Source: Geothermobacter ehrlichii (GTDB taxonomy: Bacteria > Desulfobacterota > Desulfuromonadia > Desulfuromonadales > Geothermobacteraceae). Taken from it: a stretch of DNA of 64,000 nt. Below are positions 1 through 64,000 of the stretch, piece by piece; within the stretch, counting starts at the first letter, position 1; every line of letters starts with the position of its first letter. A program made the translations under genes and the position numbers. The notes under the pieces are model-generated. The model was not told the origin of the DNA. It saw only the letters and a list, made by a program, of their open reading frames with translations, and searched no databases. The DNA is taken from assembly GCF_008124615.1 (NCBI RefSeq), contig NZ_VNIB01000004.1:62001-126000 (forward strand). Direction: 5' to 3'.

Positions 1-730
1 CCGCGGTCCAGTCGGCGACAAAACCGACCATCAGCTGGCTCGGGAAGGGCCAGGACTGGCTGCCGACATAGCGTATGTTCGCCACTCGTACGCCGGTCTC
101 CTCGGCCACCTCGCGCATCACCGCCTCCTCCAGGCACTCCCCGACATCGACAAAGCCGGCCACCAGGCTGTAGCGGCCCGGCGCCCAGTCAGCCTTGCGC
201 GTCAGCAGCACCTGGTTCGCCCGGCGCACCAGCACGATGACGCAGGGCGCTACCTGCGGAAAACGGACATCGCCGCACGCCGGGCACGACCGGCCCCATT
301 CGCCGGGCAGAAAACAGGTTTCGCCGCCGCAGCCACCACAGAACCGGCTGGTCTTCAGCCAGCGCGCCAGCTGCATGCCCACCCCGCCGAGGCTGAGCAG
401 GTCGAGGGGCAAACGGGGATCGGAGGCTAGCAGCGACTGCGCCTGCAGTCCGGCGGGCAGCTCCACGGAACCGGAGAGCACCCGCAAACGGCAGGGACTG
501 TCGTCCCAGTAGCCGATGAAACGGTCGGGGGCAACACCCTGCGGCACGGCGTCGTCCCCTGCCGGCAGATGGGAATCGGCGACCGAAACGACCATGGCGC
601 CACGCTGCAAAACCAGCAGCCGGCCCGGCCCGCCGGGATCGGCGTCGGGCGGCGCCAGGTGAAAGCGCCGCTGCAGGCAGCTGCGGTTGAAGGGCAGGTG
701 CAGGGGAGACGGATAACGGTCGGGCAGCAT
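1..730 (-). CDS. nudC: NAD+/NADH diphosphatase NudC (3' end outside window)
   Basis: NUDIX hydrolase that cleaves NAD(H), or NAD caps on RNA, to NMN and AMP. About 243 codons are visible; the C-terminus runs off the left edge. A zinc ribbon (CGGCGG then CPACGD) lies near residues 131-155. It is followed by a complete Nudix box (G-x5-E-x7-REVAEETG) around residues 200-222 and by SQSWPFP. The last is a near match to the SQPWPFPxS signature that separates NudC from other NUDIX proteins, with one Pro replaced by Ser. The ATG at 730 lies 20 bp after the preceding permease stop, so it is probably the last gene of the operon that begins at 4690. The NudC identity is well supported; substrate preference is inferred from the family. 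Confidence 0.93.
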   Translation of the reverse strand, partial: MLPDRYPSPLHLPFNRSCLQRRFHLAPPDADPGGPGRLLVLQRGAMVVSVADSHLPAGDDAVPQGVAPDRFIGYWDDSPCRLRVLSGSVELPAGLQAQSLLASDPRLPLDLLSLGGVGMQLARWLKTSRFCGGCGGETCFLPGEWGRSCPACGDVRFPQVAPCVIVLVRRANQVLLTRKADWAPGRYSLVAGFVDVGECLEEAVMREVAEETGVRVANIRYVGSQSWPFPSQLMVGFVADWTA

Positions 731-750
731 GGGCACAGTCCGCTCGATGG

Positions 751-1968
751 CTAGATGTGGCGCAGGGCTTCCACCGGCTCCAGCTTCGAGGCACGCCAGG
801 CCGGCAGCAGCCCCGCCAGAAAAGCCGTCGTCAGGGTGACCAGGTTGGCCAGCAGCACGTCCTCACCACGCAGCACCGCGTGCAGCACATGGCTGGTTGC
901 GAAATAGCGGTTGGCGCTGGTCAGGGCGGTCAGGTCGATGCCGTAACGCCCCAGGTAGAGGCAGGCCAGGGCGCCGGCCAGGCTGCCGAGCAGGCCGCCA
1001 AACAGGCCCAGCAGCAGGGTCTCGCCCAGTACCAGCCGGACGATGCCGCCGGGACGCAGACCGAGGGCGGCGATGATGCCGAATTCCCGGTAACGCTCGT
1101 AGACCGACATGGTCATGGTGTTGGCAATGCCGAGCGCGACGATGAAGAAGATGATGAGCATCAGCAGGTTCATGGTGCCGTCGTTCAGTTCGATCAGCTG
1201 GGCGACATCGACGGCCAGATCCCGCCAGCCGTCAACCCGGTAGCGGGCGGCGTCGAGCCGGGCGGCGAGCCGGTCGACCCAGAGCCCTTCCTCCCCCTCC
1301 GGCGTCAGGACCGCCAGCTCGCTCACCAGGCCGTTGCCGCCGACCAGTTTCTGCGCCGATGGCAGCGGGATGAAGAGCTGGCCGCGGTTGAAACTGGCCA
1401 GGTCGGTGCGGAAGACACCGTCGACGACAAAGCGGCGGGCGGCGGGCCGTCCGAAGAGGGTGCGCACCATCAGGTTCACCTCGTCGCCGAGCTTGACCCC
1501 GAGACTGGCGGCCAGCTGTTCGCCGATGAGCAGACTTTCCGGTCCGGCCAGGTAGTCGCCCCGCACCAGCCGCCGGGCAACGATGGTCAGCCGCCGCTCC
1601 CGCTCCGGGTCGACGCCGGACAGAACGACGGAGGCGCTGCCGGCGGGACCGATTGCCAGCGCCGGCACCTTCAGCCGCGGTGCGACGACAAGCCCCTCCG
1701 CCGCCAGACGCTTCTGCAGGCCGGCGGCGTCCGGCAGCGGCTTCAATGCCATGCTGTTGGGCTGGTAGCCGGCAGCATGCACCTGCAGCGAGCCGAGATC
1801 AAGCCGGACGGTGCTGGCCACCATCTCCCGGTGCAGCCCCGTCTTCAGGGCAACAAAGATAACCAGGCAGGCCAGGCCGAAGCCTATGGCACCGGCGGTC
1901 AGCAGCGACCGCCGCGGCTGCCGGGCCAGGCCGCGAACGGCCATGCGCAACAGCAAGCCCCCCATCAT
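751..1968 (-). CDS. FtsX/LolE-type ABC transporter permease
   Basis: About 405 aa. An N-terminal membrane anchor (residues 12-35) is followed by a large periplasmic MacB-like core domain. Three membrane segments at the C-terminus form an FtsX domain, with the typical segment ending AALGLRPGGIVRLVLGE and a final EPVEALRHI tail. This is the architecture of permeases in the MacB/LolCDE group, which move lipids, lipoproteins or peptides using an ATPase partner. No ATPase gene is present in the visible operon. The start at 1968 was chosen because it overlaps the upstream methyltransferase stop (ATGA); a longer in-frame reading to 2466 would run antiparallel through that gene and has no membrane-protein character. 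Substrate unknown. The gene neighbours suggest a lipid, by inference only. Confidence 0.85.
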   Translation of the reverse strand: MMGGLLLRMAVRGLARQPRRSLLTAGAIGFGLACLVIFVALKTGLHREMVASTVRLDLGSLQVHAAGYQPNSMALKPLPDAAGLQKRLAAEGLVVAPRLKVPALAIGPAGSASVVLSGVDPERERRLTIVARRLVRGDYLAGPESLLIGEQLAASLGVKLGDEVNLMVRTLFGRPAARRFVVDGVFRTDLASFNRGQLFIPLPSAQKLVGGNGLVSELAVLTPEGEEGLWVDRLAARLDAARYRVDGWRDLAVDVAQLIELNDGTMNLLMLIIFFIVALGIANTMTMSVYERYREFGIIAALGLRPGGIVRLVLGETLLLGLFGGLLGSLAGALACLYLGRYGIDLTALTSANRYFATSHVLHAVLRGEDVLLANLVTLTTAFLAGLLPAWRASKLEPVEALRHI

Positions 1969-2627
1969 TCGCCAACTCCGGGTCGGCGGGCGGTGAAGAA
2001 GGAGACCAGTCCGTAGACGTGGTCGACCCGCCGCACGTCGACGAACCCCGCCTGACGCATCAGCTCCGGCAGATCGCCGCGCAGATTGTCGACCAGCTCC
2101 CTCTGCACCAGCAGCCAGCGGGCGCCCCAGCCCATCAGCCGGCCGGTCAGGGTCGTCGGCCGGTCGACATCGGCGGTGACCAGGCGGCCGCCGGGACGAA
2201 GCACGCGGTGCATTTCGGCAAAAGCCCGCTGCTTGAGCTCGGTGTCGATATGATGGGTGAACATGGAATTGACCACCAGGTCGAAGGAGGCATCGGCAAA
2301 TTCGAGCTTTTCCGCCACGCCTGCAAAAAAGCGCGCCGGCACCTTCCGCCGGGCCGCCTTGCGGCAGGCGATGTCGATCATTCTGGGCGCCGCGTCGATG
2401 CCGATCACCTCGCCGGGCGGCTGCAGCCTCTCCGCGATGAGCAGGGTCAGGCTGCCGGTGCCGCATCCGACATCGAGAATCCGGTCGCCCGGGGCGAAGG
2501 CCATGTGTTCGAGGGTCTTTTCACGAAAGCGCCTCTCCCGGCCGAAGGAGAACCCCTCGATGATCGGATCGTAGAGCCAGGCGACATGATTCAGGTCGCG
2601 GCCGCGGGTCTCAGGCCGCCGTGCCAT
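1965..2627 (-). CDS. Class I SAM-dependent methyltransferase (UbiE/MenG-like)
   Basis: 220 aa. Motif I, LDVGCGTGSL, lies near residues 50-59; motif II includes the acidic residue in VIGIDAAPRMID; the post-motif RVLRPGGRLV is near 148. These place it in the UbiE/COQ5-like Methyltransf_11/25 group, which methylates quinones, lipids and other small molecules. The 17-bp overlap with the prenyl-synthase-like gene upstream and the 4-bp overlap with the permease downstream indicate translational coupling. The partners suggest an isoprenoid or lipid acceptor, but the sequence does not identify it. It lacks convincing UbiE-specific context, so menaquinone methylation should not be assumed. Confidence 0.85.
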   Translation of the reverse strand: MARRPETRGRDLNHVAWLYDPIIEGFSFGRERRFREKTLEHMAFAPGDRILDVGCGTGSLTLLIAERLQPPGEVIGIDAAPRMIDIACRKAARRKVPARFFAGVAEKLEFADASFDLVVNSMFTHHIDTELKQRAFAEMHRVLRPGGRLVTADVDRPTTLTGRLMGWGARWLLVQRELVDNLRGDLPELMRQAGFVDVRRVDHVYGLVSFFTARRPGVGE

Positions 2628-3657
2628 GCAGTCCTCCCAGCGTCTCCGTCGGTTCCTTCCCCCGAGGCCAGAGGGCCAGCAGCTCGCCGACCCCGCGCAG
2701 CCGGAAGAGGTAGCGGATCAGCCTCATGGCGTCGGAAGCCGAAAGCCAGAAGCCGGCCTCCTCCAGCTCGGCAAAGCCGGCCAGGGCCTCACCGATGGCC
2801 CGGGCCAAGACCCGCTCCACCGAGGCGCGGAAGGCCCGGTCAACCGGTTCCGGCTCGCCCTCGCCGTCGAGCAGTTGCTGCAGCCGCTCGCGTTCGGCCG
2901 CTTCCCCCTCGAAACGGATGAAGGAAACCAGGTAGTTGTGCCGCCGGTCGCGGATATCCTCGTAAAAATCGGTCAGGTCGTCGATCACCTGCAGCGCCAT
3001 GCCGATGCGGAAGATCCCCTGGTCGGCGATCTCCAGCGGAGCGAAAAGGTCCTTCTCGATCAGCCGCGGGGCGACGAAGGCCAGCCGCAGCAGGTTTCCT
3101 CCCTTGTGAACATGGATCGAACGCAGAATCTGCGCCGGAGTGAGGATCTCGTGCACTCCGCCTTCCTCCGTCGACTCCTCTTCGCCGATGGGAACCATCG
3201 CCTGAAAGATCTTCTGCTGCACCAGCTGCCGCCGGCCCTCGGGCAGCAGCCCCCGGGCTGCGGCCTCGTCGAGCACCCGGAAGAGAAAGCGGTCGAACAG
3301 CAGGATGTGCATGACGCTCTTGAAGCGGGTCGCCCGCTCCGGAAAACGCAGGGGGAGCATCTCCTTGTATTCGTCGTCGAGCAGATTGTCGGTGCCGGTG
3401 ACGATGCCGCGAATGGCGTGATTGATGGTTCCGTAGAGCAGACGCCGCTCTTCGGGAATGCCGATGGCCCGATAGACGGCGAGAAAGAGAATGGAGAAAA
3501 TGTGACGCTGGGCGTAGCGCAACAGGCCGGCCGGCGGCGGCGGCGGCTTGACGTAGTCCTTGTCCAGGGTCTCGCCGAGCAGCCGGTAGATTTCGGCTTC
3601 CACCTTCCGGTGTTCGCGGACCGAGGGCAGCAGATGTCGCAGGCTGAACAGGCTCAT
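2611..3657 (-). CDS. Class I isoprenoid synthase-like protein (polyprenyl synthetase family)
   Basis: 348 aa from the ATG at 3657, which overlaps the stop of the upstream ICMT-like gene. Two aspartate-rich regions are visible: DNLLDDE near residue 115, a variant of the first DDxxD motif, and QVIDDLTDFYEDI near residue 240, a good match to the second (DDxxD). These bind Mg-diphosphate in trans-prenyltransferases and in head-to-head synthases. The protein is otherwise divergent from ordinary farnesyl or octaprenyl diphosphate synthases: the usual GKxxR substrate segment is not evident and the C-terminus is acidic. It may be a specialised prenyl transferase or a cyclase/synthase using a prenyl diphosphate. 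Family assignment is fairly firm, reaction unknown. Confidence 0.75.
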   Translation of the reverse strand: MSLFSLRHLLPSVREHRKVEAEIYRLLGETLDKDYVKPPPPPAGLLRYAQRHIFSILFLAVYRAIGIPEERRLLYGTINHAIRGIVTGTDNLLDDEYKEMLPLRFPERATRFKSVMHILLFDRFLFRVLDEAAARGLLPEGRRQLVQQKIFQAMVPIGEEESTEEGGVHEILTPAQILRSIHVHKGGNLLRLAFVAPRLIEKDLFAPLEIADQGIFRIGMALQVIDDLTDFYEDIRDRRHNYLVSFIRFEGEAAERERLQQLLDGEGEPEPVDRAFRASVERVLARAIGEALAGFAELEEAGFWLSASDAMRLIRYLFRLRGVGELLALWPRGKEPTETLGGLHGTAA

Positions 3658-4178
3658 CCCTTTTCCTTGCCCCGACCCGGCCGGGGGAGCAGCAGCGGAA
3701 CCTGCTGGCGGTACCGCTGGTATTCTGCGCCGAAGCGGCGCAACAGTCTCGGCTCCTCCCGCCGCAACAGGAACCGCAGCTGCAGCAGCAGAAAGAGCGG
3801 ATAGCAGATCAGCAGCATCGCCGGCGACCGCCAGAGCAGCACTACACCCAGGGCAGCCAGATCGTAGCCGAGCCACATCGGATGCCGGCACCAGGCATAG
3901 ACACCGTCGGTCACCAGTCGCTTCGGCGGGTCCTGGGGCGCCGGCGTCCCCTGGCCGTAAAAGGCGAAATCGGCTGTCGCCCGTTGCACCAGCAGACTGC
4001 CGCCAATCACCAGCAGCACGGCCGCGATCAGGACCGACAGACTCCAGGGCCAGGCACGCCAGCCGAAGAGCCGGTCGAGCAGCAGACCGACGACGACGAC
4101 CAGGCCCGGCAGCACCAGCCAGTAAAAGACGGCCGCCCGCACACGGGACCGGCGCACCACCCTGGCCCGCACGTTCAT
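3654..4178 (-). CDS. ICMT/PEMT-like integral membrane methyltransferase
   Basis: 174 aa with four to five hydrophobic segments. The conserved C-terminal block is present: LVTDGVYAWCRHPMWLGYDL near residues 87-108, corresponding to the G-x-Y-x-x-x-R-H-P motif that binds S-adenosylmethionine in isoprenylcysteine carboxyl methyltransferase and phospholipid methyltransferases, followed by the RREEP...FG..Y..Y pattern. Bacterial members have diverse or unknown acceptors. Its stop overlaps the start of the isoprenoid-synthase-like gene and its start overlaps the NUDIX gene stop, so the genes are translationally coupled. Methylation of an isoprenoid or lipid product is an inference from this context. 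Confidence 0.8.
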   Translation of the reverse strand: MNVRARVVRRSRVRAAVFYWLVLPGLVVVVGLLLDRLFGWRAWPWSLSVLIAAVLLVIGGSLLVQRATADFAFYGQGTPAPQDPPKRLVTDGVYAWCRHPMWLGYDLAALGVVLLWRSPAMLLICYPLFLLLQLRFLLRREEPRLLRRFGAEYQRYRQQVPLLLPRPGRGKEKG

Positions 4179-4690
4179 GGCACGCCGCCTTCCTGCGCCA
4201 GACGCAGCATGGCGAGCATGGTCTTGCCGTCGCGAATACGGCCTTCGGCGATCATCGCCAGCGCCCGGTCGAGACCGACCCGGAAGGGTTCGATGAACTC
4301 GTCGCTCTCCGTCCGCTGCCCGACCTGCCGCAAATCGCCGGCAACGAAAAGATGAATCCGCTCGTCACAGAACCCGACGCTGCTCCAGTACCAGCCCAGC
4401 GGCTTCAGCCATCCGGCCGCCAGTCCCGCTTCCTCGCGCAGTTCCCGTTCGGCGCAGGCGCGGGGGGATTCCTCCGCCTCGAGCCGGCCGGCGGGTATCT
4501 CGATCACTTCGCCGCCCGCCACCGGCCGAAACTGCCGCAGCAGCACCAGCTCGCCGTCGGCGGTCACCGGCAGCACACCGGCGCCTCCGGGATGACGCAC
4601 GATCTCGAAATCGGCCTGCCGACCGTCGGGCAGACGGTGTCTTTCCCGGTGCAGACTCAGAATGCGGCCGCTGTAAATTCGCTCGTCCAT
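4175..4690 (-). CDS. NUDIX hydrolase, ADP-ribose pyrophosphatase type (NudF-like)
   Basis: 171 aa, the usual size for ADP-ribose diphosphatases. The Nudix box G-R-L-E-A-E-E...RELREEAGL spans about residues 69-91. It is preceded by the EIPAGRLE segment and followed by the YWSSVGFCDERIHLFVA stretch typical of the ADPRase group; a proline-containing loop after the box fits ADP-ribose rather than nucleotide triphosphate specificity. It is the first gene of the minus-strand operon and overlaps the next gene by 4 bp. A -10-like TATGAT lies just upstream on the minus strand near 4700, but no good -35 was found. Confidence 0.87.
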   Translation of the reverse strand: MDERIYSGRILSLHRERHRLPDGRQADFEIVRHPGGAGVLPVTADGELVLLRQFRPVAGGEVIEIPAGRLEAEESPRACAERELREEAGLAAGWLKPLGWYWSSVGFCDERIHLFVAGDLRQVGQRTESDEFIEPFRVGLDRALAMIAEGRIRDGKTMLAMLRLAQEGGVP

Positions 4691-4834
4691 CTTCTGTCAA
4701 TCATAGCAGACGTCGGCCCTCCCGACCGGGCGTCTAGATTGTTATTGTCGGAGCAGATTTCGCTTTTGTCAAATCATCCCGAGGCGTTCCGTTATCTCCG
4801 CGTCCGTTCTTCCCTCCCTCGGCTATAATTGAGT

Positions 4835-5497
4835 ATGACCATGGAGCAAAAGGATGTTGGCCTGAGGTTCCAGGGCGGCCGCCTGCTGGCGGTCGGCGAC
4901 ATTCACGGCTGCCACGAACTGCTGTTGCGCCTGCTCGCCGAAGTGCGCCCCCGTCCGGACGACCGCCTGATCTTTCTCGGCGACTACATCGACCGCGGCC
5001 GCGACAGCCGCCAGGTGATCGAGACGCTGCTCGAACTGCGGAAACGGCTGCCCGCCACTGTCTTTCTTCGCGGCAATCACGAACAGATGCTGCTCGATTA
5101 CCTGGACGGCCACGAGCGGCTGCTGTTTCTCGCCAACGGCGGCGCGACGACTCTCGCTTCCTACCGGCACCGGGGCGTCCCGCAGATTCCGCAGTCGCAC
5201 CGGGACTTCTTCCGCGCCCTGCCCTGCCTGCACCGGGAAGCGGGCTTCATCTTCGTTCACGCCGGCCTGCGTCCAGGTATCCCTGTCGCGGAGCAGCGCG
5301 AGGAGGATCTGCTCTGGATCCGGCAGGAATTCATCGCCAGCGACGAGGACTTCGGCGCCACCGTGGTCTTCGGGCACACCCCACAGACGGCTCCCCTGCT
5401 GCGTACCGGCCGCATCGGCCTCGATACCGGCGCCGTCTACGGCGGCCTCCTCAGCTGCTGCGACGTGCTCAGCGGCCGGACCTGGTCGGTCGGCTAG
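4835..5497 (+). CDS. PPP-family metallophosphatase (Ser/Thr phosphatase-like)
   Basis: 220 aa. The three metal-binding signatures of the PPP phosphoesterase family are intact: GDIHGCH (residues 20-26), GDYIDRG (about 49-55) and RGNHE (about 77-81), with a later VFGHTP histidine. Bacterial relatives are PrpA/PrpB-type phosphatases, and some members act on Ap4A. ATG 4835 was taken as start; an in-frame TTG at 4829 and an ATG at 4841 are alternatives. None has a clear ribosome-binding site. A perfect TATAAT lies at 4824-4829, only 5 bp before the ATG, so the transcript may be leaderless. The stop codon overlaps the stop of the convergent U32 gene. Confidence 0.88.
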   Translation: MTMEQKDVGLRFQGGRLLAVGDIHGCHELLLRLLAEVRPRPDDRLIFLGDYIDRGRDSRQVIETLLELRKRLPATVFLRGNHEQMLLDYLDGHERLLFLANGGATTLASYRHRGVPQIPQSHRDFFRALPCLHREAGFIFVHAGLRPGIPVAEQREEDLLWIRQEFIASDEDFGATVVFGHTPQTAPLLRTGRIGLDTGAVYGGLLSCCDVLSGRTWSVG

Positions 5498-6708
5498 CCG
5501 CCGGCCGCCGGCCGGCGCAGCAGATCGCCCGGCCGGGCGCCGGCCGGAAGGGCCATCCGCACCCGGTAGCCGGCATGGGCCGCGGTCAGCGGCCGCCCGT
5601 CAGCGGCGGTCATCGCCTCCACCCGGAAGGCCGAGGTGCGCATGGCGGGTCCGATCAGCTCCAGGGTTTCGCCGGCAAGAAAACGGTTGCGCCCCTCAAC
5701 CAGGCCGCCGGCGTCATCGACCTGCAGCACCACACCGACAAAGTCGCAGCTGCGCAGATAGCGACTCGATACCGTCTCGGTGGCCGCATCCGGACGGGGG
5801 AAGAGAAAACCGCTGTCATAGGGACGGTGACTGACCTTGTCCAGCTCCTCCAGCCAGAGCGGATCGCAGCGCCAGTTCTCCGGTTCCCGCCGCCAGGCAT
5901 CGATGGCAGCCCGGTAGACCCGGGTGACCGCCGCTACATAGTAACGGCTCTTCATCCGCCCCTCGATCTTCAGGCTCTTCACCCCGCAGGCCAGCAGCTG
6001 CGGCAGATGCTCGAGCAGCCGCAAATCACGGCTGTTGAACAGGTAGCTGCCGCGTGCATCCTCCTCCAGGGTGAAGTGCTCGCCCGGGCGGGTCGTCTCC
6101 TGCAATGTCCACGACCAGCGGCACGGCTGGGCGCAGTTGCCCCGGTTGGCGCTGCGGCCGGTCAGTGCCGAGGAGATGAGGCAGCGGCCGGACCAGGCGA
6201 CGCACATGGCGCCGTGGACGAAAACCTCCAGCTCGACATCGGTGGCGGCCGCCAGCTGGCGGATCTCCTCGAGCGAAAGTTCTCGCGCCAGGTTGACCCG
6301 CCTGACTCCGGCCTGTCGCCAGAAGGCGACCGCCGCGGCGTTGGTGGTGTTGGCCTGGGTGGACAGATGGATCTCCCGTTCGGGATCGATCGTTCGCACC
6401 AGCGCCAGCACGCCGGGATCGGAAACGATGTAGGCATCCAGCTCCAGCGGCCTGAGCTCCTCGAGAAAATCCTGCAGCCGCGGCAGCTCTTCCTGGCGCA
6501 GAAAGGCGTTGAGTGTCAGATAGAGGCGCCGGCCGCGCTCGCGGCAGAGCGCTCCGGCGCGACGCAGGGCCTCCAGGTCGAAATTGCCCGCCTGGGCCCG
6601 CAAACCGAACTCGGCGCCGCCGACATAGACGGCGTCGGCGCCGAAATCGAGAGCTGTTTCGAGTTTTTCCATGTCGCCGGCCGGGGCCAGCAGTTCGATC
6701 TGTGCCAT
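5494..6708 (-). CDS. Peptidase U32 family protein, TrhP/YegQ-like (tRNA hydroxylation)
   Basis: 404 aa from ATG 6708. The start MAQIELLAPAGDMEKLETAL matches the conserved U32 N-terminus. The U32 signature E-x-F-x-x-G-x-M-C-x4-G-x-C-x-I-S is exact (EVFVHGAMCVAWSGRCLIS, around residues 159-177), followed by the NRGNCAQPCR cysteine cluster and the KIEGRMKS motif. Members YegQ/TrhP and RlhA carry out prephenate-dependent hydroxylation of tRNA U34 or rRNA in E. coli, and others are annotated as collagenase-like. The length and C-terminal beta-barrel segment fit TrhP best. The reading frame continues upstream to 6840 but has no family similarity there. Confidence 0.86.
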   Translation of the reverse strand: MAQIELLAPAGDMEKLETALDFGADAVYVGGAEFGLRAQAGNFDLEALRRAGALCRERGRRLYLTLNAFLRQEELPRLQDFLEELRPLELDAYIVSDPGVLALVRTIDPEREIHLSTQANTTNAAAVAFWRQAGVRRVNLARELSLEEIRQLAAATDVELEVFVHGAMCVAWSGRCLISSALTGRSANRGNCAQPCRWSWTLQETTRPGEHFTLEEDARGSYLFNSRDLRLLEHLPQLLACGVKSLKIEGRMKSRYYVAAVTRVYRAAIDAWRREPENWRCDPLWLEELDKVSHRPYDSGFLFPRPDAATETVSSRYLRSCDFVGVVLQVDDAGGLVEGRNRFLAGETLELIGPAMRTSAFRVEAMTAADGRPLTAAHAGYRVRMALPAGARPGDLLRRPAAGG

Positions 6709-6826
6709 CGGCAAACATCTCCCAGCAACCGTGTCTTCCACCACCGGCGAAGGCAGCGCGCCCGACCGGCATCCGGTCTCGAGCTTAGCACAGCCGCCGG
6801 CGAAGATGGCAGTCTTGTTGTGTCGC

Positions 6827-6853
6827 TTGACAGGAAGCATAAAACCTTATACT
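6827..6853 (+). promoter_or_regulatory. Sigma-70-like promoter for the CpoB-like lipoprotein gene
   Basis: TTGACA at 6827-6832 and TATACT at 6848-6853 with 15 bp between them, slightly short of the optimum. The region is locally AT-rich, and transcription would start about 45 bp before the lipoprotein ATG. Confidence 0.55.
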
Positions 6854-6902
6854 TTTTAGTGAATTTCGCTTAAGAGGGGTCTGCGGTCCCCCCGGGAAAG
6901 GC

Positions 6903-7598
6903 ATGGCGATCACCCCCATGAACAGCTGGAAATGGATACTGCCGGCCCTGCTGCTGGCCGCCTGCGCTCCCGTGCCGGCGACGACACCCGGCCCGGCTCC
7001 GGCGCCGAACCGGGAACTGGCCGAGCTGCGGCAGGCGCAGGAGGAGACGAGCCGCAGGCTGCAGGTGCTCGAAAGCCGCCTCGCCCTGCTGCAGAAACAG
7101 CTCGAAGAACGGCCGAGCCAGCCCCGGCCCGCGGATCAGCCCCCGCAAATGGGCACCCCAAGCCGCCAAATCGCCAGCCCTGAAGCCGGCCGGCCGAACC
7201 GCCAGGTCGCAGAACCGCAGGCTCCGGAAGACCTGTCGCCCAACCGGCTCTACCTGCAGGCCTTTTCCCTGCACGCCTCCGGACATTACGCCGAGGCGGC
7301 CGACGCCTTCCGGACGTTCGTCAGCCGCTATCCGGAAAACGCCTTCGCGGGCAACGCCCAGTACTGGCTGGCCGAATCCTTCTACCGGCAACATCTGCTG
7401 AGCCGTGCGGCGGTGGAATTCGAGAAAGTGGCCGGGCTGACCCGGTCCGGCAATCCGGGCAGGACCCCGGACGCCCTGCTGCGCCTGGTGGACATCTATC
7501 GACAACTCGGTCAGCCGGTCCTGGCGGAACAGGCTTTGCAAAAGCTTCGGCTGAACTTTCCTGACAGCGCGGCCGCCCGCAAGCTCACTTCGCCCTGA
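6903..7598 (+). CDS. CpoB/YbgF-like lipoprotein with coiled coil and TPR repeats
   Basis: 231 aa. A lipoprotein signal peptide ends in the lipobox LLLAAC, so the mature protein starts at a cysteine near residue 21. A Pro-rich linker and a coiled coil (residues about 37-73, ELAELRQAQEETSRRLQ...) are followed by a second Pro-rich segment. A C-terminal TPR domain (about 108-225) contains the YAEAADAFRTFVSRYPEN and AQYWLAESFY repeats typical of YbgF/CpoB, which coordinates outer-membrane constriction with peptidoglycan synthesis in the Tol-Pal system. No tol or pal gene is nearby, so the functional link is by family only. ATG 6903 was chosen; ATG 6918 would give a more standard short signal peptide. 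Confidence 0.82.
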   Translation: MAITPMNSWKWILPALLLAACAPVPATTPGPAPAPNRELAELRQAQEETSRRLQVLESRLALLQKQLEERPSQPRPADQPPQMGTPSRQIASPEAGRPNRQVAEPQAPEDLSPNRLYLQAFSLHASGHYAEAADAFRTFVSRYPENAFAGNAQYWLAESFYRQHLLSRAAVEFEKVAGLTRSGNPGRTPDALLRLVDIYRQLGQPVLAEQALQKLRLNFPDSAAARKLTSP

Positions 7599-7650
7599 CA
7601 CGGGCGGGGAAAGCGGCCCACCTGCTCAGGTCCATGCCTAGGGGGTTTGC

Positions 7651-8673
7651 ATGAAAAGGACATTACTGCTGTTTCTGGCCCTGTCGCTGCTGGTCGCTTC
7701 CACCGCCCTCGCCGGGGACGAACCGGCGGCCAGAACCTATGTCATCAAGAAGGGGGACACCCTCTGGGGCATTTCCCAGAGATTTCTCAAGGATCCCTAC
7801 TACTGGCCCAATCTCTGGTCGAACAATCCGTTCATCGCCAATCCGCACCTGATCTATCCCGGTCAGAAAGTGCGCATCTACGACGGCCGGATCGAAATCG
7901 TCCCCGAGGTCGTCGAAAAGGAGAAGCCGGCCGAACAGCCCGCCGTCCCCGAACCGGCCAAGAAGGAACCGGCGCCCGAACCGGTAGAAGAAGTGGTCAT
8001 CCGGACCATGGACACGGCAGCCGGCTTCATCACCCTGGATCAGATCGACAGCGCGGGCACCATCGTCGACGCCACCGACGACAGGCTGATGATGGCCACC
8101 GGTGATACCGTCTTCTGCCAGATGAAGAACCTGGACGACGTGACGGTCGGCAACGTCTTCTCCCTGGTCGAGGTCGGCAAGGAGATCACGCACCCGGTGA
8201 CCGGCGAGCCCTTCGGCCGCATGGTCAACGAGGTCGGAACGGTGGAAATCGTCGCCGTCAACGAGCAGGTCGCCACCGGCCGCATTCTCAGCGCCTCGCG
8301 CGAGATCCACCGCTCGCACCTGATGGTTCCCTTCATGCCGCCGCAGACGGAGATCAGCCTGAAAAAATCGACCCGCCCCGCCAGCGGCGTCATCGTCGCC
8401 GCCAAACAGGACAAGATCGGCCTGGGGCAGAACGATATCATCTACATCGATCTGGGCAGCAACCAGGGAATCGAAGCGGGCAACATGCTCTATGTCACCC
8501 GCGAACGCAAGCCCTCCAAGCATGCACTCGTGAAAACCGAACTGAAGCTGCCCGACATGCTGCTCGGCTCGATCCTGATTCTGGAAACCACCCCTGACAC
8601 CGCCACCGCCCTGATCCTCAAGGCGGTGGAACCCCTGCTGCGGGGCGACAGGGTCGTCACCATCGACGAATGA
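7651..8673 (+). CDS. Secreted LysM-domain protein
   Basis: 340 aa with a cleavable signal peptide (LLLFLALSLLVASTALA, cleavage near residue 21). A LysM domain follows immediately (about residues 29-76: TYVIKKGDTLWGISQRFL ... PHLIYPGQKVRIY), which binds peptidoglycan. A Pro/Glu-rich linker (85-112) joins a large C-terminal beta-rich domain of unknown function, repeated in related proteins of this bacterial group. AGGGGG precedes the ATG at good spacing. It probably anchors or senses at the cell wall; no catalytic motif is visible. It is followed by a strong terminator, so it probably ends a two-gene unit with the CpoB-like gene. Confidence 0.83.
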   Translation: MKRTLLLFLALSLLVASTALAGDEPAARTYVIKKGDTLWGISQRFLKDPYYWPNLWSNNPFIANPHLIYPGQKVRIYDGRIEIVPEVVEKEKPAEQPAVPEPAKKEPAPEPVEEVVIRTMDTAAGFITLDQIDSAGTIVDATDDRLMMATGDTVFCQMKNLDDVTVGNVFSLVEVGKEITHPVTGEPFGRMVNEVGTVEIVAVNEQVATGRILSASREIHRSHLMVPFMPPQTEISLKKSTRPASGVIVAAKQDKIGLGQNDIIYIDLGSNQGIEAGNMLYVTRERKPSKHALVKTELKLPDMLLGSILILETTPDTATALILKAVEPLLRGDRVVTIDE

Positions 8674-8696
8674 CGATCAATTGAAATGCTGAAAAG

Positions 8697-8735
8697 AAAA
8701 GGGTTGGTCTGTTACGGACCAATCCTTTTTTCTTG
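8697..8735 (+). terminator. Rho-independent terminator after the LysM gene
   Basis: The stem AAAGGGTTGGTC pairs with GGACCAATCCTTT around a short loop (TGTTAC), followed by a run of T. It ends about 30 bp before dprA. Confidence 0.9.
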
Positions 8736-8764
8736 ACCATCAGGATGCTATTGAGGGCTTGCGC

Positions 8765-9856
8765 ATGGACGCGTGGATGAAAAGAGCCTGGCTGCGCCTG
8801 CACCTGACCCCCGGCCTGGGCCGCAAAAGCATTTTCCGCCTGATCGAAACCTACGGCAGCCCCGAAGATGCCCTGCAGGCGCCGGCTGCCGACTGGTGCC
8901 AGCGCTGCGGCATCCGCGCCGACGTCGCCGCCGGGCGCCCCGCCAACGACGATTCCCGTCTGGAAAAGATCCTTGAACGGCTGGAACAGCTGCAGGTCGA
9001 CCTGCTCACCTACTGGGACGACCACAACTACCCGCCGTTGCTGCGCCAGATACCCGATCCGCCGGCCCTGCTCTATCTGCGCGGCCGCCTTCCCGACCAG
9101 GAGATGTTCGCCATTGTCGGCTCCCGCCGGGCAAGCGCGCGGGGGCTGGCCTTTACAGAAGAGATCGCCGGCGAACTGGCCGCCTGCGGTATCTGCATCG
9201 TCAGCGGTCTGGCGCGCGGCATCGACACCGCCGCCCACAGGGGCGCTCTGGCCACCGGCACCACCGTCGCCGTTCTCGGCTGCGGCATCGACCGGGTCTA
9301 TCCACCTGAGAACACCCGCCTCTTTCACCAGATCGAAAGCCGGGGAGCCCTGCTTTCCGAATATGCCCCCGGGACGCCTCCGCTGGCCGGCCATTTCCCC
9401 GGACGTAACCGCCTGATCAGCGGCCTGGCGCGCGGCGTGCTCATCGTCGAGGCGGCCAAGGGCAGCGGCTCGCTGCACACCGCCGAATTCGCCCTGGAAA
9501 CCGGCCGCGAAGTCTTCGCCGTCCCCAACCCGGTCGGCCAGGCAACAGGCGACGGCGTCAACCAGTTGCTGAAGGACGGCGCCCGCGTCGTCACCGAAAG
9601 TCGCGACATTCTCGAGGTTCTGTGGCGGGGCCGACTTGCGGGACGCCAGGTCCAAACCGGGGAAACAGCCACCGCCAACCTATCGGAGCAAGAACGCAAC
9701 ATGTTGAAATTATTAAGCTTTGATCCAGTTCACGGCGACGAGATCATCCGGAAAAGCGGCTTGACACCCCCCGAGGTTTCCGATATTTTACTGCACTTGG
9801 AACTTGCCGGGCTGGTCGTCCAGCAGCCCGGAGGCTATTACGTCCGCTCCTGCTGA
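8765..9856 (+). CDS. dprA: DNA-processing protein DprA
   Basis: 363 aa. DprA loads RecA on single-stranded DNA during natural transformation. An N-terminal SAM/HhH-like region (LTPGLGRKSIFRLI, residues about 14-27) precedes a Rossmann-like core. The core carries the family motifs GSRRASARG near 120, SGLARGIDTAAHRGAL near 147, GCGIDRVYP near 178 and FPGRNRLISGL near 213. A C-terminal winged-helix (DML1-type) domain (about 305-360) completes the protein. The motif normally reading GSLITA is GSLHTAEFAL here, a mild variation. ATG 8765 sits 7 bp after GAGGG; a TTG at 8759 is possible. It is the first gene of the dprA-smg-topA-trmFO group common in this lineage. Confidence 0.96.
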   Translation: MDAWMKRAWLRLHLTPGLGRKSIFRLIETYGSPEDALQAPAADWCQRCGIRADVAAGRPANDDSRLEKILERLEQLQVDLLTYWDDHNYPPLLRQIPDPPALLYLRGRLPDQEMFAIVGSRRASARGLAFTEEIAGELAACGICIVSGLARGIDTAAHRGALATGTTVAVLGCGIDRVYPPENTRLFHQIESRGALLSEYAPGTPPLAGHFPGRNRLISGLARGVLIVEAAKGSGSLHTAEFALETGREVFAVPNPVGQATGDGVNQLLKDGARVVTESRDILEVLWRGRLAGRQVQTGETATANLSEQERNMLKLLSFDPVHGDEIIRKSGLTPPEVSDILLHLELAGLVVQQPGGYYVRSC

Positions 9857-9892
9857 AACCGGGCGCGGCACACCAGGAAGCGAGCTGCCTAC

Positions 9893-10363
9893 GTGCGTGA
9901 CAGGGTTCTGGCCATCGTCAGTCTGATCGCCCAGTATGTCATGGAAGAACGCGAGTTCTTCAGTGAAAGCGATATCGTCGAGGAACTGCTCGGCGAAGGA
10001 TTCGACGCCGAAGAGATTGACGCAGCCTTCACCTGGATGGAGCGGATCTCCATCGAAAACCGCCGCCAGAACGGCGCCGTCGAGCTGAAGCAGCCAACCA
10101 GCCGCGTCTACACCTTCGACGAGGAGCAGCTGCTTTCCCTGGAAGCGCGGGGCTTTCTCGTGCGGCTGCGCTCTCTGGGCATCCTCGACGACGAGCTGCA
10201 GGAAGAGATCATCGACCGGGCCTCACGCCTGCACGACGAGGAGATCAGCCTGGAGGAGATCAAGTCGCTGACGGCGCTGGTCCTCTTCTCACACACCCAG
10301 GAGCACTGGCAGAGGGAGGTCGACTGCTTCATGAAGGACGACTGGTCGCGTCTCTATCACTGA
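9893..10363 (+). CDS. smg: Smg family protein (DUF494)
   Basis: 156 aa, acidic and helical, beginning from GTG 9893. The pattern RVLAIVSLIAQYVMEERE followed by an EEIDAAFTWME segment and a C-terminal EHWQREVDCFMKDDW is characteristic of DUF494/Smg. This cytosolic family is almost always encoded next to dprA, and recent reports of related proteins connect it with tRNA or translation. No catalytic residues are evident. The next structure is a terminator, so dprA and smg form a short unit. Confidence 0.88.
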   Translation: MRDRVLAIVSLIAQYVMEEREFFSESDIVEELLGEGFDAEEIDAAFTWMERISIENRRQNGAVELKQPTSRVYTFDEEQLLSLEARGFLVRLRSLGILDDELQEEIIDRASRLHDEEISLEEIKSLTALVLFSHTQEHWQREVDCFMKDDWSRLYH

Positions 10364-10377
10364 CGCCGTCGACACCG

Positions 10378-10410
10378 GGCTGCGGACCTGTCCGCAGCCT
10401 TTTTGATTTT
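10378..10410 (+). terminator. Rho-independent terminator between smg and topA
   Basis: A perfect stem GGCTGCGGAC / GTCCGCAGCC with a two-base spacer (CT), followed by CTTTTTGATTTT. Confidence 0.92.
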
Positions 10411-10445
10411 GACCCGACTTTCCGGCAAAGAGAACCGAACAGCCC

Positions 10446-12737
10446 ATGGCTAAATCACTGGTCATCGTCGAATCGCCCGCCAAGGCGAAAACCATCGAGA
10501 AATTCCTCGGTCCCGGCTACAAGGTCCTGGCGTCCTACGGTCATGTCCGGGCCCTGCCGAGCAAGCAGGGATCGGTCGATGTCGACAACGATTTCGAACC
10601 GCGCTACCAGATCCTGCCCGAAAGCCGCAAGCATATTGCCAGCCTGAAAAAAAAGGCGAAAAACGCCGACGAACTGATCCTGGCAACCGACCCCGACCGC
10701 GAAGGCGAGGCCATCGCCTGGCATCTGCTGCAGGCGCTCGGCATCGATCCGGACACCGGCAGCCCCCGAGTCAGCCGGGTGACCTTTCACGAAATCACCC
10801 GCGACGCCATCCGCGAGGCCCTGGCCCATCCCGGCAGCATTTCCGCGCCGCTGGTCGACGCTCAGCAGGCACGCTCGATCCTCGACTACCTGGTCGGCTT
10901 CAACCTCTCTCCCTTTCTATGGAAGAAGATCCGCTACGGCCTGTCCGCCGGACGGGTGCAGTCGGTCGCCCTGCGTCTGATCTGCGAACGGGAAAAAGAG
11001 ATCAATGCCTTTGAAAGCCGGGAATACTGGAGCATCGAAGCCGAGCTGAGCGGCCAGTCGAAAAAGGTATTCAAGGCCAGGCTGCACGCCGTCGACGGCA
11101 AGAAGCTCGACAAGCTGGCCATCGGCAGCCGGCAGGAGGCGGAACAGCTGGTGCAGCAGCTCTCTGGCCAGACCTACCGGGTTGCCAGCCTGGAAACAAA
11201 ACAGAAAAAGCGCAATCCGGCACCGCCTTTCACCACCAGCACCCTGCAGCAGGAAGCCAGCCGCAAACTCGGCTTTTCAGCCCGCAAGACCATGCAGCTG
11301 GCGCAAAAGCTCTACGAGGGGATCGATATCGGCGAAGGCCCGGTCGGCCTGATCACCTACATGCGAACCGACTCGGTGGTCCTCTCCAGGGTCGCCACCG
11401 ACGAGGCCCGGGAACTGATCCGGGAGCGGTTCGGGGACGAATACGCCCTCGCCCGGCCGCGGGCCTTCCGCAACAAGGCCAAGAACGCCCAGGAAGCGCA
11501 CGAGGCCATCCGCCCCACCAGCCTGCGGCGCACCCCGGAGGAGGTGAAGAAATTCCTCTCACCCGACCAGTACAAGCTCTATCGCCTGATCTGGATGCGC
11601 ACGGTGGCTTCGCAGATGGCCGCCGCCGTGCTCGACGCCACCACCGTCGACATCGCCGCCGACCGCTTCACCCTGCGGGCGACCGGCCAGGTGATCCGCT
11701 TCCCCGGCTTCATGCAGCTCTATACCGAGGGGACCGACGAGCCGCAGGATGAAGAAAGCGGTCTGCTGCCTCCCCTGCAGCAGGACGAGACCCTCGAACT
11801 GCAGCAGCTGCTGCCCGAACAGCACTTCACCCAGCCGCCGCCGCGCTACACGGAAGCGAGCCTGGTCAAGACCCTGGAGGAGAACGGCATCGGCCGTCCC
11901 TCGACCTACGCCTCCATCATCCAGACTTTGGTCAACCGCAAGTATGTCCGGCTGGAGAAAAGAACCTTCTACCCCGAAGACACCGGCATGGTGGTCAGCG
12001 ACCTGCTGACCAGGCATTTCACCCAGTACGTCGACTACGACTTCACCGCCCGCATGGAGGAGCGCCTCGACGCCATCTCCCGCGGCGAACAGCAGTGGCG
12101 CCAGGTGCTGCGCGAATTCTGGGAGCCGTTCATCAACCTGCTGCGGCAAAAGGAGCAGGAGGTCAGCAAGGCGGAGGTCACCACCGAAAAGACCGATCGC
12201 GACTGCCCGGAGTGCGGCCGCGGCCTGGTCATCAAGCTCGGGCGGCGCGGCAAGTTTCTCGCCTGCAGCGGCTTTCCCGACTGCCGACATACCGAACCGC
12301 TGGCCGCCGACCAGAAGCAGGAGCCGGAAGAACCGGTCTATTCCGACCAGAGCTGCGACAAATGCGGCGCGAAGATGCTGATCAAGCAGGGCCGCTACGG
12401 CAAGTATCTGGCCTGCAGCGCCTATCCCGACTGCCGCAACATCCAGCCTCTGGTCAAGCCGAAGGGGCTCGGCATCACCTGTCCCGAGTGCGGCAACGGC
12501 GAGCTGATGGAGAAGACCAGCAAGCGGGGCAAGGTTTTCTATTCCTGCGGCGACTATCCCAAGTGCAAGTACGCCCTCTGGGATCTGCCGAAGGCCGAGC
12601 CCTGCCCGAAGTGCGGCTTCGCCATCACCACTGAAAAGACCACCAAGCGCTACGGCACGGTGCGCAAATGTCCCAGGGAGGACTGCGATTTCCAGGAAAC
12701 CCTGGTGCCACCGGAAAAACCGGCCGCCAAAAAATGA
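10446..12737 (+). CDS. topA: DNA topoisomerase I
   Basis: 763 aa type IA topoisomerase that relaxes negative supercoils. The N-terminus is [19 protein letters not shown] (Toprim domain). The Toprim acidic residues occur in [14 protein letters not shown] near residue 80, and the active-site tyrosine is in [11 protein letters not shown] near residue 305. Four C-terminal Cys4 zinc-ribbon repeats (CPECG...CS..PDC; CDKCG...CS..PDC; CPECG...CG..PKC; CPKCG...CP..DC) occupy about residues 585-755. The length is somewhat below E. coli TopA (865 aa), because the C-terminal non-zinc domains are absent. No defect seen. Confidence 0.98.
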
Positions 12738-12759
12738 GCGGAAATCGCCTTTTTTTTCC

Positions 12760-14082
12760 ATGCCCGACACCCCGATAACCGTCATCGGCGGCGGTCTCGC
12801 CGGTACCGAGGCCGCCTGGCAGATCGCCCGGCGCGGCATTCCCGTGGTGCTGTGCGAAATGAAACCGGAGCGCAAGAGTCCAGCCCACCACTCCGACCAG
12901 ATGGCGGAGCTGGTCTGCTCCAACAGCCTGCGCGGCGCCGGTCTGAACAATGCCGTCGGCCTGCTCAAGGAAGAGCTGCGCCGGCTGGGCAGCCTTTTTA
13001 TCGCTTGTGCCGACAAGACCGCCATTCCCGCCGGCGGCGCCCTGGCCGTGGCCAGGGAGGAATTCGCCGCCGCCGTCACCGAAGCCGTCGAGCACCATCC
13101 GCTGATCGACGTCGTGCGCGGCGAGGTGAGGCAACTGCCGCGGCAGGGCTGGACCGTCGTCGCCAGCGGTCCGCTGACCAGCGACGCGCTGGCCGAGGAC
13201 ATCCGCCGGCTCACCGGCGAGCGACATCTCTACTTCTACGACGCCATCGCACCCATCGTCGAAGCCGAATCCATCGACCTGACCATCGCCTGGCGCGCCT
13301 CGCGCCACGACCGGGGCGGCAAGGACTACATCAACTGCCCCCTCGACCGGGACACCTACCTGAAGCTGGTCGCGGAACTGGTCGCCGCCGAAAAGGTACC
13401 GACCCGCGATTTCGAAAAGGCCGTTCATTTCGAAGGTTGCATGCCGATCGAGGTGCTCGCCGAACGGGGCGAGATGACCCTCGCCTTCGGCCCCTTCAAG
13501 CCGGTCGGCCTGCCCGACCCGCGCACCGGCCGCGAGCCCTTCGCCGTCGTTCAGCTGCGGCAGGACGACCGCAGCGGCGAGCTCTACAACATGGTCGGCT
13601 GCCAGACCAAGCTGACCTGGCCGGAACAGCGGCGCATCTTCCGCATGATCCCCGGCCTGGAACAGGCCCGCTTCGCCCGCCTCGGCAGCATGCACCGCAA
13701 CACCTTCATCAACGCTCCGCGCTGCCTGAACCGCTGGCTGCAGCTGAACGAAGCACCGCACCTGCTCTTCGCCGGCCAGATCACCGGCGTCGAAGGTTAC
13801 GTCGAATCGGCGGCCTGCGGCTATCTCGCCGGCTGTTTCGTCAGCGACCTGGCCCGCGACCGCCAGCCGTTGCCGCCACCGCCGACCACCGCCCTCGGAG
13901 CCCTGCTGACCCACCTGCAAGAAAGCGATCCGGCCGACTTCCAGCCAATGAACGTCACCTACGGTCTCTTTCCTCCGCTGGAGAGGAAGATCCGCAAGCG
14001 CAGCGAAAAGCGTCTGGCTCTGGCCGAGCGGGCCCTGCGCGACCTGGACGCCTGGGCCGGCCGCCCCCCGGCCGACAGCTGA
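12760..14082 (+). CDS. trmFO: Methylenetetrahydrofolate-tRNA (uracil-5-)-methyltransferase TrmFO
   Basis: 440 aa. It makes m5U54 in the tRNA T-loop using methylene-THF and reduced flavin. The FAD-binding [17 protein letters not shown] near residues 8-24 is typical. The family blocks [17 protein letters not shown] (about 44-60), [14 protein letters not shown] (about 160), [11 protein letters not shown] and YKLTWPEQ-like [13 protein letters not shown] are all present, as is [14 protein letters not shown] near the C-terminus. It follows topA by 22 bp, the usual arrangement in this bacterial group. Confidence 0.97.
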
Positions 14083-14131
14083 TCCCGAACCCGCTTTCGC
14101 TGCTCCCCCGCCGGGAAAGTCCCCTAACTTC

Positions 14132-14160
14132 TTGTCGAACCGGCCCCTTTCCTTTATTGT
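14132..14160 (+). promoter_or_regulatory. Putative sigma-70 promoter for the diguanylate cyclase gene
   Basis: TTGTCG at 14132-14137 and TATTGT at 14155-14160 with a 17-bp spacer, leaving a leader of about 80 nt before the ATG. The elements are moderate matches. Confidence 0.4.
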
Positions 14161-14247
14161 TGATATATTCGGTCCTGAAAGATCCCGTTCCATAAACGAG
14201 GGAAACGACCGCCACCAGGACCGCCGGGCCGTGTTCACAGGGGAGAC

Positions 14248-16284
14248 ATGTCGAACGAAGCCTGTATCATTGCCGACCCGGTCGAGATGCTGGACACCCT
14301 GCGGGAATTCTCCTTCATCAGGGACTACAATCTCGCCGTCTTCAGCGCATCGGAACTGATCGCCAAACGGGGCGACCGAACGCGCATGTGCGGCCTGTTC
14401 GGCGAAAGCTGGCTCTGTGTCGATTCCTGCCACAAGACCTACATCGACGAAACCACCCGCGCCGCCGAAAACTGCCGATCGCGCATCTTCCGCTGCGCCA
14501 CCGGCCTGCTGAATTTCGTCATCCCCTTCAAGGATCTGCAACAGAAAGACTGTCTGCTGCTCGGCGGCGGCGTGCGGGAAAAATTCGTCGACCTCGAGCA
14601 CCTCGAAAACTTCATCCGCGAGCACAGGCTCAACGGCATCTACTTTCTCGAAGAGTGGGAACGCCTGCCCTGCGTCACCCGCCTCGACGTCCAGAAGGTC
14701 GTCGACAACATCTACAACATCATGCCGCTGCTCGGCCGGGACAACTACTACGTCCGCGCCTACGAGCGGACCATCGACCTGATCAACACCGTTTCCGACC
14801 TCGGTCCGGAAATCGACCGGGCCAGCAGCGTCGACCTGGTGCTGGAGCTGCTCAGCGAAACCCTGACCATCCTGTTCAACGTTCCGCGCATCGCCATCCT
14901 CTATCCGCAGGGCAAGAAACGACAGCTGGTGCTCAAGGGGATTCTCGGTCTCGACAACGGGGCCATCCGCCTCGGTCCACAGCGCAGCAGCGAGCTGCTG
15001 CGCCACCAACACCACCGCATCCTGGTGCTGCGCGGGGAAAAGCTGAAAAAACTCTTTCCCTATCTCGAAACCGACCACCTGACCTGCCTGCCGCTGGTAG
15101 TCGACGGCCGGCTGATCGGTTTTCTCTCCCTGTTCGACACCGAGCTGGCCACCCGTGACCTGATGATCATCGAGCTGCTTGCCGGCCGGGTGGCCGACAA
15201 GCTGGTGCGCCTGCGCCGGCGACAGAACCGGGAAGAAGAAAGCAACCGGTCGAAAAAACTGGTCGGCATGATCAGCCGCCTGGCCCAGCTGGAAAATTCA
15301 CAACACTTCTACCAGGGGGTGGTGGAAATGGCAGCCGAGCTGTGCGACGCCGGCAAGGGATCGCTGATGCTGTTCGACGACAGCCAGAAGAAACTGGTGA
15401 TTACCGCCTCCCTGGGGCTGAACAAGCAGCTGGCGCGCAACCTGAAACTGCAACGCGGCCAGGGCATCGCCGGACAGGTCGCCGCCACCGGCAGCCCCAT
15501 ACTGGTGCACGACATCAACCAGGACAAGAGGTTCATCCAGGAAAAACGCCCCCGTTTCGAAACCCATTCCTTCATCAGCCTGCCCTTTTGCTGCGAGGGA
15601 AAGATCGTCGGCGTTCTCAACCTGAGCGACAAGCAGGACCGAAGCGCCTTCACCGTCGCCGACATGAAAGTGCTCGAGCAGTTCCTCGAACATGCCGGCG
15701 GCCTGGTCAAGCGGGCCGACACCCTGGAGCGCGCCAGCCTGCTGGAAAAGCTCTCCTGGAACGACGCCCTCACCGGCCTGCACAACCGACGCTTCCTCGA
15801 CCAGCGGCTGGAAGAGGAGCTGAACCGCAGCAGCCGGCAGAAGCAGGAATTTTCGGTGCTGATGCTCGACCTCGACCACTTCAAGCTCTACAACGACCGC
15901 TGCGGCCACATCGCCGGTGACAAGGCGCTGAAAAAACTGGGACAGATGCTGCGCCGGTCGGCGCGCGAGATGGACACCGTCGCCCGCTACGGCGGCGAAG
16001 AATTCTGCATCCTGCTGCCCGAAACCGGCTCCGAACCGGCCCGACTGGCGGCCGAGCGCATCCGGCACAGCATCGAACGCGAGTCCTTCTACCAGGAGGA
16101 CTACCTGCCCGGCGGACGCCTGACCGTCAGCATCGGCCTGGCCAGCTATCCCCACGACGGCGATTCCGCCGAAGCCCTGCTCGACGCCGCCGACCGGGCC
16201 CTCTACAAGGCCAAGGAGAAGGGCCGCAACCAGGTGCAGGTCTTCGACGCCGCCATCGGACGGGAGAAGATCGTCTTCATCTGA
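14248..16284 (+). CDS. PocR-GAF-GAF-GGDEF diguanylate cyclase
   Basis: 678 aa cytosolic protein. Residues about 20-130 form a PocR-type sensory domain with conserved cysteines (CGLFGESWLCVDSCHK ... CRSRIFRCATGLLNFVIPF ... GGGV). Residues about 185-330 and 345-500 are GAF domains; the second has GSLMLFD and GQGIAGQVAATG. A GGDEF domain occupies about 510-670, with the active-site motif GGEEF and, exactly five residues upstream, REMD, the RxxD inhibitory I-site. The enzyme should therefore be an active, product-inhibited c-di-GMP synthase. PocR domains bind small hydrocarbons or related ligands in some proteins, and the cysteines could bind metal. The gene stands alone between trmFO and maf. 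Confidence 0.92.
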   Translation: MSNEACIIADPVEMLDTLREFSFIRDYNLAVFSASELIAKRGDRTRMCGLFGESWLCVDSCHKTYIDETTRAAENCRSRIFRCATGLLNFVIPFKDLQQKDCLLLGGGVREKFVDLEHLENFIREHRLNGIYFLEEWERLPCVTRLDVQKVVDNIYNIMPLLGRDNYYVRAYERTIDLINTVSDLGPEIDRASSVDLVLELLSETLTILFNVPRIAILYPQGKKRQLVLKGILGLDNGAIRLGPQRSSELLRHQHHRILVLRGEKLKKLFPYLETDHLTCLPLVVDGRLIGFLSLFDTELATRDLMIIELLAGRVADKLVRLRRRQNREEESNRSKKLVGMISRLAQLENSQHFYQGVVEMAAELCDAGKGSLMLFDDSQKKLVITASLGLNKQLARNLKLQRGQGIAGQVAATGSPILVHDINQDKRFIQEKRPRFETHSFISLPFCCEGKIVGVLNLSDKQDRSAFTVADMKVLEQFLEHAGGLVKRADTLERASLLEKLSWNDALTGLHNRRFLDQRLEEELNRSSRQKQEFSVLMLDLDHFKLYNDRCGHIAGDKALKKLGQMLRRSAREMDTVARYGGEEFCILLPETGSEPARLAAERIRHSIERESFYQEDYLPGGRLTVSIGLASYPHDGDSAEALLDAADRALYKAKEKGRNQVQVFDAAIGREKIVFI

Positions 16285-16343
16285 CCCTCCGTTGCCCGCC
16301 GTCTTGTCATCCGCGGCACTTCCAACTACAATCAGTTTCTCAC

Positions 16344-16503
16344 CTGAATCAGTGGGTTCATGCCGGATGGAGAGTGCAAGTGCCTGGCCTGAATGGGTTT
16401 CCCAAAAATCACATGTGCACCCACAGGTTCGCCGGCGATTCTTGGGAAACACAGACAGGTCAATGACTTGCGCTATCCGCCGGTGATGAGCTCGCTGATT
16501 CAG
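16344..16503 (+). repeat. Family A intergenic palindromic repeat, copy A1
   Basis: 160 bp in the gap between the diguanylate cyclase and maf. The left end CTGAATCAGTGGGTTCAT and the right end ATGAGCTCGCTGATTCAG form an 18-bp inverted repeat with a few mismatches. The rest of the element folds back on itself: GGATGGAGAGTGCAAG pairs with CTTGCGCTATCC, and TTTCCCAAAAATC with GATTCTTGGGAAA. The centre is a GC-rich CAGGTTCGCCGGCG. No ORF fits inside. See copies at 52782, 54047, 56829 and 61336. Confidence 0.9.
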
Positions 16504-16539
16504 GTTTCATCCAGACCACCTCAGCGGGGAATCTCACGC

Positions 16540-17157
16540 ATGACAGACAGCGCATCGCAACTGGTTCTCGCCTCGGCGTCGCCGCGGCGGAGCGAACTGC
16601 TCGAACGGGTCGGCATCTCCTTTTCGGTGGTGCCCTCCAACATCAGCGAAGACGAAATCGCCGGGGAGTCCCCGGCCGGACATGTCAGGCGACTGAGCGA
16701 GGCCAAGGCCCGCGAAGTCGCCGGCCGGCCCGGGCAGCCGGGCCGGTTTTTTATCGGCAGCGACACGGTCGTGGTGCTTGACGACCGCATCCTCGGCAAA
16801 CCGGCCGACGAGATCGAGGCGGCGGCCATGCTGCGCAGTCTGTCGGGCCGGCAACACCAGGTCTGGTCCGGCTATGCCGTCTACGACCGCGAGCGGAATC
16901 GCTGCGAAGCCGAGGCGGTCTGCACCGAGGTCTTTTTCCGCGAGCTTTCCGAGGCGGACATCGCCGCCTACATCGCCACCGGCGAACCGGCCGACAAGGC
17001 CGGCGCCTACGCCATCCAGGGCATCGGCACCTTCATGGTCCGCCGCATCGAAGGCAGCTACACCAACGTCGTCGGCCTGCCGCTGTGCGAACTGCTCGAC
17101 ACTCTGCAGCGGATGGGAGCCGCCCGTCCGCTGGCCAATCCGGGGAGGCAAAGATGA
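16540..17157 (+). CDS. maf: Maf family nucleoside-triphosphate pyrophosphatase (dTTPase/UTPase type)
   Basis: 205 aa from ATG 16540. The start LVLASASPRRSELLERVG is the Maf signature; SDTVVVLDDRILGKP near residue 70 and GDKAGAY-like ADKAGAYAIQGIG near 150 match the YhdE group that hydrolyses dTTP, UTP and modified nucleotides. Only weak ribosome-binding sequence (GGGGAATCTC) precedes the ATG. The reading frame extends upstream through the repeat A1 but that part has no family similarity. The stop overlaps the next start (ATGA), coupling maf with the YggS-type gene. Confidence 0.95.
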   Translation: MTDSASQLVLASASPRRSELLERVGISFSVVPSNISEDEIAGESPAGHVRRLSEAKAREVAGRPGQPGRFFIGSDTVVVLDDRILGKPADEIEAAAMLRSLSGRQHQVWSGYAVYDRERNRCEAEAVCTEVFFRELSEADIAAYIATGEPADKAGAYAIQGIGTFMVRRIEGSYTNVVGLPLCELLDTLQRMGAARPLANPGRQR

Positions 17158-17840
17158 CCATCAGCGAACGCCTTGCCGCCATCCGGCGGAGAATCGAAAA
17201 CGCCTGCGCCCGCTGCGACCGCGATCCGAACGATGTGCGACTGGTCGCGGTGAGCAAGAAAAAACCCGCCGCCGACATCGAACAGGCCCACCGGGCCGGC
17301 CAGCAGCTGTTCGGCGAAAGCTACGTGCAGGAACTGATGGAGAAGGCGCCGCTGGTCGCCGCGCCGGTCGAATGGCACTTCATCGGCGGCCTGCAGAGCA
17401 ACAAGGTCAAGTACCTGCGCGGACGGGTGACGCTGATCCACTCGGTCGACCGCCTGAGCCTGGCGCGCGAGATCAGTCGCCAGTGGCAGAAAGAGGCGAG
17501 CGTCGCCGACATTCTGCTGCAGGTGAACCTGGCGCGCGAGGAGAGCAAGCGCGGCGCCGCCGAGGACGAGGTGCTGGAACTGGTCCCGCAGATCGCCGAG
17601 CTGCCGGGGGTCCGCATCCGCGGCCTGATGACCCTGCCGCCCTACGCGGAGAATCCGGAGGATGTCCGCCCCTACTTCCGCCGGCTGCGCCGGCTGGCGG
17701 AGCAGATCGCGGCGGCCGGCCTGCCCGGCGTCGAGATGCGGGAACTTTCCATGGGCATGAGCCACGACTTCGAAACCGCCATCGAAGAGGGTGCCACCCT
17801 GATCCGCATCGGCACCGCCATCTTCGGCGCGAGGAACTGA
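17154..17840 (+). CDS. YggS/PLPBP family pyridoxal-phosphate homeostasis protein
   Basis: 228 aa, a single TIM-barrel PLP carrier. The PLP lysine is in [11 protein letters not shown] near residue 37. The family motifs FGESYVQE (about 62), [15 protein letters not shown] (about 82), and the C-terminal [29 protein letters not shown] are all present. The start is fixed by GGGGAGG 8 bp upstream and a 4-bp overlap with maf. These proteins buffer PLP and affect amino-acid metabolism. Confidence 0.95.
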
Positions 17841-17850
17841 CGATAACGGC

Positions 17851-18486
17851 ATGGATTTTCAGGCCTTCATCTTCGATCTCGACGGCACCCTGATCGACTC
17901 CCTGCCCGACCTGACCATCGCCGCCAACGAGTTGCGAGGCGAGCTGGGGCTGCCGCCGGTCAGCGCCGGGCGGGTCAGGACCTGTATCGGCGACGGCTCC
18001 CGGCTTTTGCTGCAGCGGCTGTTGCCGGAAGGGTTGTTCAGCGAAACCCGGCTGGCACGGTTCCTCGCCATCTACCGGCAGCACCTGACCGACAGCACCC
18101 TTCCCTTTGACGGAGTTCCGGAACTGCTCGTCCGGCTGCAGCCCCGTCCGCTGGCCGTGGTCACCAACAAGCCCGACCGGATGGCCCACGAAATCCTGCA
18201 ACGGCTCGATCTGGCCCGCCATTTCCGCATCATCGTCGGCGGCGACAGCTTCCCGGAAAAGAAACCTCACCCCCGACCGATCCACGAGGTTCTGCGCGTT
18301 CTCGACATCCCGCCGGAACGGACTTTGATGATCGGCGACCACCACACCGACCTGCGGGCGGCCAAGGCCGCCGGAATCAAAAGCTGCTTCTGTGGCTGGG
18401 GCTACGGCCATGAAGACGGAGAAACGCCCGATTTGCGGGCCGCCTCGGTCGCCGAGCTGGCCGATCTGATGGGGGTCGGGCCGTGA
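17851..18486 (+). CDS. gph: HAD-family phosphoglycolate phosphatase-like hydrolase
   Basis: 211 aa. HAD motif I is [10 protein letters not shown] (residues 8-17), motif II VVTNK (about 107), the motif III lysine is in PEKKPHP near 131, and motif IV is [16 protein letters not shown] near 149. A helical cap occupies about 20-80, as in Gph/PGP phosphatases that clear 2-phosphoglycolate. It lies 10 bp after the YggS-type gene and overlaps the downstream membrane protein by 4 bp, so maf to the ANKH-like gene probably form one operon. Confidence 0.9.
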
Positions 18487-19784
18487 CCCGAACCCGGCTG
18501 GGACAGAAGGAGATCGCCCTTTTCTTCTTTCCCCTGCTGCTCAATGTGCAGCTGATGAGCGTCTCCCATACCGTCATCAACGGCGGACTGGCGCGACTCG
18601 AGGACTACGTCACCGCCCTGGCCGGCTTTTCCGTCGCCATGGTGGTGCACCTCTTCGTCGCCTCTCCCTCCTACCAGAACCACACGGTCACCATCGCCAT
18701 GGTCCGCGGCCGCCGGTCGTGGCGGGGCGTGCTCCTCTTCGTGCTGCTGGTCGCCGCCTATGTCGCCGCCATGCTCGGCCTCATGGCCTTCACGCCGGTG
18801 GGCATCTGGGTGCTCGAACGGCTGCTCGGCGCTCCGCCGGAGGTGGTGAAGGAAGCGCGACGGGCCCTCGGCATCCTTTTCATCCTCCCCTTCTTCACCG
18901 GCCTGCGCGGCTTCTGCCAGGGGTTGGTGATCCGGGCCCGGCGCACCGGTCTGGTCTCCCTGGCCACCGGCGTCCGGGTGGGAGGACTCTTCATGCTGCT
19001 CGCCTGGGGCGACGATCACTTCTCCGGCGCCGCCCTGGGGGCCTTCGCCCTGGTCGGCTGCGTGATCATCGAGACCCTGGTGATGATCTTTCTCGCCTGG
19101 CGCATCCACCAGCCGCTGCCGGCCGACGATGCGGAAGAATCGACCGGCGCCATTCTGCGCTACGCCTTTCCCCTGGCCTGGTCGTCGTGCCTGCAGCAGA
19201 CCATTCCGCTGCTGATCAACGCCATTCTCGGCCGGCTGCCCGACGCCGCCATGGCCCTGGCCGCCTTCGGCGTCATCCGCGGCCTGCTCTTTCTCCTCGC
19301 CGGTCCCATGCGCAACCTGCAGCAGGCCTACCTGACCCTTGTTCGGCAGGACGACGATTACCGGGCGCTGGTACGCTTCCACTTCCGGGTCGCCAGCGGC
19401 ATGGGTCTGCTGTTGCTGGTAGTGGCCGGCCCCCTGTCGCAGCCGGTGCTGGGCGATCTGCTCGGCGTTGCCCCCGACCTGCGGCGCTACCTGGCTCCGG
19501 CCCTGGCCTGCTGCGCCGTCTTTCCGCTGCTCTACGGCGGCAGCAACCTGCTGCGCGGCTGGTTCGCCGGCGCCCGCCGCACCGGTCAGCTCGGCCGCTC
19601 GACCCTGGTCAAATGCCTTTTCATGCTGCTCTGCTGGCCGCTGCTGACCCGATGGCCACTACCCGTCACCGGCATTCTGGTCGGGATTCTGCTGCTGCTG
19701 GCCGCCGAAGGGGTGGAACTCTCCTACCTGCGCCTGCAGCGCCAGAAACTGCCGCCTGAGTTGCAACAGCTGGTGCCGCGCTAA
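18483..19784 (+). CDS. MOP-superfamily membrane protein resembling ANKH (progressive ankylosis) transporters
   Basis: 433 aa, about 12 hydrophobic segments, with the MATE/MOP two-half layout. The N-terminal stretch with VINGGLARLEDYVTALAGFS, followed by a conserved loop and RGRRSWRGVL, looks more like vertebrate ANKH ([20 protein letters not shown]) than ordinary NorM-type MATE pumps; this comparison is from memory, not an alignment. ANKH exports citrate, ATP or pyrophosphate-related anions. The GTG at 18483 overlaps the phosphatase stop. The substrate of bacterial homologues is unknown to me. An ordinary polysaccharide or drug MATE-like transporter is the alternative. Confidence 0.72.
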   Translation: MTRTRLGQKEIALFFFPLLLNVQLMSVSHTVINGGLARLEDYVTALAGFSVAMVVHLFVASPSYQNHTVTIAMVRGRRSWRGVLLFVLLVAAYVAAMLGLMAFTPVGIWVLERLLGAPPEVVKEARRALGILFILPFFTGLRGFCQGLVIRARRTGLVSLATGVRVGGLFMLLAWGDDHFSGAALGAFALVGCVIIETLVMIFLAWRIHQPLPADDAEESTGAILRYAFPLAWSSCLQQTIPLLINAILGRLPDAAMALAAFGVIRGLLFLLAGPMRNLQQAYLTLVRQDDDYRALVRFHFRVASGMGLLLLVVAGPLSQPVLGDLLGVAPDLRRYLAPALACCAVFPLLYGGSNLLRGWFAGARRTGQLGRSTLVKCLFMLLCWPLLTRWPLPVTGILVGILLLLAAEGVELSYLRLQRQKLPPELQQLVPR

Positions 19785-19917
19785 CGGCTGACAAAACAAC
19801 CGCCTTCTGTTCCCCCCGTACCGCCCACCAGCTCAACCCGACAGTCGGCTGCCAAGCGACCCCATAGAACCGCTATTTCTTGACCGGAAAATACGGCGAT
19901 TTGCCGGTTGGGGTAGA

Positions 19918-20121
19918 ATGAAAGGCATGGAACACAAAAAGCATCCCTGCCCCGACTGCCGCATGTGTCAATGGTGTTCGGACGACCGCTGCCGCATCTG
20001 TCTGCGCACCGGCAGCTGCCGGAAAAAGCTCTCGCTGGCGGAGCAGATCGCCCTGTACGAGGCGCTGAACGCGGAAGAGAAATCCACGAAAGGGAAAAAT
20101 TCGGTTGAAACATCCGGATAA
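19918..20121 (+). CDS. Small cysteine-rich protein of unknown function
   Basis: 67 aa. Residues about 11-34 contain seven cysteines in the pattern C-x2-C-x2-C-x2-C-x4-C-x2-C-x5-C, which could bind one or two zinc or iron-sulfur centres. The rest is basic then charged. GGGGT lies 4 bp before ATG 19918; ATG 19927 is an alternative. It is 18 bp upstream of an ArsR-type regulator on the same strand, so the two may be co-transcribed. I do not recognise the family. Confidence 0.65.
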   Translation: MKGMEHKKHPCPDCRMCQWCSDDRCRICLRTGSCRKKLSLAEQIALYEALNAEEKSTKGKNSVETSG

Positions 20122-20139
20122 ACGGATAGAATTCGGTTC

Positions 20140-20523
20140 ATGCGCGAATTCGCCCGTTTTTTCAAAGCCCTGTCCGATCCCACCAGGCTGCGCATCCTGC
20201 TGCTGCTGACCCGGGGTGAACTTTCGGTCGGCGACCTGACCCGGGCGCTGAAGCTGCCGCAGTCGACCGTCTCGCGCCATCTGGCCTACCTGCGCGCCGC
20301 CGGCTGGGTGGACGACCGCCGCGACGGCGTCCGGATCATCTACCGACTGGTCAAGTCGGGCATGGACATACAGCGACGGATGCTCTTTCTGCTGGAGAAG
20401 GAACTGTTCGAAGTGCCGGAAATCCAGAAGGATTTCGAAAACCTGGCCCGCCTCGACGAACCCGGGCCGAAAGTGACCCGCCCCCGCAAGACCGGCATTC
20501 TCCCCGACCGTTCCTATCGCTGA
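20140..20523 (+). CDS. ArsR-family transcriptional regulator
   Basis: 127 aa. A winged-helix ArsR fold is clear: FFKALSDPTRLRILLLLTRGELSVGDLTRAL (residues 7-37), then the recognition helix LPQSTVSRHLAYLRAAGWV. No cysteine is present, so classical ArsR/SmtB metal sites are absent. The C-terminal extension (about 85-127) is charged and basic. It converges with wrbA, whose stop lies 17 bp away. The likely targets are its own operon or the adjacent wrbA/doxX genes, which is inference only. Confidence 0.9.
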   Translation: MREFARFFKALSDPTRLRILLLLTRGELSVGDLTRALKLPQSTVSRHLAYLRAAGWVDDRRDGVRIIYRLVKSGMDIQRRMLFLLEKELFEVPEIQKDFENLARLDEPGPKVTRPRKTGILPDRSYR

Positions 20524-20539
20524 ACAACCATTTTTTTGA

Positions 20540-21166
20540 TCATGACGTACCACGCTTGAGCCGGGCTGCGATCTCGGCCACATGCCGCCCCTGGTAACGG
20601 GCGATGGCCAGCTCGTTTTCGCTCGGCATGCGCGAACCGTCGATTCCGGCCAGGGTGGTGGCCCCATAGGGGGTCCCACCGGTAATCTCGTCCATGTTCA
20701 GCAGGCGCTGTTCGGCATAGGGAACCCCGACCACGATCATGCCTTGATGCAGCAGGGTGGTGTGAAAACTGGTCAGGGTCGTCTCCTGGCCACCATGCTG
20801 AGTGGCGGTGGAGGCGAAAACGCTACCGACCTTGCCGACCAGTCTGCCCTGCATCCACAGGTCGCCGGTCTGGTCGAGGAAATTGCGCATCTGCGCGGCC
20901 ATGTTGCCAAAACGGGTCGGGGTGCCAAAGATGATGGCATCCGCCTCGGCCAGATCGGCCGGGTCGGCGAACGGGACATGGGCGAAACCCTGGCGCGGGG
21001 CCACGGCTCCCGATTTTTCCAGCGCCTCTTGGGACATCAGTTCGGGCACCTGCAACAGGCGTACCTCGGTTTTTTCGACCAGCCGTGCCCCTTCGGCCAC
21101 CGCTTCGGCCATCCGGTAGACATGACCATAGGTGCTGTAGAAAACTACCTGAACTTGGGTCGTCAT
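20540..21166 (-). CDS. wrbA: NAD(P)H:quinone oxidoreductase WrbA (type IV)
   Basis: 208 aa flavodoxin-like enzyme that reduces quinones by two electrons. The FMN phosphate loop [20 protein letters not shown] (residues 8-27), [22 protein letters not shown] (about 81-102) and [13 protein letters not shown] (about 118-130) are diagnostic WrbA blocks. AAGGAGAG precedes the ATG. A hairpin terminator separates it from doxX upstream, so at least part of its expression is independent. Confidence 0.96.
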
Positions 21167-21206
21167 CGTTTCTCTCCTTCTGGTTTCAGGTCAGGTCGAG
21201 CGGCAG

Positions 21207-21233
21207 AAAAAACGGGAACTGTCCCTGTTTTTT
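21207..21233 (-). terminator. Terminator between doxX and wrbA
   Basis: The near-symmetrical A6-CGGGA-ACTG-TCCCTG-T6 sequence starts at the doxX stop codon. On the minus strand it is a GGGA/TCCC stem followed by T6. It is short, but the T-tract is strong. Confidence 0.7.
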
Positions 21234-21679
21234 CAATCCCGGTTGGAGATGCCGCGATCGACCGACAGGGCGCCGCCCCCCTTGATCATCAGGGCAACGG
21301 CCAGGCCCAGGGCCAGCAGATGGTACTCGAAGCCTTCCCCCTGCTGGCTGCCGAACCAATTCATGAAGAAACCGTTGCGCCAGTGGACCATGACGATGGC
21401 GCCGGTCATCACCGCCGCTACGCCGAGGGCGCCAACACGGGTGAGAAAACCGGCGATCAGCCCCAGAGCGCCAAGGGATTCGGCGAGGATCACCAGCACC
21501 GCCAGCACGCCGGGCAATCCCATGGTGGCGGTGAAATACCGGTAGGTGCCGACAAAACCGTGACCGCCGAACAGGCCGAAGGTCTTTTGCAGGCCGTGCG
21601 GCAGCATGACCAGCCCCAGCGCCAGACGCATCACCAGGGCTGCGACATCATTTTCAGTTGTCAGAATTCTTTTCAGCAT
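21233..21679 (-). CDS. DoxX-family membrane protein
   Basis: 148 aa with four membrane helices. The pattern LVMRLALGLVMLPHGLQKTFG at the N-terminus and the AESLGALGLIAGFLTRVGALG helix (about 67-87) match the DoxX/YphA group, whose members associate with quinone-linked or stress redox functions. AGAGG lies 6 bp before the ATG. It precedes wrbA on the same strand, a pairing that fits a quinone/redox role but is not proof. Confidence 0.87.
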   Translation of the reverse strand: MLKRILTTENDVAALVMRLALGLVMLPHGLQKTFGLFGGHGFVGTYRYFTATMGLPGVLAVLVILAESLGALGLIAGFLTRVGALGVAAVMTGAIVMVHWRNGFFMNWFGSQQGEGFEYHLLALGLAVALMIKGGGALSVDRGISNRD

Positions 21680-21710
21680 TTCGAACCTCTTTCAGTAGCC
21701 GGTTGACAAG

Positions 21711-21841
21711 CCAGGCTGCTGAAAGAGGCGGGAGGCAAGGTATCCGAAATCGCGAGGCAGAAGGCGAACTTGTTGGCACGGTACGTCGAATGCCGAGAAA
21801 TATGGATAACGCCGCCAGACAAGTCTTTTTCAGCAGTCCGG
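21711..21841 (+). repeat. Family B intergenic repeat, copy B1
   Basis: 131 bp upstream of doxX. The ends are inverted repeats: CCAGGCTGCTGAAAGAGG on the left and AGTCTTTTTCAGCAGTCCGG on the right. The interior contains GTACGTCGAATGCCGAGAAAT and GGATAACGCCGCCAGAC, which align base by base with the copy at 60438-60579. A further CTCTTTCAGTAGCC at 21688 extends the palindrome on the left side. Confidence 0.8.
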
Positions 21842-21866
21842 GAGCGGCCAGTTGGCCGCTCCTCCA
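21841..21866. terminator. Perfect hairpin at the edge of repeat B1 (possible asnS terminator)
   Basis: GGAGCGGCCA and TGGCCGCTCC form a perfect 10-bp stem with a 2-base spacer. T-tracts on either side are weak, so it could be a Rho-independent terminator or just a stable palindrome belonging to the repeat. Confidence 0.4.
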
Positions 21867-21924
21867 GTTTAACCCGAATCGGCTTCGCCGCATCCGGCGA
21901 CGAAAGAAAGTCCGCTGCGGCCGG

Positions 21925-23325
21925 TCAGAATTCGGCGTGGCCGGGCGTGCGGGGGAAGGGGATGACGTCGCGGATGTTCTCCATGCCGGTGACATACATC
22001 AGCAGACGTTCAAAGCCGAGACCGAAGCCGGCGTGGGGGCAGCTGCCCCAGCGGCGAATGTCACGATACCACCATAGCGGCGCCGCATCCATGCCGAGCT
22101 CGGCCATACGCGCGTCGAGCCGCTCCAAACGCTCCTCGCGCTGAGAACCGCCGATGATCTCGCCGACGCGCGGTACCAGCAGGTCCATGGCGGCGACGGT
22201 TCTGCCGTCGTCGTTCTGGCGCATGTAGAAGGCCTTGATCTCCTTCGGATAGTCGGTAACGAAGACCGGACCGCCGACCAACTGTTCGGTCAGCCAGCGC
22301 TCGTGCTCCGACTGCAGGTCGCAGCCCCACTCGACCGGGAATTCGAAGCTCTGCCCCGACTTCTGCAACAGCTCGATGGCCCGGGTATAGCTCATGCGCT
22401 CGAAACGGGCGTCGGCCAGAGCCTGCAGCCTGTCGATCAGCCCCCTCTCGATGCGCTGGTCGAAAAAGTCGAGATCGTCGGCGCACTCCTCGAGCACCGA
22501 CTTCACCAGGTAGCGCAGAAACGCCTCGGCCAGGTCACAGTCGGCCGCCAGGTCGCAGAAGGCCATCTCCGGTTCGATCATCCAGAATTCAGCGGCGTGA
22601 CGGCTGGTGTTGGAGTTTTCCGCCCGAAAGGTCGGGCCGAAGGTGTAGACATCGGTGAAGGCGGTGGCGAACAGTTCCGCCTCCAGCTGCCCGGAAACGG
22701 TCAGCCCGGTTCGCTGGCCGAAGAAATCGCGGCGAAAATCGACCCGTCCCCGCTCCCGCGGCGGATTGTCGGCATCGAGGGTGGTAACCCGAAAGAGCTC
22801 CCCGGCACCCTCGCAGTCGCTGGCGGTGATGATGGGGGTCTGCACGTAGAGGAAGCCGCGCTCCTGAAAGAAGCGGTGCACGGCGAAGGCCAGGCGGCTG
22901 CGGACCCGGAAGACGGCGCCGAAACTGTTGGTGCGCGGCCGCAGATGGGCGATTGAGCGCAGAAACTCGAAACTGTGCCGCTTTTTCTGCAGCGGATAGT
23001 CGGGACCGGCCTCGCCGAGCAGGTCGATCGTCTCGGCCTTCAGCTCCACCGCCTGACCGCTGGCGGGCGATTCGACCAGGTCGCCGCTGGCGACGATGCA
23101 AGCGCCGGTCGACAGTTTTTCGAGAACCCCGGCGAGGGGGCCGGCACTGTCGGCCACAACCTGCAGGCTGGCAAAGCAGCTGCCGTCATTCACCGCCAGA
23201 AAGCTGACTTCCTTGCCGCGGCGGACGGTTCGGATCCAGCCCCGGACGGTGACCCCGGCTTCGGGCTTCGCCGTCCGCAACAATTCGACAATCCGTCGGC
23301 GCGAATCCTTGTGTGAATGAACCAT
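21925..23325 (-). CDS. asnS: Asparaginyl-tRNA synthetase
   Basis: 466 aa class IIb synthetase. An OB-fold anticodon domain (about 15-115, [24 protein letters not shown]) precedes the catalytic core. The core has motif 2 [24 protein letters not shown] near residue 225 and motif 3 [15 protein letters not shown] near 435. [27 protein letters not shown] and the [13 protein letters not shown] block separate AsnRS from AspRS and LysRS. ATG 23325 follows AAGGAGAAG with about 8-10 bp spacing; a TTG two codons upstream is possible. Confidence 0.97.
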
Positions 23326-23494
23326 ACGCAATCTTCTCCTTCTGCGGATTTCACATCCGGCCGTCCCACCCTCCGGCCCGGTTGCGGGCGACCAATCCGG
23401 GCCACCGGCCGTTTGACAAGCGGAACGCCTCGGCTAGATTTGAAAAAAGGCCTTTTTCGCCCTGCCACACAAAAGTATGCCATGAGGAGGCGCC

Positions 23495-23929
23495 ATGACC
23501 AAGACAATCAGGGATGTCATCAGCAGCAAGGGCAACAGGGTACTCGGCATTTCGTCCGGTGCGACGGTCTACCAGGCGCTGGAGAAGATGGCGGAAAACA
23601 ACGTCGGCGCCCTGGTGGTCAAGGGGAGCGATGAGGTTGTCGGCATCATCTCGGAACGGGACTACGCCCGCAAGGTGATCTTGCGGGGGCTCTCCTCGCT
23701 GAACACGCCGGTGGAGAAGATCATGACCACCGACGTCTGCTACATCACGCCGGACAACACGGTCGAGGAAGGCCTGGCGCTGATGACCGACAAGCGCTGC
23801 CGGCACCTGCCGGTCCTGGAAAAGGGCGAAATGATCGGTCTGGTTTCAATCGGCGATCTGGTCAAGGCGCAGGTAGCCGAAAAGGAATTCATCATCGCCC
23901 AGCTCGAAAACTACATCCGCAGCGGCTAG
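23495..23929 (+). CDS. Tandem CBS-domain protein
   Basis: 144 aa consisting almost wholly of two CBS motifs (about residues 6-62 and 73-130). The second contains the ligand-binding pattern CRHLPVLEKGEMIGLVSIGDL. CBS pairs bind adenosyl nucleotides as energy or redox sensors, often controlling partner enzymes or channels. GAGGAGG precedes the ATG. The gene stands alone and is followed by a strong terminator; its partner is unknown. Confidence 0.92.
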   Translation: MTKTIRDVISSKGNRVLGISSGATVYQALEKMAENNVGALVVKGSDEVVGIISERDYARKVILRGLSSLNTPVEKIMTTDVCYITPDNTVEEGLALMTDKRCRHLPVLEKGEMIGLVSIGDLVKAQVAEKEFIIAQLENYIRSG

Positions 23930-23936
23930 ACAATCA

Positions 23937-23966
23937 GGGGCCTGTCATCACGACAGGCCCCTGTGT
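23937..23966 (+). terminator. Terminator after the CBS protein gene
   Basis: A perfect stem GGGGCCTGTC / GACAGGCCCC with a 5-base loop, followed by TGTGTTTGTTG. Confidence 0.88.
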
Positions 23967-23991
23967 TTGTTGACTGTTCGCGCCAGAACCC

Positions 23992-25578
<1,587 letters not shown>

Positions 25579-25598
25579 CTTGATTTTCCTCGCAAACG

Positions 25599-25621
25599 AA
25601 AAAAACGGGCCGCATGGCCCG
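25599..25621 (-). terminator. Terminator (minus strand) after the PAS kinase gene
   Basis: On the minus strand, CGGGCCATGCGGCCCG followed by T7. It lies between the kinase stop at 25658 and prfC, so the two minus-strand genes are separate units. Confidence 0.88.
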
Positions 25622-25657
25622 AAACTGGTGGATGTTAACGCAGGGGACGGGGTCGGG

Positions 25658-27517
25658 TCAATCGTCCTCTTCCCCGGGCGGACGCTGCGGCAGCAGGACG
25701 ATCACCAGGGTCCCCTTCCCCTTTTCGCTTTCGATCCGGATCTCGCCGCCGTGGGCGTCGACGATCATCTGCGCCACGCTCATGCCCAACCCGACTCCGG
25801 CGACCGCCGTGGTCGAACTGTCGGCGCGGTAGAACCGTTCGAACACATGGTTCTGCTCCTCCGGCGTCATGCCGATCCCCTGATCCTCGACCTCGAGCCG
25901 CAGGCAATCGCCCTCGATGCGCGCCCGAACGTGGATGTCGCCACCGTTGGGCGAATACTTGACGGCGTTGCTCAGCAGGTTGCCGACCAGCTGCTCGAAG
26001 CGGACCCGGTCGACCGGCCATATCAGGGGGCGGGACGCAACCTCCAGGTGCAAACGGTGTCCCTCGTCGCGGGGAAAGATTTCGGCTATGCGATCCAGAA
26101 GCTCACAGACATCGAACCGGTCCAAGTGCAGCACCAGCGGGTGTCCCGCCTCCCGGCGGCTGATATCGAGCAGGTCATCGACCATCCGCGCCAGGGCCTC
26201 GGCCTTCTGGTGGATGTAGCCGATGAACTCCCGGCTCTGCTCCGGCGAAAACTCCTCCAGCGGCCGGCTGGCGAGCAGCTCCGAGTACCCCATGATGGTG
26301 GTGATCGGCGTATGCAGCTCGTGCGCCGCCATGGCGAGAAATTCGCTCTTCATCCGTTCGACTTCGCGTTCGCGGGACACGTCCTGCACCAGGATGATGT
26401 GGCCGATCGTCTCCCCCTGCCGGTTGCGCAGGGGCGAACAGCGGGCCTGGTAAATTTTTCCGTGCAACTGCCCCTGGGGAGCGGGCCGGGGAAAATCGAA
26501 ATGCCCGATGCCGCTTTTTTTCTGCAGGCAGTCGAGCAACGGCGAAAGCAACCGGGTATCGGGGAGCACTTCCTCCAGCTTCAGACCCAGCGAAGACGCG
26601 GCGCTCAGCGAAAAGATCTCCTCCGCCGGTCGATTCATGTGCACCAGGCGACGCTCGTCGTCAACCACCAGCAGGCCGTCGGCCACCGAGCTGAGAATAC
26701 CGTCGATCTTCTCCCGCTCCGCCTCGGTCTCGGCCAGGGCCTGCCTGAGGGCGGTCTGTGCCCGCGTCTTTTCCGCCACTTCCTCGGCCAGCTTCTGGTT
26801 GGCCATGAGCAGCTGCCCCGTGCGCTCCTGCACCCGCAATTCGAGAATCTGGTGACTCTGCTTCAGCTCTTCCTCGGCCTTCTGGCGATCGAACCAGAAA
26901 CGCCTGGCCCGCACCAGCAGGATGAGGATGATCAGTAAAAGGCTGCTGCCAAGCCCGAAAAGGATCATCACCGAGTGCCGCGTCAGGCGACCGAGCCGCT
27001 GCTGGCTTTCGGTGATGTCGTAATAGACTTCCATGGCACCGCCGAAACCGTGCGGGGTCATTACCGGCACATAGGTCTCGACCACGTCCTGGTCGATATG
27101 CTGACCGTCGGCGGTGTAGTGATCCTTGCGTACAACTTTGGAAAAGATGTGTCCGCGGGCGACCTCCTGCAGAAAATAGGGGCGCTGGTTCACCCGGCCG
27201 ATCTCTTCCGGCAGGGTGGAATAGACGATCTTTCCGGTCGGGGAAAAGACTCGCAGCTTGATCAGTTTCGGGTCCTGCACCGCCAGTTCGATCTGCCGCA
27301 GAACATCGGGCGTCATCAGCTCGCTTCCAAGCCGCTTGTCATCCAGCCCGAGCGACCGCACCAGGAACGAAACCAGCCGCGCCGCCTCCACCTCCGTTTC
27401 CCGCGTCAACAGGTCACGGTAGGACGGATGGATGAAAACCAGCTGGTAGAGCGGCAACATGGTGACCAGCAGCAAAGAGATGATCAGCATGTTGCGCAGA
27501 AAGGCGATCCTGAACAT
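25658..27517 (-). CDS. Membrane PAS-domain sensor histidine kinase
   Basis: 619 aa. TM1 at residues about 10-28, a periplasmic sensor domain 30-180, TM2 about 182-203, a coiled coil 212-270, PAS 270-385, HisKA with the phospho-acceptor His399 in [12 protein letters not shown], and HATPase_c with [19 protein letters not shown] and GVGLGMSV. The H-box reads HELHTP rather than the usual HELRTP. ATG 27517 has AAGGA at 9 bp spacing; the in-frame ATG at 27559 has none. No response regulator is adjacent. The periplasmic domain has a [11 protein letters not shown] segment like double-Cache or s-Cache sensors. Confidence 0.92.
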
Positions 27518-27649
27518 CGACGCGTCCTTGACCAGTACACATAAAAACAGGAAATTCATACGCCGGACCGAACGAGCGCGGAACAGCGGCCTCGTGCCAG
27601 ACGGCGGCAATGAAACCATACGGATTCAGCAAACAGTTTGTCACAAGCT

Positions 27650-27678
27650 TTGCAATTAGGCAATTTGTGGCATACTGA
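27650..27678 (+). promoter_or_regulatory. Sigma-70-like promoter for malQ
   Basis: TTGCAA (27650-27655), a 17-bp spacer and TACTGA (27673-27678), about 30 bp before the GTG start. Confidence 0.5.
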
Positions 27679-27708
27679 CTTTGCGGAAAATACGCGAGGA
27701 GAACAGCC

Positions 27709-29193
27709 GTGCAACGTACGAGCGGCCTGCTGCTGCACCTGACATCACTGCCCGGCCGGTTCGGTATCGGCGATCTCGGCGCAGAATCCCGGCGCTTCAT
27801 CGACTTTCTCGCCGCAGCAGGGCAGCGCTGGTGGCAACTGCTGCCTATCAATCCGACCGGCTACGGCAATTCTCCCTACAGCGCCTTCTCCGCCTTTGCC
27901 GGCAACCCTCTGCTCATATCGCCCGACGAGCTGGCTGCGGCCGGCGACCTGGACGAAGACGATCTGGCCGCCTGGCGGCTGGCTCCGGAACATACCGACT
28001 ACGGCCATGCCTGGCGCTGCCGGCGGCAGCTGCTGCCACAGGCGGCGGGCCGTTTCTTCCGGCAGGCCGGAAAGGCAAGAAAAGCAACTTTCGACACCTT
28101 CTGCGCCGAACAGGCCTTCTGGCTCAACGACTACGCCCTGTTCCAGGCCCTGCGCGAACATTTCGGCAACCGTGACTGGACACGCTGGCCGGAACCGATT
28201 CGCGACCGGCGGGAAGAAGCGCTGCGCAATTGGGGAGAACGGCTGGCCGGGCGCATCCTGCAGCTGAAATACGAACAGTTCGTCTTCTTCGAACAGTGGC
28301 GAAAACTGAAGAAACATGCCGGCCGGCACGGTATCGGCCTGTTCGGCGACATGCCCATCTTCGTCGCGCTCGATTCCGCCGACGTCTGGTGCAACCGGCC
28401 TCTCTTCCGTCTTGACGGACAGGGGCAACCGACCGCCGTCGCCGGCGTGCCGCCCGACTATTTCAGCGAGCGGGGACAGCGCTGGGGCACCCCCCTCTAC
28501 GACTGGCCGGCGCACCAGGCCCAGGACTTCTCCTGGTGGAAGGCCCGCCTGCGCTGGAACCTGCAGCTTTTCGAACTGCTGCGCATCGATCATTTCCGCG
28601 GTTTCGCCGCCTGCTGGGTCATCCCGGCCGACAGCGAAGACGCCACCGGCGGCGCCTGGGAACAGGTGCCCGGCGACCGGCTCTTCCGCTCCCTGACCGA
28701 CGAACTGGGCGTCCTGCCCCTGGTCGCCGAGGATCTGGGGATCATCACCGACGATGTAACGGCGCTGAAAAGACGCTGGGGCTGGCCGGGAATGAAAGTC
28801 CTGCAGTTCGCCTTCGATTCCGGTCCCGACAACCCCTACCTGCCGCACAACCATGAGGAAAACTGCGTTGTCTACACCGGCACTCACGACAACGACACAA
28901 CCCTCGGCTGGTGGCAAAAACTGGACGGGCATGCCAGAAACCGGGTCCGGTCCTACCTGATGCGCTCCTGCCGCGACATGCCGCGGGAGCTGATCCGCGA
29001 AGCGATGGCCAGTGTCGCCCGCCTCTGCATCCTGCCGGTACAGGACATCCTGGCCCTTCCGTCGACGGCACGCATGAACCGACCCGGTGCACCAAGCGGC
29101 AACTGGACCTGGCGGCTGCCGGACGATGCCCTGACCGATGCGCTGGCGTCCGAACTGCGCCGGCTGACCGAGCGCTACGGCCGCCTCGCCTGA
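27709..29193 (+). CDS. malQ: 4-alpha-glucanotransferase (amylomaltase)
   Basis: 494 aa GH77 enzyme that transfers glucan segments between maltodextrins. Family blocks: GLLLHLTSLPGRFGIGDLG (N-terminus), WWQLLPINPTGYGNSPY (about 41-57), the nucleophile Asp in LLRIDHFRGFAACW (about 285-298), the acid/base Glu in PLVAEDLGIITDDV (about 337-350) and GTHDNDTT (about 387-394). The start is GTG 27709, with GAGGAG 7-8 bp upstream. It stands alone, suggesting glycogen or maltodextrin turnover elsewhere in the genome. Confidence 0.97.
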   Translation: MQRTSGLLLHLTSLPGRFGIGDLGAESRRFIDFLAAAGQRWWQLLPINPTGYGNSPYSAFSAFAGNPLLISPDELAAAGDLDEDDLAAWRLAPEHTDYGHAWRCRRQLLPQAAGRFFRQAGKARKATFDTFCAEQAFWLNDYALFQALREHFGNRDWTRWPEPIRDRREEALRNWGERLAGRILQLKYEQFVFFEQWRKLKKHAGRHGIGLFGDMPIFVALDSADVWCNRPLFRLDGQGQPTAVAGVPPDYFSERGQRWGTPLYDWPAHQAQDFSWWKARLRWNLQLFELLRIDHFRGFAACWVIPADSEDATGGAWEQVPGDRLFRSLTDELGVLPLVAEDLGIITDDVTALKRRWGWPGMKVLQFAFDSGPDNPYLPHNHEENCVVYTGTHDNDTTLGWWQKLDGHARNRVRSYLMRSCRDMPRELIREAMASVARLCILPVQDILALPSTARMNRPGAPSGNWTWRLPDDALTDALASELRRLTERYGRLA

Positions 29194-29367
29194 ACCTCCC
29201 CCTTTCCGGTCGGCGGAGTCCTTCATGCAGGCAGGCGGAACAGGGCGGCAAAGCACGTCGTGCGGCCCCGACAAGACTTGTCTGCAACCGCCCGCCATGG
29301 TAGAGTTGGGACTGTTTAACCTACCCAACAACCTGGTCGCACCAGGAATCCAGACTGGAGGCACATC

Positions 29368-30144
29368 GTGAAGAAGCTTTTCCCAATCCTTCTTGCCGGC
29401 ATTTTCACCCTCGCGCTCGTCGCCGGATGCAAAAACGAAACACCCGCGCCGCAGAAGAGCGAGAAACAGGCGGCCGAAAAGGCCCCGGTCCAGTCCGAGG
29501 CCAAGCAGCAGCAGGCCGGCTGGACGGGCAAGGTGGTGGAGACCATGGACGCCGGCGGCTACACCTACGTGCAGGTCGACACCGGCAGTGAAAAGGTCTG
29601 GGCCGCCGCCCCCAAGTTCAACGTCAAGGTCGGTGACCCCGTGGTCGTCCCCCAGGGCATGGCCATGAAGAACTACCACAGCAAGACCCTCGATCGCGAC
29701 TTCCCGGTCGTCTACTTCGTCGACGGCGTCATGGTCGGCGGCACCGAGCAGGTCGCAGCGGAGCCGCAGGGCCAGATGCCGAAGGACCATCCCAGGGTTT
29801 CGGCAACCCCGTCGGCCGACGTCGACCTGAGCGGCATCAAGCCGGTCGAGGGCGGTCAGACCATCGAACAGCTCTACAAGCAGACCGACGAGCTGGCCGG
29901 CAAGAAAGTGACCCTGCGCGGCAAGGTGGTCAAATACAACGAAAACATCATGGGCAAGAACTGGATCCACATCCAGGACGGCACCGGCGCCGAGGGGACC
30001 AACGACCTGACCGTCACCACCTCGGCCACCGCCAAGGTCGGTGACACCGTCGTCGTCACCGGGGTACTGGTCGCCGACAAGGATTTCGGCTATGGCTACA
30101 AATACGCCCTGATCATCGAGGACGCCGACGTCAAGGTTGAATAG
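29368..30144 (+). CDS. Lipoprotein with tandem OB-fold domains (NrfJ-like)
   Basis: 258 aa. The lipobox LALVAGC gives a mature cysteine at about residue 21. Two related beta-barrel halves follow: residues about 50-100 (WTGKVVETMDAGGYTYVQVD...WAAAP) and about 160-255 (KKVTLRGKVVKYNENIMGKNWIHIQDG...DTVVVTGVLVADKDFG). Both resemble OB-fold NrfJ-type proteins found near c-type cytochromes in Geobacter relatives. Function unknown; a periplasmic binding role is likely. The start is GTG 29368 with GGAGG at 7 bp. Confidence 0.75.
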   Translation: MKKLFPILLAGIFTLALVAGCKNETPAPQKSEKQAAEKAPVQSEAKQQQAGWTGKVVETMDAGGYTYVQVDTGSEKVWAAAPKFNVKVGDPVVVPQGMAMKNYHSKTLDRDFPVVYFVDGVMVGGTEQVAAEPQGQMPKDHPRVSATPSADVDLSGIKPVEGGQTIEQLYKQTDELAGKKVTLRGKVVKYNENIMGKNWIHIQDGTGAEGTNDLTVTTSATAKVGDTVVVTGVLVADKDFGYGYKYALIIEDADVKVE

Positions 30145-30167
30145 CAGACCTCTTGAACCGAACTTCC

Positions 30168-30198
30168 GCCCCCCGACTCCGGCCGGGGGGCTTTTTTG
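30168..30198 (+). terminator. Terminator after the OB-fold lipoprotein gene
   Basis: GCCCCCC and GGGGGGC form the stem around GACTCCGGCC; T6 follows. The next gene starts 27 bp later. Confidence 0.92.
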
Positions 30199-30224
30199 TT
30201 CCACCCTTCCACCCGGAGTCGACG

Positions 30225-30758
30225 ATGGAAAACGGTATCCTCTCCCTCTGGTGGTTCTACCCGCTCCTGCTGGCCCAGCGCGGCGGAGAACTTCTGCTGT
30301 GCGCCCGCAACAGGCGAAAACTGCTGGCCCGTGGCGGCTCCGAGCACGCCCCGGAAAGCTACCGGGCCATGGTCATCCTGCACGCCGGCTTCTATCTCAC
30401 CCTGCTCTTCGAAGCCTTTCCCTTCGCCGTCCCCGCCGATCTGCTCACCTGGTCCATGCTGGGCCTGTGGTTTCTGGTCCAGATCGGACGCTACTGGGTC
30501 ATTGCCTCCCTGGGGGTTTTCTGGACCACGCGCATCGTTGTCGTGCCGGGCACGACCCTGATCCGCAAAGGCCCCTATCGCTGGCTGCAGCACCCCAATT
30601 ACCTGGTCATCACCCTCGAATTCGCCATCGTTCCCCTGTTGCTGAGGGCTCCCGTCACCCTCCTGCTGTTCAGCCTGGCCAATCTCGTCGTCCTGCGACA
30701 CCGTATCGCCCTGGAAGAAGCGGCGCTGAAAACGCTGAAATCGTCCGCCAACCGGTAG
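30225..30758 (+). CDS. ICMT-like membrane methyltransferase (YpbQ-type)
   Basis: 177 aa, four to five hydrophobic segments. The SAM-binding block RKGPYRWLQHPNYLVITLE (about residues 113-131) and the trailing RIALEEAAL are conserved in ICMT/YpbQ proteins. GGAG lies 8 bp before the ATG. It differs from the ICMT-like protein at 3654-4178 in order of segments and context; in some bacteria YpbQ proteins methylate polyketide products, but no polyketide synthase is nearby, so its substrate is not evident. Confidence 0.82.
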   Translation: MENGILSLWWFYPLLLAQRGGELLLCARNRRKLLARGGSEHAPESYRAMVILHAGFYLTLLFEAFPFAVPADLLTWSMLGLWFLVQIGRYWVIASLGVFWTTRIVVVPGTTLIRKGPYRWLQHPNYLVITLEFAIVPLLLRAPVTLLLFSLANLVVLRHRIALEEAALKTLKSSANR

Positions 30759-30766
30759 CAATTGAT

Positions 30767-30795
30767 TTGACATGCCCCCGCCATGCTTATAGAAT
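30767..30795 (+). promoter_or_regulatory. Strong sigma-70 promoter for the TonB-receptor/YfiR/kinase genes
   Basis: A perfect TTGACA at 30767-30772, a 17-bp spacer and TAGAAT at 30790-30795. The predicted start near 30802 leaves an untranslated leader of about 175 nt rich in G and C with possible hairpins (for example TCCGGGCCGTACCCGGA). Confidence 0.75.
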
Positions 30796-30978
30796 GGTTT
30801 AATTTTCCGGGCTGAATCCGGGCCGTACCCGGAGACAGGCGGAGGGGGCCCGTTCCACCGACACATCCATCCACGGCAACCACACCAGAGAAGAGACGGT
30901 CAAATACGCCCCCTCATCGGCGAAAGGCTTTCGGCGGCTTTTCCGCCCGGGTCCGGATTCTGTTGGGGAGGGTTGCAG

Positions 30979-33021
30979 ATGCCATCGTGGAGTCATGTCC
31001 GAGATTGCGGCCGGGCGGCCGCCTGTCTCGGCTTTCTCGTTCTCCTTCTATTCTTCGCTTCGCCGGCCATGGCGGTCGACGATGTCACCGAACTGAATCT
31101 CAAGGATCTGCTGAAGGTCGAGGTAACCACGGCAGCCCGACAGCCGGAGGGGCTCTACGACACCGCGGCCGCGGTCTTCGTCATCACCAGGGAGGATATC
31201 CGTCGCTCAGGCGCTACCAGCCTGCCCGAGCTGCTGCGCATGGTGCCGGGGCTTCAGGTCGCCCGGATCAACAACAACGTCTGGGCGGTTACCGCCCGCG
31301 GCCTGAACAGCCGCTATGCCAACGAACTGCTGGTTCTGCAGGACGGCCGTACGCTCTACAACCATCTCTTCTCCGGCGTCTACTGGAACGCCCAGGACAC
31401 CATCCTGTCCGACATCGACCGCATCGAGGTCATTCGCGGCGCCGGCGCCGCTCTCTGGGGGGCGAACGCCGTCAACGGCGTCATCAACATCATTACCCGA
31501 CCGGCGGCCGAAACCCAGGGAACCCTGCTGGCCCTGACCGCCGGCAACGAGGAACGGTTCATAGCCGAAGCCCGGCGGGGAATGAAGCTGGGAGAAGGCT
31601 GTTACCTGCGCCTGTACGCCAAGGCTTTCGAGCGCGACAGCGGCAGCCTGCCGGGAGGGATGAACGATTCGGACGACTGGCGGGTAGGCCGGGCCGGCTT
31701 CCGCTTCGACCAGACGCTTGCGGTCACCGACACCCTGACCGTGCAGGGCGACATCTACCAGGGAACCGCCGGCGAAACCTTCAGGGTCGGCACCATCACA
31801 CCTCCATACACCACCAGCCTGACCGATGATACCGAAATCAGCGGCGGCAACCTGCTGGCGCGCTGGCAGCGGACCTATTCGGCCGGCTCCGACCTTCTGC
31901 TGCAGACCTTCTACGACCGCGCCAGCAACAACGACATCGGCGCCGGTCAGAAGCGGCAGACCTACGATATCGATCTTCAGCACCGCTTCAGTCTCGGCAA
32001 CAGGCAGAAAATCGTCTGGGGACTCGGCTATCGCCACTACCACGACCGGACCAAGGAAGGGATCATCATCTCCTTCGACCCGCGCAAGGAAGACCTCGAC
32101 CTGTGGACCGCCTTCTTCAACGACCGCATCACCCTGATTCCGGATGATCTGGCCCTGATCGTCGGCAGCCAGGCCGAACACAACGACTTTACCGGCTTCG
32201 AATGGCAGCCGACGCTACGGCTGCTCTGGACGCCGCGCCCCTTTTTCAGCTTCTGGGCCAGCATCAGCCGCTCGGTACGGACGCCGAGCCGGGCGGAAAC
32301 CGCCATCGACCTGCGGCAGCAGATCGTGCCCGTCGCCTCCCTGCCTGCGCCACTGAACGGCCTGGGCGGACCGGCCATCGCCCAGTACTCCCTGATCGGC
32401 AATCCGAACTTCGGCGCCGAAACCGCCTGGAGCTACGAGGTGGGTGGCCGCTGTCAGCCCCGCCCCGACCTCTACCTGGAACTGGTCCTCTTTCATGCCG
32501 ACTACGACGGACTGCGCAACGTCGAACTGGCCGCTCCCGTCAACGAGGGAGACCGCTGGCTGCTGCCGCTGGTCGGCAACAACCGGCTGGACGCGAAAAC
32601 CTGGGGCGTCGAAGCGTCCGCAGACTGGATCGTCCGTCCATGGTGGAAACTGCAGAGCGCCTACACCTACATCAACGTTCTGCCCGAACTCGACCCCGGT
32701 GCGATTTTCACCGGGTTTCGCGACGGCGCCGACAACAACCCGCACCACCAGCTCTCTCTCCGGTCCAAAATGGACCTGGGGCGCAACTGGGAGTGGGATC
32801 TCTGGCTGCGGCTGGTCGACAACCTGCCGGCCAGCGGCATCGACGGCTACGGCGCCCTGGATACCCGACTGGCATGGACGCCGAAATCCGGCTGGTACCT
32901 CGAGCTGATCGGTCAGAATCTTCTCGACCCGCAGCACCCGGAGTATGAATCCGACGCCCTCAACGCTTCGGTGGTCGAAATCGATCGCAGCTACATGGTG
33001 CGGATCAGCCGGCGATTCTAG
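30979..33021 (+). CDS. TonB-dependent outer-membrane receptor
   Basis: 680 aa from ATG 30979 (GGGGAGG 7 bp upstream). The signal peptide (LGFLVLLLFFASPAMA) ends near residue 33. The plug domain (about 45-165) contains TAARQPEGLYDTAAAVFVIT, LPELLRMVPGLQVAR and the IEVIRGAGAALWGANAVNGV motif. A 22-strand-type beta-barrel follows, ending in a C-terminal aromatic residue (SRRF). No canonical cobalamin or siderophore feature is visible. The downstream YfiR-like protein and hybrid kinase suggest the receptor takes part in signalling rather than only nutrient uptake. Confidence 0.93.
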   Translation: MPSWSHVRDCGRAAACLGFLVLLLFFASPAMAVDDVTELNLKDLLKVEVTTAARQPEGLYDTAAAVFVITREDIRRSGATSLPELLRMVPGLQVARINNNVWAVTARGLNSRYANELLVLQDGRTLYNHLFSGVYWNAQDTILSDIDRIEVIRGAGAALWGANAVNGVINIITRPAAETQGTLLALTAGNEERFIAEARRGMKLGEGCYLRLYAKAFERDSGSLPGGMNDSDDWRVGRAGFRFDQTLAVTDTLTVQGDIYQGTAGETFRVGTITPPYTTSLTDDTEISGGNLLARWQRTYSAGSDLLLQTFYDRASNNDIGAGQKRQTYDIDLQHRFSLGNRQKIVWGLGYRHYHDRTKEGIIISFDPRKEDLDLWTAFFNDRITLIPDDLALIVGSQAEHNDFTGFEWQPTLRLLWTPRPFFSFWASISRSVRTPSRAETAIDLRQQIVPVASLPAPLNGLGGPAIAQYSLIGNPNFGAETAWSYEVGGRCQPRPDLYLELVLFHADYDGLRNVELAAPVNEGDRWLLPLVGNNRLDAKTWGVEASADWIVRPWWKLQSAYTYINVLPELDPGAIFTGFRDGADNNPHHQLSLRSKMDLGRNWEWDLWLRLVDNLPASGIDGYGALDTRLAWTPKSGWYLELIGQNLLDPQHPEYESDALNASVVEIDRSYMVRISRRF

Positions 33022-33040
33022 CGACAGACCGGGAGCGTCC

Positions 33041-33601
33041 ATGTTCGTTCGGTACCGTACAGGATGGCTGCTTTTGCTGGCCCTGGTCCTTTTTCCGGGC
33101 CCGCCGCCGGTTCATGCCGGCTTCAGCGAGATCGAGGTCAAGGCCGCCTTCCTGTTCAACTTCGCCCATTTCACCGAGTGGCCACCGGCAACAGCGCCGG
33201 TTGCCCGCGGCGAGCTGGTCATCGGTATCATGGGAAAAGACCCTTTCGGTCCGGCCCTGCGGCGTTTTCGTGGCAAAACGGTCGGCGGGGTTCCGGTCCG
33301 CATCCGCAGGATTTCGACTCCAGAGGAGGCCAGACGTTGCCACATCCTCTACCTGAGCCCCTCGCTGAAACACCGGACAAGAGCCCTCGTCGGGCTGTTG
33401 CAGGAGAGTCCGGTGCTGACCGTCAGCGACATGCAGGGTTTTCTCGAACGGGGAGGCTGCATCGAACTGATGCAGATCGATCATCATATCCGTTTCGCCG
33501 TCAACCTGGACCGTTGCCGTTCTGCGGGATTGATTCTCCGATCAAACCTGCTCGAACTCGCACGCTACGTGATCATGCCCGAGGAAGACCGACATGACTG
33601 A
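33041..33601 (+). CDS. YfiR-family periplasmic protein (DUF4154)
   Basis: 186 aa. The signal peptide ([17 protein letters not shown]) is followed by [21 protein letters not shown], the DUF4154/YfiR signature. Two cysteines lie in the mature region, at RCHILYLS and GGCIELMQ. In Pseudomonas, YfiR is the periplasmic inhibitor of the membrane diguanylate cyclase YfiN. Here it lies 20 bp after the TonB receptor and overlaps the kinase by 8 bp, so it probably regulates that kinase. The role is by analogy. Confidence 0.9.
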
Positions 33602-36011
33602 AAAACAACGCGGCCGGTTCCGCCGAAAACTGATCACGGTCATCATGCTGACCAGTGTGCTGACCCTGACCCTGACCATCGCCACCACAACGGTCAGGGA
33701 ACTGGCGGACAAGAAGGCCTCGATGATCGGCAAGGTCAAACTGCTGGCCGAAATCCTGGCCAGCAACAGCCGCGCTCCCCTGACCTTCGAAGACGAGGCC
33801 GCCGCCAGGGAAAACCTGGCTCCCCTGACGGTCGAACCGCTGATTCTCGGCGGCGCCATCTACGACCGCAAAGGCCGTCTCTTCGCCCGGTTCATCTCGG
33901 CTGAACATCCTCAAAGCGCCATCCCCCTCAGACTCGCTCCGGAGATTCTCAAATATCCCGGCTTCTTCCGCGAGATCGACGCCGAACTTCAGCTCTATCA
34001 GCCGATCATCCTCGACAACGAACGCATCGGCACCGTCCTGCTCAAGGCCGACCTGACCCCGCTGCGCATGAGCATCTTCCGGCTGGTGGTCTCCAGCATC
34101 GGAGTTCTCCTTCTCGGACTGGTCGTGGCCTACGGTCTGTCGAAACGCCTGGTCAACCGGCTGTCGAAACCGCTCGACGCCCTGCTGGCAACCATGCGCG
34201 CCGTCGGCAGCCAGCAGAACTATTCACGACGGGCCGCCATCGAGTCGGACGACGAGTTCTCCGAGCTGGTCGCCGGCTTCAACGACATGCTCGACCAGAT
34301 CGAGGAAAGGGACCGGCAGCTCGAAGCCCACCGCAACAACCTGGAAGACGAGGTCCGCCGGCGCACCACCGAACTCGAAACCGCCAACAGCAGGCTCGAA
34401 CGCACCGTCCGGGAACTGGAGAAGGCCAAGCAGCAGGCCGAAATCGCCAGCCGGGCCAAGAGCCAGTTCCTGGCCAACATGAGCCACGAAATCCGCACCC
34501 CCATGGTCGGCATTCTCGGCATGAACGACCTGCTGCTGGCCAGCCGTCTCGACGAGCAGCAGCGGTCGATGGCCGAAGCGATCCGCAACTCGTCCGAGGC
34601 CCTGCTGAAGATTCTCGACGAACTGCTCGATTTTTCCCGCATCGAGGCCGGCAAACTGACTCTGGCACAGGAAGAGATCGATCCCCGAGAGATCATCGAA
34701 GACGCCGTCTTCCTGCTGGCGGAAAAGGCCCACAGGAAAAACATCGAACTGAGCTGCCACATCGACCGCCATATCGAGCCCCGCCTCAAAGGTGATCCCG
34801 GCAGATTACGCCAGATCGTCCTCAACCTGGTCGGCAACGCCGTCAAGTTCACTTCCGAGGGCAAGGTCATACTCAGGGCGGTACGGAAGAAAGAAAAGGA
34901 CAACCGGATATGGCTCGCGATCAGCGTCAGCGACACCGGCATCGGCATCCCGGAAGAGGATCAGAAGATCATCTTCGAGCCTTTCACCCAGGTCGACGAC
35001 TCGAACACCCGCAAATACGACGGAACCGGCCTCGGCCTGACCATCGTCCGCCAGCTGGTCCTCTCCATGGGCGGCGACATTTCCCTGGAAAGCACACCCG
35101 GCAAGGGGAGCACCTTCAGTGTCTGCCTCCCCCTGGGCAAGACCTCCGACCTGTCGGCGCTGCCGGTGCGGGACGGCACCCTGGCCGGACTGAAAACCCT
35201 GCTGGTCGAACCGCAACCTGAAGTCCGGGAAGCCATGAACGAGCAGTTCATCACCATGGGGCTGCGGGCTTCCATCGCCGCCGACGCCGAAACGGCCCTC
35301 GATCTGCTGAGAACAGCGGCCGGCGACAACAGGCCCTACAGGGTAGCGCTGATCGCCGACAGCCTGCTCGCCACGACCGGCGACAACCTTCTCGCGGTGA
35401 TCAAGAACGATCCGGCCTTCCGTGACACCCGGGTCGTACTGCTCACCGGGCCCGAAAAACAGGCGACGGCAGCGAATGCGGCCCTTCATGTCAACCGCCT
35501 GCGCAAGCCGGTCCCGTCCAGCCGGCTGGCCGCCCTGCTGTCGTCGCTGCTGCCCGAACGGCCTGCCACCCCCAAACCCTCCCCGACCGAATTCAGCGAC
35601 ATGCCCCAGTTCTCCGGCAGGGTTCTGCTGGTGGAAGACAATCTTCAGACCCAGAATCTGATCAAGATGATGCTGGAAGCCCACGGCTGCCAGGTCAGGG
35701 TCGCCCAGAACGGCGAAGCGGCCCTGACCCTGACGGAGGGAATCGATTACGACATCATCTTCATGGACTGCCAGATGCCGATCATGGACGGTTTCGAAAC
35801 GACCCGAAGATTGCGGCAGCGCGGCTATGCCCGCCCGATCATCGCCCTGACGGCGAAGGCCCTGAAGGGAGATGCCGAGCAGTGTCTCGCCGCCGGCATG
35901 GACGACTACCTGGCCAAGCCGTTCAAGCAGAGCCAGCTGCAGCAGGTCTTTCGCAAATGGCTCGGCAAAAGCTCGCCCGCGGCCGATCGCGAAGCGTCCG
36001 GCGACAGCTGA
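33594..36011 (+). CDS. CHASE8-HAMP hybrid sensor histidine kinase with two receiver domains
   Basis: 805 aa. TM1 (about 12-32), a periplasmic CHASE8-like domain (about 40-150, with [16 protein letters not shown] and [15 protein letters not shown]), TM2 (about 161-182), HAMP (about 183-238), coiled coil, HisKA with His298 in [13 protein letters not shown], HATPase_c (about 405-520) and two receiver domains. The first (about 545-650) keeps an aspartate in ALIADSLL and the KP lysine, but its acidic pocket reads VEPQ instead of the usual VEDD/VEDN. The second (about 675-795) is complete: [17 protein letters not shown] and KPF. CHASE8 is the sensor type paired with YfiR in YfiN-like proteins. Confidence 0.92.
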
Positions 36012-36031
36012 CAACCATCGACAGCGGAGAC

Positions 36032-36077
36032 AAAAATAAAAAAGACGCGCCGGTCAGGAGGGAGAACGCGGCGCGCC
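36032..36077 (-). repeat. Twin hairpin, copy 1
   Basis: An A-rich tract followed by GACGCGCCG (36044-36052), a 16-base loop with CAGGAGGGA and CGGCGCGCC (36069-36077). On the minus strand this is a Rho-independent terminator shape with a T-tract, yet no minus-strand gene lies to its right. It is duplicated at 36166-36206. Confidence 0.75.
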
Positions 36078-36094
36078 AATGGAGGTGAATTGTC

Positions 36095-36130
36095 GGCAAC
36101 GGCGCCCTGTCCGTTGCCTTTGCCTTTCTT
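36095..36130 (+). terminator. Terminator after the hybrid kinase gene
   Basis: GGCAACGG (36095-36102) pairs with CCGTTGCC (36111-36118), followed by TTTGCCTTTCTT. Confidence 0.75.
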
Positions 36131-36165
36131 ATCGACACCGGCCGAAAGAACTTTAGGGAGATGTG

Positions 36166-36206
36166 AAAAAAAAGACGCGCCGCACAGGAGGGAAACGCGG
36201 CGCGCC
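36166..36206 (-). repeat. Twin hairpin, copy 2
   Basis: A8, GACGCGCCG (36174-36182), a loop with CACAGGAGGGA, CGGCGCGCC (36198-36206). The stem and the AGGAGGGA loop core are the same as copy 1; the outer flanks differ, so this is a specific duplication of the structured unit. Confidence 0.75.
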
Positions 36207-36209
36207 AAA

Positions 36210-36390
36210 CAGAAGGGTTGTGACGCTGGTGTTGCTTGCAAGGTGGGTAAGGAAACGAGTTGGGAACTCGTATCGGAAATGCCTGCCACAACATTTCCGA
36301 TGTTGTCTGCAGCCTAGCGCAGGCAACGGAACCTCACCACGTGAATTTACGTACCCTTTGGAGGGCGTTTGTCCGCCGTACGACTGTGCG
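36210..36390 (+). ncRNA. Candidate structured RNA (unidentified)
   Basis: A gene-free stretch with several stems: CGAGTT-GGG-AACTCG (36256-36270); TCGGAAATG (36273-36281) with CATTTCCGA (36292-36300); and a competing ACAACAT-TTCCG-ATGTTGT hairpin inside TGCCTGC...GCAGGCA. The second and third cannot form together, as in switches or attenuators. The downstream SDR promoter lies after it, so it is not simply that gene's leader. I recognise no 6S, tmRNA, RNase P, SRP or c-di-GMP riboswitch core. Boundaries and strand are guesses. Confidence 0.3.
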
Positions 36391-36409
36391 AATGTGCAGC
36401 CGACAAAAG

Positions 36410-36438
36410 TTGCGGCTTCGGCGCGGCGAGGGTATAAC
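36410..36438 (+). promoter_or_regulatory. Sigma-70 promoter for the SDR gene
   Basis: TTGCGG (36410-36415), a 17-bp spacer and TATAAC (36433-36438), about 36 bp before the TTG start. Confidence 0.6.
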
Positions 36439-36474
36439 AGGATGACGTATCTGCCACGGCAAGGAGAGAGCAAC

Positions 36475-37410
36475 TTGAAACATCTGTTTATCGTCGGTTG
36501 CGGCGACATCGGCCGCCGGACAGCCCGGCTGGCCATGGAACAGGGCATGAGTGTCACCGGCGTGGTGCGCAGCGAAAAAAGCGCCCGGCTGGCCGAAGCC
36601 ATGGGCATCCGTCCGATCGTCGCCGATCTCATGGACAGCGACAGTCTGGACGGTCTGCCGACGGCCGGAAGCCTGGTTCTCTACGCCGCCCCTCCCCCCG
36701 GCGGCGGCATGACAGATCCCAAGGTCCGCCATTTCTGCCAGGCCGTAACAAGCGGCGAAGAGCCAACCAAACTGGTCTACCTGAGCACCAGCGGCGTCTA
36801 TGGCGACTGCGGCGGAGCCCGAGTGACGGAAGAGACCCCCGTCAACCCGCAGACGGCCAGGGCCAGGCGGCGATTCGACGCCGAAACGACGATTCGCCGC
36901 TTTGGCGAGGAAAGAAGCGTTCCGACCGTCATTCTTAGGGTGACCGGCATCTACGGCCCCTTCCGCTTCGCCCTGCACCGGATTGTCGAGGGGCACCCCC
37001 TGCTCGATGAACGGGAAGCCCCCTGCACCAACCGCATTCACGCCGACGACCTGGCGCAGGTCTGCCTGGCCGCCCTGGAAAAGGGAAAGGATGGCGAGAT
37101 TTTCAATGTCTGCGACGGCCAGGAAAGCACCATGACCCACTATTTCAACGCCGTGGCCGACGCCTTCGGACTGCCACGGCCGCCCCAGGTATCGATGGAA
37201 GAAGCGAAAAAATCGATGAATCCGCTGATGCTCTCCTATTTTCAGGAATCCCGCCGCATGGACAACAGCAGAATGCGTGAACGGCTCGGCGTCCGGTTGC
37301 GCTATCCGACCCTCGAAGAAGGGCTGGCGGCCAGCGTCGCGGAGATGAAGCGCACCGATCCCGACTTTTTTGCCCGCCTGCGTTCCCTGAGCGGTTCTTT
37401 ACTTGCCTGA
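36475..37410 (+). CDS. NAD(P)-dependent SDR/epimerase-like protein (YeeZ-type)
   Basis: 311 aa from TTG 36475, with AAGGAG 8-9 bp upstream. The N-terminal LFIVGCGDIGRRTARLAMEQG is a Rossmann nucleotide-binding loop (GxGxxG). VYLSTSGVYGDCGG (about 100-113) has the serine and tyrosine-containing segment of extended SDRs, and RVTGIYGPFRFALHRI is the later family block. The active-site YxxxK is degenerate. YeeZ-type proteins are poorly characterised. An upstream in-frame ATG at 36442 overlaps the predicted -10 element and was rejected. Confidence 0.85.
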   Translation: MKHLFIVGCGDIGRRTARLAMEQGMSVTGVVRSEKSARLAEAMGIRPIVADLMDSDSLDGLPTAGSLVLYAAPPPGGGMTDPKVRHFCQAVTSGEEPTKLVYLSTSGVYGDCGGARVTEETPVNPQTARARRRFDAETTIRRFGEERSVPTVILRVTGIYGPFRFALHRIVEGHPLLDEREAPCTNRIHADDLAQVCLAALEKGKDGEIFNVCDGQESTMTHYFNAVADAFGLPRPPQVSMEEAKKSMNPLMLSYFQESRRMDNSRMRERLGVRLRYPTLEEGLAASVAEMKRTDPDFFARLRSLSGSLLA

Positions 37411-37464
37411 TCCACAATCCTCGGGCTAACATCGGAACAGCCTCGAAACGAACAGGATACCTGC

Positions 37465-38880
37465 ATGACCAACGTCATCGTCATCGGGGGCGGCATTTCC
37501 GGACTGGCAGCCGCCCATGCCATAGAGCAGCAGGCCGAAAAGGCCGGTCTGAAGATCACGACGACAGTCCTCGAAAAGGAACAGCGTCTGGGCGGCAAGA
37601 TCTGGAGTATCCGGGACCAGGGCTTCCTCTGCGAATGGGGACCGAACGGTTTTCTCGACAACAAGCCGATGACCCTCGAACTGTGCGAGAACATCGGCAT
37701 CGGCGAGCGACTGCTGCGTTCGAGTGACAACGCCCGCAAGCGCTTCATCTACAGCGAAGGCCGGCTGCACCGGCTGCCGGAATCGGGTCCGGCCTTTCTC
37801 CGTTCGCAACTGATCAGCTGGCCGGGCAAGTTCCGGCTGGCCGGAGAACTCTTCGTGCCGCGCCGCCGCAGCGACGATGACGAGAGCCTGGCCGATTTCG
37901 CCCGCCGGCGGCTGGGCCGCGAGGCTCTCGACAAGCTGATCGCCCCCATGGTTTCCGGCATTTTCGCCGGCGACCCCGAGCAGATGAGCCTGCAGAGCTG
38001 CTTCCCCCGGATCTGCGAACTGGAACGGGAATTCGGCGGTCTGCTCAAGGCCATGATCAAGCTGGCCCGCAAGAAGCGGCAGGAGCGCAAAGAGGGCAAG
38101 CAGGTGGCCGGCGCCGCCGGTCCGGGAGGCATTCTGACCTCCTTCGCCGGCGGCATCCAGGAGCTGACCGACTCTCTGGGCGGGGCCGTACGCGGCGACA
38201 TCCGGCTGGGAATCGAGGTAACCGCCATCCGGAAACTGGCCGACGGCTTCCGCGTCGAGCTGGCCGACGGCGACAGCCTCGAGGCCGAGGTCGTCCTCAG
38301 CTGCGCCCCCGCCTGGGCCCTGAAAACAATGGCCGAGCCCCTGGGGGCCGACATCGATGAGCTGCTCGAACAGATCCCCTACTCGCCGATGAACGTCGTC
38401 TGCTTCGGCTACCAGCGGGAGAAAATCCCGCTGGATCTGAACGGCTTCGGCTATCTGATTCCCCGCAACGAGGGCTGCCACATCCTTGGCACCCTCTGGG
38501 ATTCGAGCATTTTCACCCACCGGGCGCCGGAAGGAATGGTCCTTCTGCGTTCGATGATGGGCGGCGCCACTTTTACCGAAGCGATCGAGCTGTCCGAAAA
38601 CCAGGTGGTGGCGGCAGTACGGGCCGATCTCGAACGCATCATGGGCATCAAGGCCGAACCGGACTTCATCCGGGTCTTCCGGCACCGGCGGGCGATTCCC
38701 ATGTACCTGCTGGAGCACCGCCGGCGGGTGGCGGCGCTGGAGGAGCGCCTGACGGAGCTGCCGGGCCTCTTTGTCAGCGGCAACGCCTTTTACGGCGTCG
38801 GACTGAACGATTGCGTCCATGCCGGCAACCAGGTTGCCGACCGTATCGTCCAATGGCTCAAGTCCCGCAGTCACGGCTGA
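37465..38880 (+). CDS. hemG: Protoporphyrinogen oxidase (HemY-type, oxygen-dependent family)
   Basis: 471 aa FAD enzyme that oxidises protoporphyrinogen IX to protoporphyrin IX. The FAD-binding VIVIGGGISGLAAAHAIEQ starts at residue 4; RLGGKIWSIRDQGFLCEWGPNGF (about 41-63) and the C-terminal LFVSGNAFYGVGLNDCVHAGNQVAD (about 434-458) are the defining PPO blocks. In this bacterial group HemY-type enzymes can use acceptors other than oxygen. Two further heme genes, hemE and hemH, are at 61730-63908, and ctaB lies at 41952. Confidence 0.94.
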   Translation: MTNVIVIGGGISGLAAAHAIEQQAEKAGLKITTTVLEKEQRLGGKIWSIRDQGFLCEWGPNGFLDNKPMTLELCENIGIGERLLRSSDNARKRFIYSEGRLHRLPESGPAFLRSQLISWPGKFRLAGELFVPRRRSDDDESLADFARRRLGREALDKLIAPMVSGIFAGDPEQMSLQSCFPRICELEREFGGLLKAMIKLARKKRQERKEGKQVAGAAGPGGILTSFAGGIQELTDSLGGAVRGDIRLGIEVTAIRKLADGFRVELADGDSLEAEVVLSCAPAWALKTMAEPLGADIDELLEQIPYSPMNVVCFGYQREKIPLDLNGFGYLIPRNEGCHILGTLWDSSIFTHRAPEGMVLLRSMMGGATFTEAIELSENQVVAAVRADLERIMGIKAEPDFIRVFRHRRAIPMYLLEHRRRVAALEERLTELPGLFVSGNAFYGVGLNDCVHAGNQVADRIVQWLKSRSHG

Positions 38881-38942
38881 GAACATCCCGGCACGGCTGA
38901 CAACTCCGCGGTCCGGGACATCCTTCAGGGGGAGGGATCGTC

Positions 38943-40061
38943 ATGACCAAGGAAGGTTTTCGCAAGACCGTCTGTGATCTTCTCGAACTGGCCGACGTCA
39001 GGATCGACGGCGATCGGCCCTGGGACATCCGGGTCCACGACGAACGCTTCTTCCGCCGACTGCTTGCCGACGGATCGCTGGGTCTGGGCGAATCGTACAT
39101 GGACGGCTGGTGGGACTGCGAGGCGATTGACGAGCTGATCTGCCACCTGCTGCGGGCTCACCTCGATGAGAAGGTGACCTCTCCTGCAGCCGTCATCGAC
39201 AGCCTGAAGGCCCGCCTGCTCAACCGGCAATCCCGCCGCCGCGCCTTCCAGGTGGGGGAGCACCACTACAACATCGGCAACGATCTCTACTGCCGGATGC
39301 TCGACTCGCGGATGATCTACTCCTGCGGCTACTGGAACAGCGCCGAAACCCTGGAGCAGGCCCAGGAGAACAAGCTCGACCTTTCGTGCCGCAAGCTGCA
39401 GCTGCACAGGGGGATGCGGGTTCTCGACATCGGCTGCGGCTGGGGCGGAACGGCCCGGTTCATGGCCGAACGCTACGGGGTTGAAGTGGTCGGCATCACC
39501 GTCTCCACCGCCCAGGCCGAACTGGCCCGCGAGATGTGCCGCGGCCTGCCGGTCGATATCCGGGTTTGCGACTACCGCAACGTTGAGGGGACCTTCGACC
39601 GGATCATCTCCATCGGCATGTTCGAGCATGTCGGCTACAAGAACTACCGCACCTATTTCCGCAAGGTCCGCGAACTGCTCACCGAAGACGGCATTTTCCT
39701 GCTGCATACCATCGCCGGCAACACCGCCGCCGTCAAGACCGACCCCTGGATCGAACGTTACATCTTTCCCAACGGCATGCTTCCCTCCGCCCGCCAGGTC
39801 AGCGAAGCCTGGGAGGGGCTGCTGATCCTCGAGGACTGGCACAACTTCGGCCCCGACTACGACCGCACCCTGATGGCCTGGCACCGGAATTTCGAAGCCG
39901 CCTGGCCGGAGCTGAAGGCAACCTACGACGAACGCTTCCGTCGCATGTGGCGCTACTATCTCCTCATCAGCGCCGGCGCCTTCCGGGCCCGCTCCAACCA
40001 GCTCTGGCAGATCGTGCTGAGCAAGAACGGCATCCCCGGCGGCTACCGGGCGCCGCGCTGA
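38943..40061 (+). CDS. cfa: Cyclopropane-fatty-acyl-phospholipid synthase
   Basis: 372 aa, close to E. coli Cfa (382). It adds a methylene bridge to unsaturated acyl chains of membrane lipids. GLGESYMDGWWDCEAIDELI (N-terminal domain), HHYNIGNDLYCRMLD (about 101-115), the SAM motif MRVLDIGCGWGGTARFMAE (about 158-176), SIGMFEHVGYKN and the C-terminal WHNFGPDYDRTLMAWHRNFE are conserved. A GGGGGAGGG ribosome-binding site precedes the ATG. Confidence 0.96.
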   Translation: MTKEGFRKTVCDLLELADVRIDGDRPWDIRVHDERFFRRLLADGSLGLGESYMDGWWDCEAIDELICHLLRAHLDEKVTSPAAVIDSLKARLLNRQSRRRAFQVGEHHYNIGNDLYCRMLDSRMIYSCGYWNSAETLEQAQENKLDLSCRKLQLHRGMRVLDIGCGWGGTARFMAERYGVEVVGITVSTAQAELAREMCRGLPVDIRVCDYRNVEGTFDRIISIGMFEHVGYKNYRTYFRKVRELLTEDGIFLLHTIAGNTAAVKTDPWIERYIFPNGMLPSARQVSEAWEGLLILEDWHNFGPDYDRTLMAWHRNFEAAWPELKATYDERFRRMWRYYLLISAGAFRARSNQLWQIVLSKNGIPGGYRAPR

Positions 40062-40069
40062 CGGCGGCG

Positions 40070-40573
40070 TCAGCGGTTCTTGCGCCTGAAGACGTCGGTC
40101 TTCAGGCTCGATACCCGGTCGAGAAAGAGCAGACCGTCGAGATGGTCGATTTCATGCTGGATGGCGACCGCCTCGAAGCCGCGGGCCCGCACGACCCGGT
40201 CGGTGCCGCCACCATCGGTGAACTGCACCAGAATCTTCTCGGCGCGGGTGACGTTGCCGGTGTAATCGGGGACGCTCATGCACCCCTCGCGCATGGTTTT
40301 CGACCCCTCGGTTTCGAGAATCACCGGATTGATCATCACCAGACAGCCGTGGTTGTCGTCACGCCCCAGCTTGCTGTGCGACACGTCGACCACCACCACC
40401 CTCAGATCGACGCCGATCTGAGGGGCCGCCACCCCGACCGAATGGCCGGCATCGTACATGGTGTCGAGCAGATCGCGAACCAGCCCCCTGACCTCGTCGT
40501 CGAGACGTTCGACCGATCGGCAGACCTGCTTCAGCCGCGGGTCCGGGTAGAGCAGAATCTCTCTGACCGCCAT
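40070..40573 (-). CDS. def: Peptide deformylase
   Basis: 167 aa. It removes the formyl group from nascent proteins. All three motifs are intact: GVAAPQIG (47-54), EGCMSV (96-101) and QHEIDH (139-144), supplying the metal ligands Cys98, His140 and His144 and the catalytic Glu141. Motif 2 has Met where Leu is usual (EGCLS). It follows the GcvR-like gene by 3 bp; no fmt gene is adjacent. Confidence 0.96.
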   Translation of the reverse strand: MAVREILLYPDPRLKQVCRSVERLDDEVRGLVRDLLDTMYDAGHSVGVAAPQIGVDLRVVVVDVSHSKLGRDDNHGCLVMINPVILETEGSKTMREGCMSVPDYTGNVTRAEKILVQFTDGGGTDRVVRARGFEAVAIQHEIDHLDGLLFLDRVSSLKTDVFRRKNR

Positions 40574-40576
40574 GGA

Positions 40577-41116
40577 TCAGAGCTCCACCGGATTGATGCT
40601 GCGCACGGAGACGTCGACCCCGAGGTCCTCCCTGACCCGGGCCATGATCCGGTCTAGTTCCTCGACGCTGATCTCGGGCGGCAAGGTCGCTTCCAGCATC
40701 ATCACGTAGACCGGCCGCTGCTCGCTGCCGATCAGCTTGGTGTTCAGGTCGGTGATGTTGATGCCGCGCTCTCCGAGCTCGCGGGCCACCCGGTAGACGA
40801 TCCCCGGCCGGTCCGAGCCGTAGACCGAAACCATGCACAGATCGCCCTTCAGCTCGGAGCGTTTTTCGCCACCGGGGCGCAGGGTGCGCAGAAAAACCGA
40901 CAGGTTCTCCTCTTCAAGTGGTGAAAAAAAGCCACGAAGCTGCTCGCCACGATCGTATTCCGGGTGGGAGATGATCAGCTGCATGGCGAACTGGCCACCG
41001 AGGATGGAACAGCTCGAATCGGCGATGTTGCAACCCATGTGATAGAGGATTTCGGTGACGCGGGAAACGATGCCGGGACGGTCCCGGCCAATAATGGTCA
41101 GGGCAAAGTGATGCAT
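40577..41116 (-). CDS. GcvR-like tandem ACT-domain protein
   Basis: 179 aa with two ACT domains (about residues 4-80 and 91-172), each opening with the DRPGIV signature (GRDRPGIVSRVTEIL; GSDRPGIVYRVAREL). GcvR in E. coli represses the glycine cleavage system by binding GcvA; many bacterial homologues have unknown targets. ATG 41116 has AGGAGG 6-7 bp upstream and was preferred to an upstream GTG. It is translated just before def. Confidence 0.85.
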   Translation of the reverse strand: MHHFALTIIGRDRPGIVSRVTEILYHMGCNIADSSCSILGGQFAMQLIISHPEYDRGEQLRGFFSPLEEENLSVFLRTLRPGGEKRSELKGDLCMVSVYGSDRPGIVYRVARELGERGINITDLNTKLIGSEQRPVYVMMLEATLPPEISVEELDRIMARVREDLGVDVSVRSINPVEL

Positions 41117-41297
41117 CGGACTCCTCCTGTGCGGCAAAAGGGATCATGAAGAATCGGCCGGACGGCTCCGGTCGCCCGGACATGCTTCTGCTGTCCCTTT
41201 CTAGCATGCCGGCAGGTCAATTGCCAGCAGCCGTGCCTGCCGAAGGCTGAAAAGGATACAGGTCCGGTAACTGTCGCGATCGAAGCTGGTGGGAGAT

Positions 41298-41762
41298 TCA
41301 GACCTGCCTATTGGTCGATTCGGAAGTAGAGGCGGTGACAATGGTCGCGGCGCAACAGGCAGGGATGCTGATGCCCATGCGCCCCTCCATCTGCACCGTC
41401 GCCGACCACTCGATGCGGGTAGCGCTGGCCGGAGCCTTCCAGCTGAAGACAAAGAGGCAACCCTTTTCGCCGAGATCGGACCTGACGGGCGCCTCGAACT
41501 CATAGGTCATGCCGCTGCGAACATCCTCCCCCCGCAGCAGCAGCATACCCTGGCCGCTTTTGCCGCCGATGTTGCGCAGCCGCACGCAGAGATCGACGGT
41601 TCCCTTCACCGGCAGCTGCAGCGGAACGTTCAGTTCGAGTACCGGCGCCCACCGGCTGTCGGTGAAGGGGTCGCCCTGGTCGAGAGGCCTGCTCCCCCGA
41701 CCGATGAAGGTACCGGCCAGAGCGCCCTTGAGATAATCCTGGAAATTCTGCTGTTCCGACAT
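41298..41762 (-). CDS. Conserved protein of unknown function
   Basis: 154 aa from ATG 41762 (GAGGA 6 bp upstream; another ATG at 41774 also has a ribosome-binding site). It starts with MSEQQNFQDYLKGALAGTFI, then a beta-rich region with LELNVPLQLPVKGTVDLCVRL and a second half ending in CCAATIVTAS. No catalytic motif, signal peptide or membrane segment. Not recognised. It might be a PilZ-like or carbohydrate-binding-like beta fold, but that is a guess. Confidence 0.6.
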   Translation of the reverse strand: MSEQQNFQDYLKGALAGTFIGRGSRPLDQGDPFTDSRWAPVLELNVPLQLPVKGTVDLCVRLRNIGGKSGQGMLLLRGEDVRSGMTYEFEAPVRSDLGEKGCLFVFSWKAPASATRIEWSATVQMEGRMGISIPACCAATIVTASTSESTNRQV

Positions 41763-41951
41763 GCGATTCCTCATCCCCCCTCCGCTCTGCCGGCTTGCAG
41801 TAAACGGGCCAAGAGAAGAAAGAGCGGTATCGTCACGGAAATTTCCATATACGCCCCCTTTTTGCCGGACTCTCCGGGCCGACGGCGGCATGAAAGGAAG
41901 TGATCAACGCCATATGACGCAACCGGATCAGGGCAAATTACCAAACAGAGA

Positions 41952-42848
41952 TCAGCCAAACAGCCGATCGGCCAGCAGGCAGGCCAAAACCAGCGCCATG
42001 AACATGTTCACCCGCACAAAGAGCGGCCTCAGCTCGCCACGCCGGATCTGACGCCAGAGACCGTACAGCAGCCAGCTGCCGAGAACCGGCAGCAGCGCCC
42101 GGACCAAAGCCCCCCGGACGGGACCGAACCCGGCAAGGATGGCCGTTCCGACGGTGGCGGCAAGAACCCAGGCGGCGACAACCCGTCGCATCCCGGCCGC
42201 GTCGAGCCGGTCGGCCAGCACGGGCAGTCCCGCCCGGCGATAGTCCTGCCGGCAACGGAGGGACAGAAGCAGAAAGTGCGGAATCTGCCAGATGGCCAGC
42301 AGGGCCGCCAGCAACAGTATGCCGCCCTGTTCGAGTGATCCGCCGGCAACCAGCCAGCCGATCAGCGGTGGCAGGGCGCCGCACAGGGCGCCCGGAAGGA
42401 TAGCGAACGCGGTTTTCGGCTTCAGGGGAGTGTAGATGCCGTTGTAGAGCAGAAGTGCCAGCAACCCCAACCCCAGAGCCGCAGGCGACGGCAGCAGGAG
42501 CGACACGCCGGCCAGCAGCGCAAGAACCGCCAGCAGCAGAGCCGGCGCCGGGGTCACCCGTCCCGTCGCCAAGGGCCTGTCGCGGGTCCGCTCCATCCTC
42601 GCGTCGAGATGACGTTCCTGGACCTGGTTGAGCAGGGTGCCGGCGATGCCGAGCAGCCCCACCGCCAGGCTCGCCCACAGCACCGGCGCCGCCTGCTGCA
42701 CTCCCGGCGCCAGCAGGGCTCCGGTCAGGGCCGAGGCACAGACCATCGCCAGCAGCCGCGGCCGCAGCAGCAAACGCCATTCGGCCGCCGTAAGACGAAA
42801 GAGACCGACAGGTGCCGTCTCCGGCTGCGCTCTGCTTTTTTCGCTCAT
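41952..42848 (-). CDS. ctaB: Protoheme IX farnesyltransferase
   Basis: 298 aa with about eight membrane helices; it converts heme B to heme O for the oxidase. The UbiA-family acidic motif NQVQERHLDARMERTRDRPLATG (about residues 72-94) is exact for the heme O synthase group, and LYNGIYTPLKPKT (about 133-145) is the second conserved loop. ATG 42848 overlaps the coxB stop (ATGA). Longer frames through this region are out-of-frame overlaps. No heme A synthase gene (ctaA) is in the cluster. Confidence 0.93.
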   Translation of the reverse strand: MSEKSRAQPETAPVGLFRLTAAEWRLLLRPRLLAMVCASALTGALLAPGVQQAAPVLWASLAVGLLGIAGTLLNQVQERHLDARMERTRDRPLATGRVTPAPALLLAVLALLAGVSLLLPSPAALGLGLLALLLYNGIYTPLKPKTAFAILPGALCGALPPLIGWLVAGGSLEQGGILLLAALLAIWQIPHFLLLSLRCRQDYRRAGLPVLADRLDAAGMRRVVAAWVLAATVGTAILAGFGPVRGALVRALLPVLGSWLLYGLWRQIRRGELRPLFVRVNMFMALVLACLLADRLFG

Positions 42849-44074
42849 TGCAGGTTTTCGAGCCATTCGACAATCGCCTCGATCTCTTCGGCCGAGAGCC
42901 GCGGATAGGGCGGCATCACCGGCGGATAGCCCTCGGCGACATCGGCATTCGGTTCTCTCAGGGCGCGGGTGACATAGTCCTCGTCGGCCCGCAGGGTCCG
43001 CCCGCCCTCGAGCCGGCGTTCGCTACCGTAAAGCCCCTTGAAGCTCGGTCCGACCTTGCGGCTGCCGTCCGTCGAATGACAGCCGAGACACCCCTGCCGG
43101 CGGACGATTGCGGCCCCGTCGAGGCGGGGCTTCGTTCCGGAGTCGGCCGGGGGATTGCCCGGCCGGCCGATGCGCGACAGGTAGCCGATGATCTCCCGCA
43201 GCTCCCGCGCGGATATCTTCCCTTCGTAGCCGGGCATCACCGGCGGATAGCCGACAACGACATCGGCGCCGGGTGTGAGGATCGACCGCTCCAGGTAGCC
43301 GTCGTCACTGGTCAGAGTCCGCTCCTTGCCCTCGGTGATCACCCTCACCTGCCGGCCGCCGATCCCCTTGAAACTCGGCCCGACCAGCTTGCTGCCATCG
43401 AGGCTGTGACAGCTGAGGCAGCCGTACCGGGCCAGCAGCTCGCGCCCCTTCTCCGTCTCCTTCGCCCCGTCCATGCCGGCCAGCCACTCCTCGAATTCGG
43501 CCGGCGACACCGCCTCAACTGTAGTGTGCATGTCGGCATGGCCGATGCCGCAGTATTCGGCGCAGAAGATGTCGTAGGAGCCCTCCTCCCCGGCAACGAA
43601 CCAGACGTAGTTTTCCATCCCCGGCACCGTGTCGCGCTTGATGCGGAAGGCCGGGACATAGAAGGCGTGCAGCACATCGGCAGAGAGCAGCCTGACCTTG
43701 ACCGGCCTGCCCGCCGGAACGAACAGACGGTCGCTGTGCCGGCCACCGGGATATTCGAAATCCCAGGACCACATGCGGGCGGTGGCGGTCACCTCCATGG
43801 CGTCCGGCGGCACATTGCGCAGGGCCAGATAGCCGGCCCAGCCGAAATAGAACATCGCCATGACGATGACGGTCGGCACCACGATCCAGATGACTTCGAG
43901 GGTCAGGTTGCTGTCGACCTGCGAAGTCGGCTCGGGACAGCGCGAACGCCGGTAGCGGATGACGAACCAGATCATGGTCGCGGTAATACCCAGCAGCATC
44001 ACTGCGGAAATCCCGAGTATGAACCAGAACACGGGATCGACGGCTTCCTGGGTCGTGATCAAGGCCGGATTCAC
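42845..44074 (-). CDS. coxB: Cytochrome c oxidase subunit II with two fused cytochrome c domains
   Basis: 409 aa. Two TM helices (about 15-40 and 58-80) precede the cupredoxin CuA domain with CAEYCGIGHADM (Cys171, Cys175, His179, Met182). Then two tandem cytochrome c domains: heme 1 GCLSCH (Cys219, Cys222, His223; Met280 in PPVMPGY) and heme 2 GCLGCH (Cys329, Cys332, His333; Met387 in PPVMPPY). The two domains are similar throughout, indicating duplication. Most caa3 subunit II proteins carry only one cytochrome domain. No cleavable signal peptide is evident. Confidence 0.95.
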   Translation of the reverse strand: MNPALITTQEAVDPVFWFILGISAVMLLGITATMIWFVIRYRRSRCPEPTSQVDSNLTLEVIWIVVPTVIVMAMFYFGWAGYLALRNVPPDAMEVTATARMWSWDFEYPGGRHSDRLFVPAGRPVKVRLLSADVLHAFYVPAFRIKRDTVPGMENYVWFVAGEEGSYDIFCAEYCGIGHADMHTTVEAVSPAEFEEWLAGMDGAKETEKGRELLARYGCLSCHSLDGSKLVGPSFKGIGGRQVRVITEGKERTLTSDDGYLERSILTPGADVVVGYPPVMPGYEGKISARELREIIGYLSRIGRPGNPPADSGTKPRLDGAAIVRRQGCLGCHSTDGSRKVGPSFKGLYGSERRLEGGRTLRADEDYVTRALREPNADVAEGYPPVMPPYPRLSAEEIEAIVEWLENLQ

Positions 44075-44158
44075 GTTTCTCGTCCCTTTGCGTGAAGATG
44101 GATCAATTCCGGAAATTCTGAATACTGAGTTCCGGCCACAGAAATCCAGCTTCTCCGG

Positions 44159-44452
44159 CTAGCGGTACAACACATCGAAAAAGGTAAAGCCGATGAACAC
44201 GGTCAGGGTGACGACGGCGACCAGCAGAAAGAGCCTGAACAGCCGGTTCTCGTATTTCATGTGCATGAAGAACCCGATCACCAGCACCGACTTGCTGCAG
44301 GCGATCACCAGCGCCACCCAGATATTCAGAGCGCCGAGATCAATGCGCGAAGCGGCCACCGTCATGATGGTCAGGGTCAGCAGCGCCGCCCAGACGGCCA
44401 CCAGAGTCGCATAGGGGACAATATGTCCCTTGTCATGTTCGTTCATCGCCAC
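44159..44452 (-). CDS. Cytochrome c oxidase subunit IV (caa3-type)
   Basis: 97 aa with three membrane helices. The pattern HIVPYATLVAVWAALLTLTI and MHMKYENRLFRLFLLVA match the COX4_pro/CtaF group. GTG 44452 has GGGAG 8 bp upstream; ATG 44446 is the alternative. It lies between ctaE and coxB, separated from coxB by 84 bp. Confidence 0.85.
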   Translation of the reverse strand: MAMNEHDKGHIVPYATLVAVWAALLTLTIMTVAASRIDLGALNIWVALVIACSKSVLVIGFFMHMKYENRLFRLFLLVAVVTLTVFIGFTFFDVLYR

Positions 44453-44476
44453 ATCTTTCTCCCGCTCCCGGCCTCA

Positions 44477-45100
44477 TCAAAGGATGAGATAGTAGAGTGG
44501 AAAGATGAAAATCCAGATCAGATCGACCAGATGCCAGTAGAGCCCGGCGTTCTCCAGAGTGACGTAGTCCTCGGGATTGACCTTGCCCCGGCGGATCAGC
44601 AGCAGCACCCAGCCCATCATCACCATCCCGACCAGTACGTGAATGCCGTGCAGACCGGTGGTCAGGTAGTAGATGCTGAAAAAGACCTGCTCGCCGGCCG
44701 GCAGCTCCTTCAGCTGCGGCGAGCTGGGGTAGATGCCGTGGTGGATCTTGGCACTCCATTCGAAATACTTGTTGACCAGAAAACAGAAGGCCATGGCGAC
44801 GGTCACCCCGACCAGGCCCATCGTCTGGCGGACCCGGCCGCGCTGCAGGGCGGTGATCGCCATCGCCACGCTCAGGCTGCTGGTCAGCAGTACCAGGGTG
44901 TTACCGCCGCCGAACCAGACATTGAGCTGCTCGCCACCTAGCCGGAATCCCTCCGGGTAGCGCTGCAGATAGACGGCGTAGAGGATGAACAGGCCACCGA
45001 ACAGCAGCACCTCGGTGAACAGAAACAGCCACATGCCGAGCTTGGCGCCGGTGTAGTCCTTCGGATGCGCGGCCTGCGTCGCAGGTGACGATTCACTCAT
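44477..45100 (-). CDS. ctaE: Cytochrome c oxidase subunit III
   Basis: 207 aa with five hydrophobic segments, the short caa3-type form. YTGAKLGMWLFLFTEVLLFGGLF (about 16-38) and the conserved TGLHGIHVLVGMVMMGWV (about 147-164) and LYWHLVDLIWIFIFPLYY near the C-terminus are typical. The start directly abuts the ctaD stop. Confidence 0.94.
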   Translation of the reverse strand: MSESSPATQAAHPKDYTGAKLGMWLFLFTEVLLFGGLFILYAVYLQRYPEGFRLGGEQLNVWFGGGNTLVLLTSSLSVAMAITALQRGRVRQTMGLVGVTVAMAFCFLVNKYFEWSAKIHHGIYPSSPQLKELPAGEQVFFSIYYLTTGLHGIHVLVGMVMMGWVLLLIRRGKVNPEDYVTLENAGLYWHLVDLIWIFIFPLYYLIL

Positions 45101-46723
45101 CTACAACCCCGCCTTCCTGAAGTCATAGGGCCCGTGGGTCACTTCCGGCTCATGGTCGAAATTCTCCAGCGGCGGCGGCGAACTGGTCTGCCATTCGAGA
45201 CTGGCGCCGCCCCAGGGATTGGCGCCGGCCGGCTCGCCGCGCAGCAGACCGCGGAAGATGTTGACGAACATGATGACCAGCCCCAGCACCAGAATCCAGG
45301 AACCGATGGTCGAAAGCTGGTTCCAGAAGGTGAACTTCGGCAGATAGTCGTAGTAGCGGCGCGGCATCCCTTCGACGCCGACGATCATCATCGACATGTA
45401 GAGCACGATGAAACCGAAGGTCAGCAATGCCCAGCCCCAGACCGCCGCCTTCCTGCTATACATCCGGCCGTAGATCTTCGGCAGCCAGTAGTGCATGGCG
45501 GCGAAATAGGCGAAGCCGGTGCCGCCGAACATGACGAAATGGAAATGTCCGACCACGAAATAGGTGTCGTGCACGTGCACGTCGGTCGCCGCCGCGCCGA
45601 GCACCAGCCCGGTCAGGCCGCCAATGGAGAAGAGAAAGATGAAGGAGAGGGCGAACAGCAGCGGCGGATCGAGGGCGATCGACCCCTTGTAGAGGGTCGC
45701 CACCCAGTTGAAGACCTTGATCGCCGAGGGGATGGCGACCAGAAAGGTCAGCAGCGAGAAAACCATCACCGCAGTGTCGGACATGCCGCTGGTGACCATG
45801 TGGTGCGCCCAGACCACCGAACCGGCGCCGGCGATCGCCAGCGAGGAGATGGCGATCGCCTTGTAGCCGAACACCGGCTTGCGGGCGAAGACCGGAATGA
45901 TGTCGGTAACCACCCCCATCGCCGGCAGGATCATGATGTAGACCGCGGGGTGGGAGTAGATCCAGAACAGGTGCTGGTACATGATCGGATCGCCGCCGCG
46001 GGTCGGATCGAACAGGCCGGTGCCGATCACCCGCTCGGCAAAGATCAGCAGTACGGTGATGCCGAGCACCGGAGTCGCCAGCACCTGCACCCAGGCGGTG
46101 GCATAGAGCGCCCAGGTGAACAGCGGAATGCGCATCCAGGTCATCCCCGGGGCGCGCAGGCGGTGGATGGTGACCAGAAAGTTCAGGCCGGTGAGGATGC
46201 CGGAAAAACCGATGATGAAGACCGCCAGGGTGGCCAGCGAGACGTTGGTGGTGGTCCGCACCGAAAAGGGAACGTAGAAGGTCCAGCCGGTGTCCGGCGC
46301 CCCGCCGGCGGTAAAGAGCGATGTCAGCGCCATGATCGCGCCGATGGCGTAGAGCCACCAGGAGAGCAGGTTCAGCCGGGGAAAGGCGACATCCTCGGCA
46401 CCGATCTGGATCGGCATCACCAGGTTGCCGAAGGCGGCCGGAATACCGGGAATGATGAAGAGGAAGATCATCACCACCCCGTGCAGGGTGAACAGCGCGT
46501 TGTACTGCTGGGGAGTGAAGAGGTCGGCCCCCGGCGCAAACAATTCGAGCCGCAGGGCCAGGCCGAGCAGCACCCCGACGCAGAAGAATGCCAGGGTGGA
46601 ATAGAAATAGAGCAGGCCGATCCGCTTGTGGTCGGTGGAGAAGACCCAGGTGCCGATGCCGCGCCGCCCGCCCGAAGCGTCCCAGAAGCCGCGTTGCCCA
46701 CTGACCGATGCCGCCTGGTTCAT
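45101..46723 (-). CDS. ctaD: Cytochrome c oxidase subunit I, A2-type
   Basis: 540 aa, twelve helices. Heme and CuB ligands are in TLHGVVMIFLFIIP, WIYSHPAVYIMILPAMG (His and the cross-linked Tyr), SVVWAHHMVTSGM and HFHFVMFGG. The motif YSHPAV in place of GHPEV, with no Glu, is the mark of A2-type (Thermus-like) heme-copper oxidases, in which the proton channel uses Tyr and Ser. The K-channel region (HDTYFVVGHFH) is conserved. GAGG precedes the ATG. The protein pumps protons while reducing oxygen. Confidence 0.97.
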   Translation of the reverse strand: MNQAASVSGQRGFWDASGGRRGIGTWVFSTDHKRIGLLYFYSTLAFFCVGVLLGLALRLELFAPGADLFTPQQYNALFTLHGVVMIFLFIIPGIPAAFGNLVMPIQIGAEDVAFPRLNLLSWWLYAIGAIMALTSLFTAGGAPDTGWTFYVPFSVRTTTNVSLATLAVFIIGFSGILTGLNFLVTIHRLRAPGMTWMRIPLFTWALYATAWVQVLATPVLGITVLLIFAERVIGTGLFDPTRGGDPIMYQHLFWIYSHPAVYIMILPAMGVVTDIIPVFARKPVFGYKAIAISSLAIAGAGSVVWAHHMVTSGMSDTAVMVFSLLTFLVAIPSAIKVFNWVATLYKGSIALDPPLLFALSFIFLFSIGGLTGLVLGAAATDVHVHDTYFVVGHFHFVMFGGTGFAYFAAMHYWLPKIYGRMYSRKAAVWGWALLTFGFIVLYMSMMIVGVEGMPRRYYDYLPKFTFWNQLSTIGSWILVLGLVIMFVNIFRGLLRGEPAGANPWGGASLEWQTSSPPPLENFDHEPEVTHGPYDFRKAGL

Positions 46724-46730
46724 AAACGCC

Positions 46731-47525
46731 TCAATTCTTCTTCCGCCGCCCGCGTCCGCCGAACATCAGCACCAGAAAGAGGATGACGGCGCACAGGAAA
46801 ACGACGATGCCGGTGACGCGAAGGATATTGAACACATAGCCCCGCCGTTCGGGGTCGTAACTGTAGCAGAGACTGGCCAAGCGGCTGATGGTGCTGCCGA
46901 TGCGCCCTTCCGAGGCCTCCAGCAGCGCCAGCGACAGGTCGGTTGCGAGAAAACGGGTTCCTTCGAGGTAGCGGACGATCCGGCCGCCCGGCGCCAGGAC
47001 CACCACGGCCACCGGATGAACGAATTCGCTGCCCTCCTTGTAGAAACGGTAACCGATGGCCGTCGTCAGCCGGCGGATGGCCCCGGCGTCGGCGGTCAGA
47101 AAAAGCCAGCTGTCCATGGGAAACCGCTCCCGCACCGCGGCGCGATAGATCTTCTTGCTCCCCCGCGCCACCGCCGGCGTCTCATCCGGGTCGAAGCTGA
47201 AGGAAAGAACCCGGATTTCCCGCCGCAACTCCCGACCCAGTTTCGGCAGCGACTGGGCCAGGCTCGCCTGCAGGGCGTTGCAGACATTGCTGCAGCGATA
47301 GTAGACCGGCGCCAGCAGGACCGGCCGGTCGAACAGGTCGCCGAGCCGCAGCTGCCGGCCGAGTTCGTCGCGCACCATAATATCGGGCGGCACCTGCTCG
47401 CCGAGCCGCTCCTCGATGCCGACCTTCGGCGGCCTTCGCGGCTCCCCGGAGGTGGACGCCCGGACAACCGACGCTCCGCTTGCGGCCACCAGCCACAACA
47501 GGATGATCCAGTGCAATCCAGCCAT
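46731..47525 (-). CDS. SCO1/SenC copper chaperone
   Basis: 264 aa from ATG 47525; the ATG at 47540 would add five residues. A hydrophobic N-terminal segment (WIILLWLVAASGASVV) anchors a thioredoxin-fold domain. Copper ligands are in YYRCSNVCN (CxxxC) and, about 90 residues later, EFVHPVAV. A C-terminal membrane helix (IVVFLCAVILFLVLMFG) is also present. SCO proteins deliver copper to the CuA site of subunit II. It is the first gene of the oxidase operon and lies 8 bp before ctaD. Confidence 0.9.
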   Translation of the reverse strand: MAGLHWIILLWLVAASGASVVRASTSGEPRRPPKVGIEERLGEQVPPDIMVRDELGRQLRLGDLFDRPVLLAPVYYRCSNVCNALQASLAQSLPKLGRELRREIRVLSFSFDPDETPAVARGSKKIYRAAVRERFPMDSWLFLTADAGAIRRLTTAIGYRFYKEGSEFVHPVAVVVLAPGGRIVRYLEGTRFLATDLSLALLEASEGRIGSTISRLASLCYSYDPERRGYVFNILRVTGIVVFLCAVILFLVLMFGGRGRRKKN

Positions 47526-47612
47526 GATGCTCTCAAGCATATCCTGCCGCCGGAAAACCGCAACCGGCGGAAATCACGACCGGAACCCGTGCCCTCGTCA
47601 CCCGGACGAATT

Positions 47613-47631
47613 AATGACCATTTTTATCATT
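47613..47631. promoter_or_regulatory. Fur/PerR-like 19-bp palindrome between sco and superoxide reductase genes
   Basis: AATGA-N9-TCATT (AATGACCATTTTTATCATT) in an AT-rich stretch. The length and NAT-rich symmetry fit a Fur-family operator, and a TTGCAA/TAAATC promoter candidate for the reductase gene follows at 47639-47666. It could equally be an A/T-rich UP element. Confidence 0.35.
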
Positions 47632-47731
47632 TTTTTTCTTGCAATCTTCCCGCCGGGTGTTAAATCATGGATAAAGTCAATCCGACCACAGCCGGTGAAA
47701 TCAATTCGACGCATGCAAAGGAGTGGACCCC

Positions 47732-48109
47732 ATGAGTCAGGAACCGAGTCTTTTCTGCCAGGTCAACAAGGCCAAAGACCCCGCCAACATGACCGATCTC
47801 GAAAAGAAGCACACCCCGGTGATCAGCGTACCGAGCGAAATCAGGGCCGGCGAAACCGTCGAGGTCACGGTCGAGGTCGGCAAGCTGCTGGCCCACCCGA
47901 ACGAGCCCGGGCATTTCATCGAGTGGATCGATCTCTACGCAAACTGGGTCTTTCTGGCCCGCCTCGACCTGAGTGCCGTCACCACCCAGCCGACGCTGAA
48001 GATTCCGGTCACCATCCCGCACGGCATCGACAAACTGACCCTGCGCGCCTTCGAGCGCTGCAACCTGCACGGAGTCTGGGAAGGCACCGTCGAGGTCAAG
48101 GTCGTCTGA
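47732..48109 (+). CDS. Superoxide reductase (neelaredoxin-type)
   Basis: 125 aa. It reduces superoxide to hydrogen peroxide at a single iron site. The ligand pattern is complete: His27 (KKHTPVI), His55 and His61 (AHPNEPGHFIEW), Cys110 and His113 (CNLHGVWE). One of the two adjacent histidines of the usual EHHI segment is missing (GHFI), leaving a count of four His plus one Cys, as expected. The N-terminal desulforedoxin Fe(Cys)4 domain is absent, so it is the one-iron form. AAGGAG precedes ATG 47732. Confidence 0.92.
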   Translation: MSQEPSLFCQVNKAKDPANMTDLEKKHTPVISVPSEIRAGETVEVTVEVGKLLAHPNEPGHFIEWIDLYANWVFLARLDLSAVTTQPTLKIPVTIPHGIDKLTLRAFERCNLHGVWEGTVEVKVV

Positions 48110-48144
48110 ACCGCAACCGGGAACGCGACCCGAGCAGTCCCCCC

Positions 48145-48172
48145 GGCCGCGGATGGCCTGCCATCCGCGGCC
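48145..48172 (+). terminator. Perfect hairpin after the superoxide reductase gene
   Basis: GGCCGCGGATGGC / GCCATCCGCGGCC with a two-base spacer: a perfect 13-bp stem. The trailing sequence GTTCCCGTT is a weak T-tract, so termination efficiency is uncertain. Confidence 0.6.
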
Positions 48173-48197
48173 GTTCCCGTTGCGGGGTATAACTCAT

Positions 48198-48239
48198 CGA
48201 ATCGCGAGCCTCGATTCTCGATTCGAGGCTCGCGATTCG
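48198..48239. repeat. Perfect 17-bp inverted repeat
   Basis: CGAATCGCGAGCCTCGA and TCGAGGCTCGCGATTCG, separated by 8 bp, form a perfect palindrome. It sits between the superoxide reductase hairpin and slyX. No T-tract is present, so it is not an ordinary terminator. Confidence 0.85.
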
Positions 48240-48285
48240 CGCCTTTCTTGTCGCCGAACCCGGCTTCTGCTAGCATGGCCGCGCC

Positions 48286-48477
48286 ATGAACGAACTGGAA
48301 GAACGTCTTACCGAACTCGAAATCCGCTTCACCCACCAGCAGCGCCTGATCGACGAGCTGAACGAGGTCATTCTCGACGACAACCGCCGGCTGGCCGAGC
48401 TGCAGCGGGAAGTGCGCATCCTGCGCCAGATGCTGCAGCGACTGGAGCCGGAATCTCCCCACTCGCCGGACGAATAG
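48286..48477 (+). CDS. slyX: SlyX-like coiled-coil protein
   Basis: 63 aa, almost entirely coiled coil: LEERLTELEIRFTHQQRLID, then LNEVILDDNRRLAELQREV and a tail of LRQMLQRLEPESP. The pattern matches SlyX, of unknown function, present in many proteobacteria. It is followed 2 bp later by the rhodanese gene, and the next four genes overlap or abut, so this is an operon start. Confidence 0.87.
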   Translation: MNELEERLTELEIRFTHQQRLIDELNEVILDDNRRLAELQREVRILRQMLQRLEPESPHSPDE

Positions 48478-48479
48478 CC

Positions 48480-48998
48480 ATGCTCAGCCTCGACTACTCG
48501 GACATCAAGCGCATCCTGTGCGAGCTGGTGCTGATCGTCGCCCTGGGTGTTGTCGTGGGCCTGAGCGCCAACGTCGGCCTGCTGCAGCGGGTGCTGAGCG
48601 GCCAGGGCGTGCCGCTGCTGTCCGAAAGCGAAACGGCGGAACGAAACGACAGCTACCCGGAACCGGTCAGCCTGCAGCAGACGAAGCAGCTGATCGCCGA
48701 CAAAGCGGCCCTGATCGTCGATGCCCGCATCGGCGAGCTCTACGAGCAGGGACACCTGCCGCATGCCGTCTCGCTGCCGCTGTCGGAAGCGGACCGGCGT
48801 CTGCCCGAACTGCAGGCCGAGGTGGCGCCGGACAGGCCGATTCTGGTCTACTGCAACGGCTACGGCTGTCCCGACTCCTTCGATCTGGCGATGAAGCTGA
48901 TCGCCGCCGGCTACCGTCGGGTGCTGGTCTTTGAAGGCGGATTCCCCGAATGGCGCGACGCCGGACTGCCGATCGAGGTAACGGAGAGCGGGCCATGA
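48480..48998 (+). CDS. Membrane-anchored rhodanese-domain protein
   Basis: 172 aa. An N-terminal membrane anchor (LVLIVALGVVVGLSANVGLL, about residues 15-34) is followed by a rhodanese domain (about 60-165). The active-site loop is VYCNGYGCPDS with the catalytic cysteine; VDARIGELYEQGHLPHAVSLPL is the typical earlier motif. It probably handles sulfane sulfur at the membrane. Its stop overlaps the MauE-like start. Confidence 0.9.
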   Translation: MLSLDYSDIKRILCELVLIVALGVVVGLSANVGLLQRVLSGQGVPLLSESETAERNDSYPEPVSLQQTKQLIADKAALIVDARIGELYEQGHLPHAVSLPLSEADRRLPELQAEVAPDRPILVYCNGYGCPDSFDLAMKLIAAGYRRVLVFEGGFPEWRDAGLPIEVTESGP

Positions 48999-49426
48999 AG
49001 ACTCCGTGGCTGGTCTATCACGGCTGCCGGCTGGTGCTGGGCGCGGTCTTCCTCTATGCCGGGGTGAGCAAGGGGCTCGACGTCACCGGCTTCGCCGGCG
49101 ACATCGCCGCCTACCGGATCCTGCCCTATCTGGGCAACTACCTGCTGGCGGCAACCCTGCCCTACATCGAGATCATCGCCGGCGCCCTGCTGCTGGCCAA
49201 TCGACGGGTGCGTCCGGCAGCCCTGCTCTGCGGCCTGCTGACACTGGTTTTCATCGCCGCCCTGCTTTCGGCCTGGGTGCGCGGACTCGACATCAGCTGC
49301 GGCTGTTTCGAACCCGGAGCCCAAACCGGCATCGGCGAGGCGCTGCTGCGCGATCTGGCACTGCTGGTACTGGCTCACTTCACCTTCCACCTGAGCAACC
49401 GTTGTCTTCCCGCCCGAAAGAACTGA
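48995..49426 (+). CDS. MauE/DoxX-family redox-associated membrane protein
   Basis: 143 aa, four helices. The N-terminal RLVLGAVFLYAGVSKGLD and the loop DISCGCFEP near residue 105 match the MauE subset, which assists disulfide formation or cytochrome-type maturation in methylamine dehydrogenase systems. The rhodanese plus MauE-like pairing occurs often in this bacterial group. Both cysteines in CGC suggest a thiol redox role. The start is ATG 48995. Confidence 0.82.
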   Translation: MKTPWLVYHGCRLVLGAVFLYAGVSKGLDVTGFAGDIAAYRILPYLGNYLLAATLPYIEIIAGALLLANRRVRPAALLCGLLTLVFIAALLSAWVRGLDISCGCFEPGAQTGIGEALLRDLALLVLAHFTFHLSNRCLPARKN

Positions 49427-50466
49427 TGATGGAGAGCTGGCAAAACGCGTTGCGGGCGGCGATCACTTCGCCGTCTCAGCTGGCCGAACGCTTCGGCATC
49501 GACCCGAAATCGCTGGAGGCGGTCTGCGAGCGCTATCCGCTGCGCATCACCCCCTACTACGCCGGCCTGATCCGCCAGGCAGGCGACCCGATCTGGCGGC
49601 AGTGCGTTCCCGACCCGGCCGAACTGGACGACGCCGGCCTGCCGGCCGATCCCCTGGCCGAGGAGGAGCACTCGCCGGTCCCGGCCCTGGTTCACCGCTA
49701 TCCCGACCGCGGCCTGCTGCTGACCGGCAACAGTTGTGCCGGCTACTGCCGCTTCTGCACCCGCAAGCGGCGCATCGGCCGGCGCGAACACGGCATCAGC
49801 TTCGGCGAACTGCAGCGGGGCATCGACGCCATCGCCGGCCGGCCGCAGATCCGGGACGTGCTCCTTTCCGGCGGCGATCCGCTGCTGCTCGGCGACCGGC
49901 TGCTGGAAGAGGTGCTCGACCGGCTGAAACGCATCCCGCACGTCGAGATCATCCGCATCGGCAGCCGTATTCCCGTGGTACTGCCGGAACGGATCACCCC
50001 GCAACTGTGCCGGATGCTGCAGCGCTTTCGGCCCCTCTACCTCAACACCCACTTCAACCATCCGCGGGAGCTGACCGAGCAGAGCTGGCAGGCCTGCGCC
50101 CGGCTCGCCGCCGCCGGGGTGATTCTCGGCAACCAGACGGTGCTGCTGCGCGGGGTCAACGACGATGCCGACACCCTGCTGCAGTTGAACCGCAACCTGC
50201 TGCAGATGGGCGTCCGCCCCTATTACCTGCACCAGATGGACCTGACCGCCGGCACCGGTCATTTCCGGGTGCGGGTGGAGAAGGGCCGCGAGCTGGTGCA
50301 GGCCCTGCGCGGCCGGATCACCGGCATGGGCATTCCGCAATACGTCATCGACCTGCCCGGCGGCAAGGGGAAGGTGCCGGTCACCAACGACTATGTCGAA
50401 AGCTGGGGGGACGAGCTGGTGCTGCGGGCGCCGGACGGCGCCCGGGTGGTGTATCTGAATTCGTAG
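49426..50466 (+). CDS. epmB: EF-P beta-lysylation enzyme EpmB (lysine 2,3-aminomutase family)
   Basis: 346 aa radical-SAM/PLP enzyme that makes (R)-beta-lysine for EF-P. The cluster-binding CAGYCRFCTRKRR (CxxxCxxC) is near residue 104, and DVLLSGGDPLLL near 145 and YYLHQMDLTAGTGHFRV near 266 are KamA/EpmB blocks. The PLP lysine is expected in the C-terminal GGKGKVPV segment. The N-terminus (WQNALRAAITSPSQLAERFGI) resembles EpmB rather than KamA. The start (TGATG) overlaps the MauE-like stop. Genes for EF-P and EpmA lie just downstream, which supports EpmB over KamA. Confidence 0.94.
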   Translation: MMESWQNALRAAITSPSQLAERFGIDPKSLEAVCERYPLRITPYYAGLIRQAGDPIWRQCVPDPAELDDAGLPADPLAEEEHSPVPALVHRYPDRGLLLTGNSCAGYCRFCTRKRRIGRREHGISFGELQRGIDAIAGRPQIRDVLLSGGDPLLLGDRLLEEVLDRLKRIPHVEIIRIGSRIPVVLPERITPQLCRMLQRFRPLYLNTHFNHPRELTEQSWQACARLAAAGVILGNQTVLLRGVNDDADTLLQLNRNLLQMGVRPYYLHQMDLTAGTGHFRVRVEKGRELVQALRGRITGMGIPQYVIDLPGGKGKVPVTNDYVESWGDELVLRAPDGARVVYLNS

Positions 50467-50470
50467 AAAA

Positions 50471-50546
50471 ACAGGAATACAGGAGTCAGAATACAGGATT
50501 CAGGAGAAAACCACTTCATTAACCCCTCCTGACTCCTGACTCCTGC
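50471..50546. repeat. Short CAGGAGT/ACTCCTG inverted direct-repeat cluster
   Basis: ACAGGAGTCAG, ACAGGATTCAGGAG and then CTCCTGACTCCTGACTCCTG, in the convergent gap between epmB and efpL. The complementary halves can form a long imperfect hairpin that could terminate both convergent transcripts. Confidence 0.7.
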
Positions 50547-50549
50547 CCT

Positions 50550-51116
50550 TCACGCCCGCGAAACGAACCGGCCCTCGCGGGTGTCGACCTTGATCCGGTC
50601 GCCCGGTTCCAGGTAGGGCGGCACCTGCAGCACCAGGCCGGTTTCCAGGGTCGCTTCCTTGGTCTGGGCGGTGGCGGTGGCGTTCTTCAGCACCGGCGGC
50701 GTCTCGGTGATGGTCAGCTCGACGGTCATCGGCGGTTCGACCGACACCACCTGCCCCTGAAACAGCCCCAGCACGACCTCCATCCCCTCCAGCAGATAGC
50801 CCTTGACCGGTCCGTAGATCTCGGGCCCCAGCTCGTACTGGTCGTAGCTCTCCAGGTCCATGAAGGTTCCTTCCTCGTCGGAAGAGGCGTAGAGAAACTG
50901 TCCCTTGCGCTTTTCGAAGTCGGCTTCCTCCACCTTCTCCCCGGCCTTGAAGGTCTTTTCCAGCACCTGGCCGGTGAGCAGGTTGCGGTACTTGGTCTTC
51001 ACCAGGGTGTTGGCGCCCCGGGCGGTGGGAGTGTGCTGGCTGACGTCGAGCAGCGCACAGGGCGCACCGTCGAGCAGGATGACCAGCCCGCGCTTGAAAT
51101 CGGCTGTCGTGTACAT
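50550..51116 (-). CDS. efpL: Elongation factor P-like protein EfpL (YeiP)
   Basis: 188 aa three-domain EF-P paralogue. The loop tip reads QHTPTARGANTL with Arg33 at the position that is Lys in EF-P, exactly the PTARGA loop of E. coli YeiP/EfpL, which is not beta-lysylated and rescues ribosomes stalled at XPPX-like motifs. The VEPPMTVELTITETPP segment and KEATLETGLVLQVPPYLEPGD are typical of domain 2 and 3. It is transcribed divergently from efp. AAGGAG precedes the ATG. Confidence 0.93.
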   Translation of the reverse strand: MYTTADFKRGLVILLDGAPCALLDVSQHTPTARGANTLVKTKYRNLLTGQVLEKTFKAGEKVEEADFEKRKGQFLYASSDEEGTFMDLESYDQYELGPEIYGPVKGYLLEGMEVVLGLFQGQVVSVEPPMTVELTITETPPVLKNATATAQTKEATLETGLVLQVPPYLEPGDRIKVDTREGRFVSRA

Positions 51117-51126
51117 GCTTGCGGCT

Positions 51127-51197
51127 CCTTGTCACAGAAATCTGGCCGCCTTATAGCACAGCCGTCGGCGGCGGCCAAAGGTTTTCCGTGACAAAGG
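51127..51197. promoter_or_regulatory. Symmetrical regulatory region between divergent efpL and efp
   Basis: A 71-bp imperfect palindrome: CCTTGTCACAGAAA pairs with TTTTCCGTGACAAAGG, and inside it TGGCCGCC with GGCGGCCA. TATAAG on the minus strand in the loop (51150-51155), with TTGGCC 17 bp upstream of it, suits efpL. For efp, GTGACA (51187-51192) plus a 17-bp spacer leads to TTTAAA. Confidence 0.5.
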
Positions 51198-51273
51198 TCG
51201 CAAGTCTGTGTTTAAATGTGGTTTTTCGAAAATCGGCGCTTCGGGCGCGACACCGATACCAGGAGTCTGAACC

Positions 51274-51837
51274 ATGTACACATGTTCCGATCTGAAAAAG
51301 GGGCTGAAGCTGCTCATCGACGGCGAGCCGCATGTCATCGTCCAGTTCGATTTCACCAAGCCGGGCAAAGGGCAGGCCCTCTACAAGTGCAAGCTGCGCA
51401 ACATGCTGACCGGCGCCCTGTTCGACCGCACCTACCGCTCCGGCGAAAGCTTCGAGCCGGCCAGCCTCGAGGAGCGCGACATGCAGTACCTCTACCAGGA
51501 CGAAACCGGCTACGTCTTCATGGACCAGCGGACCTACGAGCAGGTCACCATTCCGGAAGACGTCCTCGGCGACGACAAATACTTTCTCATCGACAACATG
51601 GAGGTCAAGGTGCTGATGTTCGGCGAGCGGGGCATCGGCGTCACCCTGCCCAACTTCGTCAACCTGCGCGTCACCAAGGCCGAGCCCTGGGTCAAGGGCG
51701 ACACCGCCGCCGGCAACAGCAAGCCGGCGACCGTGGAAACCGGCTACACCCTGCAGGTCCCCTCGTTCGTCGAGGAGGGCACCCTGATCCAGATCGACAC
51801 CCGCACCGGCGAGTACGTCACCCGGGTCAAGGAATAA
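51274..51837 (+). CDS. efp: Translation elongation factor P
   Basis: 187 aa. The loop KPGKGQAL carries Lys32, the residue modified by EpmA. It relieves ribosome stalling at polyproline stretches. LKKGLKLLIDGEPHVIVQFD (domain 1), YVFMDQRTYEQV (domain 2) and the GYTLQVPSFVEEGTLIQIDTRTGEY C-terminal block are typical. AGGAG precedes the ATG at 9 bp. It is followed 8 bp later by epmA. Confidence 0.97.
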   Translation: MYTCSDLKKGLKLLIDGEPHVIVQFDFTKPGKGQALYKCKLRNMLTGALFDRTYRSGESFEPASLEERDMQYLYQDETGYVFMDQRTYEQVTIPEDVLGDDKYFLIDNMEVKVLMFGERGIGVTLPNFVNLRVTKAEPWVKGDTAAGNSKPATVETGYTLQVPSFVEEGTLIQIDTRTGEYVTRVKE

Positions 51838-51845
51838 CACCCGAC

Positions 51846-52757
51846 ATGGATCTGAACTGGCAACTGGCCCGCAAACGGCCGGTTCTGGAACAGAGGGCCC
51901 GGATCCTGCAGAGAATCCGGGCCTTTTTCGTTGCTGACGGCTTCGTCGAGGTCACCACCGCCCACCGGATTCCGGGCAACGCACCGGAATGCCACATCGA
52001 CCCGGAAGAGGCCGGTGACTGGTACCTGCACACCTCACCCGAGCTGTGCATGAAACGGCTGCTGGCGGCCGGCTACGCGAAAATCTTCCAGATCTGCCAG
52101 TGCTGGCGCAAAGGAGAGCGCGGCCGGCTGCACCTGCCCGAATTCACCCTGCTCGAATGGTACCGCAGCGACACGGACTACCAAACGCTGATGACCGACT
52201 GCCAGCGGCTGCTGGCGGCGCTGGCGCCGGAGGGCCGGCTGACCTGGCAGGGCGAGACCATCGACCTGTCGCCGCCCTGGGAGGTGCTGACCGTCGCCGA
52301 GGCCTTCCGCCGGCACGCCGGCATGGCGGTGGAGCGGGCCCTGGCCGACGACCGCTTCGAGGAACTGCTGAGCGAACGGGTCGAACCGGCCCTCGGGCGG
52401 CCGCGACCGACCCTGCTCTGTGACTACCCCCTGCCGCTGGCGGCGCTGGCGCGGAGAAAACCGGGGCAGCCCGATGTCGCCGAGCGTTTCGAACTCTATA
52501 TCGCCGGCATGGAGCTGGCCAACGGCTTCTCCGAGCTGACCGACCCGGACGAGCAGCGGCGGCGCTTCGAGGCCGAGGAGCGTGCGCGCCGGGCGGCGGG
52601 CAAACCCGCGGTCCCTTCGGCCGAACGCTTTCTCGCCGAACTGGAACACCTCGACCGGGCCGCCGGCATCGCCCTGGGCGTCGATCGTCTGGTGATGCTG
52701 CTGACAGGCCGGACCGATATCGCGGAGGTCGTGGCATTTCCCCCGGAAGCGTTGTAG
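51846..52757 (+). CDS. epmA: EF-P lysyltransferase EpmA (GenX/PoxA)
   Basis: 303 aa class II LysRS-like enzyme lacking the N-terminal anticodon-binding domain, as expected for EpmA, which ligates beta-lysine to EF-P. Catalytic blocks: HTSPELCMKRLLAAG (motif 1 region, about 63-77), FQICQCWRKGERGRLHLPEFTLLEWY (motif 2, about 82-107), ELANGFSEL (about 226-234) and GIALGVDRLVMLLTG (motif 3, about 278-292). Directly downstream of efp, so substrate and enzyme are co-expressed. Confidence 0.95.
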   Translation: MDLNWQLARKRPVLEQRARILQRIRAFFVADGFVEVTTAHRIPGNAPECHIDPEEAGDWYLHTSPELCMKRLLAAGYAKIFQICQCWRKGERGRLHLPEFTLLEWYRSDTDYQTLMTDCQRLLAALAPEGRLTWQGETIDLSPPWEVLTVAEAFRRHAGMAVERALADDRFEELLSERVEPALGRPRPTLLCDYPLPLAALARRKPGQPDVAERFELYIAGMELANGFSELTDPDEQRRRFEAEERARRAAGKPAVPSAERFLAELEHLDRAAGIALGVDRLVMLLTGRTDIAEVVAFPPEAL

Positions 52758-52781
52758 ACTGTTACGCGAATTTCATTCCAC

Positions 52782-52942
52782 CTGGAACCGTGAGTTTATG
52801 CCGGATGGAGAGTGCAAGTGCCTGGCCTGAATGAGGTCTTCAAAAATCGAATGGCGCACCCGCAGGTTCGCCGGCGATTTTTGGGATGTTCAGGCAGGTC
52901 AAGGACTTGTGCTGTCCGCCTGGGATAAGCTCACGGATTCAG
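52782..52942 (+). repeat. Family A repeat, copy A2
   Basis: 161 bp between epmA and the GAF gene. Ends: CTGGAACCGTGAGTTTAT and ATAAGCTCACGGATTCAG. The interior keeps GCCGGATGGAGAGTGCAAG, CAAAAATCGAATGGCGCACC, CAGGTTCGCCGGCGATTTTTGG and TTCAGGCAGGTCAAGGACTTG. Confidence 0.9.
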
Positions 52943-52966
52943 TCCCAGACGGCACGGGAGGCATTC

Positions 52967-53491
52967 ATGGGTTCTGACAGCGAAAACGGAAAGGCGATCA
53001 GCAACAGCCTGCGCCGGGAACTGCGGTCGTGCAGCGAACTCGACGACAAGGTCGAAAAGGCGGTCCCCGTTCTCAGCCGCCGGTTCGGCGTAGCGACCGA
53101 CGAAGTCGCCCTCTTTCTGCTCGACGAACGCAAGACGGTGCTGCACTTTCTCTGGCCGCTGCGGCTGAAGCAGGTCGGCTTCATCCCCTATTCCTCCCTC
53201 GATTCGCTGGCGGCCCGCACCGCCCGGGAAGGGCGGGTCTTCCTCAACAACACCTTCGCCTCGGTCCACCACGCCTCCTTCTTCGAGAAGATCCGTCTCA
53301 AGGACGGCATCACCGAGCGCCCCAAGCCGATCCAGAAGATCATCAGCGTGCCGATGGTGGCCGACGGCGACATCCGCGGCGTCATCCAGATCTCACGCAA
53401 GGGGGACGAGGGGGACGAGCTGCCCGACTTCAGCACGGCCGACGCCGAACTGCTGGTGGAACTGGCCAGCATCATCGGCGCCGAACTCTGA
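52967..53491 (+). CDS. GAF-domain protein
   Basis: 174 aa from ATG 52967, 6 bp after GGGAGG. A single GAF domain (about residues 25-170) has VALFLLDERKTVLHFLWPLR and the KIISVPMVADGDIRGVIQISRKG signature. No output domain, so it may bind a nucleotide or redox ligand and signal through a partner. The reading frame extends upstream through repeat A2 but that part is repeat sequence. Neighbours give no clue to its partner. Confidence 0.85.
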   Translation: MGSDSENGKAISNSLRRELRSCSELDDKVEKAVPVLSRRFGVATDEVALFLLDERKTVLHFLWPLRLKQVGFIPYSSLDSLAARTAREGRVFLNNTFASVHHASFFEKIRLKDGITERPKPIQKIISVPMVADGDIRGVIQISRKGDEGDELPDFSTADAELLVELASIIGAEL

Positions 53492-53503
53492 CCTCGCCTG
53501 CCG

Positions 53504-53896
53504 CTAACGAGGCCGCCAGGCGCAATAGCCCGGTCGCGGTCCGATGTGAGGATGCTGCCGGCAGGTTTCCGGCCGTCGTTCGTAGATGGTGCAGCGCCGG
53601 CTCCGCTGGTCGAGGTAGATGCAGTCCTCGTTCGCCAGCCGGGCCAGGGTGAAGAGCTGCCGGCCGGGGCTGTAATGCTCGATGATCCCCTGCCGCGCCA
53701 ACCTGCGCGCCAGCCGGTGCGGCGGCTCCTCCGCCTCGAAGGCATCGACCACTCCCATCCTGACCAGGTCGCCGACCGACACCTCGACCGGCAGACGGCA
53801 ACAGGTTCCCTGACAGCTCCGGCACAAACGGGCCCGGTACCGGACCCAGGTCGACGGACGCTGGACGTCCGCGGCCACAGTCGGTTTCTGACGCAT
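53504..53896 (-). CDS. YkgJ-family cysteine cluster protein
   Basis: 130 aa from ATG 53896. The YkgJ/CxxCxxxxCC signature is clear: CRSCQGTCCRLPVEV (residues about 25-39), followed by NEDCIYLDQRSRRCTIYERRPETCRQHP near the C-terminus. These cysteines probably bind zinc or an iron-sulfur cluster. The family has no agreed function. An in-frame start at 53995 would add an Arg-rich unrelated tail. Confidence 0.85.
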   Translation of the reverse strand: MRQKPTVAADVQRPSTWVRYRARLCRSCQGTCCRLPVEVSVGDLVRMGVVDAFEAEEPPHRLARRLARQGIIEHYSPGRQLFTLARLANEDCIYLDQRSRRCTIYERRPETCRQHPHIGPRPGYCAWRPR

Positions 53897-54013
53897 GAAT
53901 CTACTGCCCTGCTCGGGAATTGGGCCGCCGCCCGGACGGCGGCGGCAACGGCGGCGCATCCTAGCAGAAAAGACCGCCGATGAAAACCAGGGCATCGACA
54001 GGGCAACACCACC

Positions 54014-54037
54014 GACGAGCCTTTTTCAGCCGCCTGA
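54014..54037 (+). repeat. Family B repeat fragment (B3)
   Basis: GACGAGCCTTTTTCAGCCGC and the next four bases match the right end of B2 with three mismatches. The left part of the element is missing. It lies 9 bp from family A copy A3. In the 315-bp gap 53897-54211 I see nothing else beyond these two repeats. Confidence 0.6.
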
Positions 54038-54046
54038 AAGAATCCC

Positions 54047-54208
54047 CTGAATCCGTAAAGCCATTACCGGCAGATAACGCAAGTCACTGACCTGCCTGAG
54101 CCTCCCCCAAAATCGCCGGCAAACCTATGGGTGCACCTTACGATTTTTGAAAAGCTCATCCAGGCCAAGAGCTTACACTCTCTGCCCGGCATGAGCTCAC
54201 GGGTTCTG
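54047..54208 (-). repeat. Family A repeat, copy A3 (inverted orientation)
   Basis: 162 bp ending 3 bp before the stop codon of the AI-2E-type permease gene. Ends: CTGAATCCGTAAAGCCAT and ATGAGCTCACGGGTTCTG. The interior is the reverse complement of the other copies, with GCAAGTCACTGACCTGCCTGA and CAAAAATCGTAAGGTGCACC recognisable on the minus strand. Confidence 0.88.
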
Positions 54209-54211
54209 GGG

Positions 54212-55324
54212 TCAGTATTCCAGGTCGGAAAGCGGCAGGGCGAAGGTCTGGCGGTAGTAGCGGATCTCGATGATGATGATCTTGATGATGCTGGCCACCG
54301 GCACGCCGATGATCATGCCGAGCACGCCGTAGAGCTTGCCCCCCATGATGATGGCGATGATGACCCAGAGCGGATGCAGGTTGGAGACGTGGGAGATGAG
54401 AATGGGAATGAGAATGAAATTGTCCACCACCACCTGCGCGATGAGAACGTAGGTGGCAACGATCCACCAGAACTGACCGCCCAGCCCCAGATCGACCAGG
54501 GCGATGAGAATCCCCGGTACCATGCCGACCAGGGGGCCGAGATAGGGGACCAGGTTGGTGACGCCGGCGAAAATGGCCAGCAGGGGGGCGTAGCGGATGT
54601 CGGTCAAAGAGAGGCCGACCCCCACCACCAGGCCGACGATGGCCGCCTCCAGCACCCGCCCCCGGACGAAATGACTGAGCTGCCGGCTGATCAGCCAGGC
54701 CAGATCGTGCGCCATCTCGTAGTAGCGGTTCGGCGCCAGGCCGACGGAAAAACGGATGATCTTCTGTCCGTCGCGCAAAAAGAAGAAGGTGAACAGCGGC
54801 ACCAGCACCATCAGGCCGCCCAGTCTCAGCGCCGAGCCGGTGGTGTGGGACAGGATTTCTCCGAAGAGCCGCTCGGCCAGAATCCGGCCGCGGGACGGCA
54901 GGTCGATGCCCCCGACGTAGGGGAACACCTCCTGGAGCTTCGCCTGCGCCTCCTTCAGCAATGCGATGGCGCGCCCCAGGTAGCGCGGCAGATCGGTGCG
55001 CAGGGAAAACCACATGTCGGCCCAGTGCGGGCTGAGCCAGCGGATGGCCAGATAGATCAGCAGGGCGACCAGAAAGAAGACGAGAAAGATGCTGGCGGTG
55101 CGATTGAGCGGTCCCCGCTCGAACAGGCGGACCAGCGGCTCGAGCAGAAAGCTGAGGACCAGGGCCAGCAGAATCGGCAGGACGATGCCGGTCGTCGCCG
55201 TATGCAGCAACTCGGTGATGCGCGACGCCGAGCTGTAGATGGCCAGACCGGCGGCGATGCTGGCGGTCATGACCAGGAAGAAGAGCAGGACGTGGCCGCG
55301 GGTCAGGGTGGGCGTCTCCGCCAT
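54212..55324 (-). CDS. AI-2E/PerM-family membrane protein
   Basis: 370 aa with about eight helices. Conserved features: PILLALVLSFLLEPLVRLFE (about 50-69), the long extracytoplasmic loop with SRGRILAERLFGEI, TFFFLRDGQKI, and TNLVPYLGPLVGMVPGILIALVDLG near residue 275. Family members include the E. coli autoinducer-2 exporter TqsA and others with sodium/proton exchange or peptide export roles; substrate here is unknown. It follows the cNMP-binding gene by 4 bp. Confidence 0.9.
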   Translation of the reverse strand: MAETPTLTRGHVLLFFLVMTASIAAGLAIYSSASRITELLHTATTGIVLPILLALVLSFLLEPLVRLFERGPLNRTASIFLVFFLVALLIYLAIRWLSPHWADMWFSLRTDLPRYLGRAIALLKEAQAKLQEVFPYVGGIDLPSRGRILAERLFGEILSHTTGSALRLGGLMVLVPLFTFFFLRDGQKIIRFSVGLAPNRYYEMAHDLAWLISRQLSHFVRGRVLEAAIVGLVVGVGLSLTDIRYAPLLAIFAGVTNLVPYLGPLVGMVPGILIALVDLGLGGQFWWIVATYVLIAQVVVDNFILIPILISHVSNLHPLWVIIAIIMGGKLYGVLGMIIGVPVASIIKIIIIEIRYYRQTFALPLSDLEY

Positions 55325-55328
55325 CGGT

Positions 55329-55853
55329 TCACTCCTTCGCGTCCGCGGCTTCCTGCAGGGCGTTATGCAGACGTTTCAGCTCCCGGTCGGCGACATGCAA
55401 CCGCTCACTCATCACCCGGGTCAGTCCGAGCAGAATGCGGGTCGCCAGACGGGGGTTCTTTTCCAGGCAATCGAGCAGGTCGGCGCGAAAAAAGCCGACC
55501 AGCTGCGCCTTTTCGATGGTCCGGGCCGAGGCGCTGCGCACGGCCGGACTGACCAGCGTCGTCTCGCCGAAAAAATCCCCGGTTTCCAGAGCCGCCAGCT
55601 CATGCTCCCGGCCCCGGCTGTCACGGGTGAAGATCTTCACCCGGCCGACGCGGATGACGTAGAGCCCCGATCCCGGATCGCCCTCGGCGAAAACCGTCTC
55701 GTGCTCATCGTAGTCGCGCACATGGACGATCGACTCCAGCGCCAGCAGATCGCGACCGGTCAGTTCCGAAAAGAGGGGGATGGTGCCGAGAAAACCGGCG
55801 AGAGAGTCCTCCTCGGGTTTCCTGGCGAAGATGTTCTTCCACAGCAGAGTCAA
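55329..55853 (-). CDS. Cyclic nucleotide-binding domain protein without HTH
   Basis: 174 aa. A cNMP-binding fold (about residues 25-145) with YDEHETVFAEGDPGSGLYVIRVG and GDFFGETTLVSPAVRSASA; the last resembles the phosphate-binding cassette (FGE...R.A). A C-terminal helix (about 148-170) replaces the CRP winged helix, so it is probably not a transcription factor. It may control the membrane protein encoded 4 bp downstream. Confidence 0.85.
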   Translation of the reverse strand: MTLLWKNIFARKPEEDSLAGFLGTIPLFSELTGRDLLALESIVHVRDYDEHETVFAEGDPGSGLYVIRVGRVKIFTRDSRGREHELAALETGDFFGETTLVSPAVRSASARTIEKAQLVGFFRADLLDCLEKNPRLATRILLGLTRVMSERLHVADRELKRLHNALQEAADAKE

Positions 55854-55898
55854 GACACCCTCCCGACAACATGGCAGCGTGGACAGCGCCGGCGGAGA

Positions 55899-56768
55899 TC
55901 AGGGAGCCAGCAGCTTCTCCACCTCAGGAGCGAACGAGGTGTTGACCTCGTAATCGACGAAGGAGACGGTCATCGCGTCCTGCCGCTCGCCCCGGCGGAT
56001 GCTCCGGGTCTGGCGTACCGGCAGCCAGATGCCGTCGAACTGCTTGAACACGGTCTCCAGACGCGCGTCGAGACTGCCGTCGAAGGAGGTCAGCATCAGC
56101 TCTTCCGGCAGCAGGCCCGACGAAACCTCGCGATAACGAGCCTCGAGGGTCAGGATGCGATCGTCGGCGGTGGTGATCTCGATCCGCTTGACCACCTCCT
56201 TCTCCGGGTCGACATCGATCACCAGGCGACGCACCCCCTTCTGCGGCAACCCGAACCCGTCGCCGTAAAAGGCGCCGCCGAGATCGACCGGTTCCGCAAA
56301 CTGCAGGGTCACGCTCTGCAGCCGCACCCCGGCCAGATCGTTCTCCACCACCTTGACCTCGGCCGCATCGAAGAAGCGGGCCCGGTCACCGCCACGGCCG
56401 GCGGGAAGGAAAAAGTCGAACAGCTCAAGGGCGAACTGGCGCGAAAAGCGCTGCGCCATCTGACGCATCAGGGGAAAAACGTTCGCCCCCTCGGCCCGGA
56501 TCAGCGACTTGCCGCTGCTGCGTTTCCAGTATTTGCGGATGACGGGGGCGGGAGGACGCGGGACATCGGCGGGGAGGGACGCGGTCATCTGCTCGATGGT
56601 CTGCCGGATGCGGTCGGTCTCGACGGTGACGACGTAATTTTCCAGGGCTGGCTGCCGCTTGGCATAGGCCCTGGCGACCTTTTCCAGCACCGGCACCTCG
56701 GCCGCCTGCACCGACAGGACCAGAAAGAGCGACAGCAGGCCGGTCAGTCCAGGTATCCTCACGCGCAT
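55899..56768 (-). CDS. Secreted protein with LolA-like outer-membrane lipoprotein-sorting fold
   Basis: 289 aa. A signal peptide (LTGLLSLFLVLSVQAA) ends near residue 23. The remaining sequence has alternating beta-strands with KRIEITTADDRILTLEARY and GIWLPVRQTRS, as in LolA/RseB-like proteins. No catalytic residues. It lies upstream of the cNMP-binding gene on the same strand. LolA identity itself is not supported, only the fold. Confidence 0.6.
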   Translation of the reverse strand: MRVRIPGLTGLLSLFLVLSVQAAEVPVLEKVARAYAKRQPALENYVVTVETDRIRQTIEQMTASLPADVPRPPAPVIRKYWKRSSGKSLIRAEGANVFPLMRQMAQRFSRQFALELFDFFLPAGRGGDRARFFDAAEVKVVENDLAGVRLQSVTLQFAEPVDLGGAFYGDGFGLPQKGVRRLVIDVDPEKEVVKRIEITTADDRILTLEARYREVSSGLLPEELMLTSFDGSLDARLETVFKQFDGIWLPVRQTRSIRRGERQDAMTVSFVDYEVNTSFAPEVEKLLAP

Positions 56769-56828
56769 CTCCTCCTGAAAGACGGGACGAATCCGGATGA
56801 AACGAACCTCCGGAGTCTGCTACTATGC

Positions 56829-56987
56829 CTCAATCAGTGAGTTCATGTCGGATGGAGAGTGCATGTGCCTGGCCTGAACGGGTTTCCAAAAATCTGAGGC
56901 GCACCCGCAGGTTCGCCGGCGATTTTTGGAAAATGCAGGCAGGCCAATGGCTTGTACTATCCGCCGGTGATGAACTCGCTGATTGCG
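56829..56987 (+). repeat. Family A repeat, copy A4
   Basis: 159 bp in the divergent gap before uvrC. Ends: CTCAATCAGTGAGTTCAT and ATGAACTCGCTGATTGCG. The internal TTTCCAAAAATC pairs with GATTTTTGGAAA, and the GCGCACCCGCAGGTTCGCCG centre is intact. Confidence 0.9.
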
Positions 56988-57056
56988 GTATTATAGCCTA
57001 ACCAACCGGGACAACAAACGAAAAACACCCATCCCACGGCCAGAACCGTTTCCGAC

Positions 57057-58892
57057 ATGAGCGAACCTTTCACCTTCAGAGCCGACCGATACCCGAACGC
57101 CCCCGGCGTCTATCTGATGAAGGACGGCGAGGGCACCATCCTCTACATCGGCAAGGCCAACAACCTGCGCAACCGCCTGCGCAGCTACTTCAGCACCGCC
57201 GGCGACGGACGCTACCACATCCGCTTTCTCGTCGACCGGGTGCGAGACATCGACACCATCGTCACCGATACCGGCAAGGAAGCGCTGATCCTGGAAAACA
57301 CCCTGATCAAGCGGCACCGGCCGCGCTACAACATCAACCTGCGCGACGACAAGACCTATGTCTCCCTGCGCATCGACCTGCGCGAGGAGTTCCCGACCCT
57401 GGAGATCACCCGCCGCATCAGGCGCGACGGGGCCCGCTATTTCGGCCCCTACGCCTCGGCCGGCGCCGTCCGCCAGACCCTGAAGCAGATCTATCGCATC
57501 TTTCCGCTGCGGCACTCTCCGCTCGAACGCTGCCGGCAACGCGGCCGCCCCTGTCTCTACTACCAGATCGGCCAATGTTCGGCCCCCTGCCACGGACTGA
57601 TCTCGCCGGCCGACTACCGTCGCCTGGTGGAGGGCGCCCTCGCCCTGCTCGACGGTCGCGGCGCGGAAATCGTCGCCGACCTGAGCCGGCAGATGCAGCA
57701 GGCCAGTGCCGAGATGCGGTTCGAGGACGCGGCGAAGCTCAGGGACCGGATCCGGGCCATCGAAACCACCATCGAACGCCAGAAGGTCGCCGGCAACCGC
57801 GACATCGACCAGGATGTCTTCGGCCTCTACCGGGACGGCGGTCAGATCGACCTGGTGGTTCTCTTCTACCGCCACGGGCAGCTGATCAGCCAGCGCGGCT
57901 TCACCCTCGACTGGCAGCTCGACAGCGAGGAGCTGCTCGCCTCGTTTCTGCGGCAGTTCTACAATCGCGAGCTGCTGATTCCGGACCAGATCCTGCTCCC
58001 CTTTCTGCCCGAAGACTGCGAAACCCTGCGCGACTGGCTGCAGGAGAGAAAGGGACGGCGGGTCGAGATCGCCGCTCCGCAGCGGGGGGAGCGGGCGGCA
58101 CTGGTCGCCATGGCGGAGCGCAACGCCGAAGAGCGGGCGAAAAACCGCGCCGACAGGCGGGCGGCGGACCAGCGGCTGCTGGCGCAGACGCAACAGCAGC
58201 TGCACCTGAAACGGCTGCCGCGCCGAATCGAGTGTTTCGATATTTCGACCTTTCAGGGGGCGGAGACGGTCGGCAGCATGGCCGTCATCGTCGACGGCGA
58301 ACCGGCCCGCGCCCTCTACCGGCGCTACCGCATCCGATCCGTGAGCGGCACCGACGATTTCGGCTCGCTGCGTGAAGTGCTGTCGCGGCGGCTGCAGCGC
58401 GGTCTGCGGGAAGACGACCTGCCCGACCTGCTGCTGATCGACGGCGGCAGGGGGCAGCTGTCCGGCGTGGTCGATGTCCTCGACGAGCTTGGGCTGAGGC
58501 AGAGGATCGATGTGCTCGGCATCGCCAAGAGCCGGGTCGTGGCCAACGCACGCGGCAAGGCGGTGGAGCGCAGCGAAGAGCGCTTCTTTCTGCCCGGCCG
58601 GAAAAACCCCGTCACCCTCCGGCAGGGGTCGCCGGTGCTCTTTCTGCTGCAGCGCCTGCGCGACGAAGCGCACCGTTTCGCCATCGACTATCACCGCAAG
58701 CTGCGACGAAAGCACACCCTGCGTTCGTCGCTGGAAAACATCCCCGGCGTCGGCCCGACACGCAGAAAACTGCTGCTGAAACATTTCGGCAGCCTGAAGG
58801 GGATCCGGTCAGCGACCCTGGAAGAACTCCGGGCCGTTCCCGGACTGCCGCGCAACCTGGCGGAAACCGTCTTCCGCCACTTTCACGACTGA
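57057..58892 (+). CDS. uvrC: Excinuclease ABC subunit C
   Basis: 611 aa nucleotide-excision-repair nuclease that cuts both sides of a lesion with UvrB. The GIY-YIG domain (about residues 13-100: PGVYLMKDGEGTILYIGKA and LENTLIKRHRPRYNI), a UvrB-binding UVR motif near 205, the C-terminal RNase H-like domain with ECFDISTFQGAETVGSMAV and DGGRGQLSGV, and a helix-hairpin-helix pair at the end (SLENIPGVGPTRRKLLLKHFGSL, ELRAVPGLPRNLA). Length is typical. Confidence 0.98.
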   Translation: MSEPFTFRADRYPNAPGVYLMKDGEGTILYIGKANNLRNRLRSYFSTAGDGRYHIRFLVDRVRDIDTIVTDTGKEALILENTLIKRHRPRYNINLRDDKTYVSLRIDLREEFPTLEITRRIRRDGARYFGPYASAGAVRQTLKQIYRIFPLRHSPLERCRQRGRPCLYYQIGQCSAPCHGLISPADYRRLVEGALALLDGRGAEIVADLSRQMQQASAEMRFEDAAKLRDRIRAIETTIERQKVAGNRDIDQDVFGLYRDGGQIDLVVLFYRHGQLISQRGFTLDWQLDSEELLASFLRQFYNRELLIPDQILLPFLPEDCETLRDWLQERKGRRVEIAAPQRGERAALVAMAERNAEERAKNRADRRAADQRLLAQTQQQLHLKRLPRRIECFDISTFQGAETVGSMAVIVDGEPARALYRRYRIRSVSGTDDFGSLREVLSRRLQRGLREDDLPDLLLIDGGRGQLSGVVDVLDELGLRQRIDVLGIAKSRVVANARGKAVERSEERFFLPGRKNPVTLRQGSPVLFLLQRLRDEAHRFAIDYHRKLRRKHTLRSSLENIPGVGPTRRKLLLKHFGSLKGIRSATLEELRAVPGLPRNLAETVFRHFHD

Positions 58893-58956
58893 AAAGGCGG
58901 TGGTGGTTGGCATGGGGAACAGGAACGCGAAGGCCGCCAACAGAACGAACAAGAAT

Positions 58957-59052
58957 TTCACCACGGAGTCACAGAGACCACAGGGAAAAGAAAAATCCCG
59001 AGGGGTCCAGACTCCCGGACGTTTTCTCTGTTTTCTTCGTGCCTGCGGTGAG
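58957..59052 (+). repeat. Family C (CACGGAG) repeat, copy C1
   Basis: TTTCACCACGGAGTCACAGAGACCACA at the left and TTTTCTCTGTTTTCTTCGTGCC...GGTGAG at the right form a 96-bp imperfect inverted repeat. It lies in the 643-bp gap between uvrC and cbpA, which otherwise holds one small minus-strand ORF, a promoter and no further feature I can support. Confidence 0.7.
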
Positions 59053-59115
59053 GTTCGGGGTTTCCTGGTGCCGCCCCTGGCGTCTCGAGGGAAGATTGTG
59101 AACGGGTGACGGTGT

Positions 59116-59322
59116 TTATTTACTGCGTGGCGAACAACCGCAAACCGGCCGGGCGAAAGCACCGAACGACCTGTCGCCGGTCAGCACCTCGACCTTCGGG
59201 GAAGCCTCGACGACGGTCACCGGCAGGCCGGGGACGAATTCAGCACCTGACCTCTCGGCCTGCCCGGCGAACAGAGGGCGAAAATCCTCTTCGGGAAGGG
59301 AAAAGCTCCTGAAACGATACAT
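59116..59322 (-). CDS. Possible small protein
   Basis: 68 aa. MYRFRSFSLPEEDFRPLFAG starts the sequence and PVCGCSPRSK ends it. Codon use looks like that of real genes (C or G at most third positions). A weak GGTGGA lies 5 bp upstream of the ATG. No match to a known family. It may be a gene or a remnant. Confidence 0.35.
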   Translation of the reverse strand: MYRFRSFSLPEEDFRPLFAGQAERSGAEFVPGLPVTVVEASPKVEVLTGDRSFGAFARPVCGCSPRSK

Positions 59323-59429
59323 GGCAATCCACCGTCTCGGGGACGGCCCATCTTAATTCAATAACGATCAGCACATGACAACTACCCGAAAAACCGCCTT
59401 TTCGTCAAGGGCAAACCGCCGGTGCCGCC

Positions 59430-59458
59430 TTGACGCCGCCATTGCGGCTACCTATATT
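59430..59458 (+). promoter_or_regulatory. Sigma-70 promoter for the cbpA-like gene
   Basis: TTGACG (59430-59435), a 17-bp spacer and TATATT (59453-59458), about 78 bp before the ATG. Confidence 0.7.
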
Positions 59459-59535
59459 TTTTCTGTTCCCGATTCACGCACACTGCGCGGCGACGGATTC
59501 GCCGTTTTTGACAACATCAGGAGATTCGTTCATTC

Positions 59536-60426
59536 ATGGCCAAAGACTATTACGCGGCTCTCGGGCTGGACAAGAATGCCAGCGCCGACGAAATAAAGAA
59601 GGCCTATCGCAAGCTGGCCGTCAAATACCACCCGGACAAGAACCCCGGCGACAAGAAGGCCGAAGAGCGGTTCAAGGAGATTTCGGAGGCCTACGCCGTG
59701 CTGTCCGACCCGGAAAAGAAACGGCAGTACGACCAGTTCGGCGACGCCGCCTTTCACCAGCGCTTCAGCCAAGAGGACATATTCCGCGGCACCGATTTCA
59801 ACGAGATTTTCCGCGAATTCGGCTTCGGCGGCGGCATCGAGGACATTTTCGGCAGCCTGTTCGGCGACCGTCAGGGAAGCTTCTTTCACGGCGGCGGGCG
59901 CCAGGTGGTGCGCGGGCAGGACTATGTGCTGAAGCTGGACATCCCCTTCCGCATGGCCGTGGAAGGGGGCGAGCGGCGGGTCCGCTTTCGCGGCGACCAG
60001 GGGACCGAGGAGGTCCAGGTGCGAATTCCCCCCGGTGTCGAGGAAGGGCAACGCCTGCGCGTCGCCGGACGCGGCGGCCACAGCCCCGGCGGCGGCCCGC
60101 GCGGCGACCTGCTGCTCGACATCCACATCGAGCCGGACCCGGTCTTTACCCGCCAGGGCAGGGATCTCTATGTCGACGTTTACGTTCCTTTCAGCGGCAT
60201 CTGCCTCGGAACCAGCGTCGACATACCGACCCTGTCGGGAACCAGGCGGGTCAAGATCAAGCCCGGGACCCGCAGCGGCACCAAGGTGCGCCTGAAGGGC
60301 TTCGGCGTCAATGGACGCAACGGCGACAGCGGCGATCTCTACGCTGTCATCCGTGTCGAGGTTCCGGCCAGTCTCACCCCGCAGCAGCAGGAACTGCTCG
60401 AAAAGCTGAGAGAGACCGGCCTGTAA
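59536..60426 (+). CDS. DnaJ-class co-chaperone CbpA-like
   Basis: 296 aa. A J-domain (residues 1-70) with the HPD motif at 32-34, a Phe/Gly-rich linker (about 75-130) and two beta-sandwich substrate domains, without the zinc-finger of true DnaJ. This is the CbpA/type II Hsp40 layout; it stimulates DnaK ATPase and holds unfolded clients. AGGAG precedes the ATG. No dnaK or cbpM modulator gene is adjacent. Confidence 0.93.
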
Positions 60427-60437
60427 CGGATCGTTCG

Positions 60438-60579
60438 GATTGCTGACAACCCGGGCATACCGGAAAAACTTCGGATGCAAGGCATCCGGAATGTCGAATC
60501 ATGCGGCGTACTTCACCTCGTGCGTCGAGCACCGGGAAATGAGGAAACGCTACAGACGAACCTTTTTCAGTGGCCTGAG
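60438..60579 (+). repeat. Family B repeat, copy B2
   Basis: 142 bp between cbpA and the mgtC-like gene. GTGCGTCGAGCACCGGGAAA, GGAAACGCTACAGACGAACC and CTTTTTCAGTGGCCTG align with B1 across most of its length, with a hairpin GGATGCAAGGCATCC inside. Its left end is less well defined than that of B1. Confidence 0.7.
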
Positions 60580-60582
60580 GAA

Positions 60583-61293
60583 TCAACGGTAGCTGATCCG
60601 CTCCACTCCCTCCAACTGCAAGATGCTCGCCGTCAGCTCCCGGCCGATGCGGCGGCGGTGGTTGGTGATCACGTATTCGAGAACGATCTCGCCGCCCATC
60701 CGATTAATGGTCATCCGCGCGTCGACGATACGCAGCCCGCGGTCGACGATCATCTTCTCCACCTCGTCGACCAGCTGCTCCCGGTACCGGCCCGTAACCT
60801 TGAAGTTCGTGTAGCGGTCCTTCTTCAGCATCGGATCGAGCCGCTTCAGCCAGACCAGGCTGATCAGGGCGAGCACCGTCGCCAGGGCGCCGACAGCGAA
60901 AAGCCCGGCGCCGAAAGCCATCCCCAGCCCGGCGACCACCCACAGGGAAGCGGCCGTGGTCAGACCGCGAACGTTCACCCCCTCCTTGAGGATGACCCCG
61001 GCACCGAGAAAACCGATGCCGGTCACGATCTGGGCGGCGATGCGCGCCGGGTCGAGCCGGACCACCGAATCGGCTGACAGCACCTCGTACTTGAGAAAGA
61101 AGGCCTCGGACACGATCATCATCAGGCAGGCGGCGAGAGCCACCAGCAGGTGGGTACGCAGGCCGGCCGGACGACCGTGCCGCTCCCGCTCGAATCCGAC
61201 CAGACCACCGGCCAGCGAAGCCAGCAGCAGCTTGGCCACCATGACCGAGTCGAGAAAGACCACCAGGTCTTCGGCTGGGGACTGGGGAGACAT
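60583..61293 (-). CDS. MgtC/SapB-family membrane protein
   Basis: 236 aa from ATG 61293, with AGAGAGG 6 bp upstream. Five N-terminal helices carry LLASLAGGLVGFERERHGRPAGLRTH (about 23-48) and GIGFLGAGVILKEG (about 93-106), the MgtC/SapB signature. A soluble C-terminal ACT-like domain of about 80 residues follows (SEVTGRYREQLVDEV-type). Members affect growth at low magnesium or act in membrane stress; the precise role here is unknown. The frame extends past the ATG into repeat A5. Confidence 0.9.
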   Translation of the reverse strand: MSPQSPAEDLVVFLDSVMVAKLLLASLAGGLVGFERERHGRPAGLRTHLLVALAACLMMIVSEAFFLKYEVLSADSVVRLDPARIAAQIVTGIGFLGAGVILKEGVNVRGLTTAASLWVVAGLGMAFGAGLFAVGALATVLALISLVWLKRLDPMLKKDRYTNFKVTGRYREQLVDEVEKMIVDRGLRIVDARMTINRMGGEIVLEYVITNHRRRIGRELTASILQLEGVERISYR

Positions 61294-61335
61294 GAAAAAC
61301 CTCTCTGTCGACAAACGTCCTGTTTTCCCGAGACC

Positions 61336-61495
61336 CTGAATCAGGGAGTTCATGCCGGATGGAGAGTGCAATGACTTGGTTTGAATGAGCTTTTCAAAAA
61401 TCTGAGGCGTTCTCGCAGGTTCGCCGGTGATTTTTGGAAAGTTCAGGCAGGTCGATGACTTGTGCTATCCGCCGATGATGAACTCGCTGATTCAG
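61336..61495 (+). repeat. Family A repeat, copy A5
   Basis: 160 bp between the mgtC-like gene and the small zinc-type gene. Ends: CTGAATCAGGGAGTTCAT and ATGAACTCGCTGATTCAG. The TTTTCAAAAATC / GATTTTTGGAAA pairing and the CGCAGGTTCGCCGG core are present. Together with A1 it is the copy with the best-preserved ends. Confidence 0.9.
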
Positions 61496-61553
61496 GGTGA
61501 TGTCAACAGCTTAACAGAGACCTGAAGGGGTGCAACAGGGGCGCAGCGGGAAC

Positions 61554-61733
61554 TCAGTCGAACTCGCGCATGTACATCAGCGCCAGCCGGCCGCGGTTGG
61601 CAAGGCACTTCAGACAGAGCCGGCCGGCATCGGCATAGACTTCCCGGGCCAGAAAGGCGCCCATCTCGGCGGCCGGGTCTGTTGCCTCGGCGGTTTCGTG
61701 AAAGCGCTCGCCGCAGACGGCACAGGTCTTCAT
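61554..61733 (-). CDS. Small CxxC-pair (zinc-type) protein
   Basis: 59 aa. The pattern CAVCGE (residues 4-9) and CLKCLAN (residues 40-46) suggests a single zinc site, with an acidic stretch between. GGAGG lies 7 bp before ATG 61733, which overlaps the hemH stop (ATGA), so it is translated with hemH. I do not recognise it; it could be a zinc-binding partner of heme synthesis or a separate small regulator. Confidence 0.7.
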   Translation of the reverse strand: MKTCAVCGERFHETAEATDPAAEMGAFLAREVYADAGRLCLKCLANRGRLALMYMREFD

Positions 61734-62704
61734 GGCCAGGCCTCCAGATGTCGGCGAACCAGCCCGGCCATGGCCTGCAGGAAATCGTCGCCGTCGTTGA
61801 GGGATGGCGCCCGGTGGAAATGGCGAATGCCGTGCTCGAAGGCCAGGTTGCGGTACTGGATGTCGATTTCGTGCAGGGTTTCGATATGGTCGGAGACAAA
61901 GGAGATGGGCACCACCAGCAGGCTCTCCACCCCCTGGCGGCCGTAGTCCCTGATCACCTCGACGGTGTCGGGCTCCATCCAGCGCACCGGGCCGCTGCGA
62001 CTCTGGAAGGCGATGGTCCAGTGCGGATGGCCGACCCGCTGCATGACCCCCTCGACGGTCGCGGTCACATGCCGCAGGTAGGGATCGCCGCGGTCGATGA
62101 ATTTCTGCGGCAGGGCATGGGCGGAGAAGAGGATGCGCACCTGGTCGCGGAGCAGTTCGTGGAACTGTTCGAGTCCGGCGGTCACCCGTGCCGCCAGGGC
62201 GTCGAGATAACCCGGCCAGTCGTACCACTGCTCGATCAGCGAATACTCGAGTTGGGGATGGACGACCGCCGCCCGGCGGCGAAAATCGTTGATGCTGCTG
62301 CCGGTGGTGGCGCCGGTATAGTGCGGATACATGGAAAGAACCACCGCCCGGTCGATGCCCTCCGTCTTCATGCGCTCCAGCGCTTCGTCGGCGAAAGGAT
62401 GCCAGTAGCGCATGGCAACAAAGGGGCGGACCTGCTCCCCCAGCCTGGCGGCAATGCCGGCCGCCTGCCTTTCGGTCCACTCGCGCAGCGGCGATGCACC
62501 ACCGATGTCGTCGTAGAGCTGCCGGACATGGCGGGCGCGAAAACGGGAAATCAGCCGGGCGAAGGGTTTCTGCAGCAGCGCCCCGCCCGGCAGCCGGATC
62601 AGCTCCCGGTCGCTGAACAGGTTGTAGAGAAAGGGCTCGACCGCTTCCAGCGAGTCGGGCCCTCCCATGTTGAGCAGTACCAGTCCGAGTCGGTCAGACA
62701 TCAT
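61730..62704 (-). CDS. hemH: Ferrochelatase
   Basis: 324 aa. It inserts iron into protoporphyrin IX, the last step of heme B synthesis. LGLVLLNMGGPDS (N-terminus), RYWHPFADEALERMK (about 98-112), the metal-proximal histidine in ILFSAHALPQKFI (about 190-202) and the LLVVPISFVSDHIETLHEID block (about 261-280) define it. ATG 62704 (or 62701) has no obvious ribosome-binding site. It is preceded by a C-family repeat. Confidence 0.96.
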   Translation of the reverse strand: MMSDRLGLVLLNMGGPDSLEAVEPFLYNLFSDRELIRLPGGALLQKPFARLISRFRARHVRQLYDDIGGASPLREWTERQAAGIAARLGEQVRPFVAMRYWHPFADEALERMKTEGIDRAVVLSMYPHYTGATTGSSINDFRRRAAVVHPQLEYSLIEQWYDWPGYLDALAARVTAGLEQFHELLRDQVRILFSAHALPQKFIDRGDPYLRHVTATVEGVMQRVGHPHWTIAFQSRSGPVRWMEPDTVEVIRDYGRQGVESLLVVPISFVSDHIETLHEIDIQYRNLAFEHGIRHFHRAPSLNDGDDFLQAMAGLVRRHLEAWP

Positions 62705-62707
62705 TCA

Positions 62708-62728
62708 TTCACCACGGAGGCACGGAGA
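62708..62728 (+). repeat. Family C (CACGGAG) repeat, copy C2
   Basis: TTCACCACGGAGGCACGGAG, immediately upstream of hemH, a short partial copy. Confidence 0.6.
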
Positions 62729-62769
62729 ATGCGGTGGTCAAGAGCCCCGCTCCCGGTTCAGGGCACAGC

Positions 62770-62881
62770 CAGGGGCTTTGCGGCAAGGCTTGCGAGGTCA
62801 GGGCCGCGAGGCGTATCGGGCAGATACGTCGAGTGGGCCTGACCGAGCGTAACGCAGTCACAGAGCTCCTGGCGAAGCCCC
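62770..62881. repeat. Long imperfect palindrome between hemH and hemE
   Basis: 112 bp. Outer stem CAGGGGCTTTGC pairs with GCGAAGCCCC; middle GAGGTCAGGGCC with GGGCCTGACC; inner GCGTATC with GATACGT. The element ends next to the hemE stop codon. It is not related to family A, B or C that I can see. It may act as a terminator or RNA-stabilising hairpin for hemE. Confidence 0.8.
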
Positions 62882-62882
62882 C

Positions 62883-63908
62883 CTACTTGCCGCTCAGTTC
62901 ATGCACGCACTCGACCATGTACTTCGCGTGTTCCGGGGCGACCGTCGGCAGGATCCCGTGCCCGAGGTTGAAGATATGCCCGGGGCGGCCGGCGTTCTCG
63001 TCCAGAATCCGCTTCACCTCGGTGCGGATATGCTCCTTCGGCGCGTAGAGCACGGTCGGGTCGAGGTTGCCCTGCACGGCGACATCGGCACCGAGAATGT
63101 CGCGCGCGGCGCCCAGATTGACATGCCAGTCGAGGCCGACCACGTCGGAGCCGGCCAGCTTCACCTTGTCGAGCATGGTGCCGGCGCCCTTGACGAAGTG
63201 GATGATCGGCACGCTCTTGTCAAGACCGGCAATCAGTTTTCTGGTGTAGGGCAGGATGAACTTCTCGTAGTCGAGCGGGGAGACGATTCCGCCCCAGGTG
63301 TCGAAGATCTGGATCGCCTGAGCGCCGGCGGCGACCTGGGCGTTCAGGTAGAGCCGGTCCATTTCGGTCACCTTCTCCATCAGCGCCGCGTAGAGCTCGG
63401 GTGCGCCGTACATCATCCGCTTGATCTGGGCAAAATCCTTGCTCCCCTTCCCCTCGACCATGTAGCAGGCCAGAGTGAAGGGCGCCCCGCCGAAACCGAT
63501 CAGCGGCACCCGGCCGTCCAGTTCGCGGCGCAGGATGCGGATGGTTTCATAGACATAGGGCACATCCTCCTCCACCTGCGGAATCCGCAGCGCCTCGATG
63601 TCGGCTGCGGTGCGCACCGGATTTTCGAACACCGGCCCGGGGACGAAATCGAGCTTCAGTCCCATCGGCTCGACCGGGGTCAGGATGTCGGAAAAGAGAA
63701 TCGCCGCGTCGGCGTTCAGATAGTCGATCGGCTGGATGGTCACCTCGGCCGCCAGCTCCGGCGTCTTGCACAGCTCGAGAAAGCTGACCTTGCGACGGAC
63801 CTCCATGTACTGCGGCAGATAACGGCCGGCCTGGCGCATCAGCCAGACCGGGGTGTAGTCGGTCCGCTCGCCGCGGCAGGCCTTGAGAAAGGTGTAGTCC
63901 TGGGACAT
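62883..63908 (-). CDS. hemE: Uroporphyrinogen decarboxylase
   Basis: 341 aa. It decarboxylates uroporphyrinogen III to coproporphyrinogen III. The signature PVWLMRQAGRYLPQYMEVR (about residues 21-39), the catalytic Asp in AAILFSDILTPVEPMG (about 69-84) and FGGAPFTLACYMVEG (about 139-153) are present, with GLDWHVNLGAARDILG and the C-terminal FNLGHGILP (about 317-325). AGGAGG lies 9 bp before the ATG. It runs in the same direction as hemH but is separated by 178 bp. Confidence 0.97.
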   Translation of the reverse strand: MSQDYTFLKACRGERTDYTPVWLMRQAGRYLPQYMEVRRKVSFLELCKTPELAAEVTIQPIDYLNADAAILFSDILTPVEPMGLKLDFVPGPVFENPVRTAADIEALRIPQVEEDVPYVYETIRILRRELDGRVPLIGFGGAPFTLACYMVEGKGSKDFAQIKRMMYGAPELYAALMEKVTEMDRLYLNAQVAAGAQAIQIFDTWGGIVSPLDYEKFILPYTRKLIAGLDKSVPIIHFVKGAGTMLDKVKLAGSDVVGLDWHVNLGAARDILGADVAVQGNLDPTVLYAPKEHIRTEVKRILDENAGRPGHIFNLGHGILPTVAPEHAKYMVECVHELSGK

Positions 63909-63944
63909 CGGTGATTGCCTCCTGGTTGGGATATCGGAAAATCG

Positions 63945-63977
63945 TTTTCACCACGGAGACACAGAGAGCACGGAGTC
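63945..63977 (+). repeat. Family C (CACGGAG) repeat, copy C3
   Basis: TTTTCACCACGGAGACACAG followed by AGAGCACGGAGTC, upstream of hemE and at the right edge. Its far end lies outside the window. Confidence 0.65.
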
Positions 63978-64000
63978 AGGAGCTGGCCAGACCGGCCTTC

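Follow-up and report, generated by a model that had tools for sequence, protein, structure and literature searches.

A subunit II with two haem c domains in a putative A2-type haem-copper oxidase of Geothermobacter ehrlichii

The caa3 oxidases of Rhodothermus marinus and Thermus thermophilus contain one haem c domain and haem A. A dihaem haem-copper oxidase of Desulfovibrio vulgaris Hildenborough was reportedly described by Lobo 2008 and Lamrabet 2011, initially as ccaa3 and later as cc(o/b)o3. Passages of PMC4383621 assign the D. vulgaris enzyme to the cc(b/o)o3 type and name cytochrome c553 as its electron donor. For the ccaa3 oxidase of Shewanella oneidensis, an excerpt of PMC3899249 describes a CoxB protein with two similar haem c domains after CuA (61% identity), which its authors ascribed to a duplication. 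Dihaem subunits II are also in print for Pseudomonas KF707 (excerpt of PMC5492768) and are mentioned in a passage of PMC5436846.

We analyzed a stretch of 64,000 nucleotides of G. ehrlichii (hereafter the window), in which coxB encodes a further member of this dihaem kind. By description, the CuA subunit II of D. vulgaris Hildenborough resembles it in bearing two cytochrome c domains, although this organism belongs to a different class. Desulfovibrio-like and Desulfomicrobium-like loci (L040-L044, L046, L051) also exhibited two domains and the subunit I motif YSHPAVY, at a CoxB identity of 43-49%. Unlike the G. ehrlichii locus, that of S. oneidensis encodes a subunit I of the A1 type (GHPEV) and includes ctaA, as stated in the excerpt of PMC3899249; judged from this description, its two-domain CoxB probably arose by an independent duplication. 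Our additions are modest and concern how old the duplication is, how common it is within the order and the lack of a haem A synthase. They correct two natural misreadings, since a second haem domain is no novelty or rarity in the lineage and the haem A that the name caa3 implies is probably absent.

Architecture of coxB and its operon

The following features were located in the window:

46731..47540 (-): sco-like copper chaperone gene, by CxxxC motif and gene position
45101..46723 (-): coxA, subunit I (Pfam), with YSHPAVY where GHPEVY stands otherwise
44477..45100 (-): coxC, subunit III (Pfam)
44159..44452 (-): coxD, subunit IV (COX4_pro, caa3_sub_IV)
42845..44074 (-): coxB, subunit II, 409 aa, GTG start (ORF; Pfam, NCBIfam and PDB chain matches)
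43529..43564 (-): CuA motif CAEYCGIGHADM, residues 171-182 (from the sequence); His136 is a further ligand
43166..43462 (-): cytochrome c domain 1 (D1), residues 205-303, by alignment to D2 and homologues
43406-43420 (-): CxxCH of D1
43235-43237 (-): axial Met codon of D1
42848..43126 (-): cytochrome c domain 2 (D2), residues 317-409, by Pfam PF00034, chain 1w2l and alignment
43076-43090 (-): CxxCH of D2
42914-42916 (-): axial Met codon of D2
41952..42866 (-): ctaB-like haem O synthase gene (UbiA family; Pfam UbiA 154.7 bits), overlapping the end of coxB

From the N- to the C-terminus, the coxB product comprises two membrane helices, the CuA domain, D1 and D2. The initial annotation had proposed a subunit II with two tandem cytochrome c domains at 42845-44074, each with CxxCH and PPVMP, and both points were confirmed by the ORF, profile matches and alignments (CxxCH at residues 219 and 329, PPVMP at 277 and 384). 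CuA is thus followed by two domains that each combine a CxxCH with a Met ligand, as in a dihaem subunit II. The protein scored 176.3 bits against the CoxB profile TIGR02866 (NCBIfam; cut-off 147.7) with the CuA ligands present. It matched COX2_TM, COX2 and Cytochrom_C of Pfam; the best Cytochrom_C stretch fell on D2, and no separate stretch for D1 was obtained at E 0.001, so that D1 rests on its alignment to D2 and to homologues. Of 94 aligned residues, D1 and D2 share 45 (48%), far over chance. C171, C175, H179, M182 and H136 were invariant across 16 sequences (alignment A1), and the CuA spacing motif recurred in 90 of 91 homologous ORFs.

Like the caa3 oxidases of R. marinus and T. thermophilus, the protein carries cytochrome c C-terminally of CuA. 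Chain 1w2l, which is listed as cytochrome oxidase subunit II and presumably stems from R. marinus, matched D2 (residues 320-407, E 4.1e-24), while 2yev_B, subunit II of the Thermus caa3 enzyme, topped both the sequence list and the fold list as ranked by E-value, with a TM-score of 0.35 relative to the query length. The predicted structure (mean pLDDT 77, pTM 0.53) contained helices at 8-45 and 57-86 and a linker of low confidence at residues 307-316. An assembly artefact was ruled out, because the layout recurs in separately assembled relatives of the genus and family and in a separate collection.

From 47540 down to 41952 the genes are arranged in the order sco-like, coxA, coxC, coxD, coxB and ctaB-like. 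Matches to Sco, CoxA, CoxC, CoxD, CoxB and CtaB in the same order and on one strand were found at 28 of 33 loci (L031-L063), including that of Geothermobacter hydrogeniphilus (L031, 78% identity). Table 4 of PMC8235581, as excerpted, gives the same six genes in this order with consecutive locus tags for two Desulfuromonas strains, and the order except ctaB for a third. The best NCBIfam match of the ctaB-like gene was TIGR01473 at 179.6 bits, below the cut-off of 210.3. The sco-like gene had no Pfam or NCBIfam match at E 0.001, which sets this branch of Sco proteins far apart from the models. Subunit I contains YSHPxV, the motif of the A2 type, within LFWIYSHPAVYIMILP (here as YSHPAVY) and was accordingly assigned to the A2-type haem-copper oxidases. 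YSHPAV was present, in the same or a one-letter-variant context, at 31 of the loci L031-L063; L037 and L048 were unreadable there. We conclude, with a probability of roughly 0.8, that coxB encodes a subunit II, extended C-terminally by a dihaem region, of an A2-type CuA haem-copper oxygen reductase of the D. vulgaris kind.

Two further genes flank the operon. After the ctaB-like gene lies a conserved ORF of 197 aa (41298-41891, -) with no Pfam match, whose relatives at three loci (L031-L033) are 36-70% identical and occupy the same place. On the other side, a desulfoferrodoxin gene (superoxide defence; 47723-48109, +) is divergent from the oxidase operon.

Prevalence, age and constraint of the two-domain form

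One haem domain had initially been regarded as the norm and two as unusual. The comparison with homologues proposed as a check was carried out and revealed the reverse within the order. In a sample of 58 genomes of the order, including that of the window, in which classes were read from match range and frame length, 34 genomes matched CoxB, namely 23 with two domains, nine with one and two with a distant oxidase (27-28% identity). Two domains are therefore the norm among the genomes with a close homologue (23/32, vs 9/32 with one domain), and all five family genomes in the sample possessed them. A collection of 91 CoxB-like ORFs (L001-L091) comprised 44 two-domain, 36 one-domain and 11 ORFs without a haem domain, numbers that give no frequency estimate because the loci were chosen by search tools and four two-domain entries are duplicates. 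The haem motifs of two-domain homologues lie 99-150 residues apart. The tails following the CuA match in the 36 one-domain ORFs measured 97-134 residues and could not accommodate a second domain even in decayed form, and tblastn searches of the 900 bases downstream of these genes yielded nothing in 35 cases; the sole match (L068) was weak, on the opposite strand and had an E-value of 0.002.

The likeness of D1 and D2 had also been taken as a sign of recent duplication. This notion did not hold, since D1 and D2 are 48% identical, whereas orthologous domains of four other family genomes share 58-69% (D1) and 55-77% (D2), and since careful trees oppose it. Synonymous divergence hardly separates a recent from an old duplication, as the D1-D2 dS of 1.21 lies merely at the top of the range of orthologous domains in the family (0.77-1.20). 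The domain trees were based on about 100 columns. In a careful 94-row tree excluding the distant one-domain families and L088, one branch (93/87) parted all 39 D1 from all 39 D2. The D1s of five proteins of the own family (f1) and four f12-like proteins formed one set (97/91). A second set (98/84) held the D2s of four f1 proteins and of the four f12-like ones, together with the single-domain L030; with L005 added, the support of this D2 set was 84/0. In a 55-row tree, 24 D1 and 24 D2 parted with 80/83. A duplication confined to the family was rejected by both data sets (AU p 0.0015 with 55 rows and 0.032 with 94 rows), as was a duplication joining f1 and f12 (p 0.037, 55 rows). A quick 108-row tree was compatible with the family-only duplication (p 0.57), but its free search missed a better tree, and a quick 112-row tree gave no clean separation of D1 and D2 (17 label changes).

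Distance quartets were evaluated for 120 pairs of 16 groups. Of these, 64 pointed to a duplication older than the split and 56 to within-protein similarity, while cross pairing was never observed. The f1/f12 quartets favored the older duplication in 100% of the resamples. With f7, f11, L013 and Desulfomicrobium, within-protein similarity was narrowly ahead for f1 (48-73% of resamples), and the quartets of f7, f11 and f17 were mixed overall; family f7 may have experienced a separate duplication or else gene conversion (55-row tree, AU p 0.55). Since the quartets are mixed for some groups, a single old duplication of the haem c domain is likely, although proof does not extend to every group, and by these sequence comparisons the two-domain form is old in the lineage of G. 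ehrlichii. L088, a member of the distant family f47, behaved as expected for its own duplication, with within-protein similarity in 15 of 15 pairs (72-100% of resamples), and both of its domains fell among the one-domain kin of f47 in the 112-row tree, as in an independent gain of the second domain.

Some single domains grouped with D1 (L016, L017, L026, L039, L068) and others with D2 (L030, L052) in the 55-row tree. A position beside D1 in this unrooted tree suggests loss of the outer domain and one beside D2 loss of the inner domain. Several one-domain relatives thus probably arose by losing one whole domain.

Constraint was studied in 40 two-domain proteins (four duplicate loci dropped). 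An MP pair 35-80 residues past the haem His was present in 80 of 80 domains; as the domains had been delimited by their own CxxCH, the Met alone provides an independent test of ligand retention. Compared with L002, L003 and L004, dN/dS values were 0.27-0.31 for D1, 0.17-0.19 for D2 and 0.07-0.14 for CuA; with L005 they were 0.40, 0.38 and 0.17, respectively. Thus, both haem domains are constrained, though less than CuA. Being under purifying selection, as the codon comparisons indicate, and with their ligands kept, D1 and D2 both look functional. In view of these ratios well below 1, the retained ligands, the f1/f12 quartets, the AU tests and the single branch between the two domain sets, we consider it very improbable that the tandem arose by a recent, lineage-specific duplication of little function with one domain drifting, even though the 48% likeness, the quick 108-row tree and the dS value could be quoted in favor of such an event.

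Haem type of the oxidase

The label caa3 used in the initial annotation is probably wrong. Haem A synthase (PF02628) was detected in none of the 58 genomes of the order, including that of G. ehrlichii, which is listed as 100% complete, while the same search was positive for 7 of 14 control genomes. In a phylum sample, 23 of 297 genomes carried it. Among the genomes of this sample with a CoxB match, it was absent from all ten two-domain genomes of the own clade (G000, G003, G004, G010, G030, G095, G151, G171, G203, G305) and from 13 one-domain genomes outside f47 with 42-61% identity (G062, G080, G117, G172, G191, G193, G240, G262, G283, G292, G298, G311, G342). Two f47 genomes read as two-domain do carry PF02628, G178 (sequence-checked, the source of L088) and G273 (match table only). 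Because PF02628 was not detected in the sampled genomes of the order and the clade, the name caa3 is doubtful here. Since the gene overlapping coxB is moreover ctaB-like, although its score stays below the NCBIfam cut-off, an enzyme with haem O or B, like the cc(o/b)o3 oxidase of D. vulgaris, is likelier than one with haem A.

The absence of PF02628 leaves room for an unrelated haem A synthase. An Arg-Leu-Glu-Leu stretch of subunit I, presumably the place of the haem a formyl arginine in aa3 oxidases, looks conserved, as would befit a true ccaa3 enzyme whose haem A is made by a synthase beyond the recognition of Pfam. Oxidases of the present kind are also named caa3 in the excerpt of a Desulfuromonas genome paper (PMC8235581). 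Nevertheless, we judge this improbable in view of the distribution of PF02628 and of D. vulgaris, whose oxidase has an equal subunit II layout and is reported as cc(b/o)o3 (passages of PMC4383621). In the parts consulted of the literature on dihaem subunit II, ccaa3, Desulfovibrio oxidases and Geobacter haem A synthase, there was no statement on a missing ctaA in Desulfuromonadales, though one may exist. Extending the haem O/B reading, we tentatively suggest, as a generalization that may well fail, that the oxidases annotated as caa3 in Desulfuromonadales-like and Desulfovibrio-like bacteria have no haem A and descend from an ancestor with two haem c domains, of which the inner or the outer has since been dropped several times, and that f47, which has haem A synthase, gained its second domain separately.

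Putative electron transfer and genomic context

A periplasmic c-type cytochrome or a bc-type complex would deliver electrons to the outer haem of D2, from where they may pass via D1 to CuA. CuA would hand them to a low-spin haem B/O and this, in turn, to the haem o3-CuB site, at which O2 would be reduced to water. Given the pTM of the model, the order D2, D1, CuA is a conjecture drawn from the succession of domains along the chain. The initial annotation had suggested that the extra haem might extend the reach to external electron donors or buffer electrons. D1 and D2 might instead act in parallel, or D2 might serve as a tethered electron store, which the low-confidence linker of the model and the variable spacing of the haem motifs would permit. 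The sequence is neutral between series and parallel arrangements, but D1 is joined to the CuA domain by a short linker like the single domain of caa3, and we regard a parallel or storage function as rather doubtful. The isoelectric points of D1 (8.6) and D2 (5.4) offer no general clue to docking, as the medians over 40 homologues each were 4.9 and 5.0. Relatives with one and with two haem domains form a natural series in which the function of the second haem could be tested.

The oxidase presumably serves in protection from, or growth with, low oxygen. Such a role is discussed for D. vulgaris in passages of PMC4383621 and, elsewhere, for G. sulfurreducens, whose genes for cytochrome c oxidase were not upregulated in microaerobic conditions. 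By hand tally, a bc-type cytochrome b (PF00033) occurred in 22 of 23 genomes with two domains, 6 of 9 with one domain, 15 of 24 without a CoxB match and both of those with only a distant match. A link to the donor drawn from this distribution was dismissed, because the three one-domain genomes lacking PF00033 all belong to one family, so that it proves nothing on the donor. G. ehrlichii itself has one cytochrome b beside a Rieske and a multihaem c gene, and this locus is a candidate electron source for the oxidase.

The genome encodes one further haem-copper oxidase, of the cbb3 type. Its mono-haem subunit FixO is fused to a second cytochrome c domain (L096:3082-3951, -, contig C5; 289 aa, FixO and Cytochrome_CBB3). 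Together with the dihaem CoxB, this means that each of the two haem-copper oxidases encoded in the genome includes a subunit to which a haem domain has been added.

Elsewhere in the window, two elongation factor P genes identified by Pfam are arranged head to head (50550-51116, -, and 51274-51837, +). Their products differ in the tip loops, TARGAN and KPGKGQ, and ORFs resembling EpmB and EpmA, named by reading of the sequence, adjoin the pair. One form of the factor may be unmodified or modified differently.
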